The notes beneath the pieces were generated by a model. The model did not search any database. It worked only from the letters and a program-made list of their open reading frames with translations, and was not told the DNA's origin. Shown in pieces: positions 1-64,000 of a DNA stretch of 64,000 nucleotides (its first letter is position 1; every line of letters begins with the position of its first letter). The position numbers and the translations under genes were made by a program. Source of the DNA: Actinotalea alkalitolerans (GTDB lineage Bacteria; Actinomycetota; Actinomycetes; Actinomycetales; Cellulomonadaceae); NCBI RefSeq assembly GCF_023369855.1, contig NZ_JAMBPP010000006.1, positions 186,001 to 250,000 on the forward strand. Reading direction: 5' to 3'.

Positions 1-1208
1 CCGCGCCGGCGCGGGTGGCTGTGGTCGGACCCAACGCCGACCGCGCCGAGGCGCTCATGGGCTGCTACTCGTTCGTCAACCACGTGCTCGCCCATCACCC
101 CGACCACGCGATGGGGATCGAGGTGCCGACGATCCTCGAGGCCCTCGGCACGGCCTTCGACGCGGGAGCGGCTCCGCGGCCGGAGATCGTCTTCGCCGAG
201 GGCTGCACGGTCCAGGACGAGAGCACCGACGGCTTCGCCGAGGCGCGGGCCGCGGTCGAGAGCGCCGACGTGGCCGTCGTCGTGGTGGGCGACCAGGCCG
301 GGCTGTTCGGTCGGGGCACGGTGGGTGAGGGCAACGACTCCGAGTCGCTCGAGCTCCCGGGTGTCCAGCGTCGGTTCGTCGAGACGATGCTGGCGACCGG
401 GACCCCCGTGGTCCTGGTTCTCGTGACGGGTCGTCCCTACGCGATCGGCTGGGCGCTCGAGGCCGAGCAGGGTCCGGTGCCGGGCGCCGTGCTCCAGGCG
501 TTCTTCCCGGGCGAGTGCGGGGGCACGGCGATCGCCGACGTCCTCACCGGCCGGGTCAACCCGTCCGGCAGGCTCCCGGTGTCGATCCCGCGCTCGGCCG
601 GTGCCCAGCCCTACTCCTACCTGCACCCCGTGCTGGGTGGGCCCTCGGACGTCACCTCGACCGACTCGACCCCCCCGCGCCCCTTCGGCTTCGGCCTGTC
701 CTACACGTCGTTCGCCTACAGCGACCTCGTGGTCGACCCGGAGGTGGCCTCGTTCGGCACCTTCACGGCCGCGGTCACGGTGACCAACACGGGCCCGCTG
801 GCCGGGGTCGACGTCGTCCAGCTCTACGGGCGTGACGTGCTGGGCAGCATCCCGCGCCCGGTGGTGCAGCTGCTGGGCTACGGGCGGGTCGAGCTCGCCC
901 CGGGGGAGTCCCGCAGGGTCGTGTTCTCGGTCCCGGCCGCACGCCTCGCGTTCTCCGACCGCCGGATGGTGCGGATCGTCGAGCCCGGACCGGTCGAGGT
1001 CTGGGTCGGCTCGCACGCCGCCGCCTCGGGCGAGGGTGCCGCTCCCGCGGCGATCACCGGAGGGGCGATCCCTGCCGGTGCGTCCGGTGAGCGGCGAGGT
1101 GTGCCCGGCTCGGCGACCGAGCGTGCGGTCGTGGCCGTCACGGGCGACGTGCACGAGGTCACCGGGGCTGACGCCCGCGTCGTGGAGGTCAAGGTGGTGG
1201 ACGCGTGA
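1..1208 (+). CDS. Glycoside hydrolase family 3, C-terminal part (5' truncated by window edge)
   Basis: The frame is open from the window edge, so only the last ~400 residues are seen. They begin in the GH3 C-terminal alpha/beta domain (VAVVGPNAD), pass through GEGNDSESLELPG, which is where GH3 enzymes carry their acid/base Glu, and FGFGLSYTSF, and end in a fibronectin-III-like domain (TVTNTGPLAGVDVVQLY). GH3 enzymes of this architecture hydrolyse beta-glucosides or beta-xylosides. The next gene (GH43) starts inside its stop codon (GTGA overlap), so the two are translationally coupled and probably act together on xylan or arabinoxylan oligosaccharides. Substrate choice cannot be made because the nucleophile domain lies outside the window. 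Confidence 0.9.
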   Translation, partial: APARVAVVGPNADRAEALMGCYSFVNHVLAHHPDHAMGIEVPTILEALGTAFDAGAAPRPEIVFAEGCTVQDESTDGFAEARAAVESADVAVVVVGDQAGLFGRGTVGEGNDSESLELPGVQRRFVETMLATGTPVVLVLVTGRPYAIGWALEAEQGPVPGAVLQAFFPGECGGTAIADVLTGRVNPSGRLPVSIPRSAGAQPYSYLHPVLGGPSDVTSTDSTPPRPFGFGLSYTSFAYSDLVVDPEVASFGTFTAAVTVTNTGPLAGVDVVQLYGRDVLGSIPRPVVQLLGYGRVELAPGESRRVVFSVPAARLAFSDRRMVRIVEPGPVEVWVGSHAAASGEGAAPAAITGGAIPAGASGERRGVPGSATERAVVAVTGDVHEVTGADARVVEVKVVDA

Positions 1209-2770
1209 GCACGGTGGGCAACCCCTTGCTCCCGGGTTGCTACCCCGACCCCTCGATCTGCCGGGTCGGTGAGCACTACTACCTCGTGACGTCGACCTTC
1301 GAGTACTTCCCGGGCCTGCCCGTGTTCCGCAGCAGCGACCTGGTGAGCTGGGAGCAGATCGGTCACGTGGTCGATCGGCCCGGCCAGCTCGAGCTCGACG
1401 GCGTCGCGTCCTCAGGTGGTCTCTACGCGCCGACCCTGCGGCACCACGAGGGGGTGTTCTGGCTGGTCTGCACCCTCGTCGACCATCGTGAGGGCACGCG
1501 CAGCGGCAACTTCGTGATGACCGCGACGGACCCGTCCGGGCCGTGGTCGGACCCCGTCTGGCTCGGCGTGGACGGCATCGACCCGTCGATCTTCTTCGAC
1601 GACGACGGGCGCGTGTGGCTGCACGGCACCCGACTGGTCGAGGAGCCCGAGTGGTACCACCAGACCGAGGTGTGGGTGCGCGAGCTCGACCCGCAGGCGA
1701 TGAGGCTCGTGGGACCCGAGCACGTCGTGTGGAACGGCGCGCTGCGTGACGTGGTGTGGGCCGAGGCGCCGCACCTGTACAAGGTCGACGGCACCTACTA
1801 CCTCCTCGCGGCCGAGGGCGGCACCGAGTTCCACCACGCGGTCTCGGTCGCCCGGGCGGACTCGGTCACCGGACCGTACGTGGGCAGCAGGGGCAACCCC
1901 GTGCTCACCCACCGCCACCTCGGCCGTGGCAGCGAGATCGTCGGCGTCGGTCACGCCGACCTCGTCCAGGCCCCGGACGGCAGCTGGTGGGCCGTCCTGC
2001 TGGGGATGCGCCCGTACGGCGGCTACCACTACAACCTGGGACGCGAGACCTTCCTCGTGCCCGTCGGGTGGGAGGACGGGTGGCCGGTCCTCGCCCCCGG
2101 TGTCGGGAGACTCTCCCCCGAGGTCGAGGTCCCGTTCGCCGGACCGCAGCGACCGGGTCTCGCACAGGGCCGCACGTCCGGCGTCGTCCGGCCCGACGAC
2201 CTGCGCTGGACGTCGTTGCGCGGACCGGCCTCGGCGTTCGCGACCCCGCGGGGCGAGGGCTGGGACCTGCGGATGACACCCGGAACACTGTCCGAGCCGG
2301 TCACTCCTGCCTTCCTCGGTGTCCGCCAGCAGCACCAGGACCTCGAGGTGCGGGCGACCCTCCAGGCCGAGCTGCTCCTCGGGGAGGAGATCGGCCTGGC
2401 CGTGCGACAGTCGGAGGACGACCACGTGCGGATGGCGGTCACGGGCGCCGAGGGCGGCACCGGGCTGCGGGCGACGGCCGTGCACCGCAGCAAGGGTGTC
2501 GAGACCGTGCTCGGCACGGTGCTGATCCCGGCGGACGCTCAGGCGCCGGTGACGGTGGCCGTTCGCGCGAGGGGACAGGAGTACGCACTGCTCGCGGGCA
2601 CCGCGGGTGAGGAGCTCGTGACCGTCGCGCACGCAGACGGCCGCACGCTCGACAGCGTCGCCACAGGTGGCTTCCTGGGGCTGTGGGTCGGCGTCTATGG
2701 CACGAGCAACGGACGTCCGACGTCCACGGTCGTCCAGGTGCACCGGCTCGAGTACCTGCCGGTGGACTGA
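1205..2770 (+). CDS. Glycoside hydrolase family 43 (beta-xylosidase / alpha-L-arabinofuranosidase)
   Basis: A 521-residue protein starting at a GTG that overlaps the preceding TGA. The N-terminal five-bladed propeller shows the GH43 triad context: Asp15 in CYPDPS (base), Asp in DGIDPSIFFDDDG (pKa modulator) and Glu in WAEAPHLYK (general acid). The C-terminal ~200 residues (LEVRATLQAELLLGEEIGLAVRQ) look like the concanavalin-type C2 sandwich of the beta-xylosidase-like GH43 subfamilies. No signal peptide is visible, so it should act in the cytoplasm on imported oligosaccharides. It forms a two-gene unit with the GH3 upstream; xylosidase versus arabinofuranosidase activity cannot be decided from sequence. 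Confidence 0.88.
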   Translation: MSTVGNPLLPGCYPDPSICRVGEHYYLVTSTFEYFPGLPVFRSSDLVSWEQIGHVVDRPGQLELDGVASSGGLYAPTLRHHEGVFWLVCTLVDHREGTRSGNFVMTATDPSGPWSDPVWLGVDGIDPSIFFDDDGRVWLHGTRLVEEPEWYHQTEVWVRELDPQAMRLVGPEHVVWNGALRDVVWAEAPHLYKVDGTYYLLAAEGGTEFHHAVSVARADSVTGPYVGSRGNPVLTHRHLGRGSEIVGVGHADLVQAPDGSWWAVLLGMRPYGGYHYNLGRETFLVPVGWEDGWPVLAPGVGRLSPEVEVPFAGPQRPGLAQGRTSGVVRPDDLRWTSLRGPASAFATPRGEGWDLRMTPGTLSEPVTPAFLGVRQQHQDLEVRATLQAELLLGEEIGLAVRQSEDDHVRMAVTGAEGGTGLRATAVHRSKGVETVLGTVLIPADAQAPVTVAVRARGQEYALLAGTAGEELVTVAHADGRTLDSVATGGFLGLWVGVYGTSNGRPTSTVVQVHRLEYLPVD

Positions 2771-2830
2771 GTCGGACTCCCTCGACGGGCTGAAGGTTCC
2801 CGTTCGACCGTTCACGGTTCACCATGGGCC

Positions 2831-5500
2831 ATGGCGCAGTGGCCCTTCATCGGTCGTGAGGACCTGGTGCGCGCCGTGGCTCGGGACGTGCTCCCGGACG
2901 GCGCCCCCCGGTGCGCCCTGCTCACCGGCCCGGCAGGGGTCGGCAAGACCACCCTCGCCCGGGCGGTCACCCAGGTGCTCGGCCCACGGGGGTGGAAGCT
3001 GCGATGGTTCACTGGCCTCCATGCAGGCCAGGACCGGCCGCTCGGTCCTTTCGCGGAGCTCGTCGGGCGCGTCGCCCCAGACCCGTTCGTGTCGGTGGTG
3101 GAGGTCGCGTCGTCGATCGTCGCGCTGGGTCCCCGGACCGTGGTCACCGTGGACGACGTGCACCGGCTCGACCCCGCCTCTGCGGCCCTCGTCGACCGCC
3201 TGGTCCGCGGTGGGGACGTCGGTGTGGTCCTCACGGCCCGCCATGGCGAGCCGCTGCCGTCCGAGGTCGCGGGCCTCCTCACCGAGGGTGCGCTGCAGCA
3301 TCGCGTCGTGCCGCCCCTGTCCAAGCAGGACGCGGCCGACCTTGTCCACGCCGCCCTCGGCGCCCCCGTGGACCGTGAGGTCCAGCAGCACCTGTGGCGG
3401 CTCACCGAGGGGAACCCTCTCTACCTACGCCTGCTGGTGCAGGGGAGCCTCGACCGGCATGGGCGGCAGCAGCGGGACCGGCCGTGGGTGCTGAGCTCGG
3501 CGACGGTGCTCACCCCGTCCCTCGAGCTGGTGCTCGAGGACCACCTGCGACGGATACTCGCGGGCGCCACGACGACGGCCCGGTTCGTGGCCGACGTCGT
3601 GGCGATCGCCGAGCCGGTCGAGGTCGACGTGCTGCTCGCCGTCGGGTGCCGCCTCGAGGAGCTCGACGATCTCGAGCGTGCGGGTCTCGTGGCCGTCGGT
3701 GGCGAGTCGCGCGACCTGTGGGTGCGCTGCGGGCACCCACTCATCGGTGAGCTGCTGCGGGCGCGGGCCGGAGTGCTCCGGACCCGACGGATCCATACGG
3801 AGGTCGCCGCGCAGCTTCGAGGCCGGCGGGACGTCGACCCGCTGCGGCTCAGCGAGCACGAGCTCGGCTCGGGGCAGAGTCCTTCGGCCGACCTCTTCGT
3901 CAGGGCTGCCGAGGTCGCCGTGCGGCGGTTCGACCTCGACCGGGCGATCCTGCTGGCAGGTGAGGCGATGGCCGACGGTCCGCGGTTCGACGCCGGGCTC
4001 GTGCTGGCCGGTGCGCAGTCGTGGGCGTCACAGGGTGCGGAGGCGGAGCTGACCGCCCGCTCGCTGGTCGACCTCGCCCCCGACGACCTGGCCCGGGTGC
4101 GGGTCGCTCAGCTGCGCGCGGCGAACCTCTTCTTCGTCCTGGCCCGCCCGGATGACGCGTTGGCCGTGCTCGACCGTGCCGTGGAGTCCTCTCGTTCGCC
4201 CACCGCCCGCGCCGAGGCCCTAGGCGTGCGGGCGTGGCTACGGGCCCTGGTCACCCGTGCGGGCGCGGTCGCCGACGCGGAGCGGGCCCTCGCCGAGGCG
4301 GTCACCGGGTCGTTCGGAGCCCGCGCCGCGGCCATCTGCCTGGTGGTCACGACGGGGGCCGGCGGTCGGGCGGAGGTCCACCCGCTGACCATCGCGATGC
4401 TGGGCGACGCCGACCGTTCCGGTGGTTCACGTGGTGCCGACGGTTCCCTCGGTGCCGGTGGAGCAGGTTCGATAGTCGGGATGCTGCTGCGGTACGCGGT
4501 CGCGGAGGCCGAGGTCGTCGGCCTGCAGCAGGCCGGGGCGCTGCACGAGATCGACGCGGTGCTCGCGCTCCTGCCCCTGGACACCGGTGGGGCCAGGTTC
4601 TTCGACCACCGAGGGCGGGCGCTGCACGGTGTCGCCCTCCTCGCCCGCGGTCACCTCTCCCAGGCCGTCGAGCTCCTCGCGTCCGCGTCCGCCGCTCTGC
4701 GCGCGAAGGACCGCTCGGGCTGGGCGTACACGACGTCGTTGGCGCTCAGCCGGTGCTACTCCCAGCGGGGCGAGGTCGAGGCTGCGGACGCGGCCCTGGG
4801 TGATGCCGAACGCCGGCGTCACCCGGGTCTCGTCCTGCGTGAGCCGGACCGTCTGCTGACCCACGCCTGGCGCTCGGCCGCGCTGGGGGACACCGCGGCG
4901 GCGCTGCGGACGGCACGGCACGCCGCCGCGGTCGCGATCTCGCACCATGCCCCGGCGCAAGCGCTCCTCGCGTGGGAGTGCGTGATGCGGTGGGGTGACC
5001 CGACCGCGGACGCGCCCCTGCGCCGGATCGCCCTCGAGGTGGACGTGCCCAGGGCGCGAGCCGCTGCGCAGGCCGCTGCCGCGCTCGCCGGCCGCGACGT
5101 GGCGGGGCTCGAGGCCGCCTCGGTCACCTACACCGAGCTGGGTGACGCGGCCTCGGCCGCGGACGTCATGGCGCTCGCCGCCGACCGGGCGCACCGCCTC
5201 GGCCTGACGGGCACGGCGGCCGTGGCCCGCGACCGTGCCGTCGAGATCGCCGAGCGGTACGGCATCGCGACACCGGCGGTGCGGGCGGTGCGTGCGGTGA
5301 AGGGTCTGAGCCCGAGGGAGCGTGACGTGACCGCGCTGGCCGCGGCCGGGCTGAGCAGCCGGGAGATCGCCGGTCGGCTCGGGCTGTCCGTGCGCACCGT
5401 GGAGGGTCATCGCTACCGCGCCGGCCTCAAGCTCCGCGCCGCGCCCCCCGCTGCGCACCTACGTGGTTCCCGGTCGGCACGTGGGTCGCCGGTCGAGTAG
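2831..5500 (+). CDS. Large ATP-binding LuxR-family transcriptional regulator (AAA-TPR-HTH)
   Basis: 889 residues. An N-terminal P-loop (LLTGPAGVGKTT, residues 30-41) and a Walker B-like TVVTVDDVHRLD near residue 105 form a STAND-type ATPase. A long alpha-helical, Ala-rich middle follows, probably TPR-like, and a LuxR/NarL HTH lies at ~826-868 (LSPRERDVTALAAAGLSSRE, then VRTVEGHRYRAGLKL). This architecture is that of LAL/MalT-type activators, which oligomerise on an inducer and ATP. It lies 60 bp behind the GH3-GH43 pair on the same strand, so regulation of that pair is plausible but unproven. ATG 2831 is the first start compatible with the conserved N-terminus (FIGREDLV). Confidence 0.85.
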   Translation: MAQWPFIGREDLVRAVARDVLPDGAPRCALLTGPAGVGKTTLARAVTQVLGPRGWKLRWFTGLHAGQDRPLGPFAELVGRVAPDPFVSVVEVASSIVALGPRTVVTVDDVHRLDPASAALVDRLVRGGDVGVVLTARHGEPLPSEVAGLLTEGALQHRVVPPLSKQDAADLVHAALGAPVDREVQQHLWRLTEGNPLYLRLLVQGSLDRHGRQQRDRPWVLSSATVLTPSLELVLEDHLRRILAGATTTARFVADVVAIAEPVEVDVLLAVGCRLEELDDLERAGLVAVGGESRDLWVRCGHPLIGELLRARAGVLRTRRIHTEVAAQLRGRRDVDPLRLSEHELGSGQSPSADLFVRAAEVAVRRFDLDRAILLAGEAMADGPRFDAGLVLAGAQSWASQGAEAELTARSLVDLAPDDLARVRVAQLRAANLFFVLARPDDALAVLDRAVESSRSPTARAEALGVRAWLRALVTRAGAVADAERALAEAVTGSFGARAAAICLVVTTGAGGRAEVHPLTIAMLGDADRSGGSRGADGSLGAGGAGSIVGMLLRYAVAEAEVVGLQQAGALHEIDAVLALLPLDTGGARFFDHRGRALHGVALLARGHLSQAVELLASASAALRAKDRSGWAYTTSLALSRCYSQRGEVEAADAALGDAERRRHPGLVLREPDRLLTHAWRSAALGDTAAALRTARHAAAVAISHHAPAQALLAWECVMRWGDPTADAPLRRIALEVDVPRARAAAQAAAALAGRDVAGLEAASVTYTELGDAASAADVMALAADRAHRLGLTGTAAVARDRAVEIAERYGIATPAVRAVRAVKGLSPRERDVTALAAAGLSSREIAGRLGLSVRTVEGHRYRAGLKLRAAPPAAHLRGSRSARGSPVE

Positions 5501-5585
5501 GCCCCTACCCGGTTCGCGGGACGCACGGACGTGAACACTGGGAAGGACGCCCGGTTCGGGCATCAGCGTCGGGGAGGGAGTCGAC

Positions 5586-5924
5586 ATGTCGCAGCCGGGC
5601 TTCTCGCACCAGTCCCACCACCAGGCGGCCCAGGCGGCGCACGCACGCGCGGCGGCCCAGGCCCAGCAGGCCGCGCAGCAGTCCCAGCAGCTGGCGGACC
5701 AGGCCAGGCAGGGGCACTCCTCGCGTAAGCATGGCGCCATGGCAGACCGCTACGCCCAGCCGCACCGCTCGGCCCGCCGCGGCGGGTTCCTCTCGGGCCT
5801 GTTCCGCCTCGTCCTGACCCTGGTGGTCCTGGCCGTCCTCGCCCTGGTCGTCGTCTCGGTCATGTCCTCGGGGGACACCTCGGGGGTCGATCAGGTGCGG
5901 CAGTGGGTCGACGACGTGCTCTGA
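5586..5924 (+). CDS. Small single-pass membrane protein with a Gln/Ala/His-rich N-terminus
   Basis: 112 residues, preceded by a good ribosome binding site (GGAGGGAG, 5573-5580). Residues 1-60 are low complexity (HQAAQAAHARAAAQAQQAAQ) and likely helical. A basic stretch (HRSARRGG) precedes one membrane span, roughly 70-93 (LFRLVLTLVVLAVLALVVVS), followed by a short acidic tail. Topology by the positive-inside rule puts the N-terminal region in the cytoplasm. I do not recognise the family. It stands alone between a + regulator and the convergent dinB gene. Confidence 0.7.
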   Translation: MSQPGFSHQSHHQAAQAAHARAAAQAQQAAQQSQQLADQARQGHSSRKHGAMADRYAQPHRSARRGGFLSGLFRLVLTLVVLAVLALVVVSVMSSGDTSGVDQVRQWVDDVL

Positions 5925-5938
5925 GCCGGACGGCCACG

Positions 5939-5998
5939 CGCCGAGCACCACGGGACCCCCGCGTGCCACCCGCGCCGGCTCATCCGTCGTGCTCGGCG
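5939..5998. terminator. Convergent hairpin at the 3' ends of the small membrane-protein gene and dinB
   Basis: A perfect 10-bp inverted repeat (5939-5948 CGCCGAGCAC and 5989-5998) continues inward with four more pairs. Its right arm lies in the last codons of dinB. Placed between convergent genes, it probably serves as a bidirectional terminator; there is no U tract, which is usual in actinobacteria. Confidence 0.5.
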
Positions 5999-7239
5999 AG
6001 CTCCCGGAACGCATCGGGTACCGCTGACCCCCGACGCATCACCGCGGGCAGGTAGCCGACGGTGTCGTTGCCGAAGCGCGTGCGGATCGCGTCGACCGAG
6101 CCGTCGACGGCCCGCCGGGCCGCTCCGGGTGCCGATCCGGGTCGCCACGGGTCGGGCGGCGGCAGCTCGAGCTCGAGCTGGACGCAGCGCTGCTCGACCA
6201 GTCCCGACATCGAGATCGCCAGCAGGGTGATCTCCCGCGGCGGGGGCTCGTCGTCGATCGCCGACCAGACGAGGCGCTCGGCGACCTCGGTCACCGTCAG
6301 TGTCGCCGCGACCGGCTCGGGCAGCGTGCGGGAGCGGGTCACCGACCGCTGCCCGGTGAAGCGCACCCGGACCACGACCGTCCGCCCGGCCTGACCGCGG
6401 GCTCGGAGCCGTCGCGACACCCGGTCAGCGAGGTGGGACAGAACCGCGCGGACCTCGTCGGGGTCGGGGTGGCGTCGACCCATCGCGGACTGCGCACCCA
6501 CGGACCGGGCGTGGTGCGCCGTGCTGACCCGGCGGGGGTCGTCGTCGTGCGCCATGGCGGTGAGCCGGTGCCCGACACCACGGCCGAGGATGCGCTCCAC
6601 GGCCCCCGAGGGGGTGCGCGCGAGCTCGCCGATCGTGCGGATGCCCAGCCCCGCGAGCCGCTGCTCGTTGACCGGTCCGACACCCCAGACCAGACCGACC
6701 GGCAGCGGGTCGAGGAACTCACGCTCGCGTCCAGGCTCCACGACCACCAGCCCGTCGGGCTTGGCGACCTGGGACGCGATCTTGGCGAGGTGCTTGGTCC
6801 GGGCGGCGCCCACCGAGATGGGCAGCCCGACCTCGTCCCGGACCCGGTGGCGGATCAGCGCGCCGATCGTGGCCGGCGGACCGAACAGGTGGATCGATCC
6901 TGAGACGTCCAGGAACGCCTCGTCGATCGAGATGCGCTCGACCACGGGCGTCAGGCCGCGCAGCACGGTCATCACCGCATCGGCGAGGCGTGGGTACTCC
7001 TCGAGGTGCCCGCGGACGAAGGTCAGTGCGGGGCACAGGTTCGCCGCGCGCCACCCTGGCATGCCTCCCTGCACGCCGAACCGTTTGGCCTCGTACGACG
7101 CGGCGAGCACCACGCCTCCTCGGGGCCCACCGCCGACGGCGATCGGCCGGCCGCGCAGGCTCGGGTCCAGCAGCTGCTCGACCGACGCGTAGAACGCGTC
7201 CAGGTCCGCGTGCAGGATGGCTGCGCCTGGGGTGGGCAT
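5980..7239 (-). CDS. dinB: DNA polymerase IV (Y family, DinB)
   Basis: 419 residues with Y-family motifs: metal-binding Asp12 in HADLDAFYASVEQ, the Asp106-Glu107 pair in ISIDEAFLDVSG, a helix-hairpin-helix region (VGPVNEQRLAGLGIRTIGELA) and a little-finger domain. Near the C-terminus a QLELEL stretch may be a beta-clamp-binding segment. The enzyme performs error-prone translesion synthesis. The promoter region carries a perfect LexA-type box and a TAACGT -10 (7246-7251) six bases from the ATG, indicating SOS control and a leaderless transcript. Confidence 0.95.
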   Translation of the reverse strand: MPTPGAAILHADLDAFYASVEQLLDPSLRGRPIAVGGGPRGGVVLAASYEAKRFGVQGGMPGWRAANLCPALTFVRGHLEEYPRLADAVMTVLRGLTPVVERISIDEAFLDVSGSIHLFGPPATIGALIRHRVRDEVGLPISVGAARTKHLAKIASQVAKPDGLVVVEPGREREFLDPLPVGLVWGVGPVNEQRLAGLGIRTIGELARTPSGAVERILGRGVGHRLTAMAHDDDPRRVSTAHHARSVGAQSAMGRRHPDPDEVRAVLSHLADRVSRRLRARGQAGRTVVVRVRFTGQRSVTRSRTLPEPVAATLTVTEVAERLVWSAIDDEPPPREITLLAISMSGLVEQRCVQLELELPPPDPWRPGSAPGAARRAVDGSVDAIRTRFGNDTVGYLPAVMRRGSAVPDAFRELAEHDG

Positions 7240-7252
7240 GACGCCACGTTAG

Positions 7253-7268
7253 TCGAACACCTGTTCGA
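7253..7268 (-). promoter_or_regulatory. LexA/SOS box upstream of dinB
   Basis: TCGAAC-ACCT-GTTCGA is a perfect palindrome matching the actinobacterial SOS consensus TCGAAC-N4-GTTCGA. It lies 14 bp upstream of the dinB ATG and next to the TAACGT -10 element, so LexA binding would block the promoter. Confidence 0.9.
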
Positions 7269-7328
7269 GTGCCAGGGTCGGCCCCGTGCGCGGGCACGGG
7301 CACGGGTGGCGATCCGGGCGGGTCTGCT

Positions 7329-7344
7329 GTGAAGCGCTTAGGGT
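7329..7344 (+). promoter_or_regulatory. LacI-type operator (O3) overlapping the -10 of the regulator gene
   Basis: GAAGCGCTTA at 7331-7340 matches 10 of 14 positions of the stronger operator O1 at 8609-8622. A TAGGGT -10 hexamer (7339-7344) overlaps it. Its position 25 bp before the LacI-family ATG implies autoregulation. Confidence 0.7.
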
Positions 7345-7368
7345 GAGTGCCGTCAGAGGGGAGGACCG

Positions 7369-8493
7369 ATGGCCAAGCGGCCCACCGTGTACGACGTCGC
7401 CCACGCGGCCGGCGTCTCGATCGCGACGGTCTCCTTCACCTTCCGGCAGCCCGAACGGGTGCGTGCCAGCACGCGCGAAGCGGTCCTCGAGGCTGCCCGG
7501 ACCCTCAACTACGTGCCGAGCGCAAGCGCCCGTGGCCTGGCCGAGAGCCGCACGGGGGCGCTCGGGCTGTACTCGTTCGACATGCTGCTCGAGTCGGGAG
7601 AGACCGGGGCGACCCGGCCGGTGCGCGAGGACCCGGGGGCCTTCTTCGCGGGTGACGTCACCGAGCGGGCCTTCTCCGACGACGCGGACGACGAGGACTT
7701 CCGCGTCTTCCCGCTGTACGTGGACGAGGTCCAGCGCGGCTTCGAGCTCGAGTGCGCCCGGCGCGGCAGGGCGCTGATGATCGGTCGCGGCCCCAGCGGC
7801 GACGGTGCCGGGGTGATCGACATCGCCAGCCGGGTGGACGGGCTCGCGGTGTTCCCCTGGGCCCGGTCCGAGGACGTGCTCGACCAGCTCGCCCACCGCC
7901 TGCCGGTGGTGGCGTTCGCGATGCCCTACGGGGCGGGTGCGTTGCACCACGTGCGGGTCGACAACGCGGGCGGGGTGCGGATCCTGACCGAGCACCTGGT
8001 GCGCGAGCACGGCATCACCCGGATCGAGTTCGTCGGGTCGCCCGAGATGAGCGACTACGCCGAGCGGTTCGAGGGGATGCGCGCCGCGCTGCGCGACCTC
8101 GGGCTGCCGGTGCCCCGGGAGGTGCTCGACCCGACGCCGATCGCCGCCGAGTCCCCGTTCCCGGTGATCCGTGACCTGCTCGACCGGGGAGAGGTCCCGC
8201 GCGGTCTGGTCTGCGCGAGCGACCAGCACGCGCTCGACCTGATGGCCCTGCTGCGCGACCGGGGGTGCGACGTGCCGGGCGACGTCGCCGTCACGGGCTT
8301 CGACGGTGTCGCCGCGGGGCGCCTGTTCGCTCCGTCCTTGACCACCGCCCGGCAGCCGATGGAGGCGATGGGCAGGCTCGCGGTGGACATCCTGATGGAC
8401 TCGATCGCCGACCCGGACGCGCCGCCGGTGGACCGCACGCTCCCTGTCCGTCCGCTGTTCCGCGAGTCCTGCGGGTGTCCTGCGAGGCGTTGA
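7369..8493 (+). CDS. LacI-family transcriptional regulator of the beta-glucan operon
   Basis: 374 residues. The N-terminal LacI HTH (TVYDVAHAAGVSIATVSFTF, residues 6-25) is followed by a hinge ending near residue 60 and a periplasmic-binding-like sensor domain (VDGLAVFPWARSEDV, CASDQHALDLMALL, VAVTGFDG), ending FRESCGC as many LacI proteins do. Between ~68 and 105 sits an acidic stretch (DVTERAFSDDADDEDFRVF) longer than is usual at that point. Good RBS (GGGGAGGA) before the ATG. Operator-like palindromes occur upstream of itself and of the transport operon, so it likely represses both until an oligosaccharide binds. Confidence 0.9.
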   Translation: MAKRPTVYDVAHAAGVSIATVSFTFRQPERVRASTREAVLEAARTLNYVPSASARGLAESRTGALGLYSFDMLLESGETGATRPVREDPGAFFAGDVTERAFSDDADDEDFRVFPLYVDEVQRGFELECARRGRALMIGRGPSGDGAGVIDIASRVDGLAVFPWARSEDVLDQLAHRLPVVAFAMPYGAGALHHVRVDNAGGVRILTEHLVREHGITRIEFVGSPEMSDYAERFEGMRAALRDLGLPVPREVLDPTPIAAESPFPVIRDLLDRGEVPRGLVCASDQHALDLMALLRDRGCDVPGDVAVTGFDGVAAGRLFAPSLTTARQPMEAMGRLAVDILMDSIADPDAPPVDRTLPVRPLFRESCGCPARR

Positions 8494-8501
8494 CGCGATC
8501 T

Positions 8502-8517
8502 GCGGCCCGTGGGCCGC
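8502..8517 (+). terminator. Short hairpin downstream of the LacI-family gene
   Basis: GCGGCCC (8502-8508) is repeated inverted at 8511-8517, 9 bp after the stop codon. It is probably a weak intrinsic terminator separating the regulator from the operon promoter. Confidence 0.35.
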
Positions 8518-8595
8518 TCCTGCCTCAGGAGGCTGCTGACCTGGGGAGACGCGCTGTGTCTCGCGCCGATCGACCCAGCAGGGTCCTGGGATGTG

Positions 8596-8653
8596 TTGCG
8601 CATCACGTTCTAAGCGCTTAGAGTCGACCGTGGGTGCACGTTAAGCGCATAGA
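8596..8653 (+). promoter_or_regulatory. Promoter of the beta-glucan operon with two LacI-type operators
   Basis: -35 TTGCGC (8596-8601), 17-bp spacer, -10 TAGAGT (8619-8624). Operator O1 is the perfect 14-bp palindrome TCTAAGCGCTTAGA (8609-8622), covering the spacer and -10. O2 (8640-8653, GTTAAGCGCATAGA) matches 11 of 14 positions and lies just past the expected start of transcription. The arrangement is that of a classical repressed promoter. Confidence 0.75.
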
Positions 8654-8696
8654 TGCGACTGCTCCCGAGCAGGGGACTCAACGAGGAGGACATGCC

Positions 8697-9959
8697 ATGA
8701 ACAGAACTGTGCGGGTAGGCGCTGCGGCGCTCGCGATCGCCGCTCTCGGACTCGCGGGCTGCGGGCGCGGTGACGCGGACACCGACGGCGGCGCGGCACC
8801 CGAGCCCGCCCAGGAGGTCGCCGAGGGTGAGGCCAGCGGGTCGATCGAGGTCTGGGCCATGGGAACCGAGGGTGAGGCGCTCGGAGCGTTCGCCGAGGCC
8901 TTCGTCGCCGAGAACCCCGAGGTCCAGGTCAACGTCACGGCGATCCCGTGGGACGCCGCGCACGACAAGATCGCGACAGCGATCGCCGGCGGGCAGACCC
9001 CCGACGTCTCCATGATCGGCACCACCTGGATGGGTGAGTTCGCCGCGACCGGCGCCCTGGACCCCACCCCCGAGCTCATCGACCCGTCGATCTTCTTCGA
9101 GGGCGCCTGGGGCAGCACCGACGTCGGCGGCACCCACTACGGCGTGCCGTGGTACGTCGAGACCCGGGTCCTGTACTACCGCAGCGACCTGGTGACCGAG
9201 CCTCCCGGCGACTGGGACGGACTGACCGCCATGGCCGTGCAGGCGCAGGAGGCAGGCGCCGACTGGGGTATCACCCTGCAGGCCGGGCAGACAGGTGCCT
9301 GGCAGACCTTCATGCCGTTCGCCTGGCAGGCCGGTGCGGAGATCCTCACCGAGGACGCCACCGAGTTCACGATCGACTCCCCGGAGTTCGTCGAGGCGCT
9401 GGCCTACTACCAGTCGGTCTTCACCGACGACCTGGCCCCCACCGAGCTGCCGCAGGGCTCGCTCGAGCCCGACTTCATGGCCGGTCGCATCGGCGCCTTC
9501 GTCTCGGGCCCCTGGCACGTCGGCATCCTGAACGACCTGGACGCCGCAGGAATGGAGAACGTCGCCCTGGCACCGCTCCCCGCGGGTGCCCAGCAGGCCT
9601 CGTTCATCGGCGGCGCCAACCTCGCCGTCTTCGAGGACACGGACAACCGTGACGCCGCCTGGAAGTTCGTCGAGTGGCTGAGCCGGCCCGAGGTCCAGGT
9701 CGACTGGTTCGAGACCGTCAACGACCTGCCCTCGGTGGCCTCCGCCTGGGACGACCCCGCGATCACCGACGACGAGAACCTCGCCGTCTTCGGACAGCAG
9801 CTCGAGACTGCCGTCGCCCCGCCCTCGATCCCGACCTGGGAAGAGGTCGCGAGCGTGATCGACAACGAGCTCGAGCGGCTCACCAAGACCGGTGCCGACC
9901 CGCAGGAGGTCGCGACCGCCATCCAGCAGCAGGCGGCCTCCATCGGGACCGGACTCTGA
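8697..9959 (+). CDS. ABC transporter sugar-binding lipoprotein
   Basis: 420 residues. The start at 8697 follows an AGGAGG-type RBS and gives a lipoprotein signal (RTVRVGAAALAIAALGLAGC), so the mature protein is lipid-anchored at its Cys after the LAGC lipobox. The remainder is a cluster B-type solute-binding protein (IEVWAMGTEGEALGAFAEAF; WETVNDLPSV-like C-terminus), which delivers oligosaccharides to the permeases encoded next. First gene of a tightly packed operon behind the LacI-controlled promoter. By analogy with sophorooligosaccharide loci, ligands may be beta-1,2-glucooligosaccharides; this is inferred from the downstream enzymes. Confidence 0.92.
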   Translation: MNRTVRVGAAALAIAALGLAGCGRGDADTDGGAAPEPAQEVAEGEASGSIEVWAMGTEGEALGAFAEAFVAENPEVQVNVTAIPWDAAHDKIATAIAGGQTPDVSMIGTTWMGEFAATGALDPTPELIDPSIFFEGAWGSTDVGGTHYGVPWYVETRVLYYRSDLVTEPPGDWDGLTAMAVQAQEAGADWGITLQAGQTGAWQTFMPFAWQAGAEILTEDATEFTIDSPEFVEALAYYQSVFTDDLAPTELPQGSLEPDFMAGRIGAFVSGPWHVGILNDLDAAGMENVALAPLPAGAQQASFIGGANLAVFEDTDNRDAAWKFVEWLSRPEVQVDWFETVNDLPSVASAWDDPAITDDENLAVFGQQLETAVAPPSIPTWEEVASVIDNELERLTKTGADPQEVATAIQQQAASIGTGL

Positions 9960-9960
9960 C

Positions 9961-10989
9961 ATGTCCACCCCGACCGTGGTCCGGTCCGGCGCGCAGGCGT
10001 CGGGCCGGACCGGCTCCCAGACGCTGCGCAAGCACCCCCCGCTCTACCGCCGCCGCACCCGTGCGGCCTGGGGCTTCGCGCTCCCGTTCGTGCTGCTCTT
10101 CGTCACGTTCACCGCCGGGCCGGTGCTGATGTCGCTGGGGATGGCCGTCACCGACATCAGGAGCCGGGACCTGCGCAACCCCTTCGCGGTCGAGTTCGTC
10201 GGCCTGGACAACTTCGTGACCGTGCTGCAGGACCCGCTGTTCCTCAAGGCCGCCGGCAACACCGCCTACTTCGTCCTGGTCGGCGTGCCGTTGACCCTGG
10301 GGCTCTCGCTGGGCATCGCGGTGATCCTCAACGCGGGCATCACCCGGTTCAAGACCCTGTTCCGGGTGGGCTACTACATGCCCGTGGTCACCAGCATCGT
10401 CGCGGTGGCCGTGGTGTGGCGGTTCCTGCTCCACCCCGACGCCGGGCTGATCAACGAGGTGCTCGGCTGGGTCGGCATCGACGGGCCGCACTGGCTCGCG
10501 AGCACCACCTGGGCCATGCCCTCGATGATCGCGATGGCCACCTGGCGGTCGATCGGGACCCTCATCATCATCTTCCTGGCCGGCCTGCAGGGGGTGCCCA
10601 CCTCGCTGCACGAGGCCGCAGCCCTCGACGGCGCCAACGCCTGGCAGCGGTTCCGGAACATCACCCTGCCCACGATGCGCCCGACGCTGCTGTTCGGCGC
10701 GGTGATCACCGGGATCGGCTACGTGCAGTTCTTCGAGGAGCCCTTCGTCATGACCCAGGGCGGTCCCCTCAACAGCACCCTGTCCGTCGCCTACCAGACG
10801 TACAACCAGTTCGGGTTCGGGAACTACGGCTACGCCGCCGCGATGAGCTACGTGCTGTTCCTCGCGGTCGTCATCCTGACCGTCATCCAGTTCCGGTTCC
10901 TCGGGGAGCGCGACACCCCGCGACGCCGACGCCTGTGGCGTCGTCGCCCCGCACCGACCGCCGTCGCCAGGCAGGAGATCGGACGATGA
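9961..10989 (+). CDS. ABC sugar permease, inner-membrane subunit 1 (MalF type)
   Basis: 342 residues with six expected membrane segments and the cytoplasmic EAA loop EAAALDGANAWQRFRNITLP that docks the ATPase. The start ATG lies one base after the binding-protein stop. It forms the channel with the next gene. No ATPase gene is encoded in the locus, so a shared MsiK-type ATPase elsewhere in the genome is presumably used, as is common for actinobacterial CUT1 systems. Confidence 0.92.
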   Translation: MSTPTVVRSGAQASGRTGSQTLRKHPPLYRRRTRAAWGFALPFVLLFVTFTAGPVLMSLGMAVTDIRSRDLRNPFAVEFVGLDNFVTVLQDPLFLKAAGNTAYFVLVGVPLTLGLSLGIAVILNAGITRFKTLFRVGYYMPVVTSIVAVAVVWRFLLHPDAGLINEVLGWVGIDGPHWLASTTWAMPSMIAMATWRSIGTLIIIFLAGLQGVPTSLHEAAALDGANAWQRFRNITLPTMRPTLLFGAVITGIGYVQFFEEPFVMTQGGPLNSTLSVAYQTYNQFGFGNYGYAAAMSYVLFLAVVILTVIQFRFLGERDTPRRRRLWRRRPAPTAVARQEIGR

Positions 10990-11894
10990 GCACCACGACC
11001 GGACGCACCCAGCCGCCACCCACCGAGCCGACGACCGACGCCCCCGTGCAGCACCGCACCAAGGAGCGGCCGATCGGCGAGGCCCGGCCCAACCCCTTCG
11101 CCTACCTGATCCTCGGCGTGGGCCTGATCGTGGTGATGAGCCCGTTCGCGTGGATGGCGCTCAGCTCGGTCAAGAGCGCCGGAGAGATCCGCCAGGTCCC
11201 GCCGACCTGGTGGCCGGAGGCGCCGACCCTGGACAACTTCACCGCGCTGTTCGAGCGGCTGGACTTCCCGCAGTTCTTCGCCAACTCGACCATCGTGGCC
11301 ACCGCGGTGACCCTGGGGAACCTGGTGTTCTGCTCGATGCTCGGCTACGTCCTGGCCAAGTCGGAGTTCGCCGGCAAGAAGCTGCTGTTCCGGCTCGTGC
11401 TCGGCACGCTGATGATCCCCGGGATGGTCACCCTGGTCCCGCTGTTCGTGATGGTCGCGAACATGGGCCTGGTCAACACCTACATGGGGCTGATCCTGCC
11501 GTTCCTGGCTGCACCGTTCGGCGTGTTCCTCATGCGGCAGTTCTTCCTCGGCATCCCCGACGAGCTGATCGACGCGGCGCGCGTGGACGGGGCGAGCGAG
11601 CTGCGGATCTTCCTGCAGATCGTCATGCCGCTGGCCAAGCCTGCCCTCGCGACGCTCGCGATCCTGACCTTCCTGGGGTCGTGGAACAACTTCCTGTGGC
11701 CGCTGGTCGTGGCGACCACCGAGGACAAGTACACCCTCCCGGTGGCCCTGGCCCTGTACTCCACCGGCCAGAACCAGACCGACTACGGGCTGCTGCTCGC
11801 CGGCGCCGTGGTGGTCGTCGTGCCCGTGCTGGTCGTCTTCCTGATCCTCCAGCGGTACTTCGTGCAGGGCGTCGCGATGACGGGCATCAAGTGA
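10986..11894 (+). CDS. ABC sugar permease, inner-membrane subunit 2 (MalG type)
   Basis: 302 residues; ATGA overlap with the previous gene. Contains the EAA loop DAARVDGASELRIFLQIVMP and the C-terminal tail RYFVQGVAMTGIK typical of CUT1 MalG-like subunits. The first ~35 residues are hydrophilic and Pro/Thr-rich. Partner of the preceding permease in oligosaccharide import. Confidence 0.92.
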   Translation: MSTTTGRTQPPPTEPTTDAPVQHRTKERPIGEARPNPFAYLILGVGLIVVMSPFAWMALSSVKSAGEIRQVPPTWWPEAPTLDNFTALFERLDFPQFFANSTIVATAVTLGNLVFCSMLGYVLAKSEFAGKKLLFRLVLGTLMIPGMVTLVPLFVMVANMGLVNTYMGLILPFLAAPFGVFLMRQFFLGIPDELIDAARVDGASELRIFLQIVMPLAKPALATLAILTFLGSWNNFLWPLVVATTEDKYTLPVALALYSTGQNQTDYGLLLAGAVVVVVPVLVVFLILQRYFVQGVAMTGIK

Positions 11895-14800
11895 CGGCGC
11901 AGCAGGTCGGCTCGGGCTCGGGGCTGCGCGCGGTCGTGGTCGACGGCGGCGGGCTGGCCTCGCTCGGGACCGGGTCGATCGAGCTGGTGCAGCACGCCGC
12001 GTCGGCCCTCGAGCCGGGGCTGCTCCAGCTGTGGGTCCGCGACCGAGCCGCCGGGACGTGCCACCCGCTGCTCGGTGCGGGGTCGGGCTCCCTGGCCACG
12101 GCGGGAGACGGCGAGCTCACCGTCACCGGCGGGGAGCAGGGGGTCGATGGCGGCGGCCTGCGCTGGCGGGCGACCCTCGCGCTGCACCCCGAGCAGCTCG
12201 CGTGGGCCTGGCACGTCGAGGTGTCGAACGACGGCCCGGGCCCCCGCGAGATCGACGTGGTGCACGCGCACGACGTCGCCCTGGCAGCACCCGGTGCCCT
12301 GCACGCCAACGAGCTCTACATCAGCCAGTACCTCGACGTGTCCCCGCTGGACGGTCCCACGGGGACGGCGCTCGCCGTGCGGCAGAACCTCCCGCAGGCC
12401 GGCACGCACCCCTGGTGCGTGCTGGCGGCCGACCCCGCGGTGACCTCGTGGGCCACCGACGCGCTCGACGTGCACGGCCGGACCGGCCGTTCAGGCCGTG
12501 GGACCGGTCCGGTCGGTGACCTGCCCGGTCGCCGGTGGCAGCACGAGCACACCCTGGCCACCCTCCAGACCCGCACCGCGACGCTCGCGCGGGGCGACCT
12601 GCTGGACGTCACGTTCGCCGGGCTGCTCCTCGAGGACCACCCCGGTGCGACCTCGCCCGACGACGTCGCGCTGGTCGAGCGGGCCCTCGCCCTCGCCCGT
12701 GAGACGCGCTCCGCGAGCCGTGACGGGGGCGACCCTGCGGCGCGCTCCGCGGCCCCCGCCCCCAGCGGCCCGTACGACCAGGGCCGTGAGCTGCGATCCG
12801 GTCCGCTCGGCCCGGACGAGCTGCGCGACCGCTGGCCCGAGCCGTGGCAGGTGGTCGAGCGCGACGAGGGCGGCGAGCTGCTGTCCTTCTTCGCCGGGGA
12901 CGAGCACGTGGTGACCCAGGCCAAGGAGCTCGACGTGCTCCGGCCGCACGGCACCCTGCTGCGCACGGGGGACCGCGCTGCGCCCGACGCCCACAGCCTG
13001 ACGGTCACCGCATGGATGGCCGGGTCACCGTTGTCGTACCTGACCCGCGGTCACGCCACCACCGGTCGGGTGCTGACCACGGTGCGTGGCTACCTCGGGA
13101 TGCACCGCGCCTACGGGCTGCGGGTCCTGGTCGAGGTCGACGGGCGCTGGCGGCTGCTCGACCTGCCCTCGGCCTTCGCGATGACCCCGGACTCCGCCCG
13201 CTGGGTCCACGTGGTCGCCCCGAGCGGTGGTGACGTGGGAGGCACCGTCGAGATGAGGACGGTGCTGCCGGCGGGTGGGCACCACGCCGAGCTGCAGGTG
13301 GACGTCGTCGGGCCGCCTCGCAGGGTGCTGGTGGCCCTCCACCTGGCCACTGAGCAGGACCCGCTCCCCGCGGCGGCGGACGCGGTGCGCACCTCGCCGA
13401 CCACCGAGGGGGTCGTGGTGCACGTGCGTGGCCCGGGCGACCTCGAGCAGGCCCTGGAGGTGCGGGCCACGGCCCCCGTCGAGGTCGGTGACGACAGCCC
13501 GCTCTTCGACGACGGCGTGCACCGGACCGACGCGGTGGTCACCCTCCTGACCCCACCGGTCCAGGCCCTCGGCCTCCGCCTGAGCCTGGGCGCAGCGCCT
13601 GACGGCGACATGGACTCGCAGTGGTGGCGCGAGGTCACCTCGATCCGGGTCGCGGGCGACGGCGAAGGGGTCGACACGCTCGCGGTGAGCCTTCCGTGGC
13701 TGGTCCGCGACGCCTTCGTCCACCACCTCGCGCCGCGCGGCCTCGAGCAGTACACCGGCGGCGCGTGGGGCACCCGAGACGTCACCCAGGGGCCGCTCGA
13801 GCTGCTGCTCGCCCTCGACCGGCTCGAGGACGCCCGACGGCTGCTGCTCTCGGTCTTCGCGGCGCAGAACCTCGACGGCTCGTGGCCCCAGGCCTTCGGC
13901 TTCCTGCCCGGCGACGAGCACTTCCGCCACGAGCCGCCGCACGGCGACGTCGTGCACTGGCCCGTCCTGGCCCTCGGGCGCTACCTGCTCGCCTCGGCCG
14001 ACGGCACGGTCCTGGACGAGCAGGTGCCCTGGTACACGCCCGCCGCCAGCGGCGAGCCGACCGCCGGTGGCGCGACCACGCTCGCCGACCACGTCGACCG
14101 TGCGCTGGCCTGCGCCCGGGCGGGGATGCTCCCCGGGACGCACCTGGTCGCCTACGGGCACGGTGACTGGAACGACTCCCTGCAGCCCGCCGACCCCGCC
14201 ATGGCGCGGACCATGGCCAGCGCGTGGACCGTCACCCTCCACCACCAGTCCCTGCGCACCCTCGCCGAGGGTCTGACCGCCGCGGGACGCCCGGCCGGCG
14301 CACCGGCCACTCTGCACGTCGAGGCGTTGCGTACCGAGGCCGAGGCGATCGCCGGGGACCTGCACCGCCACCTCCTGGTCGACGGCGAGCTCGCGGGCTA
14401 CGTCCAGCTCGGGGAGCCCGAGGGCGCGCACGTGCCCGTGCTCCGGCACCTCGTGCACCCCCGTGACTCGGCGACCGGACTGCGGCACGGTGCGCTGCAG
14501 ATCGTGCACGCGCTGGGCGACGACCTGCTCAGCCCCGAGCAGGCCCGTCACCACGTGGCCCTGGTGCGCGAGCACCTCATGGGCGTGGATGGCGTACGGC
14601 TCTTCGACCGGCCTCCCGGCTACCACGGCGGGGAGACCCGCCACTTCCAGCGGGCCGAGACCGCGACCTTCGTCGGGCGCGAGATCGGGCTGATGTACGT
14701 GCACGCCCACCTGCGGTGGTGCGAGGCGATGGCCCGCTGGGGCGACCCCGAGGCGCTGTGGCTCGGCGTCCGGCAGGTCCTCGCCCCCGGGGTGCTCGAC

Positions 14801-15274
14801 GTGGTGCCCGGCGCGAGGCGCCGGCAGGCGAACACCTACGCCTCGAGCTCGGACGCCGCGGTGCTCGACCGGGACGACTTCAGCGCGCGGTACGCCGAGG
14901 TCCTGACCGGGGCGACCGGTCTCGAGGGTGGGTGGCGGGTCTACTCCTCGGGCCCTGGGGTGCTCGTGCGGATCCTCACCCAGTCCCTGCTCGGCGTGCG
15001 CCGGCGTGGAGGTCAGGTCGAGATCGACCCGGTGCTGCCCCGCGCCCTGGACGGGCTGACGGCGAGCGTCCCGTTGGCCGGCGGTCACCTGCGGCTGCGC
15101 TACCGGGTGGGTCCTGGTGGCAGCGGGGTGACCTCGCTGCGGCTCGGCGACCGGGTGCTCACCGGTCCGCGCACGGCCAACCCGTACCGCGCGGGCGGGA
15201 CGGTCCTGGACCTGGCCGATCTCGCGGCCACGCTGCGCGGGGACGCGCCCGAGCTCGAGGTGCACCTGCCGTGA
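11891..15274 (+). CDS. GH94-family phosphorylase, probably 1,2-beta-oligoglucan phosphorylase-like
   Basis: 1127 residues, GTG start overlapping the permease stop. GH94 hallmarks are an N-terminal beta-sandwich and an (alpha/alpha)6 catalytic barrel carrying GDWNDSLQ at residues 758-765; the Asp of GDWND is the family's general acid. GH94 enzymes split beta-glucosides with phosphate, yielding glucose-1-phosphate. At ~1130 residues it is far longer than cellobiose phosphorylases (~820) and close to the 1,2-beta-oligoglucan phosphorylases. Those also lie beside a GH3 beta-glucosidase and a sugar ABC transporter, as here. No signal peptide, so it acts in the cytoplasm. The linkage specificity is inferred from length and context. 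Confidence 0.78.
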   Translation: MTAQQVGSGSGLRAVVVDGGGLASLGTGSIELVQHAASALEPGLLQLWVRDRAAGTCHPLLGAGSGSLATAGDGELTVTGGEQGVDGGGLRWRATLALHPEQLAWAWHVEVSNDGPGPREIDVVHAHDVALAAPGALHANELYISQYLDVSPLDGPTGTALAVRQNLPQAGTHPWCVLAADPAVTSWATDALDVHGRTGRSGRGTGPVGDLPGRRWQHEHTLATLQTRTATLARGDLLDVTFAGLLLEDHPGATSPDDVALVERALALARETRSASRDGGDPAARSAAPAPSGPYDQGRELRSGPLGPDELRDRWPEPWQVVERDEGGELLSFFAGDEHVVTQAKELDVLRPHGTLLRTGDRAAPDAHSLTVTAWMAGSPLSYLTRGHATTGRVLTTVRGYLGMHRAYGLRVLVEVDGRWRLLDLPSAFAMTPDSARWVHVVAPSGGDVGGTVEMRTVLPAGGHHAELQVDVVGPPRRVLVALHLATEQDPLPAAADAVRTSPTTEGVVVHVRGPGDLEQALEVRATAPVEVGDDSPLFDDGVHRTDAVVTLLTPPVQALGLRLSLGAAPDGDMDSQWWREVTSIRVAGDGEGVDTLAVSLPWLVRDAFVHHLAPRGLEQYTGGAWGTRDVTQGPLELLLALDRLEDARRLLLSVFAAQNLDGSWPQAFGFLPGDEHFRHEPPHGDVVHWPVLALGRYLLASADGTVLDEQVPWYTPAASGEPTAGGATTLADHVDRALACARAGMLPGTHLVAYGHGDWNDSLQPADPAMARTMASAWTVTLHHQSLRTLAEGLTAAGRPAGAPATLHVEALRTEAEAIAGDLHRHLLVDGELAGYVQLGEPEGAHVPVLRHLVHPRDSATGLRHGALQIVHALGDDLLSPEQARHHVALVREHLMGVDGVRLFDRPPGYHGGETRHFQRAETATFVGREIGLMYVHAHLRWCEAMARWGDPEALWLGVRQVLAPGVLDVVPGARRRQANTYASSSDAAVLDRDDFSARYAEVLTGATGLEGGWRVYSSGPGVLVRILTQSLLGVRRRGGQVEIDPVLPRALDGLTASVPLAGGHLRLRYRVGPGGSGVTSLRLGDRVLTGPRTANPYRAGGTVLDLADLAATLRGDAPELEVHLP

Positions 15275-17541
15275 CGGCCCACGACGTGACATCGCGGGTA
15301 CGTCCGTGGTCCGACCCCGACCTCCCGGTCGCCCGGCGGGCCGCTGCGCTGCTCGCGGCGATGACCCTCCAGGAGAAGGTCGGCCAGCTCCACCAGGTCG
15401 CCAACCCCGACCCGGAGCGGGACGCCGCGGCGCTCGCGGCGGGGACCTTCGGCACCTGCATCGTCGCGAGCGGGCAGCACGCCGGGAACGTCCGCGACAC
15501 CGGGACCCAGGCCACGGCGGTCAACGACCTGCAGCGTGCGGCGGTCCAGACCTCGCGGCTGGGCATCCCGCTGATCATCGCCCGGGACGTCATCCACGGG
15601 CACCGCACCGTGTTCCCCGTGCCGCTCGGGCAGGCGGCGTCCTTCGACGCCGAGCTGGTGCGTGACTGCGCACGGGTCGCCGCGCGTGAGGCCACGGCCG
15701 ACGGGGTGCGGTGGACCTTCGCCCCCATGCTCGACGTCGCGCAGGACCCTCGGTGGGGACGGGTCGCCGAGGGGTGGGGCGAGGACGTCTGGCTCGCCTC
15801 GCACCTGGGCGTGGCCGCGGTCGAGGGGTTCCAGGGCGGCCCGGACGGCGGCGACCTCGCCGCCCCCGAGGCGATGGCCGCGTGCGCCAAGCACTACGTG
15901 GGCTACGGCCTGGTCCAGGGCGGGCGCGACTACGCCGAGGTCGACATCGGCCCGATCACCCTGCACAACCGGCACCTGCGCCCGTTCCGGGCGGTCATCG
16001 ACGCGGGGGTGGCCACGGTCATGAGCGCCTTCCACACCCTGGACGCGGTACCGGTCACGGCGCACGTCGCGCTGCTGCGCGAGCACCTGCGCGACGACCT
16101 CGGCTTCACCGGACCGGTCGTCAGCGACTGGGGGGCCGTGGGAGAGCTGCGGCACCACGGGATGGCTGCTGACGACGGAGGTGCGGCCGTGCTCGCCCTG
16201 CGTGCGGGAGTCGACATCGACATGGTCACCGGTGCCTACAGCGGGCACCTGGCGAGGCTGGTCGGCGACGGCGTGGTCGACGAGGCCCTCGTGGACGAGG
16301 CGGTGCTGCGCGTGCTGACCCTCAAGCTGCGGCTCGGCCTCTTCGAGGACCCGTACACCGACCCGTCCCGGGCAGCCGCCGTCCACCTCACCCCCGAGCA
16401 CCGCGGGCTGGCCCGGCGCGCGGCGGCCTCGGCGGTCGTGGTGCTGCGCAACGACGGCGTCCTGCCTCTCGAGGCACCGCCCCGCCACGTGCACGTCACC
16501 GGGCCGTTCGCGACCGCCACCGGCGAGCTCTTCGGGACCTGGACCCTCGACGGTCGCGCCGAGGACGTCGTGAGCATCGCTGCCGCCGTCTCCGAGCGCT
16601 TCGAGGGGACGGCGCACCAGGACAGGCCCACCCGCGTGACGGTCGACGACGGCCGGTTCCCCGACGAGTCCCACCTGCGGGCGCGGGAGGCCGACGTGGT
16701 GATCGCCTGCGTGGGGGAGCACCCCCTGCGCAGCGGCGAGGCCAACTCGGTGGCCTCCCTCGACCTCCCGCCCGGGCAGGTCGAGCACCTCGAGGCCCTG
16801 GCCCGGGTGAGCCGCCGGCTGGTTGTGGTGGTGCTGACCGGGCGACCGCTCGCCCTCGAGCGGCTCGCGCACCTCGGCTCGGCGCTCGTGCTGGTCTTCC
16901 ACCCCGGCGTCGAGGGTGGCCACGGTGTGGTCGACGTGCTCAGCGGTGACGCCCCGGCGAGCGGTCGACTGCCCTCCTCGCTGCCCTGGACCACCGGTCA
17001 GGTCCCGCTGCACCACGACCACCTGCCGACCGGCAGGCCGCTGCACCCCGACGGTCCCGAGGGCCGCTATCGCGACCACCGCGACACCGCGCAGTACCCG
17101 TTCGGCTTCGGTCTGGGCTACTCGCCGGTGACGTACACCGACCTCGTGCTCTCGGCGACCGTGCTCGGTCCGGGTGAGGTGGTCCGGGCCAGCGTGCGGG
17201 TGACCAACGTGGGGACCCGCCCCGTCGTGGAGACCGTCCAGCTCTACGCGCGGGCGCACGTCTCGACCATCTCCCGGCCGGTCAGCGAGCTGGTCGGGGT
17301 GCGCCGGGTGGTGCTCGCCCCGGGCGAGCAGCAGGAGGTCGGGTTCGAGATCGACCAGCACGTGCTCTCCCATCGGGACGCCCTCGGCCGAGAACGTCGT
17401 GAGCCGGGCCCGTTCACCCTCCGGATCGCCCCGTACGCGGGGGCCGGGGTGACGGCACGGCTCGACGTCGTCTCCTCGCCTGCACGCACCGGCACCACCG
17501 GGGAGGGAGGTGGCGCCCGGCTCGACCCCATCGACCGATGA
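15271..17541 (+). CDS. GH3 beta-glucosidase (BglX type)
   Basis: 756 residues, GTG start overlapping the phosphorylase stop. Domains: GH3 N-terminal barrel (MTLQEKVGQLHQV; RDVIHGHRTVFPVPLGQ; KHYVGYG), catalytic nucleophile Asp286 in VVSDWGAV, C-terminal alpha/beta domain (VGEHPLRSGEANSVASLDLP) and Fn3-like domain (VRVTNVGTRPVVETVQLYAR). No secretion signal. It should hydrolyse short beta-glucosides in the cytoplasm, probably sophorose-type disaccharides left by the phosphorylase; that substrate is inferred from the operon. It is a different gene from the truncated GH3 at the start of the window. Confidence 0.9.
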   Translation: MTAHDVTSRVRPWSDPDLPVARRAAALLAAMTLQEKVGQLHQVANPDPERDAAALAAGTFGTCIVASGQHAGNVRDTGTQATAVNDLQRAAVQTSRLGIPLIIARDVIHGHRTVFPVPLGQAASFDAELVRDCARVAAREATADGVRWTFAPMLDVAQDPRWGRVAEGWGEDVWLASHLGVAAVEGFQGGPDGGDLAAPEAMAACAKHYVGYGLVQGGRDYAEVDIGPITLHNRHLRPFRAVIDAGVATVMSAFHTLDAVPVTAHVALLREHLRDDLGFTGPVVSDWGAVGELRHHGMAADDGGAAVLALRAGVDIDMVTGAYSGHLARLVGDGVVDEALVDEAVLRVLTLKLRLGLFEDPYTDPSRAAAVHLTPEHRGLARRAAASAVVVLRNDGVLPLEAPPRHVHVTGPFATATGELFGTWTLDGRAEDVVSIAAAVSERFEGTAHQDRPTRVTVDDGRFPDESHLRAREADVVIACVGEHPLRSGEANSVASLDLPPGQVEHLEALARVSRRLVVVVLTGRPLALERLAHLGSALVLVFHPGVEGGHGVVDVLSGDAPASGRLPSSLPWTTGQVPLHHDHLPTGRPLHPDGPEGRYRDHRDTAQYPFGFGLGYSPVTYTDLVLSATVLGPGEVVRASVRVTNVGTRPVVETVQLYARAHVSTISRPVSELVGVRRVVLAPGEQQEVGFEIDQHVLSHRDALGRERREPGPFTLRIAPYAGAGVTARLDVVSSPARTGTTGEGGGARLDPIDR

Positions 17542-17566
17542 CGTTCGACGAAAGGACTCGAGACAG

Positions 17567-19153
17567 ATGAGTGGGATGCGCAGACGCACGGCCGCGATCG
17601 CGGTCGCAGCACTGGCCACAACAGGTCTGGTGACCACGGCGGCCCCCGCGGTCTCCGGACCGCACCAGGACCGCGGCGGCAAGCACCAGGACCGAGGGCC
17701 CCATGACGGGGGCAAGCGCGGCGACCGCGCCGTCCTGACCGAGTACGCCGAGGACACCTGGGCCTCGTTCGAGGCGATGGCCCACCCGGACACGGGCCTG
17801 CCGGCCGACAACATCGACGGCGACCTCGACCCGGGCTCGCGGAGCGGCTACACGTCGCCGACCAACATCGGCGCCTACCTCTGGAGCACCGTGGTCGCCC
17901 GTGACCTGGGGATCATCAAGCGGGGCGAGGCCAAGCAGCGGATGGCCCAGACCCTCGCGAGCGTCGCCGAGCTCGAGCGCCACGAGGACTCGGGCATGTT
18001 CTACAACTGGTACGACGAGGCCACCGGGGAGAAGCTCTACGTCTGGCCGGACGACGGCAACCAGGTGTACCCCTTCCTGTCGAGCGTCGACAACGGGTGG
18101 CTGGCCACCGCGCTCGTCCTGGTCAAGAACGCCGAGCCGCGCCTCGCGGCGCAGGCCGAGGCGATCCGCTCGACCATGGACTTCGGCTTCTACTACGACC
18201 CGCCGGTCGGTCAGATCCGCGGCGGGTTCTGGGACGAGCCGCCGGCCGACCCCGCCGCGGTGCTCGACAACTACCGTGACCGGGGTCCCGACGTCTGGTA
18301 CACCGGCCACCACTACGGCACGCTCAACACCGAGCCGCGCATCGCGAGCTACCTGGGCATCGCGTGGGGCCAGATCCCGCCCGAGCACTACTTCCACATG
18401 TTCCGCACCTTCCCCGACACCTGCGACTGGAGCTGGCCCGAGCAGAAGCCGGTCGGCGAGTGGGAGCAGCACCTGGGTGTCGACGTCTTCCAGGGGGCCT
18501 ACCGCTACCGCGACATGCAGATCGTGCCGACCTGGGGCGGCTCGATGTTCGAGGCGCTCATGGTCGACCTGTTCATCCCCGAGTCCGACTGGGGTCCGCG
18601 CAGCTGGGGTGTCAACCACCCGCTGACCGTCCGGGCCCACATCGAGCACGGCATGGACGAGGCCGGCTACGGGTACTGGGGCTTCTCGCCGTCGAGCGAC
18701 CCGGCCGGTGGCTACCGCGAGTACGGTGTCGACCCGATCGGCATGGAGCCCAACGGGTACTCCTCCGACCAGGAGCGCACCGTCGTGGAGTCCGGCTGGG
18801 ACGACCCGGAGTGCTTCCGCGAGGCCAGCGAGCCCGAGGGGTACGGCGACGGCGTGGTGACGCCGCACGCGTCCTTCCTCGCGCTGCCGTACGACAAGGG
18901 CGCGGCGCTGACCAACCTCGCGAACATCCGTGACGACTTCGACGCGTACGGCCCCGGTGGCTTCTACGACGCGGTCGCGGTCGGCAGCGGGACGGTCGCC
19001 GAGCGGTACCTCTCCCTCGACCAGGGGATGATCATGGCCGCGCTGGGGAACGAGCTCAAGAACGACCGCGTGAAGTCCTACGTGGTCCGTGGTGACGTCA
19101 AGCGCGTCATCCGGCCGCTGCTGGGCATCGAGGAGTTCAACGCGGGCAGCTAG
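17567..19153 (+). CDS. Secreted glucoamylase-like hydrolase, GH144-type (candidate endo-beta-1,2-glucanase)
   Basis: 528 residues. ATG at 17567 has AAAGGA ten bases upstream; an earlier in-frame ATG lacks an RBS. A secretion signal (MRRRTAAIAVAALATTGLVT) ends around APAVSG. The rest is an alpha-helical toroid of the glucoamylase-like family (PF10091): WGFSPSSDPAGGYREYG, TPHASFLALPYDKGAALTNL, YGPGGFYDAV and LSLDQGMIMAALGNEL are its usual landmarks. Family GH144 in this group comprises endo-beta-1,2-glucanases and a sophorohydrolase. It is last in the operon, 25 bp after the GH3 gene. Secretion plus intracellular phosphorylase and glucosidase fits depolymerisation of extracellular beta-1,2-glucan. 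Other PF10091 specificities are not excluded. Confidence 0.72.
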   Translation: MSGMRRRTAAIAVAALATTGLVTTAAPAVSGPHQDRGGKHQDRGPHDGGKRGDRAVLTEYAEDTWASFEAMAHPDTGLPADNIDGDLDPGSRSGYTSPTNIGAYLWSTVVARDLGIIKRGEAKQRMAQTLASVAELERHEDSGMFYNWYDEATGEKLYVWPDDGNQVYPFLSSVDNGWLATALVLVKNAEPRLAAQAEAIRSTMDFGFYYDPPVGQIRGGFWDEPPADPAAVLDNYRDRGPDVWYTGHHYGTLNTEPRIASYLGIAWGQIPPEHYFHMFRTFPDTCDWSWPEQKPVGEWEQHLGVDVFQGAYRYRDMQIVPTWGGSMFEALMVDLFIPESDWGPRSWGVNHPLTVRAHIEHGMDEAGYGYWGFSPSSDPAGGYREYGVDPIGMEPNGYSSDQERTVVESGWDDPECFREASEPEGYGDGVVTPHASFLALPYDKGAALTNLANIRDDFDAYGPGGFYDAVAVGSGTVAERYLSLDQGMIMAALGNELKNDRVKSYVVRGDVKRVIRPLLGIEEFNAGS

Positions 19154-19160
19154 GGCATCG

Positions 19161-19218
19161 CCGTGGACGAGCGGGGAGCGCCACGGGAGACCGTGGGTCG
19201 CTCCCCGCTCGTCCGCGG
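19161..19218 (+). terminator. Very strong hairpin at the end of the beta-glucan operon
   Basis: Arms 19161-19180 and 19199-19218 pair over 20 bp (16 perfect plus one G-U and three more pairs). Continuing inward, CCACGG (19181-19186) pairs with CCGTGG (19191-19196) around a GAGA loop. It begins 7 bp after the GH144-type stop codon and also abuts a minus-strand gene remnant, so it could stop transcription from both sides. Confidence 0.8.
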
Positions 19219-19393
19219 TCAGCGGCGCGTGGGCCAGTCGAGGGATCCGGTCGAGGCACGGGTGACCACCCGGCCGGCGAGCTGCTCGACCCCGACCGAG
19301 GGGTCTCCGCGATCAACGCGAAGAGGCGTGGTGCCGCGATCCGTCCTCTGCCGCACGAGAGCAGGTGCTCGACTCTGGATGCCGACGGCGTGA
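19219..19393 (-). pseudogene. Possible 3' remnant of a LacI-type regulator
   Basis: Reading the minus strand gives an open stretch of about 57 codons ending in a stop at 19219-19221. Its end (VEQLAGRVVTRASTG, then SLDWPTRR) resembles the usual close of LacI-family proteins (P.RLVVRASTG). Upstream residues do not continue the LacI fold and no start is evident, so it would be a decayed fragment. The rest of the 336-bp gap to 19490 holds the operon terminator and a TAGCGT -10 box. Confidence 0.35.
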
Positions 19394-19424
19394 CCCGGGC
19401 CTACCCCCGGCCTGCCGCATCACG

Positions 19425-19430
19425 TAGCGT
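19425..19430 (+). promoter_or_regulatory. -10 element for the CBS-domain gene
   Basis: TAGCGT, a TANNNT-type -10 hexamer, lies 60 bp before the ATG and leaves room for a leader with the GGAGG RBS at 19476-19480. No convincing -35 was seen. Confidence 0.4.
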
Positions 19431-19489
19431 CATCGGTGGGGCCGCGACGACGCGGCACCGACCCGGGCGTGCGACGGAGGCCACCGATC

Positions 19490-19918
19490 ATGAGGATCAC
19501 CGAGGTGCTGAGACGCAAGGGCGACGAGGTCGTCACCATCTCGCCGCAGGTGGGGGTGAGAGAGCTGCTCAGCCTGCTCGCGGAGCACCGCATCGGTGCG
19601 CTCGTGGTGTCGGACGACGGCCAGCACGTCGACGGCATGGTCAGCGAGCGGGACGTCGTCCGGCGGCTGCACGAGGACGGCGACCGGGCCCTGGACGCGA
19701 CGGTCGGGCAGATCATGACCGCTGATGTGCAGACCTGCGGTCCTCAGGACACCGTCGACCACCTCATGGAGGTCATGACCGAGCACCGGGTGCGGCACGT
19801 CCCCGTCCTCGTGGACGGCCGGCTCGCGGGGCTCGTGAGCATCGGTGACGTGGTCAAGCACCGCCTGGCCGAGGTCCAGACCGAGCGCGACCAGCTCACC
19901 GCCTACATCACCGGCTGA
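19490..19918 (+). CDS. Two-CBS-domain protein
   Basis: 142 residues consisting of a tandem CBS pair: VREVLRRKG...VSPQVGVRELLSLLAEHRIGALVV-like first repeat and VGQIMTADVQTCGPQDTVDH with RHVPVLVDGRLAGLVSIGDV in the second. Such stand-alone pairs bind adenosine nucleotides and act as energy sensors. ATG 19490 is preceded by GGAGG at 9 bp, and the upstream in-frame ATG at 19436 lacks an RBS. It is a lone gene converging on the serine hydrolase gene. Confidence 0.85.
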   Translation: MRITEVLRRKGDEVVTISPQVGVRELLSLLAEHRIGALVVSDDGQHVDGMVSERDVVRRLHEDGDRALDATVGQIMTADVQTCGPQDTVDHLMEVMTEHRVRHVPVLVDGRLAGLVSIGDVVKHRLAEVQTERDQLTAYITG

Positions 19919-19954
19919 CCCCCCCCACCGAGCCCGCGCACCACCCCACCCCCG

Positions 19955-20031
19955 CCCGCACAGCCCCGCCCGCACAGCCCAGCCCCGCACCAGGCCCGCA
20001 CAGCCGAGCCCCGCACCCCGCCCGCACAGCC
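19955..20031. repeat. C-rich tandem repeat beside palindromic element 1
   Basis: Four copies of CCCGCACAGCC start at 19955, 19969, 19995 and 20021; the last two intervals are both 26 bp. The array lies between the convergent 3' ends of the CBS and serine hydrolase genes, immediately left of a hairpin element. Confidence 0.75.
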
Positions 20032-20043
20032 GAGCCCCGCACA

Positions 20044-20102
20044 CCCGAGATGGGCCTTTCCGTTGCTTTCCGACAGCGGAAAGCGACGGAAATCCCGACC
20101 TC
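20044..20102. repeat. Palindromic repeat element, copy 1
   Basis: The core TTTCCGTTGCTTTCCG (20057-20072) pairs with 20077-20092 over 15 of 16 positions around an ACAG loop. Outer arms 20047-20062 and 20087-20102 match imperfectly (12 of 16). The central 24 bases are identical at 19 positions to those of the element at 21456-21519, so the two are homologous dispersed repeats, REP-like. It may also act as a terminator for the convergent flanking genes. Confidence 0.7.
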
Positions 20103-20124
20103 GTCGGGTCTGGGTGCGTGCGGG

Positions 20125-21111
20125 TCAGGCGTCGTGGTTGACGGCGTGCTCGGCGAGCAGGGCGAAACCGTGCCGGTCGACCGAGGCGGAGGTCGCGGAC
20201 AGGATGACCACCCCGGTGCTCGCCTCCCGGTCCAGGCCGATCCAGGACCGGAAGCCCCCGGTGCCCCCGTTGTGCCAGACGACCGACCGACCCTTGACCT
20301 CGATGGTGATCCAGGCGGCGCCGATCCGGGCACCCCTGCCCAGCGGTGCGACCGGCTCGAGCGCCGCCGTGCCGGGGCATGATCCGTCGAGCAGCGCCGC
20401 GGTGAGACGGGCCATGTCGGTGATCGAGGAGCGGATCCCGCCCGCGGGTCCGATGGCCTCACCGGTCCACGGCTCGCGGGGCCGACCCGACCTGCTCGTC
20501 CCGGCCAGCGCACCCTCCTGTAGCTCCTCCGGCCTGGTCGGCACGTACGTGTGGTCCATGCCCAGCGGGGTGGTGATGCGCTCGCGCACCATGTCGGCGT
20601 AGGGCAGGTGAGCCGCGCTGGCGAGGGCGTGGCCGAGCAGCTCGAACCCGAGGTTGGAGTAGACCGCCGTCGGCCTGCCCAGCCTGACGTCTCGCACCTG
20701 GTCGAGCAGCCCTGGCAGGTCCTCTCCGTAGGGGTTGGTCCCTTGCCACCACAGGGCGATGCTGCGGCGCAGGGGTTGCGCGGAGCGGGGCAGCCGGGGC
20801 AGGCCCGAGCGGTGGGTGCTGAGAGCGTCGAGCCGTACGGCCGCCGCGGGGACGTCGCCCAGCGGGAGCAGCTCGCCCAACGTCGAGCCGGGGTCCACCT
20901 CGCCGCGGGCGATCGCATCGGCGTAGAGCAGGCCGGTGAAACCCTTGGAGATCGAGCCGATCTCCAGGTCCGCGTCGAGCCCGGCGCCGCGACCCGCGAC
21001 CCTCACGCCCCGGGACGTCACGACGGCGGCGGCGGCGACGGGACGACGCGGTCCCAGCAGCTCGCCGAGCCTGGTGGCGAGCTGCTGGTCGCCGTGCGTG
21101 GTCGGGCTCAC
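20125..21111 (-). CDS. Beta-lactamase-family (class C-like) serine hydrolase
   Basis: 328 residues. The catalytic SxxK is Ser53-Ile-Ser-Lys56 (GSISKGF), the YxN motif is YSN in AVYSNLGFELLG, and HNGGTGGF stands where the KTG triad lies. Family members include esterases, DD-peptidases and beta-lactamases. The GTG at 21111 overlaps the HTH gene's TGA by 4 bp, which fixes the start and indicates translational coupling. There is no signal peptide, so it is predicted to be cytoplasmic, unusual for a penicillin-binding-like fold. Natural substrate unknown. Confidence 0.85.
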   Translation of the reverse strand: MSPTTHGDQQLATRLGELLGPRRPVAAAAVVTSRGVRVAGRGAGLDADLEIGSISKGFTGLLYADAIARGEVDPGSTLGELLPLGDVPAAAVRLDALSTHRSGLPRLPRSAQPLRRSIALWWQGTNPYGEDLPGLLDQVRDVRLGRPTAVYSNLGFELLGHALASAAHLPYADMVRERITTPLGMDHTYVPTRPEELQEGALAGTSRSGRPREPWTGEAIGPAGGIRSSITDMARLTAALLDGSCPGTAALEPVAPLGRGARIGAAWITIEVKGRSVVWHNGGTGGFRSWIGLDREASTGVVILSATSASVDRHGFALLAEHAVNHDA

Positions 21112-21344
21112 GGCTGCGTGCCGAACAGGCGACGGCCGCCGTGCTTCTTGTGGACGGCCTGCTTGGAGACCCCCAGGGCGGTGGCGATCTGCAGCCAGGT
21201 CGCCCCGCTGGTGCGCGCCCGACGCACGAGCACGGCCTCGGTCCGTTCGACCTCGGCACGGAGCCGGCCCACCGCATCCAGGGCCAGCAATGGGTCCGGC
21301 ACCGCGGCCCGTGCCGCCAGGAGGCTCAGCTGATCGACATCCAT
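21108..21344 (-). CDS. Small helix-turn-helix DNA-binding protein
   Basis: 78 residues, mostly helical. The C-terminal half has an HTH (TWLQIATALGVSKQAVHKKH), as in the compact homeodomain-like actinobacterial regulators. It shares a 4-bp overlap with the serine hydrolase gene. Two nearly identical GTCAAN2AGGGTTGAC boxes lie directly upstream and cover its promoter, so it is probably an autoregulator controlling both genes. A TAGGGT -10 six bases before the ATG suggests a leaderless message. Confidence 0.75.
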   Translation of the reverse strand: MDVDQLSLLAARAAVPDPLLALDAVGRLRAEVERTEAVLVRRARTSGATWLQIATALGVSKQAVHKKHGGRRLFGTQP

Positions 21345-21346
21345 CC

Positions 21347-21392
21347 GTCAACCCTAATTGACTCCCCGCCCCACTCGTCAACCCTCATTGAC
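21347..21392 (-). promoter_or_regulatory. Double operator and promoter of the HTH/serine hydrolase operon
   Basis: On the minus strand, GTCAATTAGGGTTGAC (21347-21362) and GTCAATGAGGGTTGAC (21377-21392) differ at one base and are spaced 30 bp, three helical turns. Each is a partial palindrome (GTCAA...TTGAC). Box 1 contains the -10 TAGGGT (21351-21356) and box 2 contains a -35-like TTGACG (21376-21381), with a 19-bp spacer. Confidence 0.7.
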
Positions 21393-21452
21393 AGCCCCAG
21401 CCCCAGCCCCAGCCCCAGCCCCAGCCCCAGCCCCAGCCCCAGCCCCAGCCCC
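21393..21452. repeat. Hexanucleotide tandem repeat (AGCCCC)10
   Basis: Ten perfect copies of AGCCCC, starting at the last base of the second operator box and ending 3 bp before palindromic element 2. Perfect copies suggest recent slippage, so copy number may vary between strains. Confidence 0.95.
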
Positions 21453-21455
21453 TCC

Positions 21456-21519
21456 CCTCGAGATCGGGCTTTCCGCTGCTTTCCCGCCGCGGATAGCGAC
21501 GGAAAGCCCGATCTCGAGG
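21456..21519. repeat. Palindromic repeat element, copy 2
   Basis: Perfect 20-bp arms (21456-21475 and 21500-21519; left arm begins CCTCGAGATC) around a 24-base core homologous to that of copy 1 at 20063-20086. It lies 31 bp beyond the 3' end of the SRPBCC gene, so termination is a possible role. Confidence 0.85.
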
Positions 21520-21550
21520 CTGTGCGCGAGCGAGCGAGCGGCGAGTGGGT

Positions 21551-22054
21551 TCAGGCGGGGGTGTGTGCGTCCTGGGTGACGAGGGCGTCGATCTGGGACA
21601 TGGCGCCGGTGATGCCCTCGACCATGCCCATCTCGACCAGCTGGGCCATCTGCTGCGCGTCGGCGAACCGGGTGGTCAGTGACATCCGGGTGCCCTGGGG
21701 GATGGCCGTGAGCTCCACCCGGGCCCGGGTGGTCGGCATCGACTCGTCGGGCGCGCCGGTCTCGTCGGCGAAGCCGTCCTCGAACTCCACCGCGACGGGT
21801 TCCTCGACCGAGAGGATGTGCCACCAGCCGTGCGCCCGCTCGCCGTCGGGGCCGGTCATGAAGTAGTGCGTGCGTGAGCCGACCGTCAGGTCGTGCGTGA
21901 CGAAGGTGGCCGGCCAGGTCGGCGGGCCCCACCAGCGTTCGAGCTGGCGTACGTCTGCCCAGACCTGCCAGACGCGGGCGGGTGGCGCGGCGAGCTCGGA
22001 CACGATGCTGAAGGTGAGGGCCTCGACGTCCTGGTGGGTGCTGACAACACTCAT
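21551..22054 (-). CDS. SRPBCC/AHSA1-type ligand-binding domain protein
   Basis: 167 residues. The AHSA1-like helix-grip fold is indicated by FSIVSELAAPPARVWQVWAD, LERWWGPPTWPATF, GSRTHYFMTGPDG and the C-terminal helix (MAQLVEMGMVEGITGAMSQID). These proteins bind hydrophobic ligands or are of unknown role. The ATG at 22054 overlaps the ArsR stop (ATGA), and ArsR-SRPBCC pairs are a common actinobacterial arrangement in which the regulator controls the pair. Confidence 0.88.
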   Translation of the reverse strand: MSVVSTHQDVEALTFSIVSELAAPPARVWQVWADVRQLERWWGPPTWPATFVTHDLTVGSRTHYFMTGPDGERAHGWWHILSVEEPVAVEFEDGFADETGAPDESMPTTRARVELTAIPQGTRMSLTTRFADAQQMAQLVEMGMVEGITGAMSQIDALVTQDAHTPA

Positions 22055-22401
22055 GACACATCTCCTGGGAGGGGTTCGGCGAGGAGGTCCTCGATGCGGC
22101 CGATGCGTCCGCGCCAGATCTCCTCGTACTCGTCGAGCAGCCGTGCGGCCGCCTGGATGGTGCCGACGTCGCCGCGGACGATCTGCTCGCGACCGCGACG
22201 CTCCTTGGTGACCAGGGTGGCGCGCTCGAGCACCGCCACGTGCTTCTGCACCGCGGCGAAGCTCATCGGGTAGCGCTCCGCGAGCCTCGAGACCGAGGCC
22301 TCCTGCCGCAGCACCCGCGTGAGGATGTCTCGGCGGGTCGCGTCGGCCAGTGCCGCGAAGATCTGGTCCGCCTCGTCCTGGCCGATCCAATCTACAACCA
22401 T
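22051..22401 (-). CDS. ArsR-family transcriptional regulator
   Basis: 116 residues from ATG 22401; a GTG at 22422 would add seven residues. A winged HTH is seen in ADATRRDILTRVLRQEASVS and RYPMSFAAVQKHVAVLERATLV. No cysteine-based metal site is present. A TAACGT -10 (22410-22415) lies 8 bp upstream, supporting the ATG and a leaderless message. It is coupled to the SRPBCC gene by a 4-bp overlap. Confidence 0.88.
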   Translation of the reverse strand: MVVDWIGQDEADQIFAALADATRRDILTRVLRQEASVSRLAERYPMSFAAVQKHVAVLERATLVTKERRGREQIVRGDVGTIQAAARLLDEYEEIWRGRIGRIEDLLAEPLPGDVS

Positions 22402-22410
22402 GTGATTGTA
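22393..22410 (-). promoter_or_regulatory. Operator-like palindrome covering the ArsR start codon
   Basis: TACAACCATGTGATTGTA is an imperfect 18-bp palindrome (7 of the 8 outer pairs match) spanning the expected start of transcription and the ATG. Likely the ArsR protein's own operator. Confidence 0.5.
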
Positions 22411-22456
22411 CGTTACGCGCACGGCTCGACCCTGACAAGGGCGCGCGTCACCGAGG

Positions 22457-23974
22457 TCAGGGCTGGTTGAGGGCCACCGGTGGGGTCGGTCCCGCAGGGG
22501 TCCCGTTCGTCGAGGGTCCTGCCTGCTCCACGATCAGTCGCACGACCTGGGGGTCGGGCGGTCCGCCGGCCGGTGGGCGGGTGTACCAGTCGAGGTCGCC
22601 GCCGGCGCTCGGCCGCAGCGCCTCGACGAGGGTCGGGTCGATCGCCCGGATCTCCTTCTGGGCCTGGAGCAGCTGCTGGAGCTGCTGCAGACGCTGGAGC
22701 CCGACGGCGTCACCCTCGGTCGCGTCGAGCCCCGCCGAGAGCAGACGCTTCTCGCGCAGGTCGATCTCGCGGGTGAGCGTGGCCAGGTCGGCCTCCGCGG
22801 CCGCCGAGCGGGCAGCCCGCAGTGCCGCGTCGACCGAGGTCGCGCCCTCGATGCCACCGGCGAAGGCGGCGGGGACGCCGGCGAGCGCCTCGGCTGCGGT
22901 CGCCAGCACGGCGTCACCCTCGGTGCCGATGGTGGTCAGCAGGCCGTCGCCGTCGAAGGCCAGGCTGAGGCTGCGTCGTCCCCACCGGGACCGGGTCAGG
23001 GTGAACGCCTCGTGGGTGCTGTGCTCGTCGACCACCAGGTGCCGCGACCGGGCCAGGAGCAGCACCCGCGAGTCCTTGTGCTGCGTGACCGTGACCTCGA
23101 GCACGTCCGGTCGTCGGACCAGGATCTGGTCAGACCTGGGCGAGGGTGGCTCGGTCGTCGTCGTGCGGCCGCTCGCCGGTCGCACCCACGTGCCATGGAC
23201 CCCGATGCCGAAGTCCCGGGCGAGGGCTCCGAGCGTCGTGGGCGCGGGCGTCTCGGCAGGGCCGGGGCTGAAGGTGCCGGACGCGTGGCTGGTCGCGGGC
23301 AGTGCCGAGGGGGTGATCCGGAGCTCGAAGGGCTCCTCGGTGACCGTCCGTGTCGAGGCGCGCCAGGCGGCGTAGACGGCCTGGAGCCGACCGAGCTCCT
23401 CGGTCACGTCCCTGGACATCGCGGTCAGCTCGGCGAGCCGGCCGCGCGAGGCCCCCGGCTGCCCGATCGCCTGGTCGATCACCTGGTCCGTCTGCTCGCG
23501 GATCCTGCGGCGCCTGCGAAGCAGATCGATCGCACGGTCGTACTCTTCCTTCTTGACCTCGGCGAACTTGGTCGCCTCGAACGGGGTCGCGGCGCCCAGC
23601 GCCCGGGTGGCGTCCTCGAGGTCGGCCTGGTCCGAACCCAGCGCAGCCCAGCCGACGAGGCTGCCGGCGACCGTCACCACCGACGTGATGACCCTGCCCA
23701 GCGCACCCGTGGACTCCGACGCCGCGCTCGTGAGCCGTCCGTCGCTCGTCGTGGTGAAGGAGCTCTGGTACGCGCTCAGCCACCCCTTCGTGGGGGGCGT
23801 GACCGTCAGTGCCCGGTCATCGGCCTCGGTCACCACCGAGACGGTCGTGCCCGTGAGCTCGGCGACACCGTGCCTCGAGTCCGTGGTCGGGTAGAGCGTG
23901 TCCGTGCTGCGTCTGATCCGTCCTCGGACGACGATCCGGCTCACCGGCAGGCGGTACGTCACGGTCAGGTTCAT
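22457..23974 (-). CDS. Uncharacterised protein divergent from the CHAT-domain gene
   Basis: 505 residues from ATG 23974 (MNLTVTYRLPVSRIVVRGRI); no family recognised. The N-terminal ~75 residues look beta-rich. A short hydrophobic segment (VITSVVTVAGSLVGWAALG, ~95-113) could touch a membrane. Then comes a charged helical region (KKEEYDRAIDLLRRRRRIRE), a beta-rich middle, and a C-terminal coiled coil (LQRLQQLQQLLQAQKEIRAI, near 450) before a Pro-rich tail. It is transcribed head-to-head with the CHAT gene across 79 bp containing one 23-nt palindrome, so it is likely co-regulated and may be the CHAT protein's partner or target; that is inference. Confidence 0.75.
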   Translation of the reverse strand: MNLTVTYRLPVSRIVVRGRIRRSTDTLYPTTDSRHGVAELTGTTVSVVTEADDRALTVTPPTKGWLSAYQSSFTTTSDGRLTSAASESTGALGRVITSVVTVAGSLVGWAALGSDQADLEDATRALGAATPFEATKFAEVKKEEYDRAIDLLRRRRRIREQTDQVIDQAIGQPGASRGRLAELTAMSRDVTEELGRLQAVYAAWRASTRTVTEEPFELRITPSALPATSHASGTFSPGPAETPAPTTLGALARDFGIGVHGTWVRPASGRTTTTEPPSPRSDQILVRRPDVLEVTVTQHKDSRVLLLARSRHLVVDEHSTHEAFTLTRSRWGRRSLSLAFDGDGLLTTIGTEGDAVLATAAEALAGVPAAFAGGIEGATSVDAALRAARSAAAEADLATLTREIDLREKRLLSAGLDATEGDAVGLQRLQQLQQLLQAQKEIRAIDPTLVEALRPSAGGDLDWYTRPPAGGPPDPQVVRLIVEQAGPSTNGTPAGPTPPVALNQP

Positions 23975-24008
23975 CCTCGGCTCCGTCGCCCTGGTCCCTC
24001 GCACCACT

Positions 24009-24031
24009 CCTCCCGGTACCGTACCGGGAGG
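24009..24031. promoter_or_regulatory. 23-nt perfect palindrome between the divergent CHAT and partner genes
   Basis: An 11-bp arm (24009-24019, CCTCCCGGTAC), one central base, then the inverted arm (24021-24031). It lies 35 bp upstream of the 505-residue gene's ATG and 22 bp upstream of the CHAT gene's ATG. It is a good candidate for a shared operator. Confidence 0.65.
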
Positions 24032-24053
24032 GGAGCGGGAGGAACAGGACGAA

Positions 24054-26564
24054 ATGGACATCTCGAACCGTGCCGTCGGCCTCCTCGCCTCTGCTGCCGT
24101 GCGTGCCCTGGACCGGGCCCGCCGCAGCGTCGGGCCGACGGTCCTTGCCTGGGAGGCCGAGCTCGCGACGGTGCGCGAACGGCTCGGACCCGCGTGGTCG
24201 GGGCTCGGTCTGGACGAGGTGGAGGTGCCTGACGGCGGCGGGACGCAGGCGCCGTCCGACGCCGTCCGCTTCGCCCGGCGGGTGGCAGCAGTCGTGTCCT
24301 CGAGCGGTTCGGCGGCGCCCCGCCGCGGATTCCCCGGCCTTGCTCGTCGGCTGGTCCGCCTGGACGACTACGACCCCACGGTCCGTCGCGTGGTGTGGCG
24401 GCGCGGGTTGGACGTCGTGGCCGCGGCGACCGCGCCCGTGGGCACGCCTGCGGGGGCGCAGCGCTATCGCGCGATGACCCGCGACCTGCTCGAGGTGGGG
24501 CGCGCGGCCGGGCTCGACCCGGCTGACCTGAGCGCGACGACCCGTACCGCTCTGCTGCGGTTCGTCGACGAGCGCCCCCCGGCCGCACCCCCCGTACGCG
24601 CCCCGCGATGGTCCGACACGGTCGGTGAGCGCATCGGGGTCATCGACGGGTCCGTCCTGGACTCGGTGGGTCTCCTCCCGGCCGACCGCAGGACGTACCG
24701 ACGCATCGGCGGCGCGGACGGGCTGCTCTGGACACCGCGCCGCGCACCCAGGACGGCGCGACGACGCCCCTCCCGGGCCTACGTCAACGCCGGCTTCTCG
24801 CCGGTCGAAGGGCCCCTGGCCCCCACCCTCGACCGGCTCGAGCGCGACACGACCTACTGGGTGTGGGTCGGCGTCGGTCCACAGGACCCTGGTGCGCTGG
24901 GCGGGGAACGAGAGCCCGTCCGCCCGTCGTCACTCGCCGACGGCGAGCCGATCGACGTGGTGCTGCTGCCCGACGCCGGCCTCGGCCTGGGGGAGTCGCA
25001 CTCCGGTCGGCTGCGGGTGGTGCCGGGCGGCCCGTTCGAGGTGGACCGCCCGGCCGAGGAGCCTCCGCCGGGGGCGGGCGACCACCCGCCTCGGCTGTAC
25101 TTCATGCTGCGTACGCCCCCTGACCGCGGCACGTGGCGGATCCGGTGCGCGCTGATGGCGCACGGGGTGCTGCTGCACGTCGAGCAGCTCACGGTGGTCG
25201 TCGGGCCCTCGCGTCGCAGCAACCGGGCACGCACGACCTACCGCGTGGTCACGGACCTGGGTGCGAGCGCCGCCTACCGGACCCTGCGCGCGCCGACCCT
25301 GTCCGTCTACGCGAACAACGGTCCGGGCACCCACGACTTCTCCTTCCTCCTGGCCGGGGCCACCGAGCCGTTGCGGACCGCCCAGGCGAGCCTCGACGCG
25401 CAGGACGTCATCACCCTGACCGGTCTGGCCCGGCGGGCCCTCGGCCAGGTCAGCTGGGGCAGCCCCGGGCCGTACGCCCCGGGGTCGCCCAACGCCAACG
25501 CGTGGAGCGGCAGCCGGTTCGCGTCGCCCGAGGTGGCGGCGCGCCAGCTCGTCGACCTGGCCTACGCGGGTCGGCTGCTGTGGTCGGCCTTCGCCCAGGC
25601 GCTGGACCGCGACCCGGACTTCGTCGACCAGCTGCGTGAGGGCATGCGACGACCGGGCAGCGTCCAGCTCGCGGTCAAGGAGAACCCGAGCCACGTGGTA
25701 CCCCTTCAGATGCTGTACGACCGGCGGCTGGACACCACCCGGCGCGACGACCTCACCCTGTGCGAGGCGAGCCGGTCCTGGCTCGAGCAGCCCACCGCGA
25801 CCCTCCCGTGCGCCGACGGAGAGTGCCCCCAGGAGGACGCGCCTCTCGTCGTATGCGCTGCGGGCTTCTGGGGGTACCGGCACCAGGTGAGCCTTGGCCT
25901 GTCGAACCCCTCGGGCTCGACGAGCGACCTCGCGACGGTCCCGAGCGCTCGGCCGCCGCGCACGGTGGCCGCCGTGGCGACCGATCCCGCCGTCGTGGCG
26001 TCGTGGGGTCCGCACGAGGTGGCGCTGCGCCAGTGGGTCGACATCGCCCGGCCGCTCGGCACGAACGCCGCGGAGGTGCTCACGGCGATGGGGGAGGAGC
26101 AGCCGACCATCGCCTACTTCCTGACTCATCTCGTGCACGTCGACCAGCACCCCTACCTCCGGGTGGGGACCGTCGGGGGGATCGACGCGGGGGTCCTGCA
26201 GGACTCCGGGCTGCGGCTGCGGGCCCGCCCACTGGTCTTCCTCAACGCGTGCGAGTCCGCCGGGGTCAGCCCCGAACGGGTGCTCGGGCTCGTCGACCGG
26301 TTCCTGGCCCACGGGGCGAGCGCAGCGGTGGGCACCGAGGTCACCGTGTTCGTCGACCTCGCCGCACGCTTCGGTGAGGCCTTCCTGCGCCGGTTCGCCG
26401 CGGGGTCTCCTCTGGCCGAGTCGATGCGAGCGGGCCGGGTCGAGATGCTCGGCCTGGGCAACCCGCTGGGTCTGGCCTACGTGAGCTACGGGCTGCACGA
26501 CCTGCATCTGGCGCCCGGCGGTGCGACGCACGCCGGTGGAGGCGGTGCGGCGGTCAGCGCGTGA
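24054..26564 (+). CDS. CHAT-domain (caspase-like) protease protein
   Basis: 836 residues from ATG 24054, preceded by GGGAGG. Residues 1-200 are helical and Arg/Ala-rich. Residues ~265-390 form a beta-rich, Ig-like region (TYWVWVGVGPQDPGAL; RTPPDRGTWRIRCALMAHGV). The C-terminal CHAT domain has the dyad His692 (AYFLTHLVH) and Cys733 (VFLNACESAG), 41 residues apart, followed by FLAHGASAAVGTEVTVFVD and SPLAESMRAGRVEML, as in other CHAT peptidases. Such proteases often execute cell-death or defence responses, but no NTPase, TPR or phage sensor is encoded next to it. Function here unknown. Confidence 0.82.
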   Translation: MDISNRAVGLLASAAVRALDRARRSVGPTVLAWEAELATVRERLGPAWSGLGLDEVEVPDGGGTQAPSDAVRFARRVAAVVSSSGSAAPRRGFPGLARRLVRLDDYDPTVRRVVWRRGLDVVAAATAPVGTPAGAQRYRAMTRDLLEVGRAAGLDPADLSATTRTALLRFVDERPPAAPPVRAPRWSDTVGERIGVIDGSVLDSVGLLPADRRTYRRIGGADGLLWTPRRAPRTARRRPSRAYVNAGFSPVEGPLAPTLDRLERDTTYWVWVGVGPQDPGALGGEREPVRPSSLADGEPIDVVLLPDAGLGLGESHSGRLRVVPGGPFEVDRPAEEPPPGAGDHPPRLYFMLRTPPDRGTWRIRCALMAHGVLLHVEQLTVVVGPSRRSNRARTTYRVVTDLGASAAYRTLRAPTLSVYANNGPGTHDFSFLLAGATEPLRTAQASLDAQDVITLTGLARRALGQVSWGSPGPYAPGSPNANAWSGSRFASPEVAARQLVDLAYAGRLLWSAFAQALDRDPDFVDQLREGMRRPGSVQLAVKENPSHVVPLQMLYDRRLDTTRRDDLTLCEASRSWLEQPTATLPCADGECPQEDAPLVVCAAGFWGYRHQVSLGLSNPSGSTSDLATVPSARPPRTVAAVATDPAVVASWGPHEVALRQWVDIARPLGTNAAEVLTAMGEEQPTIAYFLTHLVHVDQHPYLRVGTVGGIDAGVLQDSGLRLRARPLVFLNACESAGVSPERVLGLVDRFLAHGASAAVGTEVTVFVDLAARFGEAFLRRFAAGSPLAESMRAGRVEMLGLGNPLGLAYVSYGLHDLHLAPGGATHAGGGGAAVSA

Positions 26565-26599
26565 GGGCTCGCCGCGCCGACCGTCGCGGCGAGCCCTCA
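26562..26599. terminator. Bidirectional terminator containing both stop codons
   Basis: Perfect 15-bp arms 26562-26576 and 26585-26599 around an 8-base loop. The left arm begins with the CHAT gene's TGA and the right arm ends with the reverse complement of the convergent oxidoreductase's TGA. Confidence 0.85.
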
Positions 26600-27979
26600 G
26601 GTCAGGGTCGGCACCTCGTGGTTGGCCCGGAGGACCCCCGTCGGGTCCAGGGCCGTGCGGATCCTGCGGAGCCGGTCCCACGCCTCGGGGGTGTAGGCGC
26701 TGGACACGTCCACGTGACCGCCGACGAAGTTGAGGTACTGCCCACCCGTCGCCCAGGGCGCGAGGGCCCCGGTCACGCGGTCCACGTCCTGATGGCACCG
26801 CGCAGCCGTCTCCGCGTCGGCCGCGATGCCGACGGCCAGCACGGCGAGCTCCCCCGGGACGGTGCTCAGGGCACCGTCGGCCGGTCGGGCCAACGCCCCG
26901 CCCAGGTGGACCAGCTCGACGGCCGGGAGCGAGCAGTCGGCGTCGGGCCCGGCCACGGCCAGCAACCGGTCGATGCCCTCCTGCGTCGGTGTGGTGACCA
27001 GCGAGCTCCCGGTCACCACGGGGGTCGGTCCCTCGGGGTCCATGCTGAGGCGCACCAGCGCCGGGGTCGGTGTGCGCGTGAACGTGTCGAGCTCGGGGGA
27101 GTGGGCGCGCAGCGCTGCGAGCAGGCCCGCGGCGGCGTCGTCGTCGGTCAGCAGGGCCCCGATCACCGCGACGAGGCGACGGCCACGCAGCGGAGCGGGT
27201 ACCTCGGGGAACGGGGGGAGCTGCAGCAGCTGGAGCGAGGTGCTCGCGAGCTCGGGCGCGTCCTGGGTCCACTCGAGCCAGGCGGGGATCACCGTGGCGG
27301 CATGGGTGACGTCCCAGGCGAGCATCCCGGCGACGCACGTCGTGAAGGGAAGGGTGTCGAAGGTCAGCTCGGTGATCACGCCCAGGTTGCCCCCGCCCCC
27401 GCGCAGGGCCCACAGCAGCTCAGGCTCCCTGCTGTCCACCCTCGCCACCGAGCCGTCGGCCAGGACCATCTCGGCGGCCGTGAGGTGGCTCGACTGCAGG
27501 CCGTGCCGTCGCGCGTACCAGCCGATACCTCCGCCCACGGAGTAGCCCACCACGCCGACGTCGGGAGACGAGCCGTGGCGGACCGAGACCCGTGCGCCGG
27601 ATGCCGCGTCCACGACGTCGAGCCACAGCGTCCCGGCCCCCACGGTCGCCGACCTGCCGTCCTCGGAGAGGCTGACACCGGTCATGCCCGCCGTCCGCAG
27701 CAGCAGCACGTCGGCCAGCGATCCCAGGGGACCTGCGTTGTGGCCTGTGGCCTGGGGCGCGACACGCAGCCCGGCAGCGGTGGCCGCCCGCACGGCGGCG
27801 ACCACGTCGTGGGTGCACGTGGCGTCGACGACCGCGGCGGGCCGTTGCTCGACCGTGGTGTTCCAGGGTGTGCTGAGCGCTGCGTATCCGGGGTCGCCGG
27901 GCAGGTGCAGACCGGCGGGTCCCAGGCGCCGCAGGGTCGCCCCGCGGGAGGAGGGCGACTCTGCGGTGCGCGTGGTCAT
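26597..27979 (-). CDS. FAD-linked oxidoreductase (BBE/VAO family)
   Basis: 460 residues. The PP-type FAD-binding domain shows AAVRAATAAGLRVAPQATGHNAG, where His is at the usual flavinylation position, VGAGTLWLDVV and SPDVGVVGYSVGGGIGWYARR. A BBE-like C-terminus reads YLNFVGGHVDVSSAYTPEAWDRLRRIRTALDPTGVLRANHEV. These enzymes oxidise alcohols, sugars or alkaloid-like substrates using O2. No signal peptide. The start overlaps the upstream NAD(P)-binding gene by ATGA, so the two form an operon divergent from a LuxR regulator. Confidence 0.88.
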   Translation of the reverse strand: MTTRTAESPSSRGATLRRLGPAGLHLPGDPGYAALSTPWNTTVEQRPAAVVDATCTHDVVAAVRAATAAGLRVAPQATGHNAGPLGSLADVLLLRTAGMTGVSLSEDGRSATVGAGTLWLDVVDAASGARVSVRHGSSPDVGVVGYSVGGGIGWYARRHGLQSSHLTAAEMVLADGSVARVDSREPELLWALRGGGGNLGVITELTFDTLPFTTCVAGMLAWDVTHAATVIPAWLEWTQDAPELASTSLQLLQLPPFPEVPAPLRGRRLVAVIGALLTDDDAAAGLLAALRAHSPELDTFTRTPTPALVRLSMDPEGPTPVVTGSSLVTTPTQEGIDRLLAVAGPDADCSLPAVELVHLGGALARPADGALSTVPGELAVLAVGIAADAETAARCHQDVDRVTGALAPWATGGQYLNFVGGHVDVSSAYTPEAWDRLRRIRTALDPTGVLRANHEVPTLT

Positions 27980-28668
27980 GGCCGCCTCCGGCTCGCGGGG
28001 GCGGACACCTCGGTGTTCTGGAGCTGCCTGCTGCGCCGGGTGGTCGCGATCATCGGCGCGGTCCGGATCGTCGTGGGGTCGGTCAGGCAGGTGAGCATGA
28101 GCCGGGCGACGTCGCCGCGGGTCACGCTGCTCCACGGGCCGAGGCGCAGGTGCCCGGTGCGTGGCTGCGACGTCACGGGTCCCTCGACCACCCGGGGCGC
28201 GCGCACGACCGTCCAGTCGACGTCGCTGCTCCGTACGGCGTCGGCCATGGCACGGGACTCGGGGAGCAGGCGCCGGTTGCCCAACCACAGCAGGGGAAGG
28301 ATGACCCGGCGGCCGAGGTTGTCGGGGTCGCCGGGGAAGTCCAGGTGGAACCCCTGCATGACCACCAGCCGGCGGATGCCGAGGGCGCTCATCCCCGCGA
28401 GGACGTTGACCGTCCCCGCACCCATGCTGGCGGGGTCGTCGAACCCGCCGAGGCTCGACAGGACGGCGTCCGCCCCCTCGAGGGTCGTGAGCACGGCGGC
28501 CGGGTCCTTGGCGTCGCCGGGCACCACCTCGACCGACGGGTCCAGGAGGTGCTGCCGTGGTCGTGGTCGGGGCCGCACCAGGGCCTTGACGTGGTGACCC
28601 TCGAGGAGCGCCCGGGCCACGACAGCCCTGCCCACCGTCCCGGTCGCACCGAACACCGCGAGCTCCAT
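27976..28668 (-). CDS. NAD(P)-binding Rossmann protein (atypical SDR, NmrA-like)
   Basis: 230 residues starting MELAVFGATGTVGRAVVARA: the GxxGxxG dinucleotide motif lies at residues 7-13 and the rest follows the atypical SDR fold (VVPGDAKDPAAVLTTLEGADAVLSSLGG; DWTVVRAPRVV). There is no canonical YxxxK, so it may be a sensor or a reductase of unusual chemistry. First gene of the operon with the FAD oxidoreductase; upstream and divergent is a LuxR-type regulator, 124 bp away. Confidence 0.85.
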   Translation of the reverse strand: MELAVFGATGTVGRAVVARALLEGHHVKALVRPRPRPRQHLLDPSVEVVPGDAKDPAAVLTTLEGADAVLSSLGGFDDPASMGAGTVNVLAGMSALGIRRLVVMQGFHLDFPGDPDNLGRRVILPLLWLGNRRLLPESRAMADAVRSSDVDWTVVRAPRVVEGPVTSQPRTGHLRLGPWSSVTRGDVARLMLTCLTDPTTIRTAPMIATTRRSRQLQNTEVSAPASRRRP

Positions 28669-28792
28669 GGTCTCCTCCTCGATCGCGCCGGTACCCCTCC
28701 TGACGTCGACGACGCTACGGAGCCCGCACCGTCCGGGGCATCCCACATTCCTGGTATTTCCTGCGCGGTCCGTGCCTCGTACCGTGGGGGAG

Positions 28793-29959
28793 GTGGCCAC
28801 GGATGCCCGCGAGAGGGCGCTCGACAAGCTCGCCCGGATGGTGGGCGAGCCGACCCACCTGGCTGAGCTCTGGCGGGGCTGCACCGAGGTGCTCGGCGAC
28901 GTGCTGCCCCACTACTGGACGCCGTGCTGGTTCACCGTCGATCCCGCCTCGCTGCTCGTGACGAGTCACGTCCACGAGGGGATGGACCGGATGCCCGACG
29001 AGTGGCTGGTCAACGAGTACTACGGCGAGGAGGTGCACCGCATCGTCGACGTGATCGGGTCCCCGTCGGGGGTCTCCACCCTGCACGAGGTCACCGGGGG
29101 TGTGCCGTCCACCACCCGGCGCTGGCACCTGAACATGACCCTGGGTGGCGACCAGGAGATGCTCGCGAGGCTGCGCACCTCGACCGGCGAGGACTGGGGC
29201 CTGGTCGGTGTGTACCGCGAGCCGGGTGCGCCGGCCTTCGACGAGGAGGACAAGCGGTTCCTGAGGGCTGCCGGTCCGCACCTGGCCGAGGGCGCGCGGC
29301 GTGCCCTGCTCATCGGCGAGGCGGCCGAGCCGGACCATCCCCAGGCCCCGGGCCTGGTGATCCTGGACGAGACGTGGCAGGTGAGGTCCACCACCCCCGG
29401 GGTCGACGGCTGGCTCCGTGAGCTGCCGGACGGCGACATGGACGCGGGCCGTCTGCCCTCGGCGGTCCTGGCGGTCGCCGCGCAGGCGCGAGCGGCCGCG
29501 CAGGACCCGACGCGGCCGAGCGGCGCGGTCCTGTCCCGGGTCCGCGCGAGGAACGGTGCCTGGGTGGTGCTGCACGGGGCGTGCCTGGTCGAGGACGGCA
29601 GCCGCCGGGTCGCGGTCATCGTCGAGCCTGCCGCACCCGACCGGATCTCACCGCTGCTGATGGCCGCCTACCACCTGACCCCTCGCGAGAAGGAGGTCAC
29701 CCGACTGGTCCTGCGCGGCGACTCCACCTCGGCCATCGCGCGCGAGCTCTTCTGCTCGCCGCACACCGTGCAGCAGCACCTCAAGAGCATCTTCGACAAG
29801 ACGGGTGTCAGGTCCCGGCGGGACCTGGTGGGGACGGTGTTCTTCGCGCACTTCGAGCCGCGGTTCCGCGAGAACGAGCAGCGCGTCGTGGCCGGGCTGC
29901 CCATCCGTGGTGCGCCGCGCTCCGACCTCGGTGGGCTCCCCGCCCGACCCAGGGCCTGA
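28793..29959 (+). CDS. LuxR-family transcriptional regulator
   Basis: About 388 residues. A GAF-like N-terminal region (LWRGCTEVLGDVLPHYWTPCWF; LNMTLGGDQEMLARLRTSTG) precedes a LuxR HTH (LTPREKEVTRLVLRGDSTSA, VQQHLKSIFDKTGVRSRRDL). The start is uncertain: GTG 28793 gives VATDARERALDK, while GTG 28784 and 28772 are also in frame. Its divergent position suggests control of the neighbouring NAD(P)-binding/FAD oxidoreductase operon; an inferred ligand or redox cue would bind the N-terminal domain. Confidence 0.82.
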   Translation: MATDARERALDKLARMVGEPTHLAELWRGCTEVLGDVLPHYWTPCWFTVDPASLLVTSHVHEGMDRMPDEWLVNEYYGEEVHRIVDVIGSPSGVSTLHEVTGGVPSTTRRWHLNMTLGGDQEMLARLRTSTGEDWGLVGVYREPGAPAFDEEDKRFLRAAGPHLAEGARRALLIGEAAEPDHPQAPGLVILDETWQVRSTTPGVDGWLRELPDGDMDAGRLPSAVLAVAAQARAAAQDPTRPSGAVLSRVRARNGAWVVLHGACLVEDGSRRVAVIVEPAAPDRISPLLMAAYHLTPREKEVTRLVLRGDSTSAIARELFCSPHTVQQHLKSIFDKTGVRSRRDLVGTVFFAHFEPRFRENEQRVVAGLPIRGAPRSDLGGLPARPRA

Positions 29960-29971
29960 CCGCCGGCCGGA

Positions 29972-29987
29972 CGCCCGGCGCCGGGCG
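29972..29987 (+). terminator. Palindrome behind the LuxR gene
   Basis: CGCCCGGCGCCGGGCG, a perfect 16-bp palindrome 13 bp after the stop codon; a likely terminator. The remaining gap to 30400 has a 9-bp-arm hairpin at 30069-30096 and the candidate RNA listed separately; no protein-coding gene was convincing. Confidence 0.5.
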
Positions 29988-30212
29988 GCGCGCGGACGCC
30001 GGCGAGGCGTTCACCCGTTCGGGCGATGATCTCCCGCGGTTTCCGTCGTGTGAGCGATCACCTCGCGCGACCTGCGCGGCAGTAGATGCGCAGGTCAACG
30101 GATCTCGTTCGGGCCCGTTGTTCGGTCGGCGGCCGTCCGGTGTCCTCCCAGTGGTCGCCCAGGCGTCGTTCAGTGTTTGACCAGATGCCGGTCCCGGGGG
30201 CACACTTGACCC

Positions 30213-30304
30213 TGACAGTGCGCATCGCCTGCCCCCTGCGCGGTGCGCACTGTTCTGACTTCGACCTCGGGAGGTCGCCGCTTCGGCGGTGGCCTCCCGA
30301 GGTC
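30213..30304 (+). ncRNA. Candidate small structured RNA (promoter, two hairpins, terminator)
   Basis: -35 TTGACC (30177-30182), 18-bp spacer and -10-like CACACT (30201-30206) precede two stem-loops. The first pairs 30215-30224 with 30244-30253 around a C-rich loop. The second pairs 30263-30274 with 30293-30304 perfectly and folds inward to a CCGC-TTCG-GCGG tetraloop, a strong terminator. The C-rich loop recalls actinobacterial C-loop sRNAs, but the run is only five Cs, so I do not assign a family. It could instead be an attenuator for the gene at 30400. Confidence 0.35.
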
Positions 30305-30399
30305 GTTCCCGGGCCAGAGAGCCCCGTCCCCGGGTGCACTTGGGCCCGGCTCGGCGCGGCGTGCGGGATGAACCCGCGCGACCCGGTTAGCGTGCCAGG

Positions 30400-33300
30400 G
30401 TGACTGCTCCCGCTCGCATCTCCGGGCCGGGACCTGACGGCAGGGACGACCGCACGCCGGACGGTCCTGACCGTCCCGACCGCCCTGCCACCGCCGATCG
30501 CCCTGTCGGGATCGTCCAGCCCACCGCCGCCGAGCGGGTGAGCGCTGCCGTGCACACCTGGCGCGAGTCGCTGGTCGAGCGCGCCGGGGAGTCCGCCCTG
30601 GCTGACGTCCAGCGTCTCGGCGACGCCGTGCTGGACCTGTCGGCCGCCCACCCCTCCGGTATCGCACAGCTGTTCGCCGGCCGGCCGACGCACCTGTCCA
30701 ACCTGGTCCGCGAGGGCGGCGCCCTGTCCGTGGCGAAGCGTCGCGCCCGAGCCGTCGGCCTGCGTGCCGACGACCACGCGCAGCGGTACGGGCTGGCGTC
30801 CGCGTTCCTCGCGATCGGGATCGCCACCTGGACCGAAGAGGTGGTCGACGGCGGTGCACCCGGCACGGGTCGCGACGACGTCGGCGCCCTGGCCCATGCG
30901 TTGCGTCCCTCCTCGACCACCGACGACACCGACCGCGACGGCGAGGGTCCGCGCCGTCGCACGCTGCACGCACCGGTACTCCTGCGACCCGTCGCGGTGC
31001 ACCCACGGGGGCGTGGCGAGAGCGACTACGACCTCGCGCTGGACCCCTCGCTCGAGATCAACCCGCTGCTCGCCGGGGCGCTGCGCGCGCGCGGCGCCCT
31101 GCTCGACCCCGCCGCACTGGCCCGAGGCGCCTTCACCGCAGGAGGCTTCGACCCGCGGCCCGCGCTCGAGCGCCTGCGAGCCCTCGGCGCCGCCGTCCTG
31201 GACGAGTTCCACCTCGAGGACAGGCTCCTGGTCGGGACCTTCGTGCACCCCGAGCAGGTGCTCGTCGACGACCTGGACGCCCAGTCCGCAGACCTGGCGC
31301 GCCACGAGGTCGTCACGGCCCTCGCCGGTGACCAGCGGTCGATCGACGCGCTGTCCTACCCGTTGCCGCTGCCGGTGCGCGGGGACCGCGACCCGGACGA
31401 CGAGCGCGGGGTCGGCGACCTCGACACCGCCCAGGCGCACGTGCTGGACGCGGTGGCCGCGGGGCACCACCTGCTGGTCGACGCGCCGGCCGGCAGCGAC
31501 GTCGCCGGCACCCTGGCCGCTGTCGTGGCCGACGCCGCGGCGAGCGGTCGCACCGTGCTCTACGTGGCGGGGCACCGTCGCTCGGCCACCGCGGTGGTGG
31601 ACCGGCTGACCGCACTGGGACTGGGTGACCTCGTCCTGGACGTCGCGCCCGACTCGGGATGGCGATCGGCGGCAGCCCGACGGCTGCTCGGCGCGATGAC
31701 CATCGAGGCAGCACCCGTGGACGCCTCGAAGGTCGATGTCGTCCGTCGTGAGCTGCTGGACCGGCGCGGGCGCCTGCACTCCTACATCGAGGGGCTCCAC
31801 ACCCGTCGTGAGCCGTGGGGGGTCTCGCCCTACGACGCGCTCCAGGCGCTCGCCCGGCTCACCTCGACCCGTCCCTCACCCCAGACCAGGGTGCGGCTGA
31901 CCGCACCGGTCGCCGAGGCCCTGGACAGCGAGAACCGGTCGCGGGCCGCGGCCGACCTGGTGCGGGCCGCGGGCCTGGGTGCCTTCGCGCCCGCTGTCCG
32001 GGCCAGTGGCTGGTTCGGGGCCGTCCTGCTCACGCAGGACCTGGCCGACGCTGCGCTGCAGCGGATCGACCGACTCCTGGACACGTCGCTGCCGACCCTG
32101 CAGGAGCAGGTGGCGGCCGTGGCGGGCACCACCGGCCTGACCCCCGCGGCGACCCCGGCGCAGTGGTCCGAGCAGCTCCGGATGCTGGCGGGTGTGCGTG
32201 GTGCCCTGGACGTGTTCCAGCCGATCATCTTCGAGCGGTCGGCGGCCGACCTCATCGCCGCGACCGCGAGCCGCCAGTGGCGGGCCGAGCGCGGGATCAC
32301 GATGAGCAGGGTGCTCCGGCAGCGTCTGCGTCGCCAGGCCAAGGACCTCCTGCGCCCCGGCCGACCGGTCGCCGACCTCCACGGCGCCCTCGTCGACGTC
32401 CAGGCCCAGCGCGAGGTGTGGCGGGCGCACTGCCCGGCCGGCGGCTGGCCCCGCATCCCCGAGGGTCTCGCCCACATCGAGCACGACTTCGGTGACGTCG
32501 ACGCCGACCTGCGGGCCCTGGAGGCCGTGCTGGTCGGCACGGTCGGAGGCGGCGAGCTCTCGACCCTGCCGTGGGCCGACCTGGTCGACCGGCTCCACCG
32601 GCTGCGCCAGGACCGCTCGGCTCTCGACGCCCTGCCCGAGCGCACCACCTTGGTGCGCAACCTCGAGCGCCGCGGGCTGGCCGATCTGCTTGCCGACCTC
32701 GCCGACCGGCGGGTCCCGACCGGGTTGGTGGCGGCCGAGCTCGACCTGACCTGGTGGAGCACCGTGCTCGAGCAGCTGCTTGCCGCCGACCCCGCCCTGG
32801 CCGGCTACGACGGCGCCGCGCTGGGCCGACTGGTCGCGGAGTTCCGCACGCTGGACCGCCGGTTCCTCACCGACCGTGCGGCTCTCGTGCGCGACTCGAC
32901 CCGCGAGGCCCTGCGCACGCGGCTGCGCGCTGCCGACGAGCAGACCCAGCTCCTGTTCGGTGAGCTCGTCGAGGACAGGTTCACCAGCCTGCGGCAGACC
33001 GCCGAGGCCTACCCCGAGGTGGCTCGGCACCTGCGTCCGTGCCTGGTGGCTGCGCCGATGCTCGTCCCGCAGCTGCTGCCACCGACGCGCAGCGAGGACC
33101 TGGTGATCCTCGACGCGGCGGGTCACCTGCCGCTCGAGACGGTCGTCAGCGCGCTGGCCCGGGGACGGCAGGTCCTCGTCGTGGGCGACACCCGCTCGGC
33201 CTCGGGCACGGCCCTGCAACGCCTGGCCGAGGTGCTTCCCGCGATCGCCCTGCACGCCGACACCTCGCGCCGCGACCCGTACCTGACGGCCTTCCTCTCC

Positions 33301-34923
33301 GACCACGGGTACTCCGGACGGCTCACGGCCACCCCGCTGCCCCAGACCCGTCCGCTGCTCGGCCTGCACGTCGTGGACGGGTCGGGGATGCCGACGCCGG
33401 ACGGTGCGGTCGAGGGCACCCAGGCCGAGGTCGCCCACGTCGTCGAGCTCGTCGTCGAGCACGCCCTGCGGCGGCCCGAGGAGTCGCTCGCGGTGGTCAC
33501 CGCTTCGGCTGTGCACGCCGAGCGCGTGCGTGACGCCGTGCTGGCAGAGGTCCGCGACAACCCGTCGCTCGGGACGTTCTTCCGTACCGATCAGCCTGAG
33601 CCGTTCGTCGTCGCCGAGATGGGCGCCACGTCGGGGCTCTCCCGTGAGGCCGTCATCATCTCGGTCGGCTTCGGTCGCACGCCGCACGGTCGCGTGCTGC
33701 ACCGCTTCGGTGCCCTGAGCGAGCCAGGCGGCGACGGGATGCTGCTCGAGGCGCTGGGCTCGACCCGGCACCGGTTGACCGTGGTGAGCTGTTTCACCGC
33801 TGACGACCTCGACCCCGAGCGGCTCCGCGCCCCCGGAGCGCGGCTCCTCGCGGACCTCCTCGCCCTTGCCGCCGAACGGACCGGGGCACCCGACACCGTG
33901 CGTTCGTCCGCCCCCGACCTCGACGGTCCCGAGCCCGACCGGCTGGTCCTGGACCTGGCCGAGCGGCTGTGGCGTCTCGGACTCGTCGTCGACGTCGACC
34001 ACGGGATCCCTGGCGGTGCCCACATCCCCCTGGTCGTGGGACACCCCGACCTGCCGGGCGAGATGCTCGTCGCGGTGCTCACCGACGACGCGACGTACGT
34101 CGGTGAGCCGAGCATCCGGGTGCGTGACCGCCAGGTCGCCGAGCGCCTCGAGCGGCTGGGCTGGACCGTGGTCCAGGTCTGGTCGGCCGCGGCCTTCGGC
34201 GAGCCGCAGGCCGAGGCCGAGGCGATCTGCGCGGTCACGGTCGAGGCCTGGCAGGACCGGGTCGCGAGCCGTCCCGCGCCGCGCCCTGTGCCGACCGTGC
34301 CTGAGGTGACGGACGAGGGTCCGGACGACGACGAGGCTGAGCAGGACGTCCCGCGCGACGGCGGCCCGCACGTGGGCACCTCCCAGGACGTCAGCGCCTC
34401 CCACGACATCAGTGCCTCCCAGGACGTCAGCGCCTCCCAGGCCGTGAGCACCCTCGAGCGTGCAGGGGTCGACGACGGGTCCGTGACGGATGACGCCGAC
34501 CCGGCCTTCCCACCTGGTCGCTCGACAGACGGTCCTGAGGTGACCGCGGAGGTCCGTGAGCCGCTGTCCGGCGGGGACCGGCCGGTGCCCGCCGACCTGC
34601 GCCCCACCGCGTCCGGCACCCCGAGCAGATCACCAGCGTCGGTGGCGCGTCCCTCGTCGGCACGTCGTCGGCCCTCGATGCCCGCGCTCTTCGACCCACC
34701 GACGCCGCCGGGACGTGGACCGCGCCCGCCCGTCGAGGCCGGGCTGCCGATCGGCGCCTACAGCGACGACCAGCTCGACGACCTCATCGCCTGGATCACG
34801 TCGGACGGGGTCCGTCGCGACGCCGATCGACTCGCTGCCGACCTGCGCGCCGAGCTCGGGATCACCCGACGCGGTTCCCGGGTGGATGCCACCGTGCGTG
34901 CAGCGGTCCGACGGGCACCATGA
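30400..34923 (+). CDS. Giant helicase-like protein with degenerate P-loop and C-terminal nuclease-like domain
   Basis: 1507 residues. The layout follows the large SF1-helicase/DUF4011-type proteins of actinobacteria. The Walker A position reads DAPAGSDVAGT (361-371) with no Lys, and Walker B reads VILDAAGHLP (Asp905, then Ala instead of Glu), so ATP hydrolysis looks lost. Residues ~1190-1290 resemble a Vsr/MTES_1575-type nuclease fold (LVAVLTDDATYVGE; RVRDRQVAERLERLGWTVVQ). A repeat-bearing acidic linker and a conserved C-terminal segment (YSDDQLDDLIAWITSDGVRR) follow. GTG start with TAGCGT (30388-30393) six bases upstream indicates a leaderless transcript. Exact role unknown, probably DNA-related. 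Confidence 0.75.
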   Translation: MTAPARISGPGPDGRDDRTPDGPDRPDRPATADRPVGIVQPTAAERVSAAVHTWRESLVERAGESALADVQRLGDAVLDLSAAHPSGIAQLFAGRPTHLSNLVREGGALSVAKRRARAVGLRADDHAQRYGLASAFLAIGIATWTEEVVDGGAPGTGRDDVGALAHALRPSSTTDDTDRDGEGPRRRTLHAPVLLRPVAVHPRGRGESDYDLALDPSLEINPLLAGALRARGALLDPAALARGAFTAGGFDPRPALERLRALGAAVLDEFHLEDRLLVGTFVHPEQVLVDDLDAQSADLARHEVVTALAGDQRSIDALSYPLPLPVRGDRDPDDERGVGDLDTAQAHVLDAVAAGHHLLVDAPAGSDVAGTLAAVVADAAASGRTVLYVAGHRRSATAVVDRLTALGLGDLVLDVAPDSGWRSAAARRLLGAMTIEAAPVDASKVDVVRRELLDRRGRLHSYIEGLHTRREPWGVSPYDALQALARLTSTRPSPQTRVRLTAPVAEALDSENRSRAAADLVRAAGLGAFAPAVRASGWFGAVLLTQDLADAALQRIDRLLDTSLPTLQEQVAAVAGTTGLTPAATPAQWSEQLRMLAGVRGALDVFQPIIFERSAADLIAATASRQWRAERGITMSRVLRQRLRRQAKDLLRPGRPVADLHGALVDVQAQREVWRAHCPAGGWPRIPEGLAHIEHDFGDVDADLRALEAVLVGTVGGGELSTLPWADLVDRLHRLRQDRSALDALPERTTLVRNLERRGLADLLADLADRRVPTGLVAAELDLTWWSTVLEQLLAADPALAGYDGAALGRLVAEFRTLDRRFLTDRAALVRDSTREALRTRLRAADEQTQLLFGELVEDRFTSLRQTAEAYPEVARHLRPCLVAAPMLVPQLLPPTRSEDLVILDAAGHLPLETVVSALARGRQVLVVGDTRSASGTALQRLAEVLPAIALHADTSRRDPYLTAFLSDHGYSGRLTATPLPQTRPLLGLHVVDGSGMPTPDGAVEGTQAEVAHVVELVVEHALRRPEESLAVVTASAVHAERVRDAVLAEVRDNPSLGTFFRTDQPEPFVVAEMGATSGLSREAVIISVGFGRTPHGRVLHRFGALSEPGGDGMLLEALGSTRHRLTVVSCFTADDLDPERLRAPGARLLADLLALAAERTGAPDTVRSSAPDLDGPEPDRLVLDLAERLWRLGLVVDVDHGIPGGAHIPLVVGHPDLPGEMLVAVLTDDATYVGEPSIRVRDRQVAERLERLGWTVVQVWSAAAFGEPQAEAEAICAVTVEAWQDRVASRPAPRPVPTVPEVTDEGPDDDEAEQDVPRDGGPHVGTSQDVSASHDISASQDVSASQAVSTLERAGVDDGSVTDDADPAFPPGRSTDGPEVTAEVREPLSGGDRPVPADLRPTASGTPSRSPASVARPSSARRRPSMPALFDPPTPPGRGPRPPVEAGLPIGAYSDDQLDDLIAWITSDGVRRDADRLAADLRAELGITRRGSRVDATVRAAVRRAP
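34381..34452 (+). repeat. 18-bp tandem repeat inside the helicase-like gene
   Basis: Four 18-bp units encode SQDVSA, SHDISA, SQDVSA and SQAVST-like hexapeptides in the linker before the conserved C-terminal segment. The length stays in frame, so copy-number change would only alter the linker. Confidence 0.85.
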
Positions 34924-35165
34924 CGCAGGGCACCACGGTGCCTGGTGACGACCCCCGGCCGGGTCGCCGCCGGCACCGCCGGGCCACCGGTGGCACGCCC
35001 CGGCCGGCCGAGGGGGCGGCTGGGACAGGCGACTCCGGGTCGAGCAGCCCGGTCGTGCCCTCCCGCAGCGCGGACGACTCCGACGAGGGCTGGGGTGAAC
35101 CGGGCCGGGACCCGGGGACGGACGACGACGAGCGCTTCGTGCGTGAGGTGCCGCCGCACTGGTGA
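34920..35165 (+). CDS. Small hydrophilic protein coupled to the helicase-like gene
   Basis: 81 residues, starting at an ATGA overlap with the preceding stop. Disordered and charged: a basic N-terminal third (RPGRRRHRRATGG) and an acidic end closing DDDERFVREVPPHW. The final PPHW motif recurs in my memory of similarly placed small actinobacterial proteins, which supports a real gene. No function known. Confidence 0.65.
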   Translation: MTQGTTVPGDDPRPGRRRHRRATGGTPRPAEGAAGTGDSGSSSPVVPSRSADDSDEGWGEPGRDPGTDDDERFVREVPPHW

Positions 35166-35206
35166 GGGTCCCGCACCGGGGGCGGACCGGCGCGTGGGCG
35201 CGCGGC

Positions 35207-35608
35207 TCAGGGCTCGCGGCGGGCAGCCAGCAGGTCACGGATCTCGGTGAGCAGCAGGACGTCCTCGGCCGGTGCGGCCGGCTCGGGCTCGACCCCTGCC
35301 TTGCGCCGGGCTGCCAGCGTGTTCAGCGGCAGCACGATCAGGAAGTAGATCGCCGCTGCGACGAGCAGGAACTGCAGCGCGGCGTCGAGCAGCAGACCGA
35401 AGCGGAGCGTCGGCTCGGGCTCGGAGCCCAGCTGCACGGCCCAGACCTCGGACAGGTCGGCCTGTCCGAAGAGCGCCGCGATGAGCGGGTTGATCAGGCC
35501 CTGGACCAGGGCATCGACCACGCGGGAGAACGCCGCGCCGATGACCACCGCGACCGCGAGGTCCACGACGTTGCCGCGCATGACGAAGGTCTTGAAACCG
35601 CTGAGCAC
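35207..35608 (-). CDS. mscL: Large-conductance mechanosensitive channel
   Basis: 133 residues, close to the usual ~136. The GTG start at 35608 has GGAGGAG at good spacing and yields MLSGFKTFVMRGNVVDLAVAVVIGAAFSRVV, the conserved N-terminal helix and TM1. TM2 is LQFLLVAAAIYFLIVLPLN, followed by the cytoplasmic bundle helix (LLTEIRDLLAAR). It releases solutes on hypo-osmotic shock. Confidence 0.95.
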   Translation of the reverse strand: MLSGFKTFVMRGNVVDLAVAVVIGAAFSRVVDALVQGLINPLIAALFGQADLSEVWAVQLGSEPEPTLRFGLLLDAALQFLLVAAAIYFLIVLPLNTLAARRKAGVEPEPAAPAEDVLLLTEIRDLLAARREP

Positions 35609-35646
35609 GAGTACTCCTCCACCGAAGGGTCGACCGGACCGCGAGA

Positions 35647-36321
35647 TCATCCCACCAGGACGGCGTTGACGGTGGACCACCCGGTCAGGGCGGCGAGGCG
35701 GGCCCCCTCCTCGGGTGCGACGGCCACGACGGTGACCGATGCGTCGTCCTCCCCGGGGGTGCCCAGCATCGAGACGGGTCCGGTGGCCGGTCTGCTGACG
35801 TCGAGCACCAGGGCCCGGTGTGCGACGACCTCGGCCCCGGTGCTGTCACCGTCGGCACCGGTGGTCGCGACCGGTGTCACGAGGTCGACCCGGTCGCCGG
35901 GGCGCAGCAGCGCGGCGACCGCGGCGTCGGCCAGCCGCAGCGGGACCACCACCGTGCCGGGGGGCTGGTCCAGCCCGAAGCGGGACCCCGCGAGCAAGGA
36001 GTCGACGACCGGGAGGCCGCGGGTCAGCGGTACGACGGTGCGTCGTCCGGTCAGGTCCTCGGTGCGGCGCGCTGCGCCGTCGGGCACCACGCCGTCGGGC
36101 AGGTGCACGGTGCGCAGGTCGGCGCGGGCCAGGTCCGTCCCCGCCGCGAGGTCCCGGGCAGCGACCACGACGGCCGTGGTGGAGGGCGCGGGCGGAGCGA
36201 GCTGGTGCAGCACGACGGCGCCGGCCACGGCCAGCCCCAGGAGCACCTGGAGCGGGCGGGTGCGCCAGGCCAGGACGCGCCAGCGAAGCCAACGGTGAGG
36301 GTGCGCGGCGGCCGGGGTCAT
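35647..36321 (-). CDS. SAF-domain, CpaB/RcpC-like membrane protein
   Basis: 224 residues. One N-terminal membrane span (VLLGLAVAGAVVLHQLAPP, ~27-45) is followed by a SAF domain (TTAVVVAARDLAAGTDLARADLRTVHLP; GRRTVVPLTRGLPVV) and a RcpC-like region (PPGTVVVPLRLADAAVAALLRPGDRVDLVTPV). CpaB proteins assist Flp/tad pilus assembly, but no other tad gene is in the window, so it is either an orphan or has another envelope role. Confidence 0.82.
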   Translation of the reverse strand: MTPAAAHPHRWLRWRVLAWRTRPLQVLLGLAVAGAVVLHQLAPPAPSTTAVVVAARDLAAGTDLARADLRTVHLPDGVVPDGAARRTEDLTGRRTVVPLTRGLPVVDSLLAGSRFGLDQPPGTVVVPLRLADAAVAALLRPGDRVDLVTPVATTGADGDSTGAEVVAHRALVLDVSRPATGPVSMLGTPGEDDASVTVVAVAPEEGARLAALTGWSTVNAVLVG

Positions 36322-36432
36322 CGCCCGACGGTAGGAGTGGGGCGTCGGGTCACCAGGGCAGGGCCACCGGGACGTGTGGGTGCGCCCCGGGTGAGCTGAC
36401 CTGTGGAGTGCGGGTGCGGCGGCTCGCGGCCG

Positions 36433-36843
36433 TCAGCGAGCGGCGGCCGAGCCCGCGGCGCCCGCGCCAGAGCCGCCGCTCGAGCCCGACGAGGAACCGG
36501 TCGAGGTCGCGGGGGCGGCGGTCGCGGGGGTCTTGCTCGTCCCGGTCGAGGAGTCACCCGTGCCCGAGCCCTTCGAGGTCGCCTGGTCGGAGCCCGAACC
36601 CGACCCGGACGACCCCTCGCTCTTCGACCCCGCTGCGGTGCCCGAGCCCTTCCCGTTCACCGCACCGGCACGTGAGTCGTTGCGGTAGAAGCCTGATCCC
36701 TTGAAGACCACGCCGACGCTCGAGAAGAGCTTGCGGAGCCGACCCGTGCACTGCGGGCACTCGGTCAGGGCGTCGTCGGTGAAGGCCTGCTGCGCGTCGA
36801 AGCGGTGCTCGCACGCGGTGCAGACGTAGGCGTAGGTGGGCAT
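36433..36843 (-). CDS. FmdB-family zinc-ribbon protein
   Basis: 136 residues. The N-terminal FmdB zinc ribbon has two Cys pairs (YVCTACEHRFD and ECPQCTGRLRK), followed by VGVVFKGSGFYRND. Residues ~60-136 are a low-complexity Gly/Ser/Thr tail. FmdB-type proteins are putative regulatory or metal-binding proteins of uncertain function. The ATG lies just after an AGGAAGG-like RBS on the minus strand. Confidence 0.88.
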   Translation of the reverse strand: MPTYAYVCTACEHRFDAQQAFTDDALTECPQCTGRLRKLFSSVGVVFKGSGFYRNDSRAGAVNGKGSGTAAGSKSEGSSGSGSGSDQATSKGSGTGDSSTGTSKTPATAAPATSTGSSSGSSGGSGAGAAGSAAAR

Positions 36844-37020
36844 ACCTTCCTCCAGGCTCAGAGCGACGCCGAGGACCACCGACCCGCGCACGCCGTCGCT
36901 GGGTCCTGGCACTCCTTGGATCCGAGTGCCAATCGTACGGGGTGTGCCCGACCCTCGCGCGCAGCCGCCGAGGAGCGGCCGTGCGGTCGGCCACGACGGG
37001 TGAGCGGATAGTCTCGCTCC

Positions 37021-39627
37021 GTGCCCCGTCGTCGTGTCCTGCGCTTCTCCGTCATCGGCGTCGCCGCCGTGCTGGTCCTGGTTCTCGTCGCAGGCGTCGC
37101 CCTGGTCGCGACGATGATCCGCCGTCCGCTCCCGTCCCACGCCGGAGGTGTGACGGTGGCCGGGCTCGAGGGCGAGGTCACCGTCCTGCGCGACGCACGG
37201 GGCGTGCCCAGCATCTACGCCGACACGGCCACCGACCTCTTCCACGCCCAGGGCTTCGTCCACGCCCAGGACCGCTTCTTCGAGATGGACTACCGGCGCC
37301 ACGTCACGGCCGGTCGTCTCTCCGAGCTGGTCGGGCAGAACGCCGACGCGCTCTCGGCCGACAGGGTCATCCGGACCTTCGGCTGGCGTCTGGTCGCCGA
37401 GCAGGAGTGGGACCTCCTCGAACCGTCCACCCAGGAGTACCTCGAGGCCTACGCCGCCGGCGTCAACGCCTATCTCGAGGGGCGCAGCACCGACGCCCTG
37501 GGGGTCGAGTACACGATCCTCGGCCTCCAGGTCGAGGTCCGGGACCCCGAGCCGTGGGACCCGATCGACTCCCTCGCGTGGCTCAAGGCGATGGCCTGGG
37601 ACCTCAAGGGCAACTACGACGACGAGCTCGCCCGGGCGATGACCTACACGACGGTGCGTGACGTCGGCCTGGTCAACGACCTCTTCCCCCGCTACCCGCA
37701 GGAGGAGAACGCCCCGATCCTCCAGTCGGTCACACCCGCCGAGCCGGTGGCGCGCACGCTCGGCGTCCAGGGGACCGACGCGGCGACGATCCCCGCCGAG
37801 ACCCTCGACGGGGTGCTGGCCGGCGCCGGGGTCCAGGAGGCGCTCACCTCGGCCCACCTCGCGCTCTCGGCCGTCCCGCACCTCGTGGGGGAGGGGGACG
37901 GGATCGGCTCGAACTCCTGGGTCGTCGCGGGCGAGCACACCGCGTCGGGAGCGCCACTGCTCGCCAACGACCCGCACCTGTCGATCTCGGCTCCCGGCAT
38001 CTGGGCGCAGCAGGGCCTGTACTGCCGGGACGTGAGCCCGCAGTGCCCGTTCGAGGTCTCCGGCTTCACCTTCTCGGGGTTCCCCGGGGTGATCATCGGG
38101 CACAACGCCGACCTCGCGTGGGGGCTGACGAACCTCGGCGCCGACGTGACCGACTTCTTCCTCGAGCGCACCGACGGCGACACCTACCTGCGTGACGCCG
38201 AGCAGGTCCCGCTCGAGATCCGCACCGAGGTCATCGAGGTCAACGGTGGCGAGCCGGTCGAGCTGGAGATCCGGTCGACCGTGCACGGGCCGATCGTCTC
38301 GGGGGTGCTGGACATCGGACGTATCGCCGGGGCGCCGACGGCCGACGGGCGCCGAGCGCCCTCGACCGAGGTGTCGTTGGCCTGGACGGCCCTCGAACCG
38401 GGTCGCACCGCGGACGCGGTCTTCCTGCTCGCCGCCGCGAAGGACGCTGCAGACGTGGCTGCCGCGGCCGCGCTGTTCGCGGTGCCCTCGCAGAACATCG
38501 TGTTCGCGACCGTCGCCGGCGACATCGGCTACCAGGCGCCGGGCCTCATCCCGGTGCGCCAGCGCATCGTGGGTGACCCCGTGCCGTCCGACGGCACCTG
38601 GCCCCGACCGGGGTGGGACTCGCGCTACGACTGGCAGGGCTACGTCGAGCCGGAGCAGATGCCGGCCGGCCTGAACCCCGCCGAGGGATTCATCGTCGCG
38701 GCCAACCAGGCCGTCACCCCCTCAGGGGTCGGCCCGTTCCTGACCTCCGACTGGGACTACGGCTACCGGGCGCAGCGCATCCGCGACCAGCTCGAGCAGC
38801 ACATCCAGGACGGCACCCCGGTGACCGTGGAGATGACGAACGCCCTCCAGAACGACGCGTGGAACCCGTTCGCCGAGCTGCTTGTCCCCGTGCTGCTCGC
38901 AGCGCCGATCGAGGACGACTTCACCGAGGGCGGGGTCGCGCTGCTGCGTGACTGGGACTACGTGCAGGGCACCGACTCCTCCGCGGCCGCCTACTTCGCC
39001 GCGGTGTGGTCGACCCTGCTGGACATCACCTTCCACGACGACCTCCCGCAGGACCAGTGGCCGAGCGGCGGCAGCCGGTGGCTCGAGGTCGTCTCCGAGC
39101 TCATCGAGCAGCCCGACAGCCCGTGGTGGGACGACCGTCGCACGGTGAACGTGGTCGAGAACCGCGACGAGATCCTGCGTCGCGCGATGTCCACCGCGCG
39201 GCTCGAGCTGACCGAGCGGCTCGGCAAGGAGCCCACGGACTGGCAGTGGGGTCGGGTCCACACCGCTGCCCCCGAGCATCCCGTCCTGGGCGGCGAGGGC
39301 CTTCCCGGTCCGGTGCGTCAGCTGGTCAACCCCGGGCCGCTCGCGGTCCCGGGAGGGTCCTCGATCGTCAACGCCACCGCCTGGGACGCCTCGACCGGCT
39401 CGTTCGCGGTCACCGCTGCCCCGTCGATGAGGATGGTCGTCGACCTGGGCGACCTGGACGCCTCGACCTGGGTCACCCTGACCGGGACCTCGGGCCACCC
39501 GGGGAGCGTGCACTACACCGACCAGTTCGGCGCGTGGGCCGACGGCGAGACCTTCCCGTGGCCGTTCGGGCAGGAGGCGGTCGCCGACGCGGCTGTCCGC
39601 GAGATCACCCTGCGTCCGGGGTCCTGA
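37021..39627 (+). CDS. Penicillin acylase family (Ntn-hydrolase) protein
   Basis: 868 residues from GTG 37021, with TAGTCT (37009-37014) six bases upstream and hence a probable leaderless message. An N-terminal membrane anchor (VIGVAAVLVLVLVAGVALVA, ~11-30) is followed by the alpha chain (RDARGVPSIYADTATDLFHAQGFVHAQDRFF) and a beta chain that would begin at nucleophile Ser297 in GIGSNSWVVAG, exposed by self-cleavage. Members hydrolyse amide bonds of penicillins, acyl-homoserine lactones or lipopeptides; the substrate cannot be read here. Its last 23 bp overlap the convergent cyclo-ligase gene. Confidence 0.9.
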   Translation: MPRRRVLRFSVIGVAAVLVLVLVAGVALVATMIRRPLPSHAGGVTVAGLEGEVTVLRDARGVPSIYADTATDLFHAQGFVHAQDRFFEMDYRRHVTAGRLSELVGQNADALSADRVIRTFGWRLVAEQEWDLLEPSTQEYLEAYAAGVNAYLEGRSTDALGVEYTILGLQVEVRDPEPWDPIDSLAWLKAMAWDLKGNYDDELARAMTYTTVRDVGLVNDLFPRYPQEENAPILQSVTPAEPVARTLGVQGTDAATIPAETLDGVLAGAGVQEALTSAHLALSAVPHLVGEGDGIGSNSWVVAGEHTASGAPLLANDPHLSISAPGIWAQQGLYCRDVSPQCPFEVSGFTFSGFPGVIIGHNADLAWGLTNLGADVTDFFLERTDGDTYLRDAEQVPLEIRTEVIEVNGGEPVELEIRSTVHGPIVSGVLDIGRIAGAPTADGRRAPSTEVSLAWTALEPGRTADAVFLLAAAKDAADVAAAAALFAVPSQNIVFATVAGDIGYQAPGLIPVRQRIVGDPVPSDGTWPRPGWDSRYDWQGYVEPEQMPAGLNPAEGFIVAANQAVTPSGVGPFLTSDWDYGYRAQRIRDQLEQHIQDGTPVTVEMTNALQNDAWNPFAELLVPVLLAAPIEDDFTEGGVALLRDWDYVQGTDSSAAAYFAAVWSTLLDITFHDDLPQDQWPSGGSRWLEVVSELIEQPDSPWWDDRRTVNVVENRDEILRRAMSTARLELTERLGKEPTDWQWGRVHTAAPEHPVLGGEGLPGPVRQLVNPGPLAVPGGSSIVNATAWDASTGSFAVTAAPSMRMVVDLGDLDASTWVTLTGTSGHPGSVHYTDQFGAWADGETFPWPFGQEAVADAAVREITLRPGS

Positions 39628-40255
39628 CCCACTGCCAGCCGCCGGGGGTCGCGACGATGTCCACGGTGCGGTCGTGCTCCTCGCGGGGCAGCGGCCGGGA
39701 GGCCGCGTCGTAGATCTCCTCGTCGTACACGGTCGCGATCACGCAGGTGCCCTCACGGGCGTGGGCCAGCACCCGGTCGTACCAGCCGCCACCCTGACCC
39801 AGACGGCCTCCGGCGGTGTCGACCGCGAGTGCCGGGGCGATGATCGCCTCTGCCTGGGACAGCGCGTCAGGCCCGAGAGTGGGGCCGGGGGGCTCGGGCG
39901 GGCGGCCCGGTGCGCGCACCTGAAGGTCCTGCGAGGTCGTGTACCAGGCCCACTCGCGGGCGAGCCCGGTGCCCAGCACCGGCAGCAGGACGCGGGTCCC
40001 CCGGGCGGCCAGGCGTTCGAGCAGGGGCACCGTCCCCGGTTCGGTGGGTCGCGAGACGTAGGCGGCGACGACCTGCGCGTCGCGCACCTGGGGGAGGTCC
40101 CCGACGACCCGTGCGAGGACCTCCGCGGCCGTCGAGCGCACCCGTGGGGACCGCTTCTCCCGCTCGGCCCGGATCGCTCGACGGAGCTCGTCCTTCGCGT
40201 CCACGATCTCCATCGCGCTGAGGCTTGCCGGGTAGGGCTGAACGGCGCTGCTCAT
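39605..40255 (-). CDS. fthC: 5-formyltetrahydrofolate cyclo-ligase
   Basis: 216 residues from ATG 40255. Typical features are KDELRRAIRAEREKRSP, VAAYVSRPTEPGTVPLLERLAARG, and the catalytic/substrate loop RLGQGGGWYDRVLA. The enzyme converts 5-formyl-THF to 5,10-methenyl-THF with ATP. In many actinobacteria it lies beside moeA and sepX, as here, though divergently. An internal ATG at 40213 (MEIVDAKDEL) is an alternative start. Confidence 0.92.
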   Translation of the reverse strand: MSSAVQPYPASLSAMEIVDAKDELRRAIRAEREKRSPRVRSTAAEVLARVVGDLPQVRDAQVVAAYVSRPTEPGTVPLLERLAARGTRVLLPVLGTGLAREWAWYTTSQDLQVRAPGRPPEPPGPTLGPDALSQAEAIIAPALAVDTAGGRLGQGGGWYDRVLAHAREGTCVIATVYDEEIYDAASRPLPREEHDRTVDIVATPGGWQWVRTPDAG

Positions 40256-40410
40256 GACCCCAGTGTGCCAAGCAATAGCCGTGCAAAGAAATCCTCCACG
40301 CGGTTCCACGTCGCGGGCGGTCGAAGTTCACCTCCTGGGTGCGTCGTCCCGGCGCCGGGCGGGCGTGGCGGCGGGCGGCACCGGTCGGCCGCTGCGATGA
40401 TGAGCACCCC

Positions 40411-41772
40411 ATGAGATCCGTCCACGACCACCTCGCGGCCGTGCTGGCAGCGGCCCGCCCGGTCACCCCGCTCGATGTCGTCCTCGGCGACGCCGCGGGA
40501 TGCATCCTGGCCGAGGACGTCACCGCCCCACGAGACGTGCCGGCTGCGCTGGTCGCGGGCTGTGACGGGTACGCCGTGCGGGTCCAGGACGTGGGTGACG
40601 CCGGCTCGTGGTCGGCAGGAACGGCGGAGGTCATGCTCCCGGTCGTCGACGACGTGGCCGTGGGGGCCCAGGCGGGCATCCGGCTCGTGCCGGGGACCAC
40701 CGTGCTGGTCGCCGCCGGTGCGCTGGTCCCGCACGGCGCGGACGCCGTGGTCCCGATCGAGCGCACGGACCGGGGGCGGGCCCGTGTCGTGGTCCGGGGA
40801 GGTGCGCGGGCCGGTGAGCACCTGCGCCCCGCCGGTCAGGACGCGGCCGCGGGGCAGGTGGTCCTCTCTGCCGGGCGTCGCCTCGCGGCGCGGCACCTGG
40901 CGGTGGCCGCGGCGGTCGGGCGGTCGCGCGTGCGGGTGCACCCCTCGCCGCGGGTCGTGGTCGTGACGATCGGTGACGAGCTGGTCGAGCCGGGGCGCCC
41001 GTGGCGTCCGGGTGCCGTGTACGACGCCGACTCGCACGCCCTGGCCGCCGCCGCGAAGGACGCGGGCGCGACGGCGGTGCGGGTGGGTCCGGTCGGCGAC
41101 GACCGCGCCACGCTGCGCGAGGTCATCGCCGACCAGCTCGTCCGGGCCGACCTCCTCGTGCTGACCGGCGGGCTGAGCGCCGGGCCGTGGGACACGGTGA
41201 CCGACGTGCTCGCCCCGCTGGGTACGGTGCGTTTCGACCAGATCGCGATGACGCCCGGGCATCGGCAGGGGTTCGGTGCGGTGCGACGCCGCGAGGGTCT
41301 CCTGGACCGGCTCGACACCGGCTCGGACCACTTCGGCACGGATCGCCGGGGTGACCTCTCCGCACCGGGGGCCGTCCAGGATGCGGCCGCCCAGGCGGCG
41401 CGTGACGCCCAGGACGACCTCGACGCGGTCCCCGTGTTCGCCCTGCCCGGGCACCCGGTCGCCGCGCAGATCTCCTACGAGGTGTTCGTCCGCCCGGCGC
41501 TGCGTGCGATGGGTGGCTACCCCGACCTGTTCCGCACGTCGGTGCGTGCTGCCACCACCCGACCGTGGTCCTCGCCGGCCGGGCGCCGTCAGCTCGTGCC
41601 GGCGACCCTGTCGGGGTCGCCGGCCGACGGCTACGTCGCGGAGCCTGTGGGCGACCCTGCGCACGCGACGCTCAGCGGGCTCGCCCAGGCCAACGCCCTG
41701 GTCGTGGTGCCCGAGGGGACGACCGACGTCCGTGCAGGTGACGTCCTGCCCTGTCTCGTCCTGGAGGCCTGA
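40411..41772 (+). CDS. moeA: Molybdopterin molybdotransferase
   Basis: 453 residues. MoeA landmarks: SVHDHLAAVLAAARPVTPLDV, VAGCDGYAVR, VLTGGLSAGPWDTVTDVL and FALPGHPVAAQISYEVFVRPAL. It inserts molybdate into adenylated molybdopterin. A probable insert of ~35 residues around GAVRRREGLLDRLDTGSDHFG lies in the middle of domain III, longer than in most relatives. The ATG is chosen because the upstream in-frame start would add an unconserved Arg-rich segment. One base separates it from the acetyltransferase gene. Confidence 0.92.
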   Translation: MRSVHDHLAAVLAAARPVTPLDVVLGDAAGCILAEDVTAPRDVPAALVAGCDGYAVRVQDVGDAGSWSAGTAEVMLPVVDDVAVGAQAGIRLVPGTTVLVAAGALVPHGADAVVPIERTDRGRARVVVRGGARAGEHLRPAGQDAAAGQVVLSAGRRLAARHLAVAAAVGRSRVRVHPSPRVVVVTIGDELVEPGRPWRPGAVYDADSHALAAAAKDAGATAVRVGPVGDDRATLREVIADQLVRADLLVLTGGLSAGPWDTVTDVLAPLGTVRFDQIAMTPGHRQGFGAVRRREGLLDRLDTGSDHFGTDRRGDLSAPGAVQDAAAQAARDAQDDLDAVPVFALPGHPVAAQISYEVFVRPALRAMGGYPDLFRTSVRAATTRPWSSPAGRRQLVPATLSGSPADGYVAEPVGDPAHATLSGLAQANALVVVPEGTTDVRAGDVLPCLVLEA

Positions 41773-41773
41773 G

Positions 41774-42379
41774 ATGGCGCGTGGGTGGCCTGCGGTGCTG
41801 ACCGAGGGGGACGTGGTGCTGCGTCCGCTGCGCCGCCGCGACGCCAGGGCGTGGCTCTCGACGCGTGCGCGGAACGCCGCGTGGCTGGACCGGTGGGAGG
41901 CGACCTCTCCCGACCCCGCCACGGGCCCTCCGCCCGGGTTCGGCGAGTTCGTCCGGGCGCTCAACGCCCAGGGGCGCGCGGGTACCGCGCTGCCGTTCGC
42001 GATCCTCTACCAGGGTGAGCTGGTGGGGCAGCTGACGGTCGCCTCGGTCACCCGGGGATCGTTGTGCTCGGGCAGCATCGGCTACTGGGTGAGCCAGCAC
42101 GTGGCGGGTCGCGGGATCGTCCCGACCGCTGTCGCGCTGGCCGTGGACCACTGCTTCACCGACGTCGGTCTGCACCGGATCGAGGTCAACATCCGCCCTG
42201 AGAACGTCGCGAGCCTGCGGGTGGTCGCCAAGCTGGGGCTGCGTGACGAGGGGGTGCGCGAGCGCTACCTCCACATCCAGGGGGAATGGTGCGACCACCG
42301 GAGCTTCGCGGTCACCTCCGAGGAGGTCCCCGACGGGCTCTTGGCCCGGTGGCGGCGCACCCGAACCACACCGTTGTAA
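41774..42379 (+). CDS. GNAT acetyltransferase (RimJ/RimL-like)
   Basis: 201 residues starting one base after the moeA stop, with GGAGG in the moeA tail as RBS. GNAT features: LRPLRRRDARAWLSTRARN, GSIGYWVSQHVAGRGIVPTA (acetyl-CoA loop) and HRIEVNIRPENVASLRVVAKLG. RimJ/RimL-type enzymes acetylate protein N-termini. This gene sits between moeA and sepX in many actinobacteria. Confidence 0.9.
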   Translation: MARGWPAVLTEGDVVLRPLRRRDARAWLSTRARNAAWLDRWEATSPDPATGPPPGFGEFVRALNAQGRAGTALPFAILYQGELVGQLTVASVTRGSLCSGSIGYWVSQHVAGRGIVPTAVALAVDHCFTDVGLHRIEVNIRPENVASLRVVAKLGLRDEGVRERYLHIQGEWCDHRSFAVTSEEVPDGLLARWRRTRTTPL

Positions 42380-42442
42380 TTCGCCGCCGACACACCGCTC
42401 GTCCTGCCCCCCGGGGGTGGACGGCTCACCTACCGTCGTGCT

Positions 42443-43696
42443 GTGAACCAGGCTGGGCTCGTGGCGATCGCCATTGCCGGGCTCTGGATCGTGTACCTGG
42501 TGCCGCACCGGTTGCGGCATCGCCAGCAGCTGCTCGAGAGCCGGTCGGAGGACCGCTTCTCCCAGGGGCTGCGGGTGCTGCGCGTCACCCACGCCGGTCA
42601 TGCCGGACGCGGGCACCGCGCAGCGAGCCGGTCGCCGGTGCCCGTGGCCACGGGCACGGCGGGGACGGGACCGACCAGGGTGCTCCTGCACCCGGCGGTC
42701 CCACGACGAGGAGGAGCTGGGGTCATGGACCGACCGCACCGGACAGCGGACAGGGTCTCTGCCGACGCCGCCCGACGTGCGGCCTCCGAGCATGCGACCA
42801 GGGCCGCCCACGTGGCCCGGCGTGCTGCTGCGGCGCGCCGGCGCGCACTGCTGACCGCTCTGCTGCTGACGGCGACCGTCGCCGGATGGGCAGGGGTCGC
42901 GTTCCTCAGCTCGGCGGTCGTGCTGGGCGCGGCACCGAGCGTCCTGCTCCTGGGGACGCTGGGGCTGGGGCGCCGTGCTGTCATCTCGGGCGCCCGTGCC
43001 GACGATGCCTGGGCTGCACGCCCGACCACCCCCGACCAGTCGTCGGCCGTCATCCTGACCAGGGCCGTCGGCGCGTCACGTCCGGCTGGACGTGTGCCGG
43101 TGCGGACCGCGCCCCCCCGCCGTTCGTCGGGAGCCGTCGGTCGGGCCGTGCGCCCGTCGGACGCGTCGACCGAGGTCATGGCGCGCGTCCCCGCGGCCCC
43201 GGTGCGTGTGCCGGCCGCAGCGCGCACCGACGTGCGTCGCGAGGTCGACCTCGACCGCGCCGAGGCGTCCCTCGCCCGGGACGCAGAGGTCCGGGAGGGT
43301 GCTCGGCAGGCTGCCGACCAGCACCCCGCCCCGTCGTCGGGCGACGGCTCGAGGTCCGAGGTCTCCTCGGCGGTCGAGCCCGGGCTCTGGGCGCCGGTCC
43401 CCGTGCCTCGACCCTCCTACACGCTCAAGGGTGCCGCGCCCCGTCGCGAGCCTGCCCCGCTGGTCCTCGACGCGCCCGCGGTATCGGAGGCCTCCGCGAC
43501 GGCGGCTGTCGACGGCCCGGTGCAGGACGATGCTCCAGCCGATGCCCTCCCCGCCGGCGGAGCCGATCCTGCGGTCCCGCCCGCAGCAGGTCCGCCGGAC
43601 GGGACGACGGCCCGGCACCCGGGTTCCCCGACGCCCGTGGCGCCGGGCCTTGACCTCGACACGATCCTCGCCCGGCGGCGCGCCTCGGGCGAGTGA
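42443..43696 (+). CDS. sepX: SepX (GlpR)-like cell-division membrane protein
   Basis: 417 residues. The N-terminal span and following signature (GLVAIAIAGLWIVYLVPHRL, then RSEDRFSQGLRVLR) match the actinobacterial GlpR/SepX proteins, which in Streptomyces stabilise division-associated structures. Two further membrane stretches lie near 140-180 (LLTALLLTATVAGWAGVAFL; LGAAPSVLLLGTLGLG). The C-terminal 240 residues are Ala/Pro-rich and probably disordered. The moeA-acetyltransferase-sepX order supports the assignment. A TACCGT -10 (42431-42436) six bases before the GTG indicates a leaderless message. Confidence 0.8.
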   Translation: MNQAGLVAIAIAGLWIVYLVPHRLRHRQQLLESRSEDRFSQGLRVLRVTHAGHAGRGHRAASRSPVPVATGTAGTGPTRVLLHPAVPRRGGAGVMDRPHRTADRVSADAARRAASEHATRAAHVARRAAAARRRALLTALLLTATVAGWAGVAFLSSAVVLGAAPSVLLLGTLGLGRRAVISGARADDAWAARPTTPDQSSAVILTRAVGASRPAGRVPVRTAPPRRSSGAVGRAVRPSDASTEVMARVPAAPVRVPAAARTDVRREVDLDRAEASLARDAEVREGARQAADQHPAPSSGDGSRSEVSSAVEPGLWAPVPVPRPSYTLKGAAPRREPAPLVLDAPAVSEASATAAVDGPVQDDAPADALPAGGADPAVPPAAGPPDGTTARHPGSPTPVAPGLDLDTILARRRASGE

Positions 43697-43757
43697 GGCC
43701 CGCGAGGTCGGGCCTCTGACGCCCCGGCGCGGGTGCGGGACCATGGTGCGTGGGTGC

Positions 43758-43763
43758 TAATCT
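43758..43763 (+). promoter_or_regulatory. -10 element of the tRNA-Ala gene
   Basis: TAATCT lies 13 bp upstream of the tRNA 5' end, at the expected distance. Confidence 0.45.
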
Positions 43764-43776
43764 GTATCCCGCTCGA

Positions 43777-43851
<75 letters not shown>

Positions 43852-44067
43852 CCACGACGACGGGCCGGTCGCCTGGCGAAGGGCTCCAGTGCCCTCCGGG
43901 GAGCGTCCTCGGGCAAGCAGCGGGCGACGACCCCGGAGGTACTCGTGAGTCGGTAGCCTGTTCGGCGGGATCCGGGACCGACCCCCGACCGCGGTCCGGC
44001 GGATGCCCTGACGCTGACGGCGCGGCCCCGATCCGGTTCAGCACCCACGACGACCGATCGGTGGACC

Positions 44068-45558
44068 ATGACCGACATGCCCCTGGTGCCCGTCCCGCTG
44101 CGCGTCAGCCGCACCAGGGGGCCGGGGTTCCGGATCGACCCCGGCACGCGGGTCGTGGTGGGGCACGAGCCCTCGACGATCTCGACCGGCGTGCTGGTGG
44201 CCGCACGGATCGGCGAGGTCTGCGGCTTCCCGGTCGAGGTGGTCCACGTGGACGACGGCCGACCCGGCGCGGTGATCCTGAGGCGCACGGACGACGCCGC
44301 CTACCTCGACCTCCCCGCCGACGCCGACCGTGCCCTGGCGCAGGACGCCTACCGGCTCGAGGTGACTGCCGATCGGGTGGTCATCACGGCCGTCGGGGAC
44401 GCAGGGCTGATGTACGGCGCACTGACCCTCCAGCAGCTCGGCGAGCACGGGCCGCACGGGACGGTCACGGTCCGTGCGGCGGTCGTCGTGGACCACCCGC
44501 GTTTCGGCTGGCGCGGCCTCAGCCTGGATGTCGCCCGTCACTTCCACGGGGTCGAGACCGTCAAGAAGGTCGTCAACGTCATGGCGAGCCTCAAGCTGAA
44601 CGTGCTGCACCTGCACCTGACCGACGACCAGGGATGGCGGCTCGAGATCCCGTCGCGCCCGGGGCTGACCGCTCGTTCGGGCGGCACCGCGGTCGACGGT
44701 GACCCGGGGGGCTGGTACTCGGTCGAGGAGTTCGACGAGATCGTCGCGTACGCGGCGACCCGCTTCATCACCGTGATCCCCGAGATCGACATCCCGGGGC
44801 ACATCAACGCCGCCCTGCACGCCTACGGCGAGCTGACCCCGAGCGGTGAGCCGGCGCCGGCGTACACCGGGATCGAGGTCGGCTTCAGCCGGCTGCACGA
44901 GGAGCTCCCGGCCACCGCGCGCTTCCTGCGCGACGTGCTCGGCGACGTCGCCCGGATGACCCCGGGACGCTTCGTGCACATCGGTGGTGACGAGGTGCTG
45001 AGCATGGAGCGGGGCGAGTACGCGCGGCTGGTCGGGACGGCGGCCTCGCAGGTCGCCGCCGCGGGCAAGACCGTGGTGGCCTGGCAGGAGGCCGCGACCG
45101 TGCCCCTCGCCCCCGGGACCGTGCTGCAGTACTGGGACGAGCGGGAAGGTGCGCAGGAGATGGCCGCGGCCGCCCGGGCCGGCGCGCTCGTCGTGCTCTC
45201 CCCGGCGAGCAAGGTGTACCTGGACATGAAGTACGACGCGAGCACGCCCGTCGGCCTCGACTGGGCCGGCCACGTCGAGCTGCGCGACGCCTACGAGTGG
45301 GAACCTCTCGAGGTCCTGCCGGACGTCCCGGCCGACAGGGTGCTCGGCGTCGAGGCAGGCCTGTGGACCGAGACCGTCCGTACCGTCGACGACCTCTTCC
45401 TGCTGCTCCTGCCGCGGCTCGCCGCGGTCGCCGAGGTGGCCTGGTCGGCCCCCGGGCACCGCGACTGGGACGGGTTCACCACGCGCGTCGCGGGCCTGGC
45501 ACCGCGCTGGGACGAGTCCGGCGTGGCCTGGTACGCCTCGCCCCAGGTCGAGTGGTGA
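44068..45558 (+). CDS. Beta-N-acetylhexosaminidase, GH20
   Basis: 496 residues. An N-terminal GH20b-type domain (DAYRLEVTADRVVITAVGDAG) is followed by the catalytic barrel starting WRGLSLDVARHFHGVETVKK, the catalytic pair Asp308-Glu309 in HIGGDEVLSMERGEYARL, and WQEA, YWDE and WTET motifs lining the substrate pocket. No signal peptide, so it probably removes GlcNAc from imported chito- or muropeptide-derived sugars in the cytoplasm. A TAGCCT -10 box lies upstream at ~43953. It is a single gene between the tRNA and a convergent mannosyltransferase. Confidence 0.92.
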   Translation: MTDMPLVPVPLRVSRTRGPGFRIDPGTRVVVGHEPSTISTGVLVAARIGEVCGFPVEVVHVDDGRPGAVILRRTDDAAYLDLPADADRALAQDAYRLEVTADRVVITAVGDAGLMYGALTLQQLGEHGPHGTVTVRAAVVVDHPRFGWRGLSLDVARHFHGVETVKKVVNVMASLKLNVLHLHLTDDQGWRLEIPSRPGLTARSGGTAVDGDPGGWYSVEEFDEIVAYAATRFITVIPEIDIPGHINAALHAYGELTPSGEPAPAYTGIEVGFSRLHEELPATARFLRDVLGDVARMTPGRFVHIGGDEVLSMERGEYARLVGTAASQVAAAGKTVVAWQEAATVPLAPGTVLQYWDEREGAQEMAAAARAGALVVLSPASKVYLDMKYDASTPVGLDWAGHVELRDAYEWEPLEVLPDVPADRVLGVEAGLWTETVRTVDDLFLLLLPRLAAVAEVAWSAPGHRDWDGFTTRVAGLAPRWDESGVAWYASPQVEW

Positions 45559-45569
45559 CCCGGTCCTGA

Positions 45570-47138
45570 TCACGCCCAGCCGGGCAGCCACATCCGCAGC
45601 TGCCACTCGCGCAGCGTGATCACCTCGGCGACCCAGAGCGGGTAGAACCACCACCCGGCGACGGCTGCGAGCAGGACCACGACGACCACCCCCGCCCGCG
45701 CGGCACTCACCCGTCCGGCTCCGGGTGGTGCGCGGTGACCGTGGTCGCCGTGCGGGGTCGGCTCGAGCAGCCGCCACAGGCCCCACGTCAGCGTCAGGAC
45801 CACCCAGGGTGCGAAGACCACGGCGTAGAAGGTGAAGATCGTGCGATCGGTGTAGGCGAACCAGGGGAGCCACCCGGCCACCACCCCCGAGAGCGAGGCG
45901 ACCGCGACGCCCGCCCCCGGCCGCCGCCGGAGGATGTGCCACAGCGCGAGCAGCAGCGCGACGGCCGCGGCCCACCACAGCACCGGGTTGCCCACCGAGT
46001 TGATCGTCTGCGAGCAGCGGTCGGCCGCGCACTCGAGCTGTGCCGGCTCGGGCGAGGCGTAGAAGAACGTCGTCGGGCGCCACTGCACCCACCAGCCGAT
46101 CGGGTGAGCGGCCCAGGCGTGGTCGGCGTCGAGGGTCGTGTGGAACCCCCACATGTCCTGGTGGTACCTCCACAGCGAGCGCAGGCCCTCGGGCAGCCAG
46201 GTCACGCCCTCGCCGGGGTGGAGCGCCGCCCACCGCCGCCCGTAGCCGTCGGTGGACCGTAGCCAGCCCGCCCAGGAGGCCACGTACGTCAGTGCCGCGA
46301 CCGGGACGAGCGACAGGAAGGCGGGCACCCCGTCCCGCAGGACGCCCGCGGCGATCCACCGGCGCACCCGGGCGCGTCGTCGGGCGGACAGGTCCCAGCC
46401 GACCGTGAGCAGACCGAGGACGGCGACGAACCACAGCGCCGACCACTTGGTCCCCACGGCCAGCCCGAGCAGCACCCCCGCGAGCAGGCGCCACGGGCGC
46501 ACACCCAGACCGGGACCCCACCGGGCGGGAGCACGTGGTGGCCCGGTCATCCGCAGCAGCCGCTCTCGTGCGTGGTCGCGGTCGACCAGCAGCGCACCGA
46601 AGGCCGCGAGCACGAAGAAGGTCAGGAACCCGTCGAGCAGCGCGGTCCGTGAGTGCACCACGTGCAGGCCGTCGACGGCGAGCAGCAGCCCTGCCACCGC
46701 TCCCAGCGGCCACGACCCGAACAGACGGGTCGCGACGCGCGCGAGGAGCAGCACGGTGAGGATGCCGACGACGGCCGAGGCGATGCGCCAGCCGACCGGG
46801 TCGTCGGCCCCGACCAGGCGCAGCCCCAGCGCGATGAGCCACTTGCCCACCGGGGGGTGGACCACGTAGCTCGCCTCGGTGCGGTAGCCGTCGACGTCAC
46901 CCGCCTCGAATGCGGGGTTCGGCTCGGGACCCCACTGCCCCTCGTAGCCGAGGTTGAGCAGGGTCCACGCGTCCTTGACGTAGTAGGTCTCGTCGAAGAC
47001 CAGCTCGGCCGGGCGGCCGAGGTGCGGGAGCCGCACCGCGGCGGCGACGCCGGTGACGGCGAGGGCCGCGAGCCACCCCCGTGCCCGGTGAGCGACCTCC
47101 GGCAGCCGGAGGTCGCGACGGGGACGGGCCGGCTGCAC
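45570..47138 (-). CDS. Dolichyl-phosphate-mannose-protein mannosyltransferase (PMT family)
   Basis: 522 residues, about ten membrane spans. The catalytic acidic pair is Asp49-Glu50 in VFDETYYVKDAW, with EASYVVHPPVGKW in the first loop and a C-terminal four-TM domain. Actinobacterial Pmt transfers mannose from polyprenyl-phosphate-mannose to Ser/Thr of secreted proteins translocated by Sec. GTG start at 47138. It is divergent from rsmI by 86 bp, the common actinobacterial arrangement. Confidence 0.93.
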   Translation of the reverse strand: MQPARPRRDLRLPEVAHRARGWLAALAVTGVAAAVRLPHLGRPAELVFDETYYVKDAWTLLNLGYEGQWGPEPNPAFEAGDVDGYRTEASYVVHPPVGKWLIALGLRLVGADDPVGWRIASAVVGILTVLLLARVATRLFGSWPLGAVAGLLLAVDGLHVVHSRTALLDGFLTFFVLAAFGALLVDRDHARERLLRMTGPPRAPARWGPGLGVRPWRLLAGVLLGLAVGTKWSALWFVAVLGLLTVGWDLSARRRARVRRWIAAGVLRDGVPAFLSLVPVAALTYVASWAGWLRSTDGYGRRWAALHPGEGVTWLPEGLRSLWRYHQDMWGFHTTLDADHAWAAHPIGWWVQWRPTTFFYASPEPAQLECAADRCSQTINSVGNPVLWWAAAVALLLALWHILRRRPGAGVAVASLSGVVAGWLPWFAYTDRTIFTFYAVVFAPWVVLTLTWGLWRLLEPTPHGDHGHRAPPGAGRVSAARAGVVVVVLLAAVAGWWFYPLWVAEVITLREWQLRMWLPGWA

Positions 47139-47224
47139 GCCGTCATCGTAGGTGCCGCGGTGCCGGGCCGGCGGTATGGGCGGTGCGGCACCCCACCCGT
47201 CGTCGGGCGCCTAGCCTGTCGTGC

Positions 47225-48082
47225 ATGACCACCGGGCAGATCGTCCTCGCCGCCACACCCATCGGCGACGTCGAGGACGCCTCGCCTCGGCTGCGGCGAC
47301 TGCTCGCCACGGCCGATGTCGTCGCCGCCGAGGACACCCGGCGGCTGCGCGGCCTGGCTCAACGGCTCGACGTGCAGATCGGTGGCCGGGTGGTGAGCCA
47401 CCACGAGCACAACGAGGCCGCCCGCGCGCAGGAGCTGCTCGACGTCGTCCGTGGTGGCGGCACGGTCCTGGTGGTCTCGGACGCGGGGATGCCGACGGTC
47501 TCCGACCCGGGCTTCACCCTCGTGCGCGCGGCGGTCGAGGCCGGGCTGCCGGTGACCTCGGCGCCGGGGCCGAGCGCGGTGCTCACCGCCCTCGCGCTGT
47601 CGGGGCTGCCGACCGACCGCTTCTGCTTCGAGGGCTTCCTGCCGCGCAAGGCCGGGGACCGGCGACGCGCGCTCACGGCACTGGTCGCCGAGCCACGGAC
47701 GATGATCTTCTTCGAGGCGCCGCACCGGGTGGCCGAGACCCTCGACGCGATGGCCGAGGTGCTGGGGGACCAACGGGAGGCTGCTGTCTGCCGGGAGCTG
47801 ACCAAGACCTACGAGGAGGTCGTGCGTGGTCCGCTGCGTGACCTCGCGGACTGGGCCGAGGCTGCCGGCCCGCGCGGCGAGATCTGCGTGGTCGTGGCCC
47901 CTGCCCCGGCCCGTGGCGCGGCGCAGGTGGGCGACCTGGTGGCCGAGGTGCTCGCCAGGGCGGATGCGGGGGAGCGGCTCAAGGAGGCGGTCACCGAGGT
48001 CGCCGAGGCCGGTGGGGTGAGCAAGCGTGAGCTGTACACCGCGGCCCTGCTCGCCAAGAAGGGGCCGTCGTCGGCGACGTGA
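47225..48082 (+). CDS. rsmI: 16S rRNA (cytidine-1402-2'-O)-methyltransferase
   Basis: 285 residues. Tetrapyrrole-methylase-fold motifs: LAATPIGDVEDASPRL, AEDTRRLRGL, VSDAGMPTVSDPG and SAPGPSAVLTALALSGLPTD. A C-terminal RsmI helical domain ends SKRELYTAALLAKK. TAGCCT (47212-47217) lies seven bases before the ATG, so the mRNA is probably leaderless. The enzyme methylates C1402 in the decoding centre. Confidence 0.95.
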   Translation: MTTGQIVLAATPIGDVEDASPRLRRLLATADVVAAEDTRRLRGLAQRLDVQIGGRVVSHHEHNEAARAQELLDVVRGGGTVLVVSDAGMPTVSDPGFTLVRAAVEAGLPVTSAPGPSAVLTALALSGLPTDRFCFEGFLPRKAGDRRRALTALVAEPRTMIFFEAPHRVAETLDAMAEVLGDQREAAVCRELTKTYEEVVRGPLRDLADWAEAAGPRGEICVVVAPAPARGAAQVGDLVAEVLARADAGERLKEAVTEVAEAGGVSKRELYTAALLAKKGPSSAT

Positions 48083-48097
48083 GGGTCGAGCCGGCGG

Positions 48098-48745
48098 TCA
48101 GAGGTCTGTCGAGAGGAGCAGGTCGGCGCCCGCCGCTGCCATCTCCCGGCGCGCCGTGGCGCCCTGCTCAGGGGTCACCGGAACCGTCAGGTCCAGCAGC
48201 ACCCTGGTGCTGAGGCCGGCCGCGAGCGCGTCGAGCGCGGTGGCCCGCACGCAGTGCGACTCGGCGATCCCGACGACGTCGACCGCGGTGATCCCGGCCT
48301 CATGCAGGATCTCGACCAGCTCGCGGCCCTGGGCGTCGACGCCCTCGAAGCCTGAGTACGCCGCCGCGTAGGCCCCCTTCTTGACCGCGACGTCGGCGGC
48401 GAGGTCGGCCAGGGCCGGGTGCAGCTCTGCCTCCTGGGTCCCGGCCAGGCCGTGCGGCGGCCAGGTGTCGACGTAGTCGGGCTCGGCCGGGGGCACGGCG
48501 AAGTGGCCACCCGGGTCGATGTGCCAGTCCTGGGTGGTGACCAGGAGGTCGTACGACCCGCGGGTCGCGTCGGCGAACGCGGCGATCGCCTGGGCGACGG
48601 CGTGGCCTCCCTCGACCCCCAGCGCACCGCCCTCGCAGAAGGTCGGCTGGACGTCCACCACGAGCAGCGCGCGGCTGGGCTCGCCGCCGCGGGGCGGGTC
48701 GTCCCGGTCCTGCTCGTCGCGGTGGGTCCTGGCGTCCTGGCTCAT
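48098..48745 (-). CDS. pncA: Nicotinamidase (isochorismatase fold)
   Basis: 215 residues. Catalytic triad Asp31 (LLVVDVQPTF), Lys123 (AVKKGAYAAAYSGF) and Cys165 (GIAESHCVRATALDA); metal ligands Asp73, His75 and His81 in TQDWHIDPGGHF. Converts nicotinamide to nicotinate in NAD salvage. Its 3' end faces the rsmI stop at 15 bp. Confidence 0.93.
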   Translation of the reverse strand: MSQDARTHRDEQDRDDPPRGGEPSRALLVVDVQPTFCEGGALGVEGGHAVAQAIAAFADATRGSYDLLVTTQDWHIDPGGHFAVPPAEPDYVDTWPPHGLAGTQEAELHPALADLAADVAVKKGAYAAAYSGFEGVDAQGRELVEILHEAGITAVDVVGIAESHCVRATALDALAAGLSTRVLLDLTVPVTPEQGATARREMAAAGADLLLSTDL

Positions 48746-48870
48746 CCCACCACCCTAGGCACCTCCCTCGCCCGGTGTCAGCGTCCGGGGCGTCGGCGCC
48801 GAGCGCCATGGCACCAGGCGACCCGAGCCCGCACACTGGGTTCACGGACCGATCCAGGCGAGGGGCGCAG

Positions 48871-50103
48871 GTGCGACGAGGTGAGCGCGGGAGCCGCACG
48901 GGTCGACCCGTCGGGAGCCGGCGGGTCGCGATGGCGACCACCCTGGCAGCGGGGCTCCTCCTCGTGGGGTGCGCACCTGCCTCCCCGGATCCCACCCCCG
49001 AGGTCGCGAGCCCCGCGCCGAGCCCGGCACCGAGCCTCCCGTCGCGCGAGGACGCGCCCGAGCCGGACCCGTCGCCCGAGCCGCCCCGGTTCCCGGCGGG
49101 ACCCGACCTCGGCGCGGCGACCGACACCCCGCAGGATCTCCTGACCGGTCTCGCCGTGCCGTGGGGTCTGGCGTTCCTGCCCAGCGGGGCGGTCCTGATC
49201 ACGCAGCGGGACGCGGCGGTGCTCCTGCTCCTCACCTCGACGGGCCTCGCGCCCCTGACCGGTCCGGGCGCCGAGGAGCTCGCCGCCACGACGACCACAG
49301 CGGGCGAGGGGGGACTGCTCGGGGTGGCGGTCTCCCCGCAGGTCGAGGACGACGGCTGGGTGTACCTGTACCGGACCACTGCGAACGGCAACGAGGTCGT
49401 GCGGGGGCAGCTCGACGCTGACGCGGGTGCCCTGGGTGAGCTGCAGACCGTCGTCGGTGGGATCCCGGCGGCCTCCAACCACAACGGCGGGCGTCTTGCC
49501 TTCGGTCCCGACGGGTTCCTGTACGTGGCCACGGGTGACGCCTCGGACCGCGGGACCTCGCGGGACGACGCCTCGCTGGCGGGCAAGATCCTGAGGGTCA
49601 CGGCCGGCGGCGAGCCGGCCCCCGGCAACCCGGTGCCCGGAAGCCCGGTCTGGAGCCTGGGGCACCGCAACGTGCAGGGCCTCGGGTGGGACGAGCGGGG
49701 ACGGCTCTTCGCGAGCGAGTTCGGGCAGAACGCCGTCGACGAGCTCAACCTCATCGAGCCCGGGGCCGACTACGGCTGGCCCGAGGTGGAGGGCTCGGGC
49801 GGCGGTCCGGGCCTGGTGGACCCGGTGGTCGAGTGGGCGCCGGCGGCCGCGTCGCCGAGCGGGATCGCGGTCACCGCGGACGCGGTCTACGTCGCGGCCC
49901 TGCGTGGTGCCCGCCTGTGGGTCGTGCCGTTCGAGGGTGACGGCCTGGGTGAGCCGGTCGACGTCCTGGTCGGCGAGCTCGGTCGGCTGCGCGACGTGGT
50001 GGTGGGGCCCGACGGCGCGCTGTGGATCCTCACCCAGAACACCGACGGGCGCGGGCAGGCCCGGCCGGGGGACGACCGTCTGGTGCGGATGCTGCCTCCG
50101 TGA
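48871..50103 (+). CDS. PQQ-dependent glucose/sorbosone dehydrogenase-like lipoprotein
   Basis: 410 residues from GTG 48871 (AGGGG nearby). This start gives a lipoprotein signal with RR at 17-18 and a lipobox ending at Cys34 (AAGLLLVGC); the later ATG 48931 would lack a charged n-region. After a Pro/Ser-rich spacer comes a GSDH beta-propeller: GLAVPWGLAFLPSGAVLITQ, GGLLGVAVSP, NHNGGRLAFGPDGFLYVATG, GHRNVQGLGWD and FGQNAVDELNLIEPGADYGW. Soluble aldose dehydrogenases of this family use PQQ; the enzyme would sit outside the membrane. No PQQ synthesis genes are nearby. Confidence 0.88.
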   Translation: MRRGERGSRTGRPVGSRRVAMATTLAAGLLLVGCAPASPDPTPEVASPAPSPAPSLPSREDAPEPDPSPEPPRFPAGPDLGAATDTPQDLLTGLAVPWGLAFLPSGAVLITQRDAAVLLLLTSTGLAPLTGPGAEELAATTTTAGEGGLLGVAVSPQVEDDGWVYLYRTTANGNEVVRGQLDADAGALGELQTVVGGIPAASNHNGGRLAFGPDGFLYVATGDASDRGTSRDDASLAGKILRVTAGGEPAPGNPVPGSPVWSLGHRNVQGLGWDERGRLFASEFGQNAVDELNLIEPGADYGWPEVEGSGGGPGLVDPVVEWAPAAASPSGIAVTADAVYVAALRGARLWVVPFEGDGLGEPVDVLVGELGRLRDVVVGPDGALWILTQNTDGRGQARPGDDRLVRMLPP

Positions 50104-50126
50104 CCGGCACCCCCGGTGACGATCAC

Positions 50127-50132
50127 TAGGAT
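50127..50132 (+). promoter_or_regulatory. -10 element of metG (leaderless arrangement)
   Basis: TAGGAT followed by six bases and the metG ATG; no Shine-Dalgarno sequence can fit between start of transcription and start codon. Confidence 0.55.
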
Positions 50133-50138
50133 CGCCCC

Positions 50139-51968
50139 ATGTCCCGCATCCTCTCGGCGGTCGCCTGGCCCTATGCCAACGGCCCCCGCCACATCGGTCA
50201 TGTCGCCGGCTTCGGTGTCCCCTCAGACGTCTTCAGCAGGTACATGCGGATGGCCGGGCACGACGTGCTGATGGTCTCCGGGACCGATGAGCACGGCACG
50301 CCGATCCTCGTCCAGGCCGACAAGGAGGGCACGACGGCTCGCGAGCTCGCCGACCGCGCCAACCGGATCATCGTGACCGAGCTCGCGGCCCTCGGCTGCT
50401 CCTACGACCTGTTCACCCGCACCACGACGGCCAATCACTACGCCGTCGCGCAGGAGCTGTTCCGCCAGGTCCACGAGAACGGCTACATGGTCCAGCAGAC
50501 GACGAGCGGTGCGATCTCGCCGTCGACCGGCCGGACGCTGCCCGACCGCTACATCGAGGGCACCTGCCCGATCTGCGGGTACGGGGAGGCACGCGGCGAC
50601 CAGTGCGACAACTGCGGCAACCAGCTCGACCCGACCGAGCTCGTGAACCCGCGCAGCCGGATCAACGGCGAGACACCCGAGTTCGTCGAGACCGAGCACT
50701 TCTTCCTCGACCTGCCGGCCCTCGCGGAGGCCCTCGGCTCCTGGCTCGACGAGCGGGCAGCCTCGGGGACGTGGCGGCCGAACGTGATCAAGTTCAGCCG
50801 GAACATCCTCGGGGACATCAAGCCCCGGGCGATGACCAGGGACATCGACTGGGGGATCCCGATCCCGCTGCCGGGCTGGCAGGAGAACCCGAACAAGCGG
50901 CTCTACGTCTGGTTCGACGCCGTGATCGGCTACCTGTCGGCCTCGATCGAGTGGGCCCGCCGGACGGGCGAGCCCGAGCGGTGGCGCGAGTGGTGGAACG
51001 ACACGGGTGAGCACCAGGCGCTGTCGTACTACTTCATGGGCAAGGACAACATCACCTTCCACTCCCAGATCTGGCCCGCCGAGCTGCTGGGCTACGCGGG
51101 CAAGGGCAGCCGCGGCGGCGAGCCCGGCCCGTTCGGCGAGCTCAACCTGCCGACGGAGGTCGTGTCGTCGGAGTACCTGACGATGGAGGGCAAGCAGTTC
51201 TCGTCCTCCCGGGGCGTGGTGATCTACCTCCGTGACGTCCTCGAGAGGTACCAGGTCGACGCCCTGCGCTACTTCATCTGCGCGGCCGGCCCCGAGAACG
51301 CCGACTCGGACTTCACCTGGCGTGAGTTCGTCAACCGCACCAACGGCGAGCTCGTCGCCGGGTGGGGCAACCTGGTCAACCGCACCGCGACGATGATCGC
51401 CAAGAGCTTCGGCGAGATCCCCGCTCCCGGGCCCACCGAGCCGATCGACGAGGAGCTGCTCGCCGCGGTGCGTGGCGGCTTCGACACGGTGGGTGACCTG
51501 ATCGGTCGCCACCGACAGCGTCAGGCGATCGGCGAGGCCATGCGGGTCGTCGCCGAGGTCAACAAGTACGTCACCGACACCGCGCCGTTCAAGCTCAAGG
51601 GGGCCGACGAGCGGGAGCGTCTGGGGACCGTCCTGCACACGGCCGCCCAAGCGGTGTGGGACTGCAACCGGCTGCTGGCACCGTTCCTGCCGCACTCGGC
51701 GAACCAGATCCACCTGACCCTGGGCGGCTCGGGCGAGCTCATGCCGATGCCCCGGGTCGAGGAGGTCACCGACCTCGATGACGGCCATCCCTACCCGGTG
51801 ATCACCGGGGACTACGGAGCGACCCCTCGGTGGGAGTCGAGCCCGGTACCGGTGGGTGCCACCGTGGCCAAGCCGTCGCCGATCTTCACCAAGCTCGACC
51901 AGTCGATCATCGACGACGAGCTCGACCGTCTGCGCGACGCGAGCCACGACGAGGCCGACGGAGGCTGA
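50139..51968 (+). CDS. metG: Methionyl-tRNA synthetase
   Basis: 609 residues. Class I motifs HIGH (residues 18-21, [14 protein letters not shown]) and the KMSKS variant KQFSSSRG. A zinc knuckle reads [20 protein letters not shown], and the stem-contact domain ends the protein. No C-terminal dimerisation (OB-fold) domain is present, as in other compact MetG1-type enzymes. It is followed at 3 bp by tatD, a conserved metG-tatD-rpf-ksgA-ispE order. Confidence 0.97.
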
Positions 51969-51971
51969 CCG

Positions 51972-52931
51972 GTGGCGCGCAAGGAACGCGACCTCTCCTG
52001 GCCGCCGCCGCCTGAGCCGCTGCCACACCCCGTGGTCGACAACCACACCCATCTCGAGACGATCGTGACCGCGACCGACGCGACGGGGTGGCTGGGTGGT
52101 CCCGCCACCCCGTCACCCGACGCGGTGGCCGACGGCGCACGGCAGGTCGAGTCGCACCTCGACCGGGCCGCCGATGTCGGGGTGACGCGGATGGTGCAGA
52201 TCGGCTGCGACCTTCCCGCTGCCCGGTGGACCGACGTGGCGGTGCGTGAGCACCGTTCGCTGCTGGGTGGTGTCGCGATCCATCCCAACGAGGCGTCGCT
52301 GCACGCCGGGGTGCGCGAGATCGCCCCGGACGGGCTCGAGCCCGCACCGCTCGACCGGCACGAGGTCGGTCTGGAGGACGCCGTCGCGCAGATCGCGGGC
52401 ATCGCGCGGGGCAACGACCGCATCCGCGTGATCGGCGAGACCGGCCTGGACCACTTCCGTGCGGGGGAACGTGGGCGCGCGGTGCAGCGCGAGGCGTTCC
52501 GTGCGCACATCGCGCTGGCCAAGGAGCTCGACATGGTGCTGCAGATCCACGACCGTGACGCGCATGCCGAGGTGCTCGAGGTCCTGGAACGTGACGGGGC
52601 TCCCGCACGCACGGTCTTCCACTGCTTCTCGGGCGACGCGGCGATGGCCCGGCACTGCGTGGAGCGCGGCTGGTACCTGTCCTTCTCCGGGACCGTCACC
52701 TTCTCCGCCGCCCACGACCTGCGTGCGGCGCTCCGGGTGGTCCCGCTCTCGCAGGTGCTCCTCGAGACGGACGCGCCCTACCTGACACCGCACCCGTACC
52801 GAGGGCGGCCCAACGCCCCCTACCTGGTGGCCGCGACCGCCCGGGCTGTCGCGGACGAGCTCGACCTCGACCTCGAGCACCTGTGCCGCACGGTGTGGGA
52901 CACCTCGGAGCAGGTCTACGGTCCCTGGTGA
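51972..52931 (+). CDS. tatD: TatD-family metal-dependent deoxyribonuclease
   Basis: 319 residues from GTG 51972. Metal-site motifs: VVDNHTHLETI (His-x-His), VIGETGLDHFR (Glu), LQIHDRDAHAE, VFHCFSGD and LETDAPYLTPHPYRGRPN (Asp). There is an N-terminal extension of ~20 residues. TatD proteins are 3'-5' DNA exonucleases. Confidence 0.94.
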   Translation: MARKERDLSWPPPPEPLPHPVVDNHTHLETIVTATDATGWLGGPATPSPDAVADGARQVESHLDRAADVGVTRMVQIGCDLPAARWTDVAVREHRSLLGGVAIHPNEASLHAGVREIAPDGLEPAPLDRHEVGLEDAVAQIAGIARGNDRIRVIGETGLDHFRAGERGRAVQREAFRAHIALAKELDMVLQIHDRDAHAEVLEVLERDGAPARTVFHCFSGDAAMARHCVERGWYLSFSGTVTFSAAHDLRAALRVVPLSQVLLETDAPYLTPHPYRGRPNAPYLVAATARAVADELDLDLEHLCRTVWDTSEQVYGPW

Positions 52932-53102
52932 GGGGCTGGTCGGCGTGGGTGGGGTCGGCCTGAGGTCGCTTCACCCGGGCGGAGGTCGGGCGACCGACTA
53001 CCCGCACCCGTGTCCTTTCCGTTACCGTCGTGCGCTGGAGCACCGCGCCGGACCTCGGGCGAGCGCTCCGCGTGACCTTGTCTCCGACGGACGGATCCCC
53101 GC

Positions 53103-54293
53103 GTGCCGCTGCCCACCACCTCTGCCCGGACCGCCGGGCGTTGGTCGGAGCGAGCGCGGCTGGCTGCGCAGGCGCTCGTGCTGGCCCTGGTCGTGAGCGG
53201 GACGAGCGCCTTCGCGGTGCTGCACAAGACGGTCACCCTGGACGTCGACGGCACGACGACGACGGTGTCGGCCTTCGGCCGGACCGTGGGTGACGTGCTG
53301 GCCGCGCAGGACGTGACCGTGGCCGAGGGCGACCTGGTGGTCCCTGGCCTGGGCGAGACGGTGGCCGACGACGCGGAGATCGTCGTCCGGCGCGGACGCG
53401 AGGTCGTGGTCGAGATCGACGGCGAGCGGCAGAGCGTCTGGACCACGGCGCTGACGGTCGGCGACGTGCTCGCCGAGCTCGACGTCCGTGGTGCGCGGGC
53501 CTCGGCCTCCCGCTCGGCCACCCTGGGCCGTGACGTGCTGCGCCTGTCCACGGCCAAGACGGTGCACGTGGTCGACGGCGAGTCGACGACAGCGGTGCTG
53601 ACCTCGGCCTCGACGGTCCGTGAGGCCCTGGGCGAGGCGGGCGTGGTGCTCGGGCCGCACGACAGGGTCTCTGTCTCGCTGGACGCCCCGGCGGTCGACG
53701 GGCTGATGGTCGTGGTGACGCGGGTGGCTGCGGTGACCCGGTCGGAGACCACGACGCAACCCTTCGAGACGGTGCGCGAGGAGGACCCGCGGCTGCTCGA
53801 GGGCAGCGAGGTCGTCCGCAGCGAGGGCCGTGACGGCGTGCGGACGGTGACCTTCGTCGCCTACGAGGTCGGCGGGGTCGAGGTCGGTCGGGACATGCTC
53901 GCCGAGATGGTGCTGAGCGAGGCGTCGGACCGTGTGGTGCGTGTCGGCACCATGACGATGCCCGACCCGGTGGCCGTCCCGGCGGTCGAGCCGGGCACGG
54001 CCCGCGCGATCGGTCTGGCGATGACCCTCGAGCGCGGGTGGGGCGAGGACCAGTTCGCCTGCCTGGACCAGCTGTGGACCAAGGAGAGCGGCTGGCGGGT
54101 CAACGCGGCGAACGCCTCGAGCGGGGCCTACGGCATCCCGCAGTCCCTCCCGGGGTCGAAGATGGCGTCGGCGGGCGCCGACTGGCAGACGAACCCGGCG
54201 ACCCAGATCGCGTGGGGCCTGGGCTACATCGGGGGTCGCTACGGGACTCCCTGCGACGCGTGGGCGCACTCGCAGGCGCGCAACTGGTACTGA
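53103..54293 (+). CDS. Rpf-like cell-wall protein: DUF348 repeats, G5, lytic-transglycosylase-like C-terminus
   Basis: 396 residues. N-terminal membrane/signal segment (LAAQALVLALVVSGTSAFAV, ~21-40), three ubiquitin-like DUF348 repeats (TVTLDVDGTTTTVSAFGRTV and two more), a G5 domain (ETTTQPFETVREEDPRLLEG...EVVRSEGRDGVRTVTF) and a C-terminal transglycosylase-type domain (CLDQLWTKESGWRVNAANAS, then GAYGIPQSLPGSKM). Unlike its neighbour it lacks the compact Rpf catalytic domain. It is exported or membrane-anchored and probably cleaves peptidoglycan. Confidence 0.88.
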   Translation: MPLPTTSARTAGRWSERARLAAQALVLALVVSGTSAFAVLHKTVTLDVDGTTTTVSAFGRTVGDVLAAQDVTVAEGDLVVPGLGETVADDAEIVVRRGREVVVEIDGERQSVWTTALTVGDVLAELDVRGARASASRSATLGRDVLRLSTAKTVHVVDGESTTAVLTSASTVREALGEAGVVLGPHDRVSVSLDAPAVDGLMVVVTRVAAVTRSETTTQPFETVREEDPRLLEGSEVVRSEGRDGVRTVTFVAYEVGGVEVGRDMLAEMVLSEASDRVVRVGTMTMPDPVAVPAVEPGTARAIGLAMTLERGWGEDQFACLDQLWTKESGWRVNAANASSGAYGIPQSLPGSKMASAGADWQTNPATQIAWGLGYIGGRYGTPCDAWAHSQARNWY

Positions 54294-54333
54294 CCTCCCC
54301 GACAGCGGGGTGAGGGTCACACCTTCCCGACGG

Positions 54334-54625
54334 TTGGCATCAGGTCACGAATGGGTTACGGTCGCATGTCGCTTCCGGGATCGGGCGCATCGTGTGCTGC
54401 ACGTATGCGTCACCGGCAGGTCCGACGGCCAGCCCCGGTGGGCTGACGTCCCCGGTGCGACGACCGGTTCCCTCAGCGGATCGGTCATGACGGCCGGATC
54501 AGGGTGTCCGGGCCGGTGTCGATGCGTTCGAGTCCCCCCGCGGGTGGCCGGCCGCTGGATGACGCCGGAGGCCGAAGTCTCGGCACCCCCACCCTGTGCC
54601 CGGGCAGCCCGACGTCTGGAACCAC
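54334..54625 (+). promoter_or_regulatory. Promoter and long 5' leader of the RpfB-like gene
   Basis: -35 TTGGCA (54334-54339), 17-bp spacer and -10 TACGGT (54357-54362) place the start near 54369, giving a ~257-nt untranslated leader in a 332-bp gap without a gene. Actinobacterial rpf leaders often hold a c-di-AMP (ydaO) riboswitch. I could not match its conserved core here, so that remains a possibility only. Confidence 0.5.
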
Positions 54626-55861
54626 GTGAACCCCCTGCACTCCCTCCGCCGCGCCGTCGCACGGCCGTCCGCCCCCACCGCTGCGACCGCTCCTGAGGCT
54701 GGTGCAGACGGGCTCCCCGCCCGCTCGCCGCGCGGGCGCGCCCTGCGTGTCGGCATCCTGTCGACGGCTCTCGTGCTCGTCGCGGGAGGTGCCTTCGCCG
54801 TGGCGAACGCCCACAAGACCATCTCGCTTGACCTGAACGGCGAGGTCGTCGAGGTGACGACCTTCGCTGGCAGCGTCCGCGGTCTGCTCGAGGAGAACGA
54901 GATCGAGCTCCTCGAGCGTGACCTGGTGACGCCCGCGACCGCCGAGGTGCTGCGCGACGGTGACGACGTCGTCGTCCGCCACGCGAGGGAGGTCATCGTC
55001 GCGACCGAGGACGGCGAGGACCGTGTCTGGACCACGTCGTTGAGCGCGGGTGAGGTCCTGGCGGGCCTCGAGACCCGCGGCCAGGACGCCCGTCTGGTCG
55101 CCTCGCGGTCCGCCGGACGCGCCGACCTGAACGTCGTGCTCGACCTCGACGGCCCCGTGGACGTCGTCGCCGACGATCGCACGCAGACCGTCGCGGACGG
55201 CTCGGCCGGCCTCGAGGAGGTGCTCGCCTCTCTCGACGTCACCGTGGGTGACCTGGACCGGGTGCACGTCGAGCGCACCGGTGAGGACCGTCCGCGGGTC
55301 ACGGTCGTGGTGCAGCGGGTCGTCGCCGAGGAGCGCACCGACCTCGCCGAGGTCCCCTTCGAGAGCGTGACCCAGGAGAGTGCCGACCACTTCGTGGGCA
55401 ACCGCGCGACCCTGGTGGACGGCGTCCCGGGCGAGCGGACCATCGTCCACCGCGTGATCCTGGTCGACGGCGCCGAGGAGTCCAGGCTGCTGCTGAGCGA
55501 CACCCTCACCCGCGAGCCGGTCACCCACGTCGAGCGGGTGGGCACCAAGAAGCGGCCGGTGGCCCCTGCGCCCAGAGCTGCAGCCCCGCAGGCCGCGGCG
55601 TCGGGCGGTGCGGCTGTCGGCGGCGACGTGTGGGCGGCCCTGGCGCAGTGCGAGTCGGGGGGCAACCCGACGATCGTGTCGGCCAGCGGCACGTACCACG
55701 GGCTCTACCAGTTCTCGGTGGCGACCTGGCAGTCGGTGGGTGGTGCGGGTCTGCCGTCCCAGGCCTCGGCCGACGAGCAGACGCAGCGGGCCCAGGCCCT
55801 GCAGGCCCGCTCGGGCTGGGGCCAGTGGCCGCACTGCTCGAGCAAGCTCGGCCTGCGCTGA
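54626..55861 (+). CDS. rpfB: Resuscitation-promoting factor, RpfB-type
   Basis: 411 residues from GTG 54626 (MNPLHSLRRAVARPSAP). A membrane segment (VGILSTALVLVAGGAFAVAN, ~45-64) is followed by three DUF348 repeats, G5 (DLAEVPFESVTQESADHFVG), an Ala/Pro linker and the ~75-residue Rpf catalytic domain (VWAALAQCESGGNPTIVSAS; YHGLYQFSVATWQSVGG) with catalytic Glu in QCESGG. Rpf proteins cleave peptidoglycan to allow regrowth from dormancy. The metG-tatD-rpfB-ksgA-ispE order is the classical actinobacterial one. Confidence 0.95.
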   Translation: MNPLHSLRRAVARPSAPTAATAPEAGADGLPARSPRGRALRVGILSTALVLVAGGAFAVANAHKTISLDLNGEVVEVTTFAGSVRGLLEENEIELLERDLVTPATAEVLRDGDDVVVRHAREVIVATEDGEDRVWTTSLSAGEVLAGLETRGQDARLVASRSAGRADLNVVLDLDGPVDVVADDRTQTVADGSAGLEEVLASLDVTVGDLDRVHVERTGEDRPRVTVVVQRVVAEERTDLAEVPFESVTQESADHFVGNRATLVDGVPGERTIVHRVILVDGAEESRLLLSDTLTREPVTHVERVGTKKRPVAPAPRAAAPQAAASGGAAVGGDVWAALAQCESGGNPTIVSASGTYHGLYQFSVATWQSVGGAGLPSQASADEQTQRAQALQARSGWGQWPHCSSKLGLR

Positions 55862-55922
55862 GCGGTGACGGGCTGCTGCGCCGGGCGGGGGACACCCTCA
55901 CGCACGGCCTAGGCTCGTGGCC

Positions 55923-56777
55923 ATGACCTCCCCGGACGCCCTGCTCGGCCCCTCCACGATCCGGGGCCTGGTGGGGCGTCTGGGGCTTCGGCCCACCAAG
56001 AGCTGGGGCCAGAACTTCGTCGTCGACGGGGGCACGGTCCGCCGCATCGTGCGGATCTCCCAGGTCGGCCCGGGGGACCGCGTGGTCGAGGTCGGGCCAG
56101 GGCTCGGGTCGTTGACCCTGGGCCTGCTCGAGGTCGGTGCGGACGTCCTGGCGGTCGAGATCGACCCGCTCCTGGCCGGGCAGCTCCCGCTGACGGTCGC
56201 CGAGCACGCTCCGACAGCGGTGGACCGCCTCACCGTGCTGGGGACGGACGCCCTGACGCTGACCGAGCTGCCCGGGCGCCCCCCCACGGCCCTGGTCGCG
56301 AACCTTCCGTACAACGTGGCCGTGCCGGTGCTGCTCTCCTTCCTCGAGCGGTTCGACTCCCTCGAGCGGGTCCTGGTGATGGTGCAGGCCGAGGTCGCGG
56401 ACCGGCTCGTGGCCCCTCCCGGGTCGCGGACCTACGGCATCCCCTCGGCCAAGGCGGCCTGGTACGCCTCCGCACGCCGCGCGGGGTCGGTCGGCCGGTC
56501 GGTCTTCTGGCCCGTGCCGAGGGTCGAGTCCGCGCTCGTGTCGCTCGAGCGCAGGGAGCCACCCGCGACGACGGCCACCCGGCAGCAGGTCTTCGCGGTG
56601 GTCGACGCTGCGTTCGCGCAGCGTCGCAAGACGCTGCGCTCGGCCCTGGCTGGTCACGCGGGCTCACCGGCTGCTGCCGAGCGTGCCCTCGTGGCGGCCG
56701 GTGTCGACCCGAGCACCCGGGGCGAGCGGCTCGACATCACGGCCTTCGCCCGGATCGCCGAGCACGTCGAGCGGTGA
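55923..56777 (+). CDS. rsmA: 16S rRNA dimethyladenosine transferase (KsgA/RsmA)
   Basis: 284 residues. SAM-binding motif [16 protein letters not shown], catalytic NLPY in [16 protein letters not shown], and the C-terminal [19 protein letters not shown]. It dimethylates A1518 and A1519 during 30S maturation. TAGGCT (55910-55915) lies seven bases before ATG 55923, so the message appears leaderless; an in-frame GTG two codons earlier is less likely. Confidence 0.96.
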
Positions 56778-56844
56778 GCGGCCCGGTCGGCGCACGCCGT
56801 GACGGCGCGCGCGAAGCACCTGTCGGACGTGCGAGAGTGGTCGG

Positions 56845-57810
56845 GTGAGCCCGAGCACCCGTAGCGACGCCGTGCACGTGCGCGCCCCGGGCAAGATCAA
56901 CCTCGGTCTGGTCGTGGGTCGACGCCAGGAGGACGGCTTCCACCCGCTCGCCACGGTCTTCCAGGCCGTCTCGGCCTACGAGGACGTGACGGCGCACCCG
57001 GCCGAGAGCGGCGTGACGGTGACGGTCTCCGGTCTGCACGCGGACCGTGTGCCCACGGGCGAGCAGAACCTGGCCGTCCGCGCGGCGAGGTTGCTGGCCG
57101 AGTCGACCGGGGTCGAGGCGGCCGTCCGGCTGCACATCCGCAAGGGCGTCCCGGTCGCGGGGGGGATGGCCGGGGGCTCGGCCGATGCTGCGGCGACCCT
57201 GGTGGCCTGCGACACGCTGTGGCGCACCGGCCTCTCGCGGGACGACCTCGCTGAGCTGGGCGCGGCCCTGGGTTCGGACGTGCCCTTCCCGCTCGCCGGT
57301 CAGACGGCGATCGGGCGCGGCCGCGGCGATCTCCTGACCCCGGCGATGAGCCGCGGTGAGTACCACTGGGCGTTGGCCCTCCAGGACACCGGGCTGTCGA
57401 CCCCCGAGGTCTTCGGCGTCTTCGACGAGCTGATCGCCGGTGCGGTCGTGGACGACCCGCAGGCCGACCGGACGCTCATGCAGGCCCTGCGAGCGGGTGA
57501 CGCCGCCGAGCTGGGGCGTGCCCTGCGCAACGACCTCCAGCCGGCAGCGCTCGAGCTCGCCCCGCACCTGGCCGAGACCCTCGCCGTGGCGCAGGACGCC
57601 GGCGCGCTGGGGGTCGTGGTGAGCGGCTCGGGGCCCACGGTGGCGGCTCTGGGGCGCAGCCGGCAGCACGCGCTCGCGATCGCCGCTGCGGTGACCGCCG
57701 CGGGCGTCGCCGACGACGTGCTGTGCGTGACGGGACCTGTGGCCGGGGCCCGGCTGAGCGGTGGGGCCGAGATGCTGGCCTCGGCCGGGACGCCAGGGGA
57801 CAGGGGCTGA
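56845..57810 (+). CDS. ispE: 4-(cytidine 5'-diphospho)-2-C-methyl-D-erythritol kinase
   Basis: 321 residues, GTG start. GHMP-kinase motifs: APGKINLGLVVGRRQEDGFH, PVAGGMAGGSADAAATLVA (ATP loop) and VVVSGSGPTVAAL. Catalyses a step of the MEP isoprenoid pathway. Its stop codon overlaps the start of the ABC-F gene by one base (TGATG), so the two are coupled. Confidence 0.96.
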   Translation: MSPSTRSDAVHVRAPGKINLGLVVGRRQEDGFHPLATVFQAVSAYEDVTAHPAESGVTVTVSGLHADRVPTGEQNLAVRAARLLAESTGVEAAVRLHIRKGVPVAGGMAGGSADAAATLVACDTLWRTGLSRDDLAELGAALGSDVPFPLAGQTAIGRGRGDLLTPAMSRGEYHWALALQDTGLSTPEVFGVFDELIAGAVVDDPQADRTLMQALRAGDAAELGRALRNDLQPAALELAPHLAETLAVAQDAGALGVVVSGSGPTVAALGRSRQHALAIAAAVTAAGVADDVLCVTGPVAGARLSGGAEMLASAGTPGDRG

Positions 57811-59687
57811 TGGCGCACCTCCTGGGTGCGGACGCGATCTCGCTGACGCTGGGTACCCGGACGCTTCTCGACGCCGTGAGCCTGGGTGTCGACGACGGCA
57901 TGCGCATCGGTGTGGTCGGCCCCAACGGCGCCGGCAAGTCCACGGTGCTCAGGCTGCTCGCCCAGCGGTCGACCCCTGACTCGGGCCGGGTCACCCACGC
58001 GGGTGGGCTCCGGGTCGGGCTGCTCGACCAGCGCGACGAGCTGCCCGCGGGTTCGACGATCCGCGACATCGTTCACGGTTCGGACGACGAGCACACCTGG
58101 GCCGGGGACGCCGGCGTCCGTGCTGTCCACGCGGGGCTGCTGGCCGACGTCGACCTCGACGCGGACGTCGCGACCCTGTCGGGCGGTCAACGGCGGCGCG
58201 CGGCGCTCGCACGGCTGCTGGTCGAGGACCACGACGTCCTGCTGCTCGACGAGCCGACCAACCACCTGGACGTCGAGGGGGTCGCCTGGCTCGCCGAGCA
58301 CCTGCGCGCCCGCTTCGGCGGGGCGGGTGGTGGACCGAACGCCGGCCGTGTGCAGGGTCGCGGGGCGCTGGTCGTGGTCACCCACGACCGGTGGTTCCTG
58401 GACGCCGTGTGCACCCGGATGTGGGAGGTCACCGGGACCGTGGGCGGAGGTGCCGTGCTCGGCTACGAGGGCGGCTACGCCGCGTACGTCCTGGCCCGGG
58501 CCGAGCGTGAGCGGTCGACCGCGACCTCGGCGACCAAGCGGGACAACCTGCTGCGCAAGGAGCTCGCCTGGTTGCGGCGTGGCGCCCCGGCGCGGACCAG
58601 CAAGCCCAAGTTCCGGCTGGACGCCGCGGCGACGCTCATCGCCGACGAGCCCCCGCCCCGCGACCCGCTCGAGCTCACCAGGATGGCCACCGCGCGCCAG
58701 GGCAAGGACGTGCTCGACCTGGAGTCGGTCACGATCGCCTTCCCCGGGCCTGACGGTGACGAGCGTGTGCTGCTCGACGACCTCACCTGGCGGCTCGGTC
58801 CCGGTGACCGGTACGGCCTGATCGGGGTCAACGGTGCAGGCAAGACGACGCTGCTCCGCCTGCTCGCCGGTGTCGTCGCCCCCCAGCACGGGCGGGTCAA
58901 GCGGGGGAAGACAGCGGTGGTGGCCACGCTCACGCAGGACGTCGAGGAGCTCGACGAGCTCTCGCACCTGAGGGTGGTCGAGGTGGTCGAGCGTGAGCGG
59001 CGCACAGTCGCGGTCGGCGGCAAGGAGCTCACCGCGGCGCAGCTGGTCGAACGTCTGGGCTTCGCCCGCGAACGTTCGCAGACCCTCGTCCGGGACCTCT
59101 CGGGGGGCGAGCGTCGACGCCTCCAGCTGCTGCGCCTCCTGGTCGGAGAGCCCAACGTGCTGCTCCTGGACGAGCCCACCAACGACCTGGACACCGACAC
59201 CCTCGCCGCGCTCGAGGACCTGCTCGACGGCTGGCCCGGCACCCTGGTGGTGGTCTCCCACGACCGGTACCTGCTCGAGCGTGTCTGCGACCGTCAGGTC
59301 GCGCTGCTCGGCGACGGGTCGTTGAGGGACCTGCCGGGCGGTGTGGAGCAGTACCTCGAGCTGCGCCGGTCGGGTACGGGGTCACGGACCACCCGCGGCG
59401 GGGACGAGGCCACGGGCGTGGCAGCCGCGCAGCCCGCTGCGTCGGGCCTCGCGGTCGCCGACCGGCCGAGCCAGGCCCAGCTGCACGCCGCACGCAAGGC
59501 GATCGGACGGATCGAGCGGCGGCTGGCCAAGATCGCGCAGCGCGAGGAGCAGATCCACACCCGGATGGCCGACGTCGCCGCAGACCACGAGGCGGTGCTG
59601 GCCCTGGACGGTGAGCTGCGCGACCTGGTGGCCGAGCGTGACCGGCTCGAGGAGGAGTGGCTCGCCGCGGCCGAGCTGGTCGGTTGA
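57810..59687 (+). CDS. ABC-F family ATPase
   Basis: 625 residues with two ABC domains and no membrane segments: Walker A GPNGAGKSTVL and GVNGAGKTTLL; signatures LSGGQRRRAALARLL and LSGGERRRLQLLRLL; Walker B LLLDEPTNHLD and LLLDEPTNDLD. The linker holds KRDNLLRKELAWLRRG. A C-terminal coiled coil (RIERRLAKIAQREEQIHTRM) ends the protein. ABC-F proteins act on ribosomes in translation control or antibiotic protection. The gene is coupled to ispE, a widely conserved pairing. Confidence 0.94.
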   Translation: MAHLLGADAISLTLGTRTLLDAVSLGVDDGMRIGVVGPNGAGKSTVLRLLAQRSTPDSGRVTHAGGLRVGLLDQRDELPAGSTIRDIVHGSDDEHTWAGDAGVRAVHAGLLADVDLDADVATLSGGQRRRAALARLLVEDHDVLLLDEPTNHLDVEGVAWLAEHLRARFGGAGGGPNAGRVQGRGALVVVTHDRWFLDAVCTRMWEVTGTVGGGAVLGYEGGYAAYVLARAERERSTATSATKRDNLLRKELAWLRRGAPARTSKPKFRLDAAATLIADEPPPRDPLELTRMATARQGKDVLDLESVTIAFPGPDGDERVLLDDLTWRLGPGDRYGLIGVNGAGKTTLLRLLAGVVAPQHGRVKRGKTAVVATLTQDVEELDELSHLRVVEVVERERRTVAVGGKELTAAQLVERLGFARERSQTLVRDLSGGERRRLQLLRLLVGEPNVLLLDEPTNDLDTDTLAALEDLLDGWPGTLVVVSHDRYLLERVCDRQVALLGDGSLRDLPGGVEQYLELRRSGTGSRTTRGGDEATGVAAAQPAASGLAVADRPSQAQLHAARKAIGRIERRLAKIAQREEQIHTRMADVAADHEAVLALDGELRDLVAERDRLEEEWLAAAELVG

Positions 59688-59691
59688 GGGC

Positions 59692-60180
59692 TCAGGCGTC
59701 GAGCGGCGAGACCACGGACCGGAGCAGGTCGGCGAGCTGCTGCTGCTCGTCCGCGCTCAGCCCGGCCAGGAGCCGGCGCTCGACCGCGAGCAGGTCGGAC
59801 ATCGCGCCGTCGACGCGGGAGCGTCCGTCGTCGGTCAGGCGGACCAGCACCCCTCGGCGGTCGGCAGGGGCAGGCCGGCGTTCGACCAGCCGCCGGCTCG
59901 CGAGACGGTCGATGCGGTTGGTCATGGTGCCGCTGGTGACCAGCGTCTGCGCCACGAGGGTGCCGGGGGAGAGCTGGTAGGGCTCGCCGGCCCGCCGCAG
60001 GGCTGACAGCACGTCGAACTCCCACAGCTCGAGCTCGTGCCGGGCGAAGGCCCCGCGTCGGGCGAGGTCGAGGTGCCGGGCGAGGCGGCTCACCCGCGAC
60101 AGGACGGCGAGCGGCGAGACGTCCAGGTCGGGCCGCTCGCGCCGCCAGGCGTCGATGATCCGGTCGACCTCGTCCGTCAC
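59692..60180 (-). CDS. MarR-family transcriptional regulator
   Basis: 162 residues, GTG start. Winged HTH: YQLSPGTLVAQTLVTSGTMT and IDRLASRRLVERRPAPADRRGVLVRLTDDG (wing). The final helices (VERRLLAGLSADEQQQLADL) form the dimer interface. It is co-transcribed with the TetR gene upstream (4-bp overlap). The usual ligands are phenolics or drugs; the target here is unknown. Confidence 0.92.
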   Translation of the reverse strand: MTDEVDRIIDAWRRERPDLDVSPLAVLSRVSRLARHLDLARRGAFARHELELWEFDVLSALRRAGEPYQLSPGTLVAQTLVTSGTMTNRIDRLASRRLVERRPAPADRRGVLVRLTDDGRSRVDGAMSDLLAVERRLLAGLSADEQQQLADLLRSVVSPLDA

Positions 60181-60824
60181 GGTGTCCGCTCGCTCGAGGC
60201 GCCGAGCGCGGGCTGGCGCTGGAGACCGGACAGGCCGTTCCAGGCCAGGTTGACCAGGTGGGCCGCGACGTCCTCCTTCTCGGGGCTGCGCGAGTCGAGC
60301 CAGTGCTGGCCGGTCAGCGCGACCATCCCGACCAGCATCTGGGCGTAGATCGGTGCCGTCCGCGGGTCCAGACCGCGTTTGGTGAACTGGGCGCCGAGCA
60401 GGTGCTCGACCTGTGCCGCCACGTCGCCGATCAGGCTCGAGAAGGTGCCGGTCGCCTGCGCGACGGGCGAGTCCCGGACCAGGATGCGGAAGCCGTCGGT
60501 CGAGGTCTCGATGTAGTCGAGCAGGGCCAGGGCTGTGCGCTCGAGGAGCTCCTGCGGGTGCCCCCCGGCGAGCAGGGCCTGGGTCAGGGTGCCGGTGAGC
60601 GCCTGGATCTCACGGTCGACGACGACGGCGTACATGCCTTCCTTGCCACCGAAGTGCTCGTAGACCACCGGCTTGGAGACCTGCGCCCGGGAGGCGATCT
60701 CCTCGACGCTGGTTCCCTCGAAGCCCTTCTCGGCGAAGAGCTGCCGGCTGACGTCGAGCAGCTGCTCACGACGCTGGGTGCCGGTCATCCGGGCCCGCGG
60801 GGGGCGTTTCGTCGGGGAGGCCAC
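60177..60824 (-). CDS. TetR-family transcriptional regulator
   Basis: 215 residues from GTG 60824; ATG at MTGTQRREQL is an alternative start 12 residues later. HTH: TSVEEIASRAQVSKPVVYEH, followed by FGGKEGMYAVVVDRE. The ligand-binding half includes LLGAQFTKRGLDPRTAPIYA and WLDSRSPEKEDVAAHLVNLA, a form common in mycobacterial and other actinobacterial regulators. It forms an operon with the MarR gene. Confidence 0.92.
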   Translation of the reverse strand: MASPTKRPPRARMTGTQRREQLLDVSRQLFAEKGFEGTSVEEIASRAQVSKPVVYEHFGGKEGMYAVVVDREIQALTGTLTQALLAGGHPQELLERTALALLDYIETSTDGFRILVRDSPVAQATGTFSSLIGDVAAQVEHLLGAQFTKRGLDPRTAPIYAQMLVGMVALTGQHWLDSRSPEKEDVAAHLVNLAWNGLSGLQRQPALGASSERTP

Positions 60825-60939
60825 CGGTCCATCATGCCGTGCACGCCTGGCAGACTGGGCCACCGGTCCGGACGTGTCCGTCCTGCGCCTCCCGGCGGGC
60901 CGCCGGGGGCGGCACGGGACGTACCGCGCACCGAACCGG

Positions 60940-61011
60940 TCCGCCCTGGTGTAACGGCAGCACGCCGGCCTTTGGAGCCGTGCAGTCCAGGTTCGAATCC
61001 TGGGGGCGGAG
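60940..61011 (+). tRNA. tRNA-Gln (anticodon TTG)
   Basis: 72 nt. Acceptor arm TCCGCCC pairs with GGGCGGA; anticodon loop CTTTGGA gives TTG; T arm CCAGG-TTCGAAT-CCTGG. The first anticodon-stem pair is a C-T mismatch. It lies 176 bp before glmU. Confidence 0.93.
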
Positions 61012-61092
61012 CGCGGGTCCGGGCGCTGTGACCGAGGGTGGTCGACGGCCCGGGGCAGCCCTCGCTGGCACCGACGGGGCGCCGCGCACCGG

Positions 61093-61098
61093 TAGAGT
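61093..61098 (+). promoter_or_regulatory. -10 element of glmU
   Basis: TAGAGT, a TANNNT -10, leaves an ~80-nt leader with GAGAGGGAG as RBS before the GTG at 61187. Confidence 0.45.
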
Positions 61099-61186
61099 TG
61101 CCGAGCGACAGACCCACCGCACCCACCGGTCACAGCTCCTCACCGAGAGCCGCGCACGGGGGTGCAGATCCGAGAGGGAGTCCTCC

Positions 61187-62782
61187 GTGACCACCCCCCG
61201 CCCCGCAGCCGTCGTCGTCCTCGCAGCGGGCGAGGGCACCCGGATGCGATCCACCACTCCCAAGGTCCTGCACGAGCTCGCCGGTCGGTCGATGCTCGGG
61301 CACGCGATCACGGCCGCCCGTTCGCTCGACCCGCAGCGTGTGGTCGTCGTGGTCCGGCACGAGCGGGACCGGGTGGCCGCCCATGCGGTCGAGGTCGACC
61401 CGCAGGTCCTGGTCGCCGACCAGGACGAGGTCCCGGGCACGGGGCGCGCGGTGCAGTGCGGGCTGAGTGTGCTGGACGCCACCGCGCACGCCGACCTGGT
61501 GAGGGACGGCGTCCCCGAGACCCACAGCGACTCGGTCGCGGTCGAGGGGCCCCTGGTCGTGCTCGCCGGTGACATCCCTCTGCTCGACGGCCAGGTCCTG
61601 GCACGGCTGCTCGAGACGCACGTCGCCGACGGCAACGCCGTGACGGTGCTGACCACGCAGGTGGCCGACGCCACCGGCTACGGCCGGGTGCTGCGGGACG
61701 AGGACGGCGCGGTGCTCGGCGTCGTCGAGCACAAGGACGCCGACGCCGAGCAACTCGCGATCACCGAGATCAACTCCTCGGTCTACGTGTTCGACGCCGC
61801 GGTGCTGCGTCGGGCGCTGGGGCGCCTCGGCCAGGACAACGCCCAGGGTGAGGTGTACCTGACCGACGTGCTCGCGATCGCGCGGGGCGACGGCGGGTCG
61901 GTACGAGCGCTCCAGGTCGACGACCCGATGCTCGTCGAGGGGGTCAACGACCGCTCGCAGCTCGCGGTGCTGCGGGCAGAGCTCAACCGTCGTCTGCTCG
62001 AGGAGTGGATGCTCTCGGGGGTCACCGTGGTGGACCCGGCGACCACCTGGGTCGACGTCGACGTCGAGCTCGAGCCGGACGTGACGCTGCTGCCCGGAAC
62101 CCAGCTGCACGGCCGGACGCGGGTCGCGAGCGGCGCGGTGGTGGGCCCGGACACCACGCTGACCGATGTCGTGGTGGGTGCGCATGCGCAGGTGGTCCGC
62201 AGCCATGCGACGGGTTCCGTCGTGGGCCCGGGGGCGGTGGTCGGACCGTTCTCGTACCTGAGGCCCGGGACGACGCTGGGTGCGGACGGGAAGATCGGTG
62301 CCTTCGTCGAGACGAAGAACGCGGAGATCGGCGCCCACTCCAAGGTGCCGCACCTGTCGTACGTGGGCGACGCGACGATCGGTGAGCACACCAACATCGG
62401 CGCGGCGACGATCTTCGTCAACTACGACGGGGTGACCAAGCACCGCTCGACCATCGGCTCGCACGTGCGGATCGGCTCGGACAACGCGCTGGTCGCTCCG
62501 GTGACGATCGGCGACGGTGCGTACACCGGTGCCGGTTCGGTGATCCGCCGTGACGTCGGTGCCGGAGCCCTGGGCATCAACACCGCGCCGCAGCGGACGA
62601 TCGATCGGTGGGTGCTCAGACGCCGGCCCGGCTCGCCGTCGGCCGAGGCCGCCGCGGCTGCACTGGGCATCGACGGGGACGACACCGACGACCTCTCACC
62701 TCAGGCCCGCGCCGAGATCGCCCGGCACCAGGCGGGGTCGGCTGCCGACCACGACTCCTCGTCCACCACCGAAGGGCACTGA
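61187..62782 (+). CDS. glmU: Bifunctional GlcNAc-1-P uridyltransferase / GlcN-1-P acetyltransferase
   Basis: 531 residues from GTG 61187. The N-terminal pyrophosphorylase domain has LAAGEGTRMRSTTPKVLHEL, VVLAGDIPLLDG and EINSSVYVFD. The C-terminal left-handed beta-helix has VETKNAEIGAHSKVPHLSYV and GAATIFVNYDGVTKH. An Ala/Ser-rich tail of ~40 residues extends past the catalytic fold, as in other actinobacterial GlmU. It makes UDP-GlcNAc for peptidoglycan. Linked to prs five bases downstream. Confidence 0.96.
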   Translation: MTTPRPAAVVVLAAGEGTRMRSTTPKVLHELAGRSMLGHAITAARSLDPQRVVVVVRHERDRVAAHAVEVDPQVLVADQDEVPGTGRAVQCGLSVLDATAHADLVRDGVPETHSDSVAVEGPLVVLAGDIPLLDGQVLARLLETHVADGNAVTVLTTQVADATGYGRVLRDEDGAVLGVVEHKDADAEQLAITEINSSVYVFDAAVLRRALGRLGQDNAQGEVYLTDVLAIARGDGGSVRALQVDDPMLVEGVNDRSQLAVLRAELNRRLLEEWMLSGVTVVDPATTWVDVDVELEPDVTLLPGTQLHGRTRVASGAVVGPDTTLTDVVVGAHAQVVRSHATGSVVGPGAVVGPFSYLRPGTTLGADGKIGAFVETKNAEIGAHSKVPHLSYVGDATIGEHTNIGAATIFVNYDGVTKHRSTIGSHVRIGSDNALVAPVTIGDGAYTGAGSVIRRDVGAGALGINTAPQRTIDRWVLRRRPGSPSAEAAAAALGIDGDDTDDLSPQARAEIARHQAGSAADHDSSSTTEGH

Positions 62783-62787
62783 CAACG

Positions 62788-63771
62788 ATGAGCGGGATCA
62801 CCTCGGCCGACGGCGGCAAGCGCCTGGTCCTCGTCTCCGGCCGGGCGCACCCTCAGCTCGCGGAGGACGTCTCCCGCGCCCTGGGCAGCGAGCTGGTGCC
62901 CACCACGGCGTACGACTTCGCCAACGGAGAGATCTACGTCCGGTTCGGGGAGAGCGTGCGGGGGGCCGACGCGTTCGTCCTGCAGAGCCACACCGCGCCG
63001 ATCAACCAGTGGATCATGGAGCAGCTGATCATGGTGGATGCGCTCAAGCGTGCTTCTGCCAAGACGATCACCGTGGTCCAGCCCTTCTACGGCTACTCGC
63101 GCCAGGACAAGAAGCACAAGGGGCGTGAGCCGATCTCGGCGCGCCTCATGGCCGACCTGTTCAAGACCGCGGGCGCCGACCGGCTGATGAGCGTGGACCT
63201 GCACGCGGCTCAGTCCCAGGGCTTCTTCGACGGGCCGGTGGACCACCTGTGGGCCATGCCGCTGCTCGTGGACTACGTCCGCAGCCGGGTCGACCTGACG
63301 AACGTGGCGGTGGTCTCGCCCGACGCCGGTCGGATCCGTGTGGCCGAGCAGTGGGCGGCGAAGCTCGGTGGCTGCCCGCTGGCGTTCATCCACAAGACCC
63401 GTGACATCAACGCCCCCAACAAGTCGGTGGCCAACCGGGTGGTCGGCGAGGTCGAGGGGCGCACCTGCATCCTGACCGACGACATCATCGACACCGGCGG
63501 GACCATCGCCGAGGCGGTGCGGGTGCTGCTCGGGGCGGGGGCCAAGGACGTCATCGTCGCAGCGACCCACGGGGTGCTGTCCGACCCGGCCGCGTACCGG
63601 CTCACCGAGTGCGGCGCGCGCGAGGTCATCGTGACCGACACCCTGCCGATCCCCGAGGAGCGGCAGTTCGACAAGCTCACGATCCTGTCGATCGCCCCGC
63701 TGATCGCCCGGGCGATCCGGGAGGTCTTCGACGACGGCTCGGTGACGTCCCTCTTCGACGGCGCCGTCTGA
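62788..63771 (+). CDS. prs: Ribose-phosphate pyrophosphokinase
   Basis: 327 residues. Motifs: LVSGRAHPQLAEDVSRALG, FANGEIYVRFGESVRG, the flexible ATP loop YSRQDKKHKGREPISARL, DLHAAQSQGFFDGPVDHL, and the PRPP-binding loop TDDIIDTGGTIAEA. Makes PRPP for nucleotide, His and Trp synthesis. The glmU-prs pairing is widely conserved. Confidence 0.97.
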   Translation: MSGITSADGGKRLVLVSGRAHPQLAEDVSRALGSELVPTTAYDFANGEIYVRFGESVRGADAFVLQSHTAPINQWIMEQLIMVDALKRASAKTITVVQPFYGYSRQDKKHKGREPISARLMADLFKTAGADRLMSVDLHAAQSQGFFDGPVDHLWAMPLLVDYVRSRVDLTNVAVVSPDAGRIRVAEQWAAKLGGCPLAFIHKTRDINAPNKSVANRVVGEVEGRTCILTDDIIDTGGTIAEAVRVLLGAGAKDVIVAATHGVLSDPAAYRLTECGAREVIVTDTLPIPEERQFDKLTILSIAPLIARAIREVFDDGSVTSLFDGAV

Positions 63772-63854
63772 GGCGCGAGCCGTCCGGTCCGGGCGCGTCG
63801 CACCGGGCGACGGTGCCCGTACCGAGCCGGTTTCGTGGTGCCCCTCGGGCCGGG

Positions 63855-63860
63855 TAGAGT
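63855..63860 (+). promoter_or_regulatory. -10 element for a gene beyond the window
   Basis: TAGAGT lies 84 bp after prs. No start codon with a convincing frame follows before the window ends. In many actinobacteria prs is followed by rplY (ribosomal protein L25), so this is probably that gene's promoter and leader. Confidence 0.45.
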
Positions 63861-64000
63861 GAGCAAGTTGCCTCGGCGAGGGATGTCGGACGGCCGTACG
63901 GAGACACTCCGTCGGCTCGACTCCGTGATTGACGCGGCGGTCGTGCCTGCGCGTCCGTCCTGTGTCCCGCGCTGAGGCCACCGCCCCGCACCTGCCGTGC

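What the first reader, a model, noticed from the sequence alone, without database searches (positions are those of the whole stretch)
7329..19218. A complete candidate beta-1,2-glucan utilisation operon in a Gram-positive actinobacterium
Seen: LacI regulator, lipoprotein binding protein, two permeases, GH94 (1127 residues), GH3 and a secreted glucoamylase-like hydrolase, tightly packed with three start/stop overlaps and closed by a 26-bp hairpin. Known: GH94 1,2-beta-oligoglucan phosphorylases lie beside GH3 glucosidases and ABC transporters in Listeria, and GH144 endo-beta-1,2-glucanases belong to the glucoamylase-like fold. Inferred: extracellular cleavage of beta-1,2-glucan, import of sophorooligosaccharides, phosphorolysis and final hydrolysis. 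A locus that also encodes the endoglucanase would be a self-sufficient pathway.
Basis: partly seen in the sequence, partly recalled or inferred. Interest (0 to 1): 0.75.

Follow-up and report, generated by a model that had tools for sequence, protein, structure and literature searches.

The report
Operon for eating beta-1,2-glucan
A relative of the soil bacterium Actinotalea carries, in one block of seven genes, a likely kit for cutting, importing and digesting the rare sugar polymer beta-1,2-glucan; each part resembles an already studied enzyme or transporter, and similar kits are known from other bacteria.

Summary
The seven genes are present as described, with three 4-bp start/stop overlaps and a strong closing hairpin, and the beta-1,2-glucan reading holds. 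[quoted passage not shown] The binding protein is closest to Listeria Lin1841. The GH3 keeps five of five checked Lin1840 residues. The secreted enzyme is GH193, not GH144 or GH162: 58% identical to Sanguibacter keddieii SkSGL, with both proposed catalytic residues. The transporter ATPase is not in the operon. The seven-gene order recurs in 6 further genomes, with conserved operator-like palindromes. Known precedents: Listeria (LacI, SOGP, GH3, ABC), Streptomyces griseus (ABC, GH1, GH193) and Ignavibacterium album (GH144, SOGP, ABC binding protein). The window is the actinobacterial GH193 + SOGP + GH3 form, not found in print in my searches. Side finding: of 80 related GH193 loci, 35 have a GH39 gene nearby, 22 GH1 and 5 GH94+GH3, which suggests exchangeable cassettes and an undescribed GH39 role. 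Ordinary in kind, well supported: interest 0.28.

The parts
7331..7340 (.). operator-like palindrome GAAGCGCTTA upstream of lacI (1 mismatch to TAAGCGCTTA)
   Evidence: 38 bp before the lacI start; present within 2 mismatches in 5 of the 6 full loci examined, window included (L019 lacks it)
7369..8493 (+). LacI-family regulator, 374 aa
   Evidence: LacI 1.8e-14, Peripla_BP_3 1.6e-29
8611..8620 (.). operator-like palindrome, perfect TAAGCGCTTA (CTAAGCGCTTAG), upstream of the SBP gene
   Evidence: CTAAGCGCTTAG occurs at one place in the 4.37 Mb genome within 1 mismatch
8642..8651 (.). second operator-like site TAAGCGCATA, 31 bp from the first
   Evidence: the pair recurs in 5 other loci (L018, L020, L021, L022, L034) with spacing 27-33 bp; L019 has one site only
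8697..9959 (+). lipoprotein substrate-binding protein of an ABC importer, predicted sophorooligosaccharide binder
   Evidence: SBP_bac_1 3e-42; best solved relative Lin1841 (5ysb), 223 bits; lipobox LAGC read by eye
9961..10989 (+). ABC permease 1
   Evidence: BPD_transp_1 2e-16
10986..11894 (+). ABC permease 2, overlaps permease 1 by 4 bp
   Evidence: BPD_transp_1 9e-23
11891..15274 (+). [quoted passage not shown]
   Evidence: SOGP_N 4e-42; LpSOGP 5h3z 403 bits; catalytic acid at D762
15271..17541 (+). GH3 beta-glucosidase of the Lin1840 kind, 756 aa, GTG start, no signal peptide seen by eye
   Evidence: D286, W287, E490, R589, Y600 match Lin1840 D270, W271, E473, R572, Y583
17567..19153 (+). 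secreted GH193 endo-beta-1,2-glucanase, 528 aa, signal-peptide-like N-terminus read by eye
   Evidence: 58% identical to SkSGL; E256 and D175 match its proposed acid E246 and base D160
19160..19219 (+). closing hairpin, 27 base pairs with a 2-nt bulge, no U-run
   Evidence: -62 kcal/mol, z -8.1

Best explanation
This is a LacI-controlled catabolic operon for beta-1,2-glucan. The secreted GH193 enzyme cuts exogenous beta-1,2-glucan into sophorooligosaccharides (SkSGL yields Sop4-8). The lipoprotein and two permeases import them, powered by an ATPase encoded elsewhere. In the cytosol the GH94 SOGP phosphorolyses chains of three or more glucoses to glucose 1-phosphate, saving ATP, and leaves sophorose. 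The GH3 enzyme splits sophorose to glucose. The LacI protein represses its own gene and the operon through palindromic TAAGCGCTTA-like sites until an oligosaccharide inducer arrives. Shown here: gene content, order and overlaps, family kinship, conserved residues, conserved synteny and operator-like sites. Inferred: substrate, inducer, cell location (read from the N-termini by eye), direction of phosphorolysis, repression, and the identity of the ATPase.
For: GH94: among PDB chains at E up to 0.01 only five sequences match: LpSOGP (E 2.7e-119, stretches 56-440 and 597-1106) and four cellobiose phosphorylases at 19.7 bits or less. Of 15 LpSOGP pocket residues named in PMC5309861, 14 are identical, including catalytic acid D760 and the R907/Y141 pair; the exception, G623 to Thr, varies among homologues. 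SBP: best of 511 matches is Lin1841, reported to bind Sop3-5 (PMC12369401). GH3: JMB19063, 5tf0 and Lin1840 are the top matches, 462 to 446 bits, and five of five checked Lin1840 residues including R572 are conserved. SGL: 58% identity to SkSGL, 538 bits; D kept in 85 of 85 and E in 84 of 85 rows; the 20 top Foldseek hits are beta-1,2-glucanases, CGS chains or Bacteroides 'putative glucoamylases'. Synteny in 6 further genomes. SOGP_N and GH193 co-occur in 15 of 297 genomes, 23 and 38 having each, about 3 expected. Operators: 3 of the 8 genome sites within 1 mismatch lie in this 1.3 kb; the reversed control pattern gives 4 sites.
Against: No activity, binding or growth was measured. The ATPase is not in the operon (two OB_MalK ATPases elsewhere, neither shown to serve it). 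By sequence search the solved proteins nearest the secreted enzyme are cyclic glucan synthases, no GH193 structure having appeared among the hits. NCBIfam names neither the GH94 nor the secreted protein, and its best model for the SBP is GanS, a galactooligosaccharide binder, at 101 bits, far under its cut-off of 700. The hairpin lacks a U-run. No residue-level test of the binding protein was made. The AlphaFold model has stretches under pLDDT 50, chiefly 330-369.
Confidence: 0.9

Rival explanations
1. The secreted enzyme is a beta-1,2-glucan transglycosylase or cyclase of the GH189 kind rather than a hydrolase, so the operon remodels or makes glucan.
For: Its best solved relatives by sequence and by fold are cyclic glucan synthase chains.
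Against: 58% identity to SkSGL, which hydrolyses beta-1,2-glucan with inversion (PMC12102758); no glucan synthase gene among the seven; an importer, a phosphorylase and a glucosidase accompany it.
Confidence: 0.04
2. The true substrates are short sophorosides or mixed beta-1,2/1,3-glucosides, and polymeric beta-1,2-glucan is incidental.
For: Lin1840 also splits laminaribiose rapidly (PMC4757417).
Against: SkSGL shows no detected activity on laminarin, lichenan, pustulan or the other polymers tested with it (xylan was not tested; Table 1 of PMC12102758); SOGP acts on DP 3 or more and not on sophorose (PMC4757417 passage).
Confidence: 0.06

Closest known systems
Listeria innocua lin1838-lin1843 locus (LacI, SOGP Lin1839, GH3 Lin1840, ABC proteins Lin1841-1843; PMC3960220, one passage)
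   Same: LacI regulator, SOGP, sophorose-splitting GH3, sophorooligosaccharide-binding protein and ABC importer genes.
   Different: The passage read names no endo-beta-1,2-glucanase in that cluster; the window adds a secreted GH193 enzyme and is in an actinobacterium.
Ignavibacterium album SGL gene cluster (PMC8861115, passages)
   Same: A published cluster that already joins endo-beta-1,2-glucanases, an SOGP homologue and a Sopn-binding ABC protein, with extracellular cutting and import proposed.
   Different: Its endoglucanases are GH144; it also has GH35 IaSGT and a proposed TonB-dependent step. One passage lists a putative GH3 beta-glucosidase, a later one says there is no beta-glucosidase homologue in the cluster.
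Streptomyces griseus SGR_2422-2427 locus (ABC, GH1 beta-glucosidase, GH193; PMC12369401)
   Same: Actinobacterial cluster joining a Lin1841-like importer to a GH193 endoglucanase.
   Different: Uses a hydrolytic GH1; the window has the GH94 + GH3 pair instead.
SkSGL of Sanguibacter keddieii (the GH193 enzyme characterised in PMC12102758)
   Same: 58% identity over the catalytic domain and the same proposed acid and base residues.
   Different: SkSGL has an extra C-terminal Ig-like domain; in G036, taken to be S. keddieii, the SOGP_N gene found lies about 1.6 Mb away on the chromosome.
LpSOGP of Lachnoclostridium phytofermentans (PDB 5H3Z; PMC5309861, passages)
   Same: N-terminal SOGP domain, long similarity, 14 of 15 mapped pocket residues.
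   Different: G623 of subsite +2 is Thr in the window.

Membership tests
[quoted passage not shown]
   SOGP_N 4.3e-42, residues 18-235, over cut-off
[quoted passage not shown]
   14 of 15 identical, mapped by hand; exception G623 to T622, a position that holds T, S, G, N or I in the homologues found
[quoted passage not shown]
   403 bits to LpSOGP against at most 19.7 to cellobiose phosphorylases, no other GH94 chain at E up to 0.01; a search, not a tree
[quoted passage not shown]
   needs enzyme assay
GH193 | Sequence kinship to SkSGL | tested here: met
   58% over 480 columns, 538 bits; SkSGL lies inside the quick tree of these proteins (no GH144/GH189 outgroup)
GH193 | Proposed general acid E246 and base D160 of SkSGL | tested here: met
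   E256 and D175 of the window protein; E in 84 of 85, D in 85 of 85 rows
GH193 | Inverting endo-hydrolysis of beta-1,2-glucan | not testable with these tools
   needs enzyme assay
GH144 (considered, rejected) | Closest kinship to CpSGL | tested here: not met
   phmmer 23.8 bits to CpSGL 5gzh and 23.7 to 5gzk against 538 bits (blastp) to SkSGL
GH189 (considered, rejected) | Long helix 5 and extra helices between helices 4 and 5 | tested here: inconclusive
   475-residue domain modelled against 574 residues in 8wy1; helices not compared one by one
Lin1840-type GH3 beta-glucosidase | D270, W271, E473, R572, Y583 | tested here: met
   D286, W287, E490, R589, Y600
Lin1841-type binding protein | Ligand-contact residues | not tested
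   only overall similarity, 223 bits, best of 511 matches

The most novel reading that the evidence does not exclude
Many actinobacterial GH193 loci are built from a common core (Lin1841-like importer plus secreted endo-beta-1,2-glucanase) and an exchangeable intracellular cassette: phosphorolytic GH94+GH3 (window), hydrolytic GH1 (published), or a GH39-family enzyme. If so, the GH39 cassette holds an undescribed beta-1,2-glucooligosaccharide-degrading specificity in GH39, and the GH94 cassette has been gained or lost at least three times on the GH193 tree.
Probability: 0.5. Interest if true: 0.5.

Novelty: new member of a known kind. Interest (0 to 1): 0.28.

Why it matters
Beta-1,2-glucans are signals and osmolytes of rhizobia, Brucella and other bacteria, and few consumers are characterised. 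This locus predicts that some Actinotalea and relatives eat them by a phosphorolytic route with their own secreted GH193 endoglucanase, and it gives enzymes, operator sites and growth phenotypes to test. The survey around it makes a concrete prediction that GH39 enzymes act on beta-1,2-glucooligosaccharides in many actinobacteria.

Tried and rejected
GH144/GH162 assignment of the secreted enzyme: rejected, GH193 fits far better. GH189 cyclase: unlikely. Wider LacI regulon: CTAAGCGCTTAG occurs nowhere else in the genome within 1 mismatch; the other perfect TAAGCGCTTA (C22:40180) has different flanks, ACGTAAGCGCTTACGT, and was read as another regulator's site by eye only; the C17 and C30 stretches were fetched but not examined, and two C3 sites were not fetched. 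The VIA-align second look was not available. Abe 2017 on GH144 is not held and was not read. A paper on Curtobacterium that the search listed for 'oligoglucan phosphorylase' turned out to name an alpha-linked enzyme. A careful tree, outgroups from GH144/GH189 and a GH94 tree with Listeria were not made: no such sequences were on hand.

Rows dropped and things not examined: the tree left out L040 (short) and L072 (stops in the match). Of 23 SOGP_N genomes, 22 neighbourhoods were looked at and G173 was not. In that tree L152 bears the GH94 label for a GH94 gene about 9 kb away on the other strand with a weak (30%) GH3; L147, L079 and L088 bear the GH1 label although a GH94 gene is also near.

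A wrong naming of 5tf0 as BT_3567 was taken out.
Full report
WHAT IS THERE. The window lies on contig C32 of a 4.37 Mb genome in 35 contigs. By matching contig lengths, four genus-mates are the records titled Actinotalea fermentans, A. subterranea, A. solisilvae and Cellulomonas sp. APG4, so the host is Actinotalea or close to it. Seven + strand genes run from 7369 to 19153 with three 4-bp overlaps, a 1-bp gap and a 25-bp gap. The block ends in a hairpin of -62 kcal/mol (z -8.1) without a U-run.

THE PHOSPHORYLASE. Pfam finds SOGP_N and SOGP_2nd over their cut-offs; the general GH94 catalytic model is under its own. Against PDB chains at E up to 0.01 five sequences match: LpSOGP at 403 bits in two stretches, then cellobiose phosphorylases at 19.7 bits or less. 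From passages of PMC5309861 I listed 15 pocket residues and mapped them through the printed alignment by hand, with a one-residue numbering offset that fits R630/D631, W758 and D760. Fourteen are identical (N140, Y143, Q620, A625, R629, D630, W760, D762, R921, R930, E931, Y936, Y1018, S1019 in window numbering; for positions). G623 is Thr; across the GH94 relatives found this place holds T, S, G, N or I.

THE GLUCOSIDASE AND THE IMPORTER. The GH3 protein's best solved relatives are JMB19063, an unnamed GH3 protein (5tf0) and Lin1840. The nucleophile, the acid/base and the three subsite +1 residues of Lin1840 named in PMC4757417 (passages) are all five present. The binding protein's best match among 511 is Lin1841; NCBIfam's best, GanS, is far under its cut-off. 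No ATPase gene is among the seven. Two ATPases with an OB_MalK domain lie on other contigs; calling them MsiK-like is my reading.

THE SECRETED ENZYME. Its N-terminus reads as a signal peptide by eye. Genome G036 has one contig of 4,253,413 bp, the size of S. keddieii ST-74 (PMC3035225, passages). Counting back from residue 724, its GH193-like protein has D at 160 and E at 246, as PMC12102758 states for SkSGL (read: Results, Discussion part 1, section 4.2, passages; residue check). The window protein is 58% identical to it over 480 columns, and D is kept in 85 of 85 and E in 84 of 85 rows. AlphaFold2 gives pLDDT 80, pTM 0.87. The 20 best Foldseek hits are beta-1,2-glucanases, CGS chains and Bacteroides 'putative glucoamylases'; sugar isomerases and epimerases follow.

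SYNTENY AND REGULATION. In 59 genomes searched with the secreted enzyme, own included, 15 match; 6 of 19 genomes of the genus, own included, have it, so it is a patchy trait. All seven genes in the same order are present in the window, in L018-L022 (L019 is from another genus, the record titled Cellulomonas fimi SB) and in L034. G013 is cut by a contig end. TAAGCGCTTA within 1 mismatch occurs at 8 places in the genome, 3 of them in this 1.3 kb, against 4 for the reversed control (chance expectation in the window 0.07). Of the 6 full loci, window included, 5 have the site before lacI (within 2 mismatches; L019 lacks it). The tandem pair before the SBP gene is in 5 of those 6 and in L034; L019 has one site.

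HOW COMMON THE COMBINATION IS. In the same 297 genomes of the order, own included, SOGP_N occurs in 23, GH193 in 38, both in 15; Fisher p is 6e-10, not a true probability because genomes are related. In 7 of these 15 the two genes lie within about 20 kb; in 8 they do not. L153 has the same seven components in the order LacI-SBP-permease-permease-GH193-GH94-GH3 (GH94 52%, GH3 65%).

CASSETTES. Among the best 80 of 585 GH193-like loci with names, a GH39 gene lies within 7 kb in 35, GH1 in 22 (2 of these also with GH94), GH94+GH3 in 5, GH3 at a contig edge in 1, and none of them in 17, of which 6 are short of flank. With a stricter cut, GH39 is found in 34 loci; 31 of 35 matches lie within 500 bp of GH193, median gap 36 bp, 34 of 35 on the same strand. 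On a quick tree of 85 GH193 proteins the GH94 label (10 rows) needs three changes, and starred branches force three; gains and losses cannot be told apart. One of the three rests on L159 (GH94 37%, GH3 29%, adjacent) and the weak L152. Results against a neat picture: loci without a cassette, and loci with both GH1 and GH94.

WHAT IS IN PRINT. The Listeria cluster (PMC3960220, one passage) and the S. griseus cluster (PMC12369401: Introduction, Discussion part 1 and passages) are known. So is an Ignavibacterium album cluster with two GH144 enzymes, an SOGP homologue and a Sopn-binding protein (PMC8861115, passages); its text both lists a GH3 beta-glucosidase and later denies a beta-glucosidase homologue. 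A search for GH193 gave 3 papers, one of which looks unrelated by its title (listing). GH39 with sophorose and glucan gave 5, with no GH39 sophorose enzyme evident from the listing; in the one checked, GH39 appears only in a reference title. Actinotalea with GH94 gave 3 (listing only). I found no report of SOGP, GH3 and GH193 in one operon in these searches (listings of 17, 18 and 78 are capped); subscription papers are mostly not covered, and supplementary files were not read.

VERDICT. The finding is real and its reading is right in substance. Each part belongs to a known family and the pathway is what those families predict. What is new is modest: the GH193 + SOGP + GH3 form in one actinobacterial operon, its operator-like sites, and the cassette pattern around it.

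Noticed in passing
L103:11485-13356, L053:11430-13226 and 33 other loci: A GH39-family gene (PF01229; nearest solved relatives are beta-xylosidases, about 240 bits) lies near GH193 in 35 of 80 named loci, in most within 500 bp. Both catalytic Glu positions (recalled from XynB) align in L053. It is a candidate new beta-1,2-glucooligosaccharide enzyme.
   Followed up: partly
L103:13361-14947; also L091, L097, L099, L100, L106, L108, L112: A GH13 alpha-amylase-family gene follows the GH39 gene in some loci; its role beside beta-1,2-glucan genes is unexplained.
   Followed up: no
L153:3677-15465 (G255): Same seven components as the window but with GH94-GH3 after GH193 instead of before it.
   Followed up: partly
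L022:3250-5402: About 2.1 kb of extra sequence between lacI and the SBP gene, where the other five full loci have about 150-210 bp.
   Followed up: no
L079 and L088 (Cellulosimicrobium funkei): GH193, a divergent importer-GH1 block and a divergent GH94 (36-37% to the window's) stand close together.
   Followed up: no
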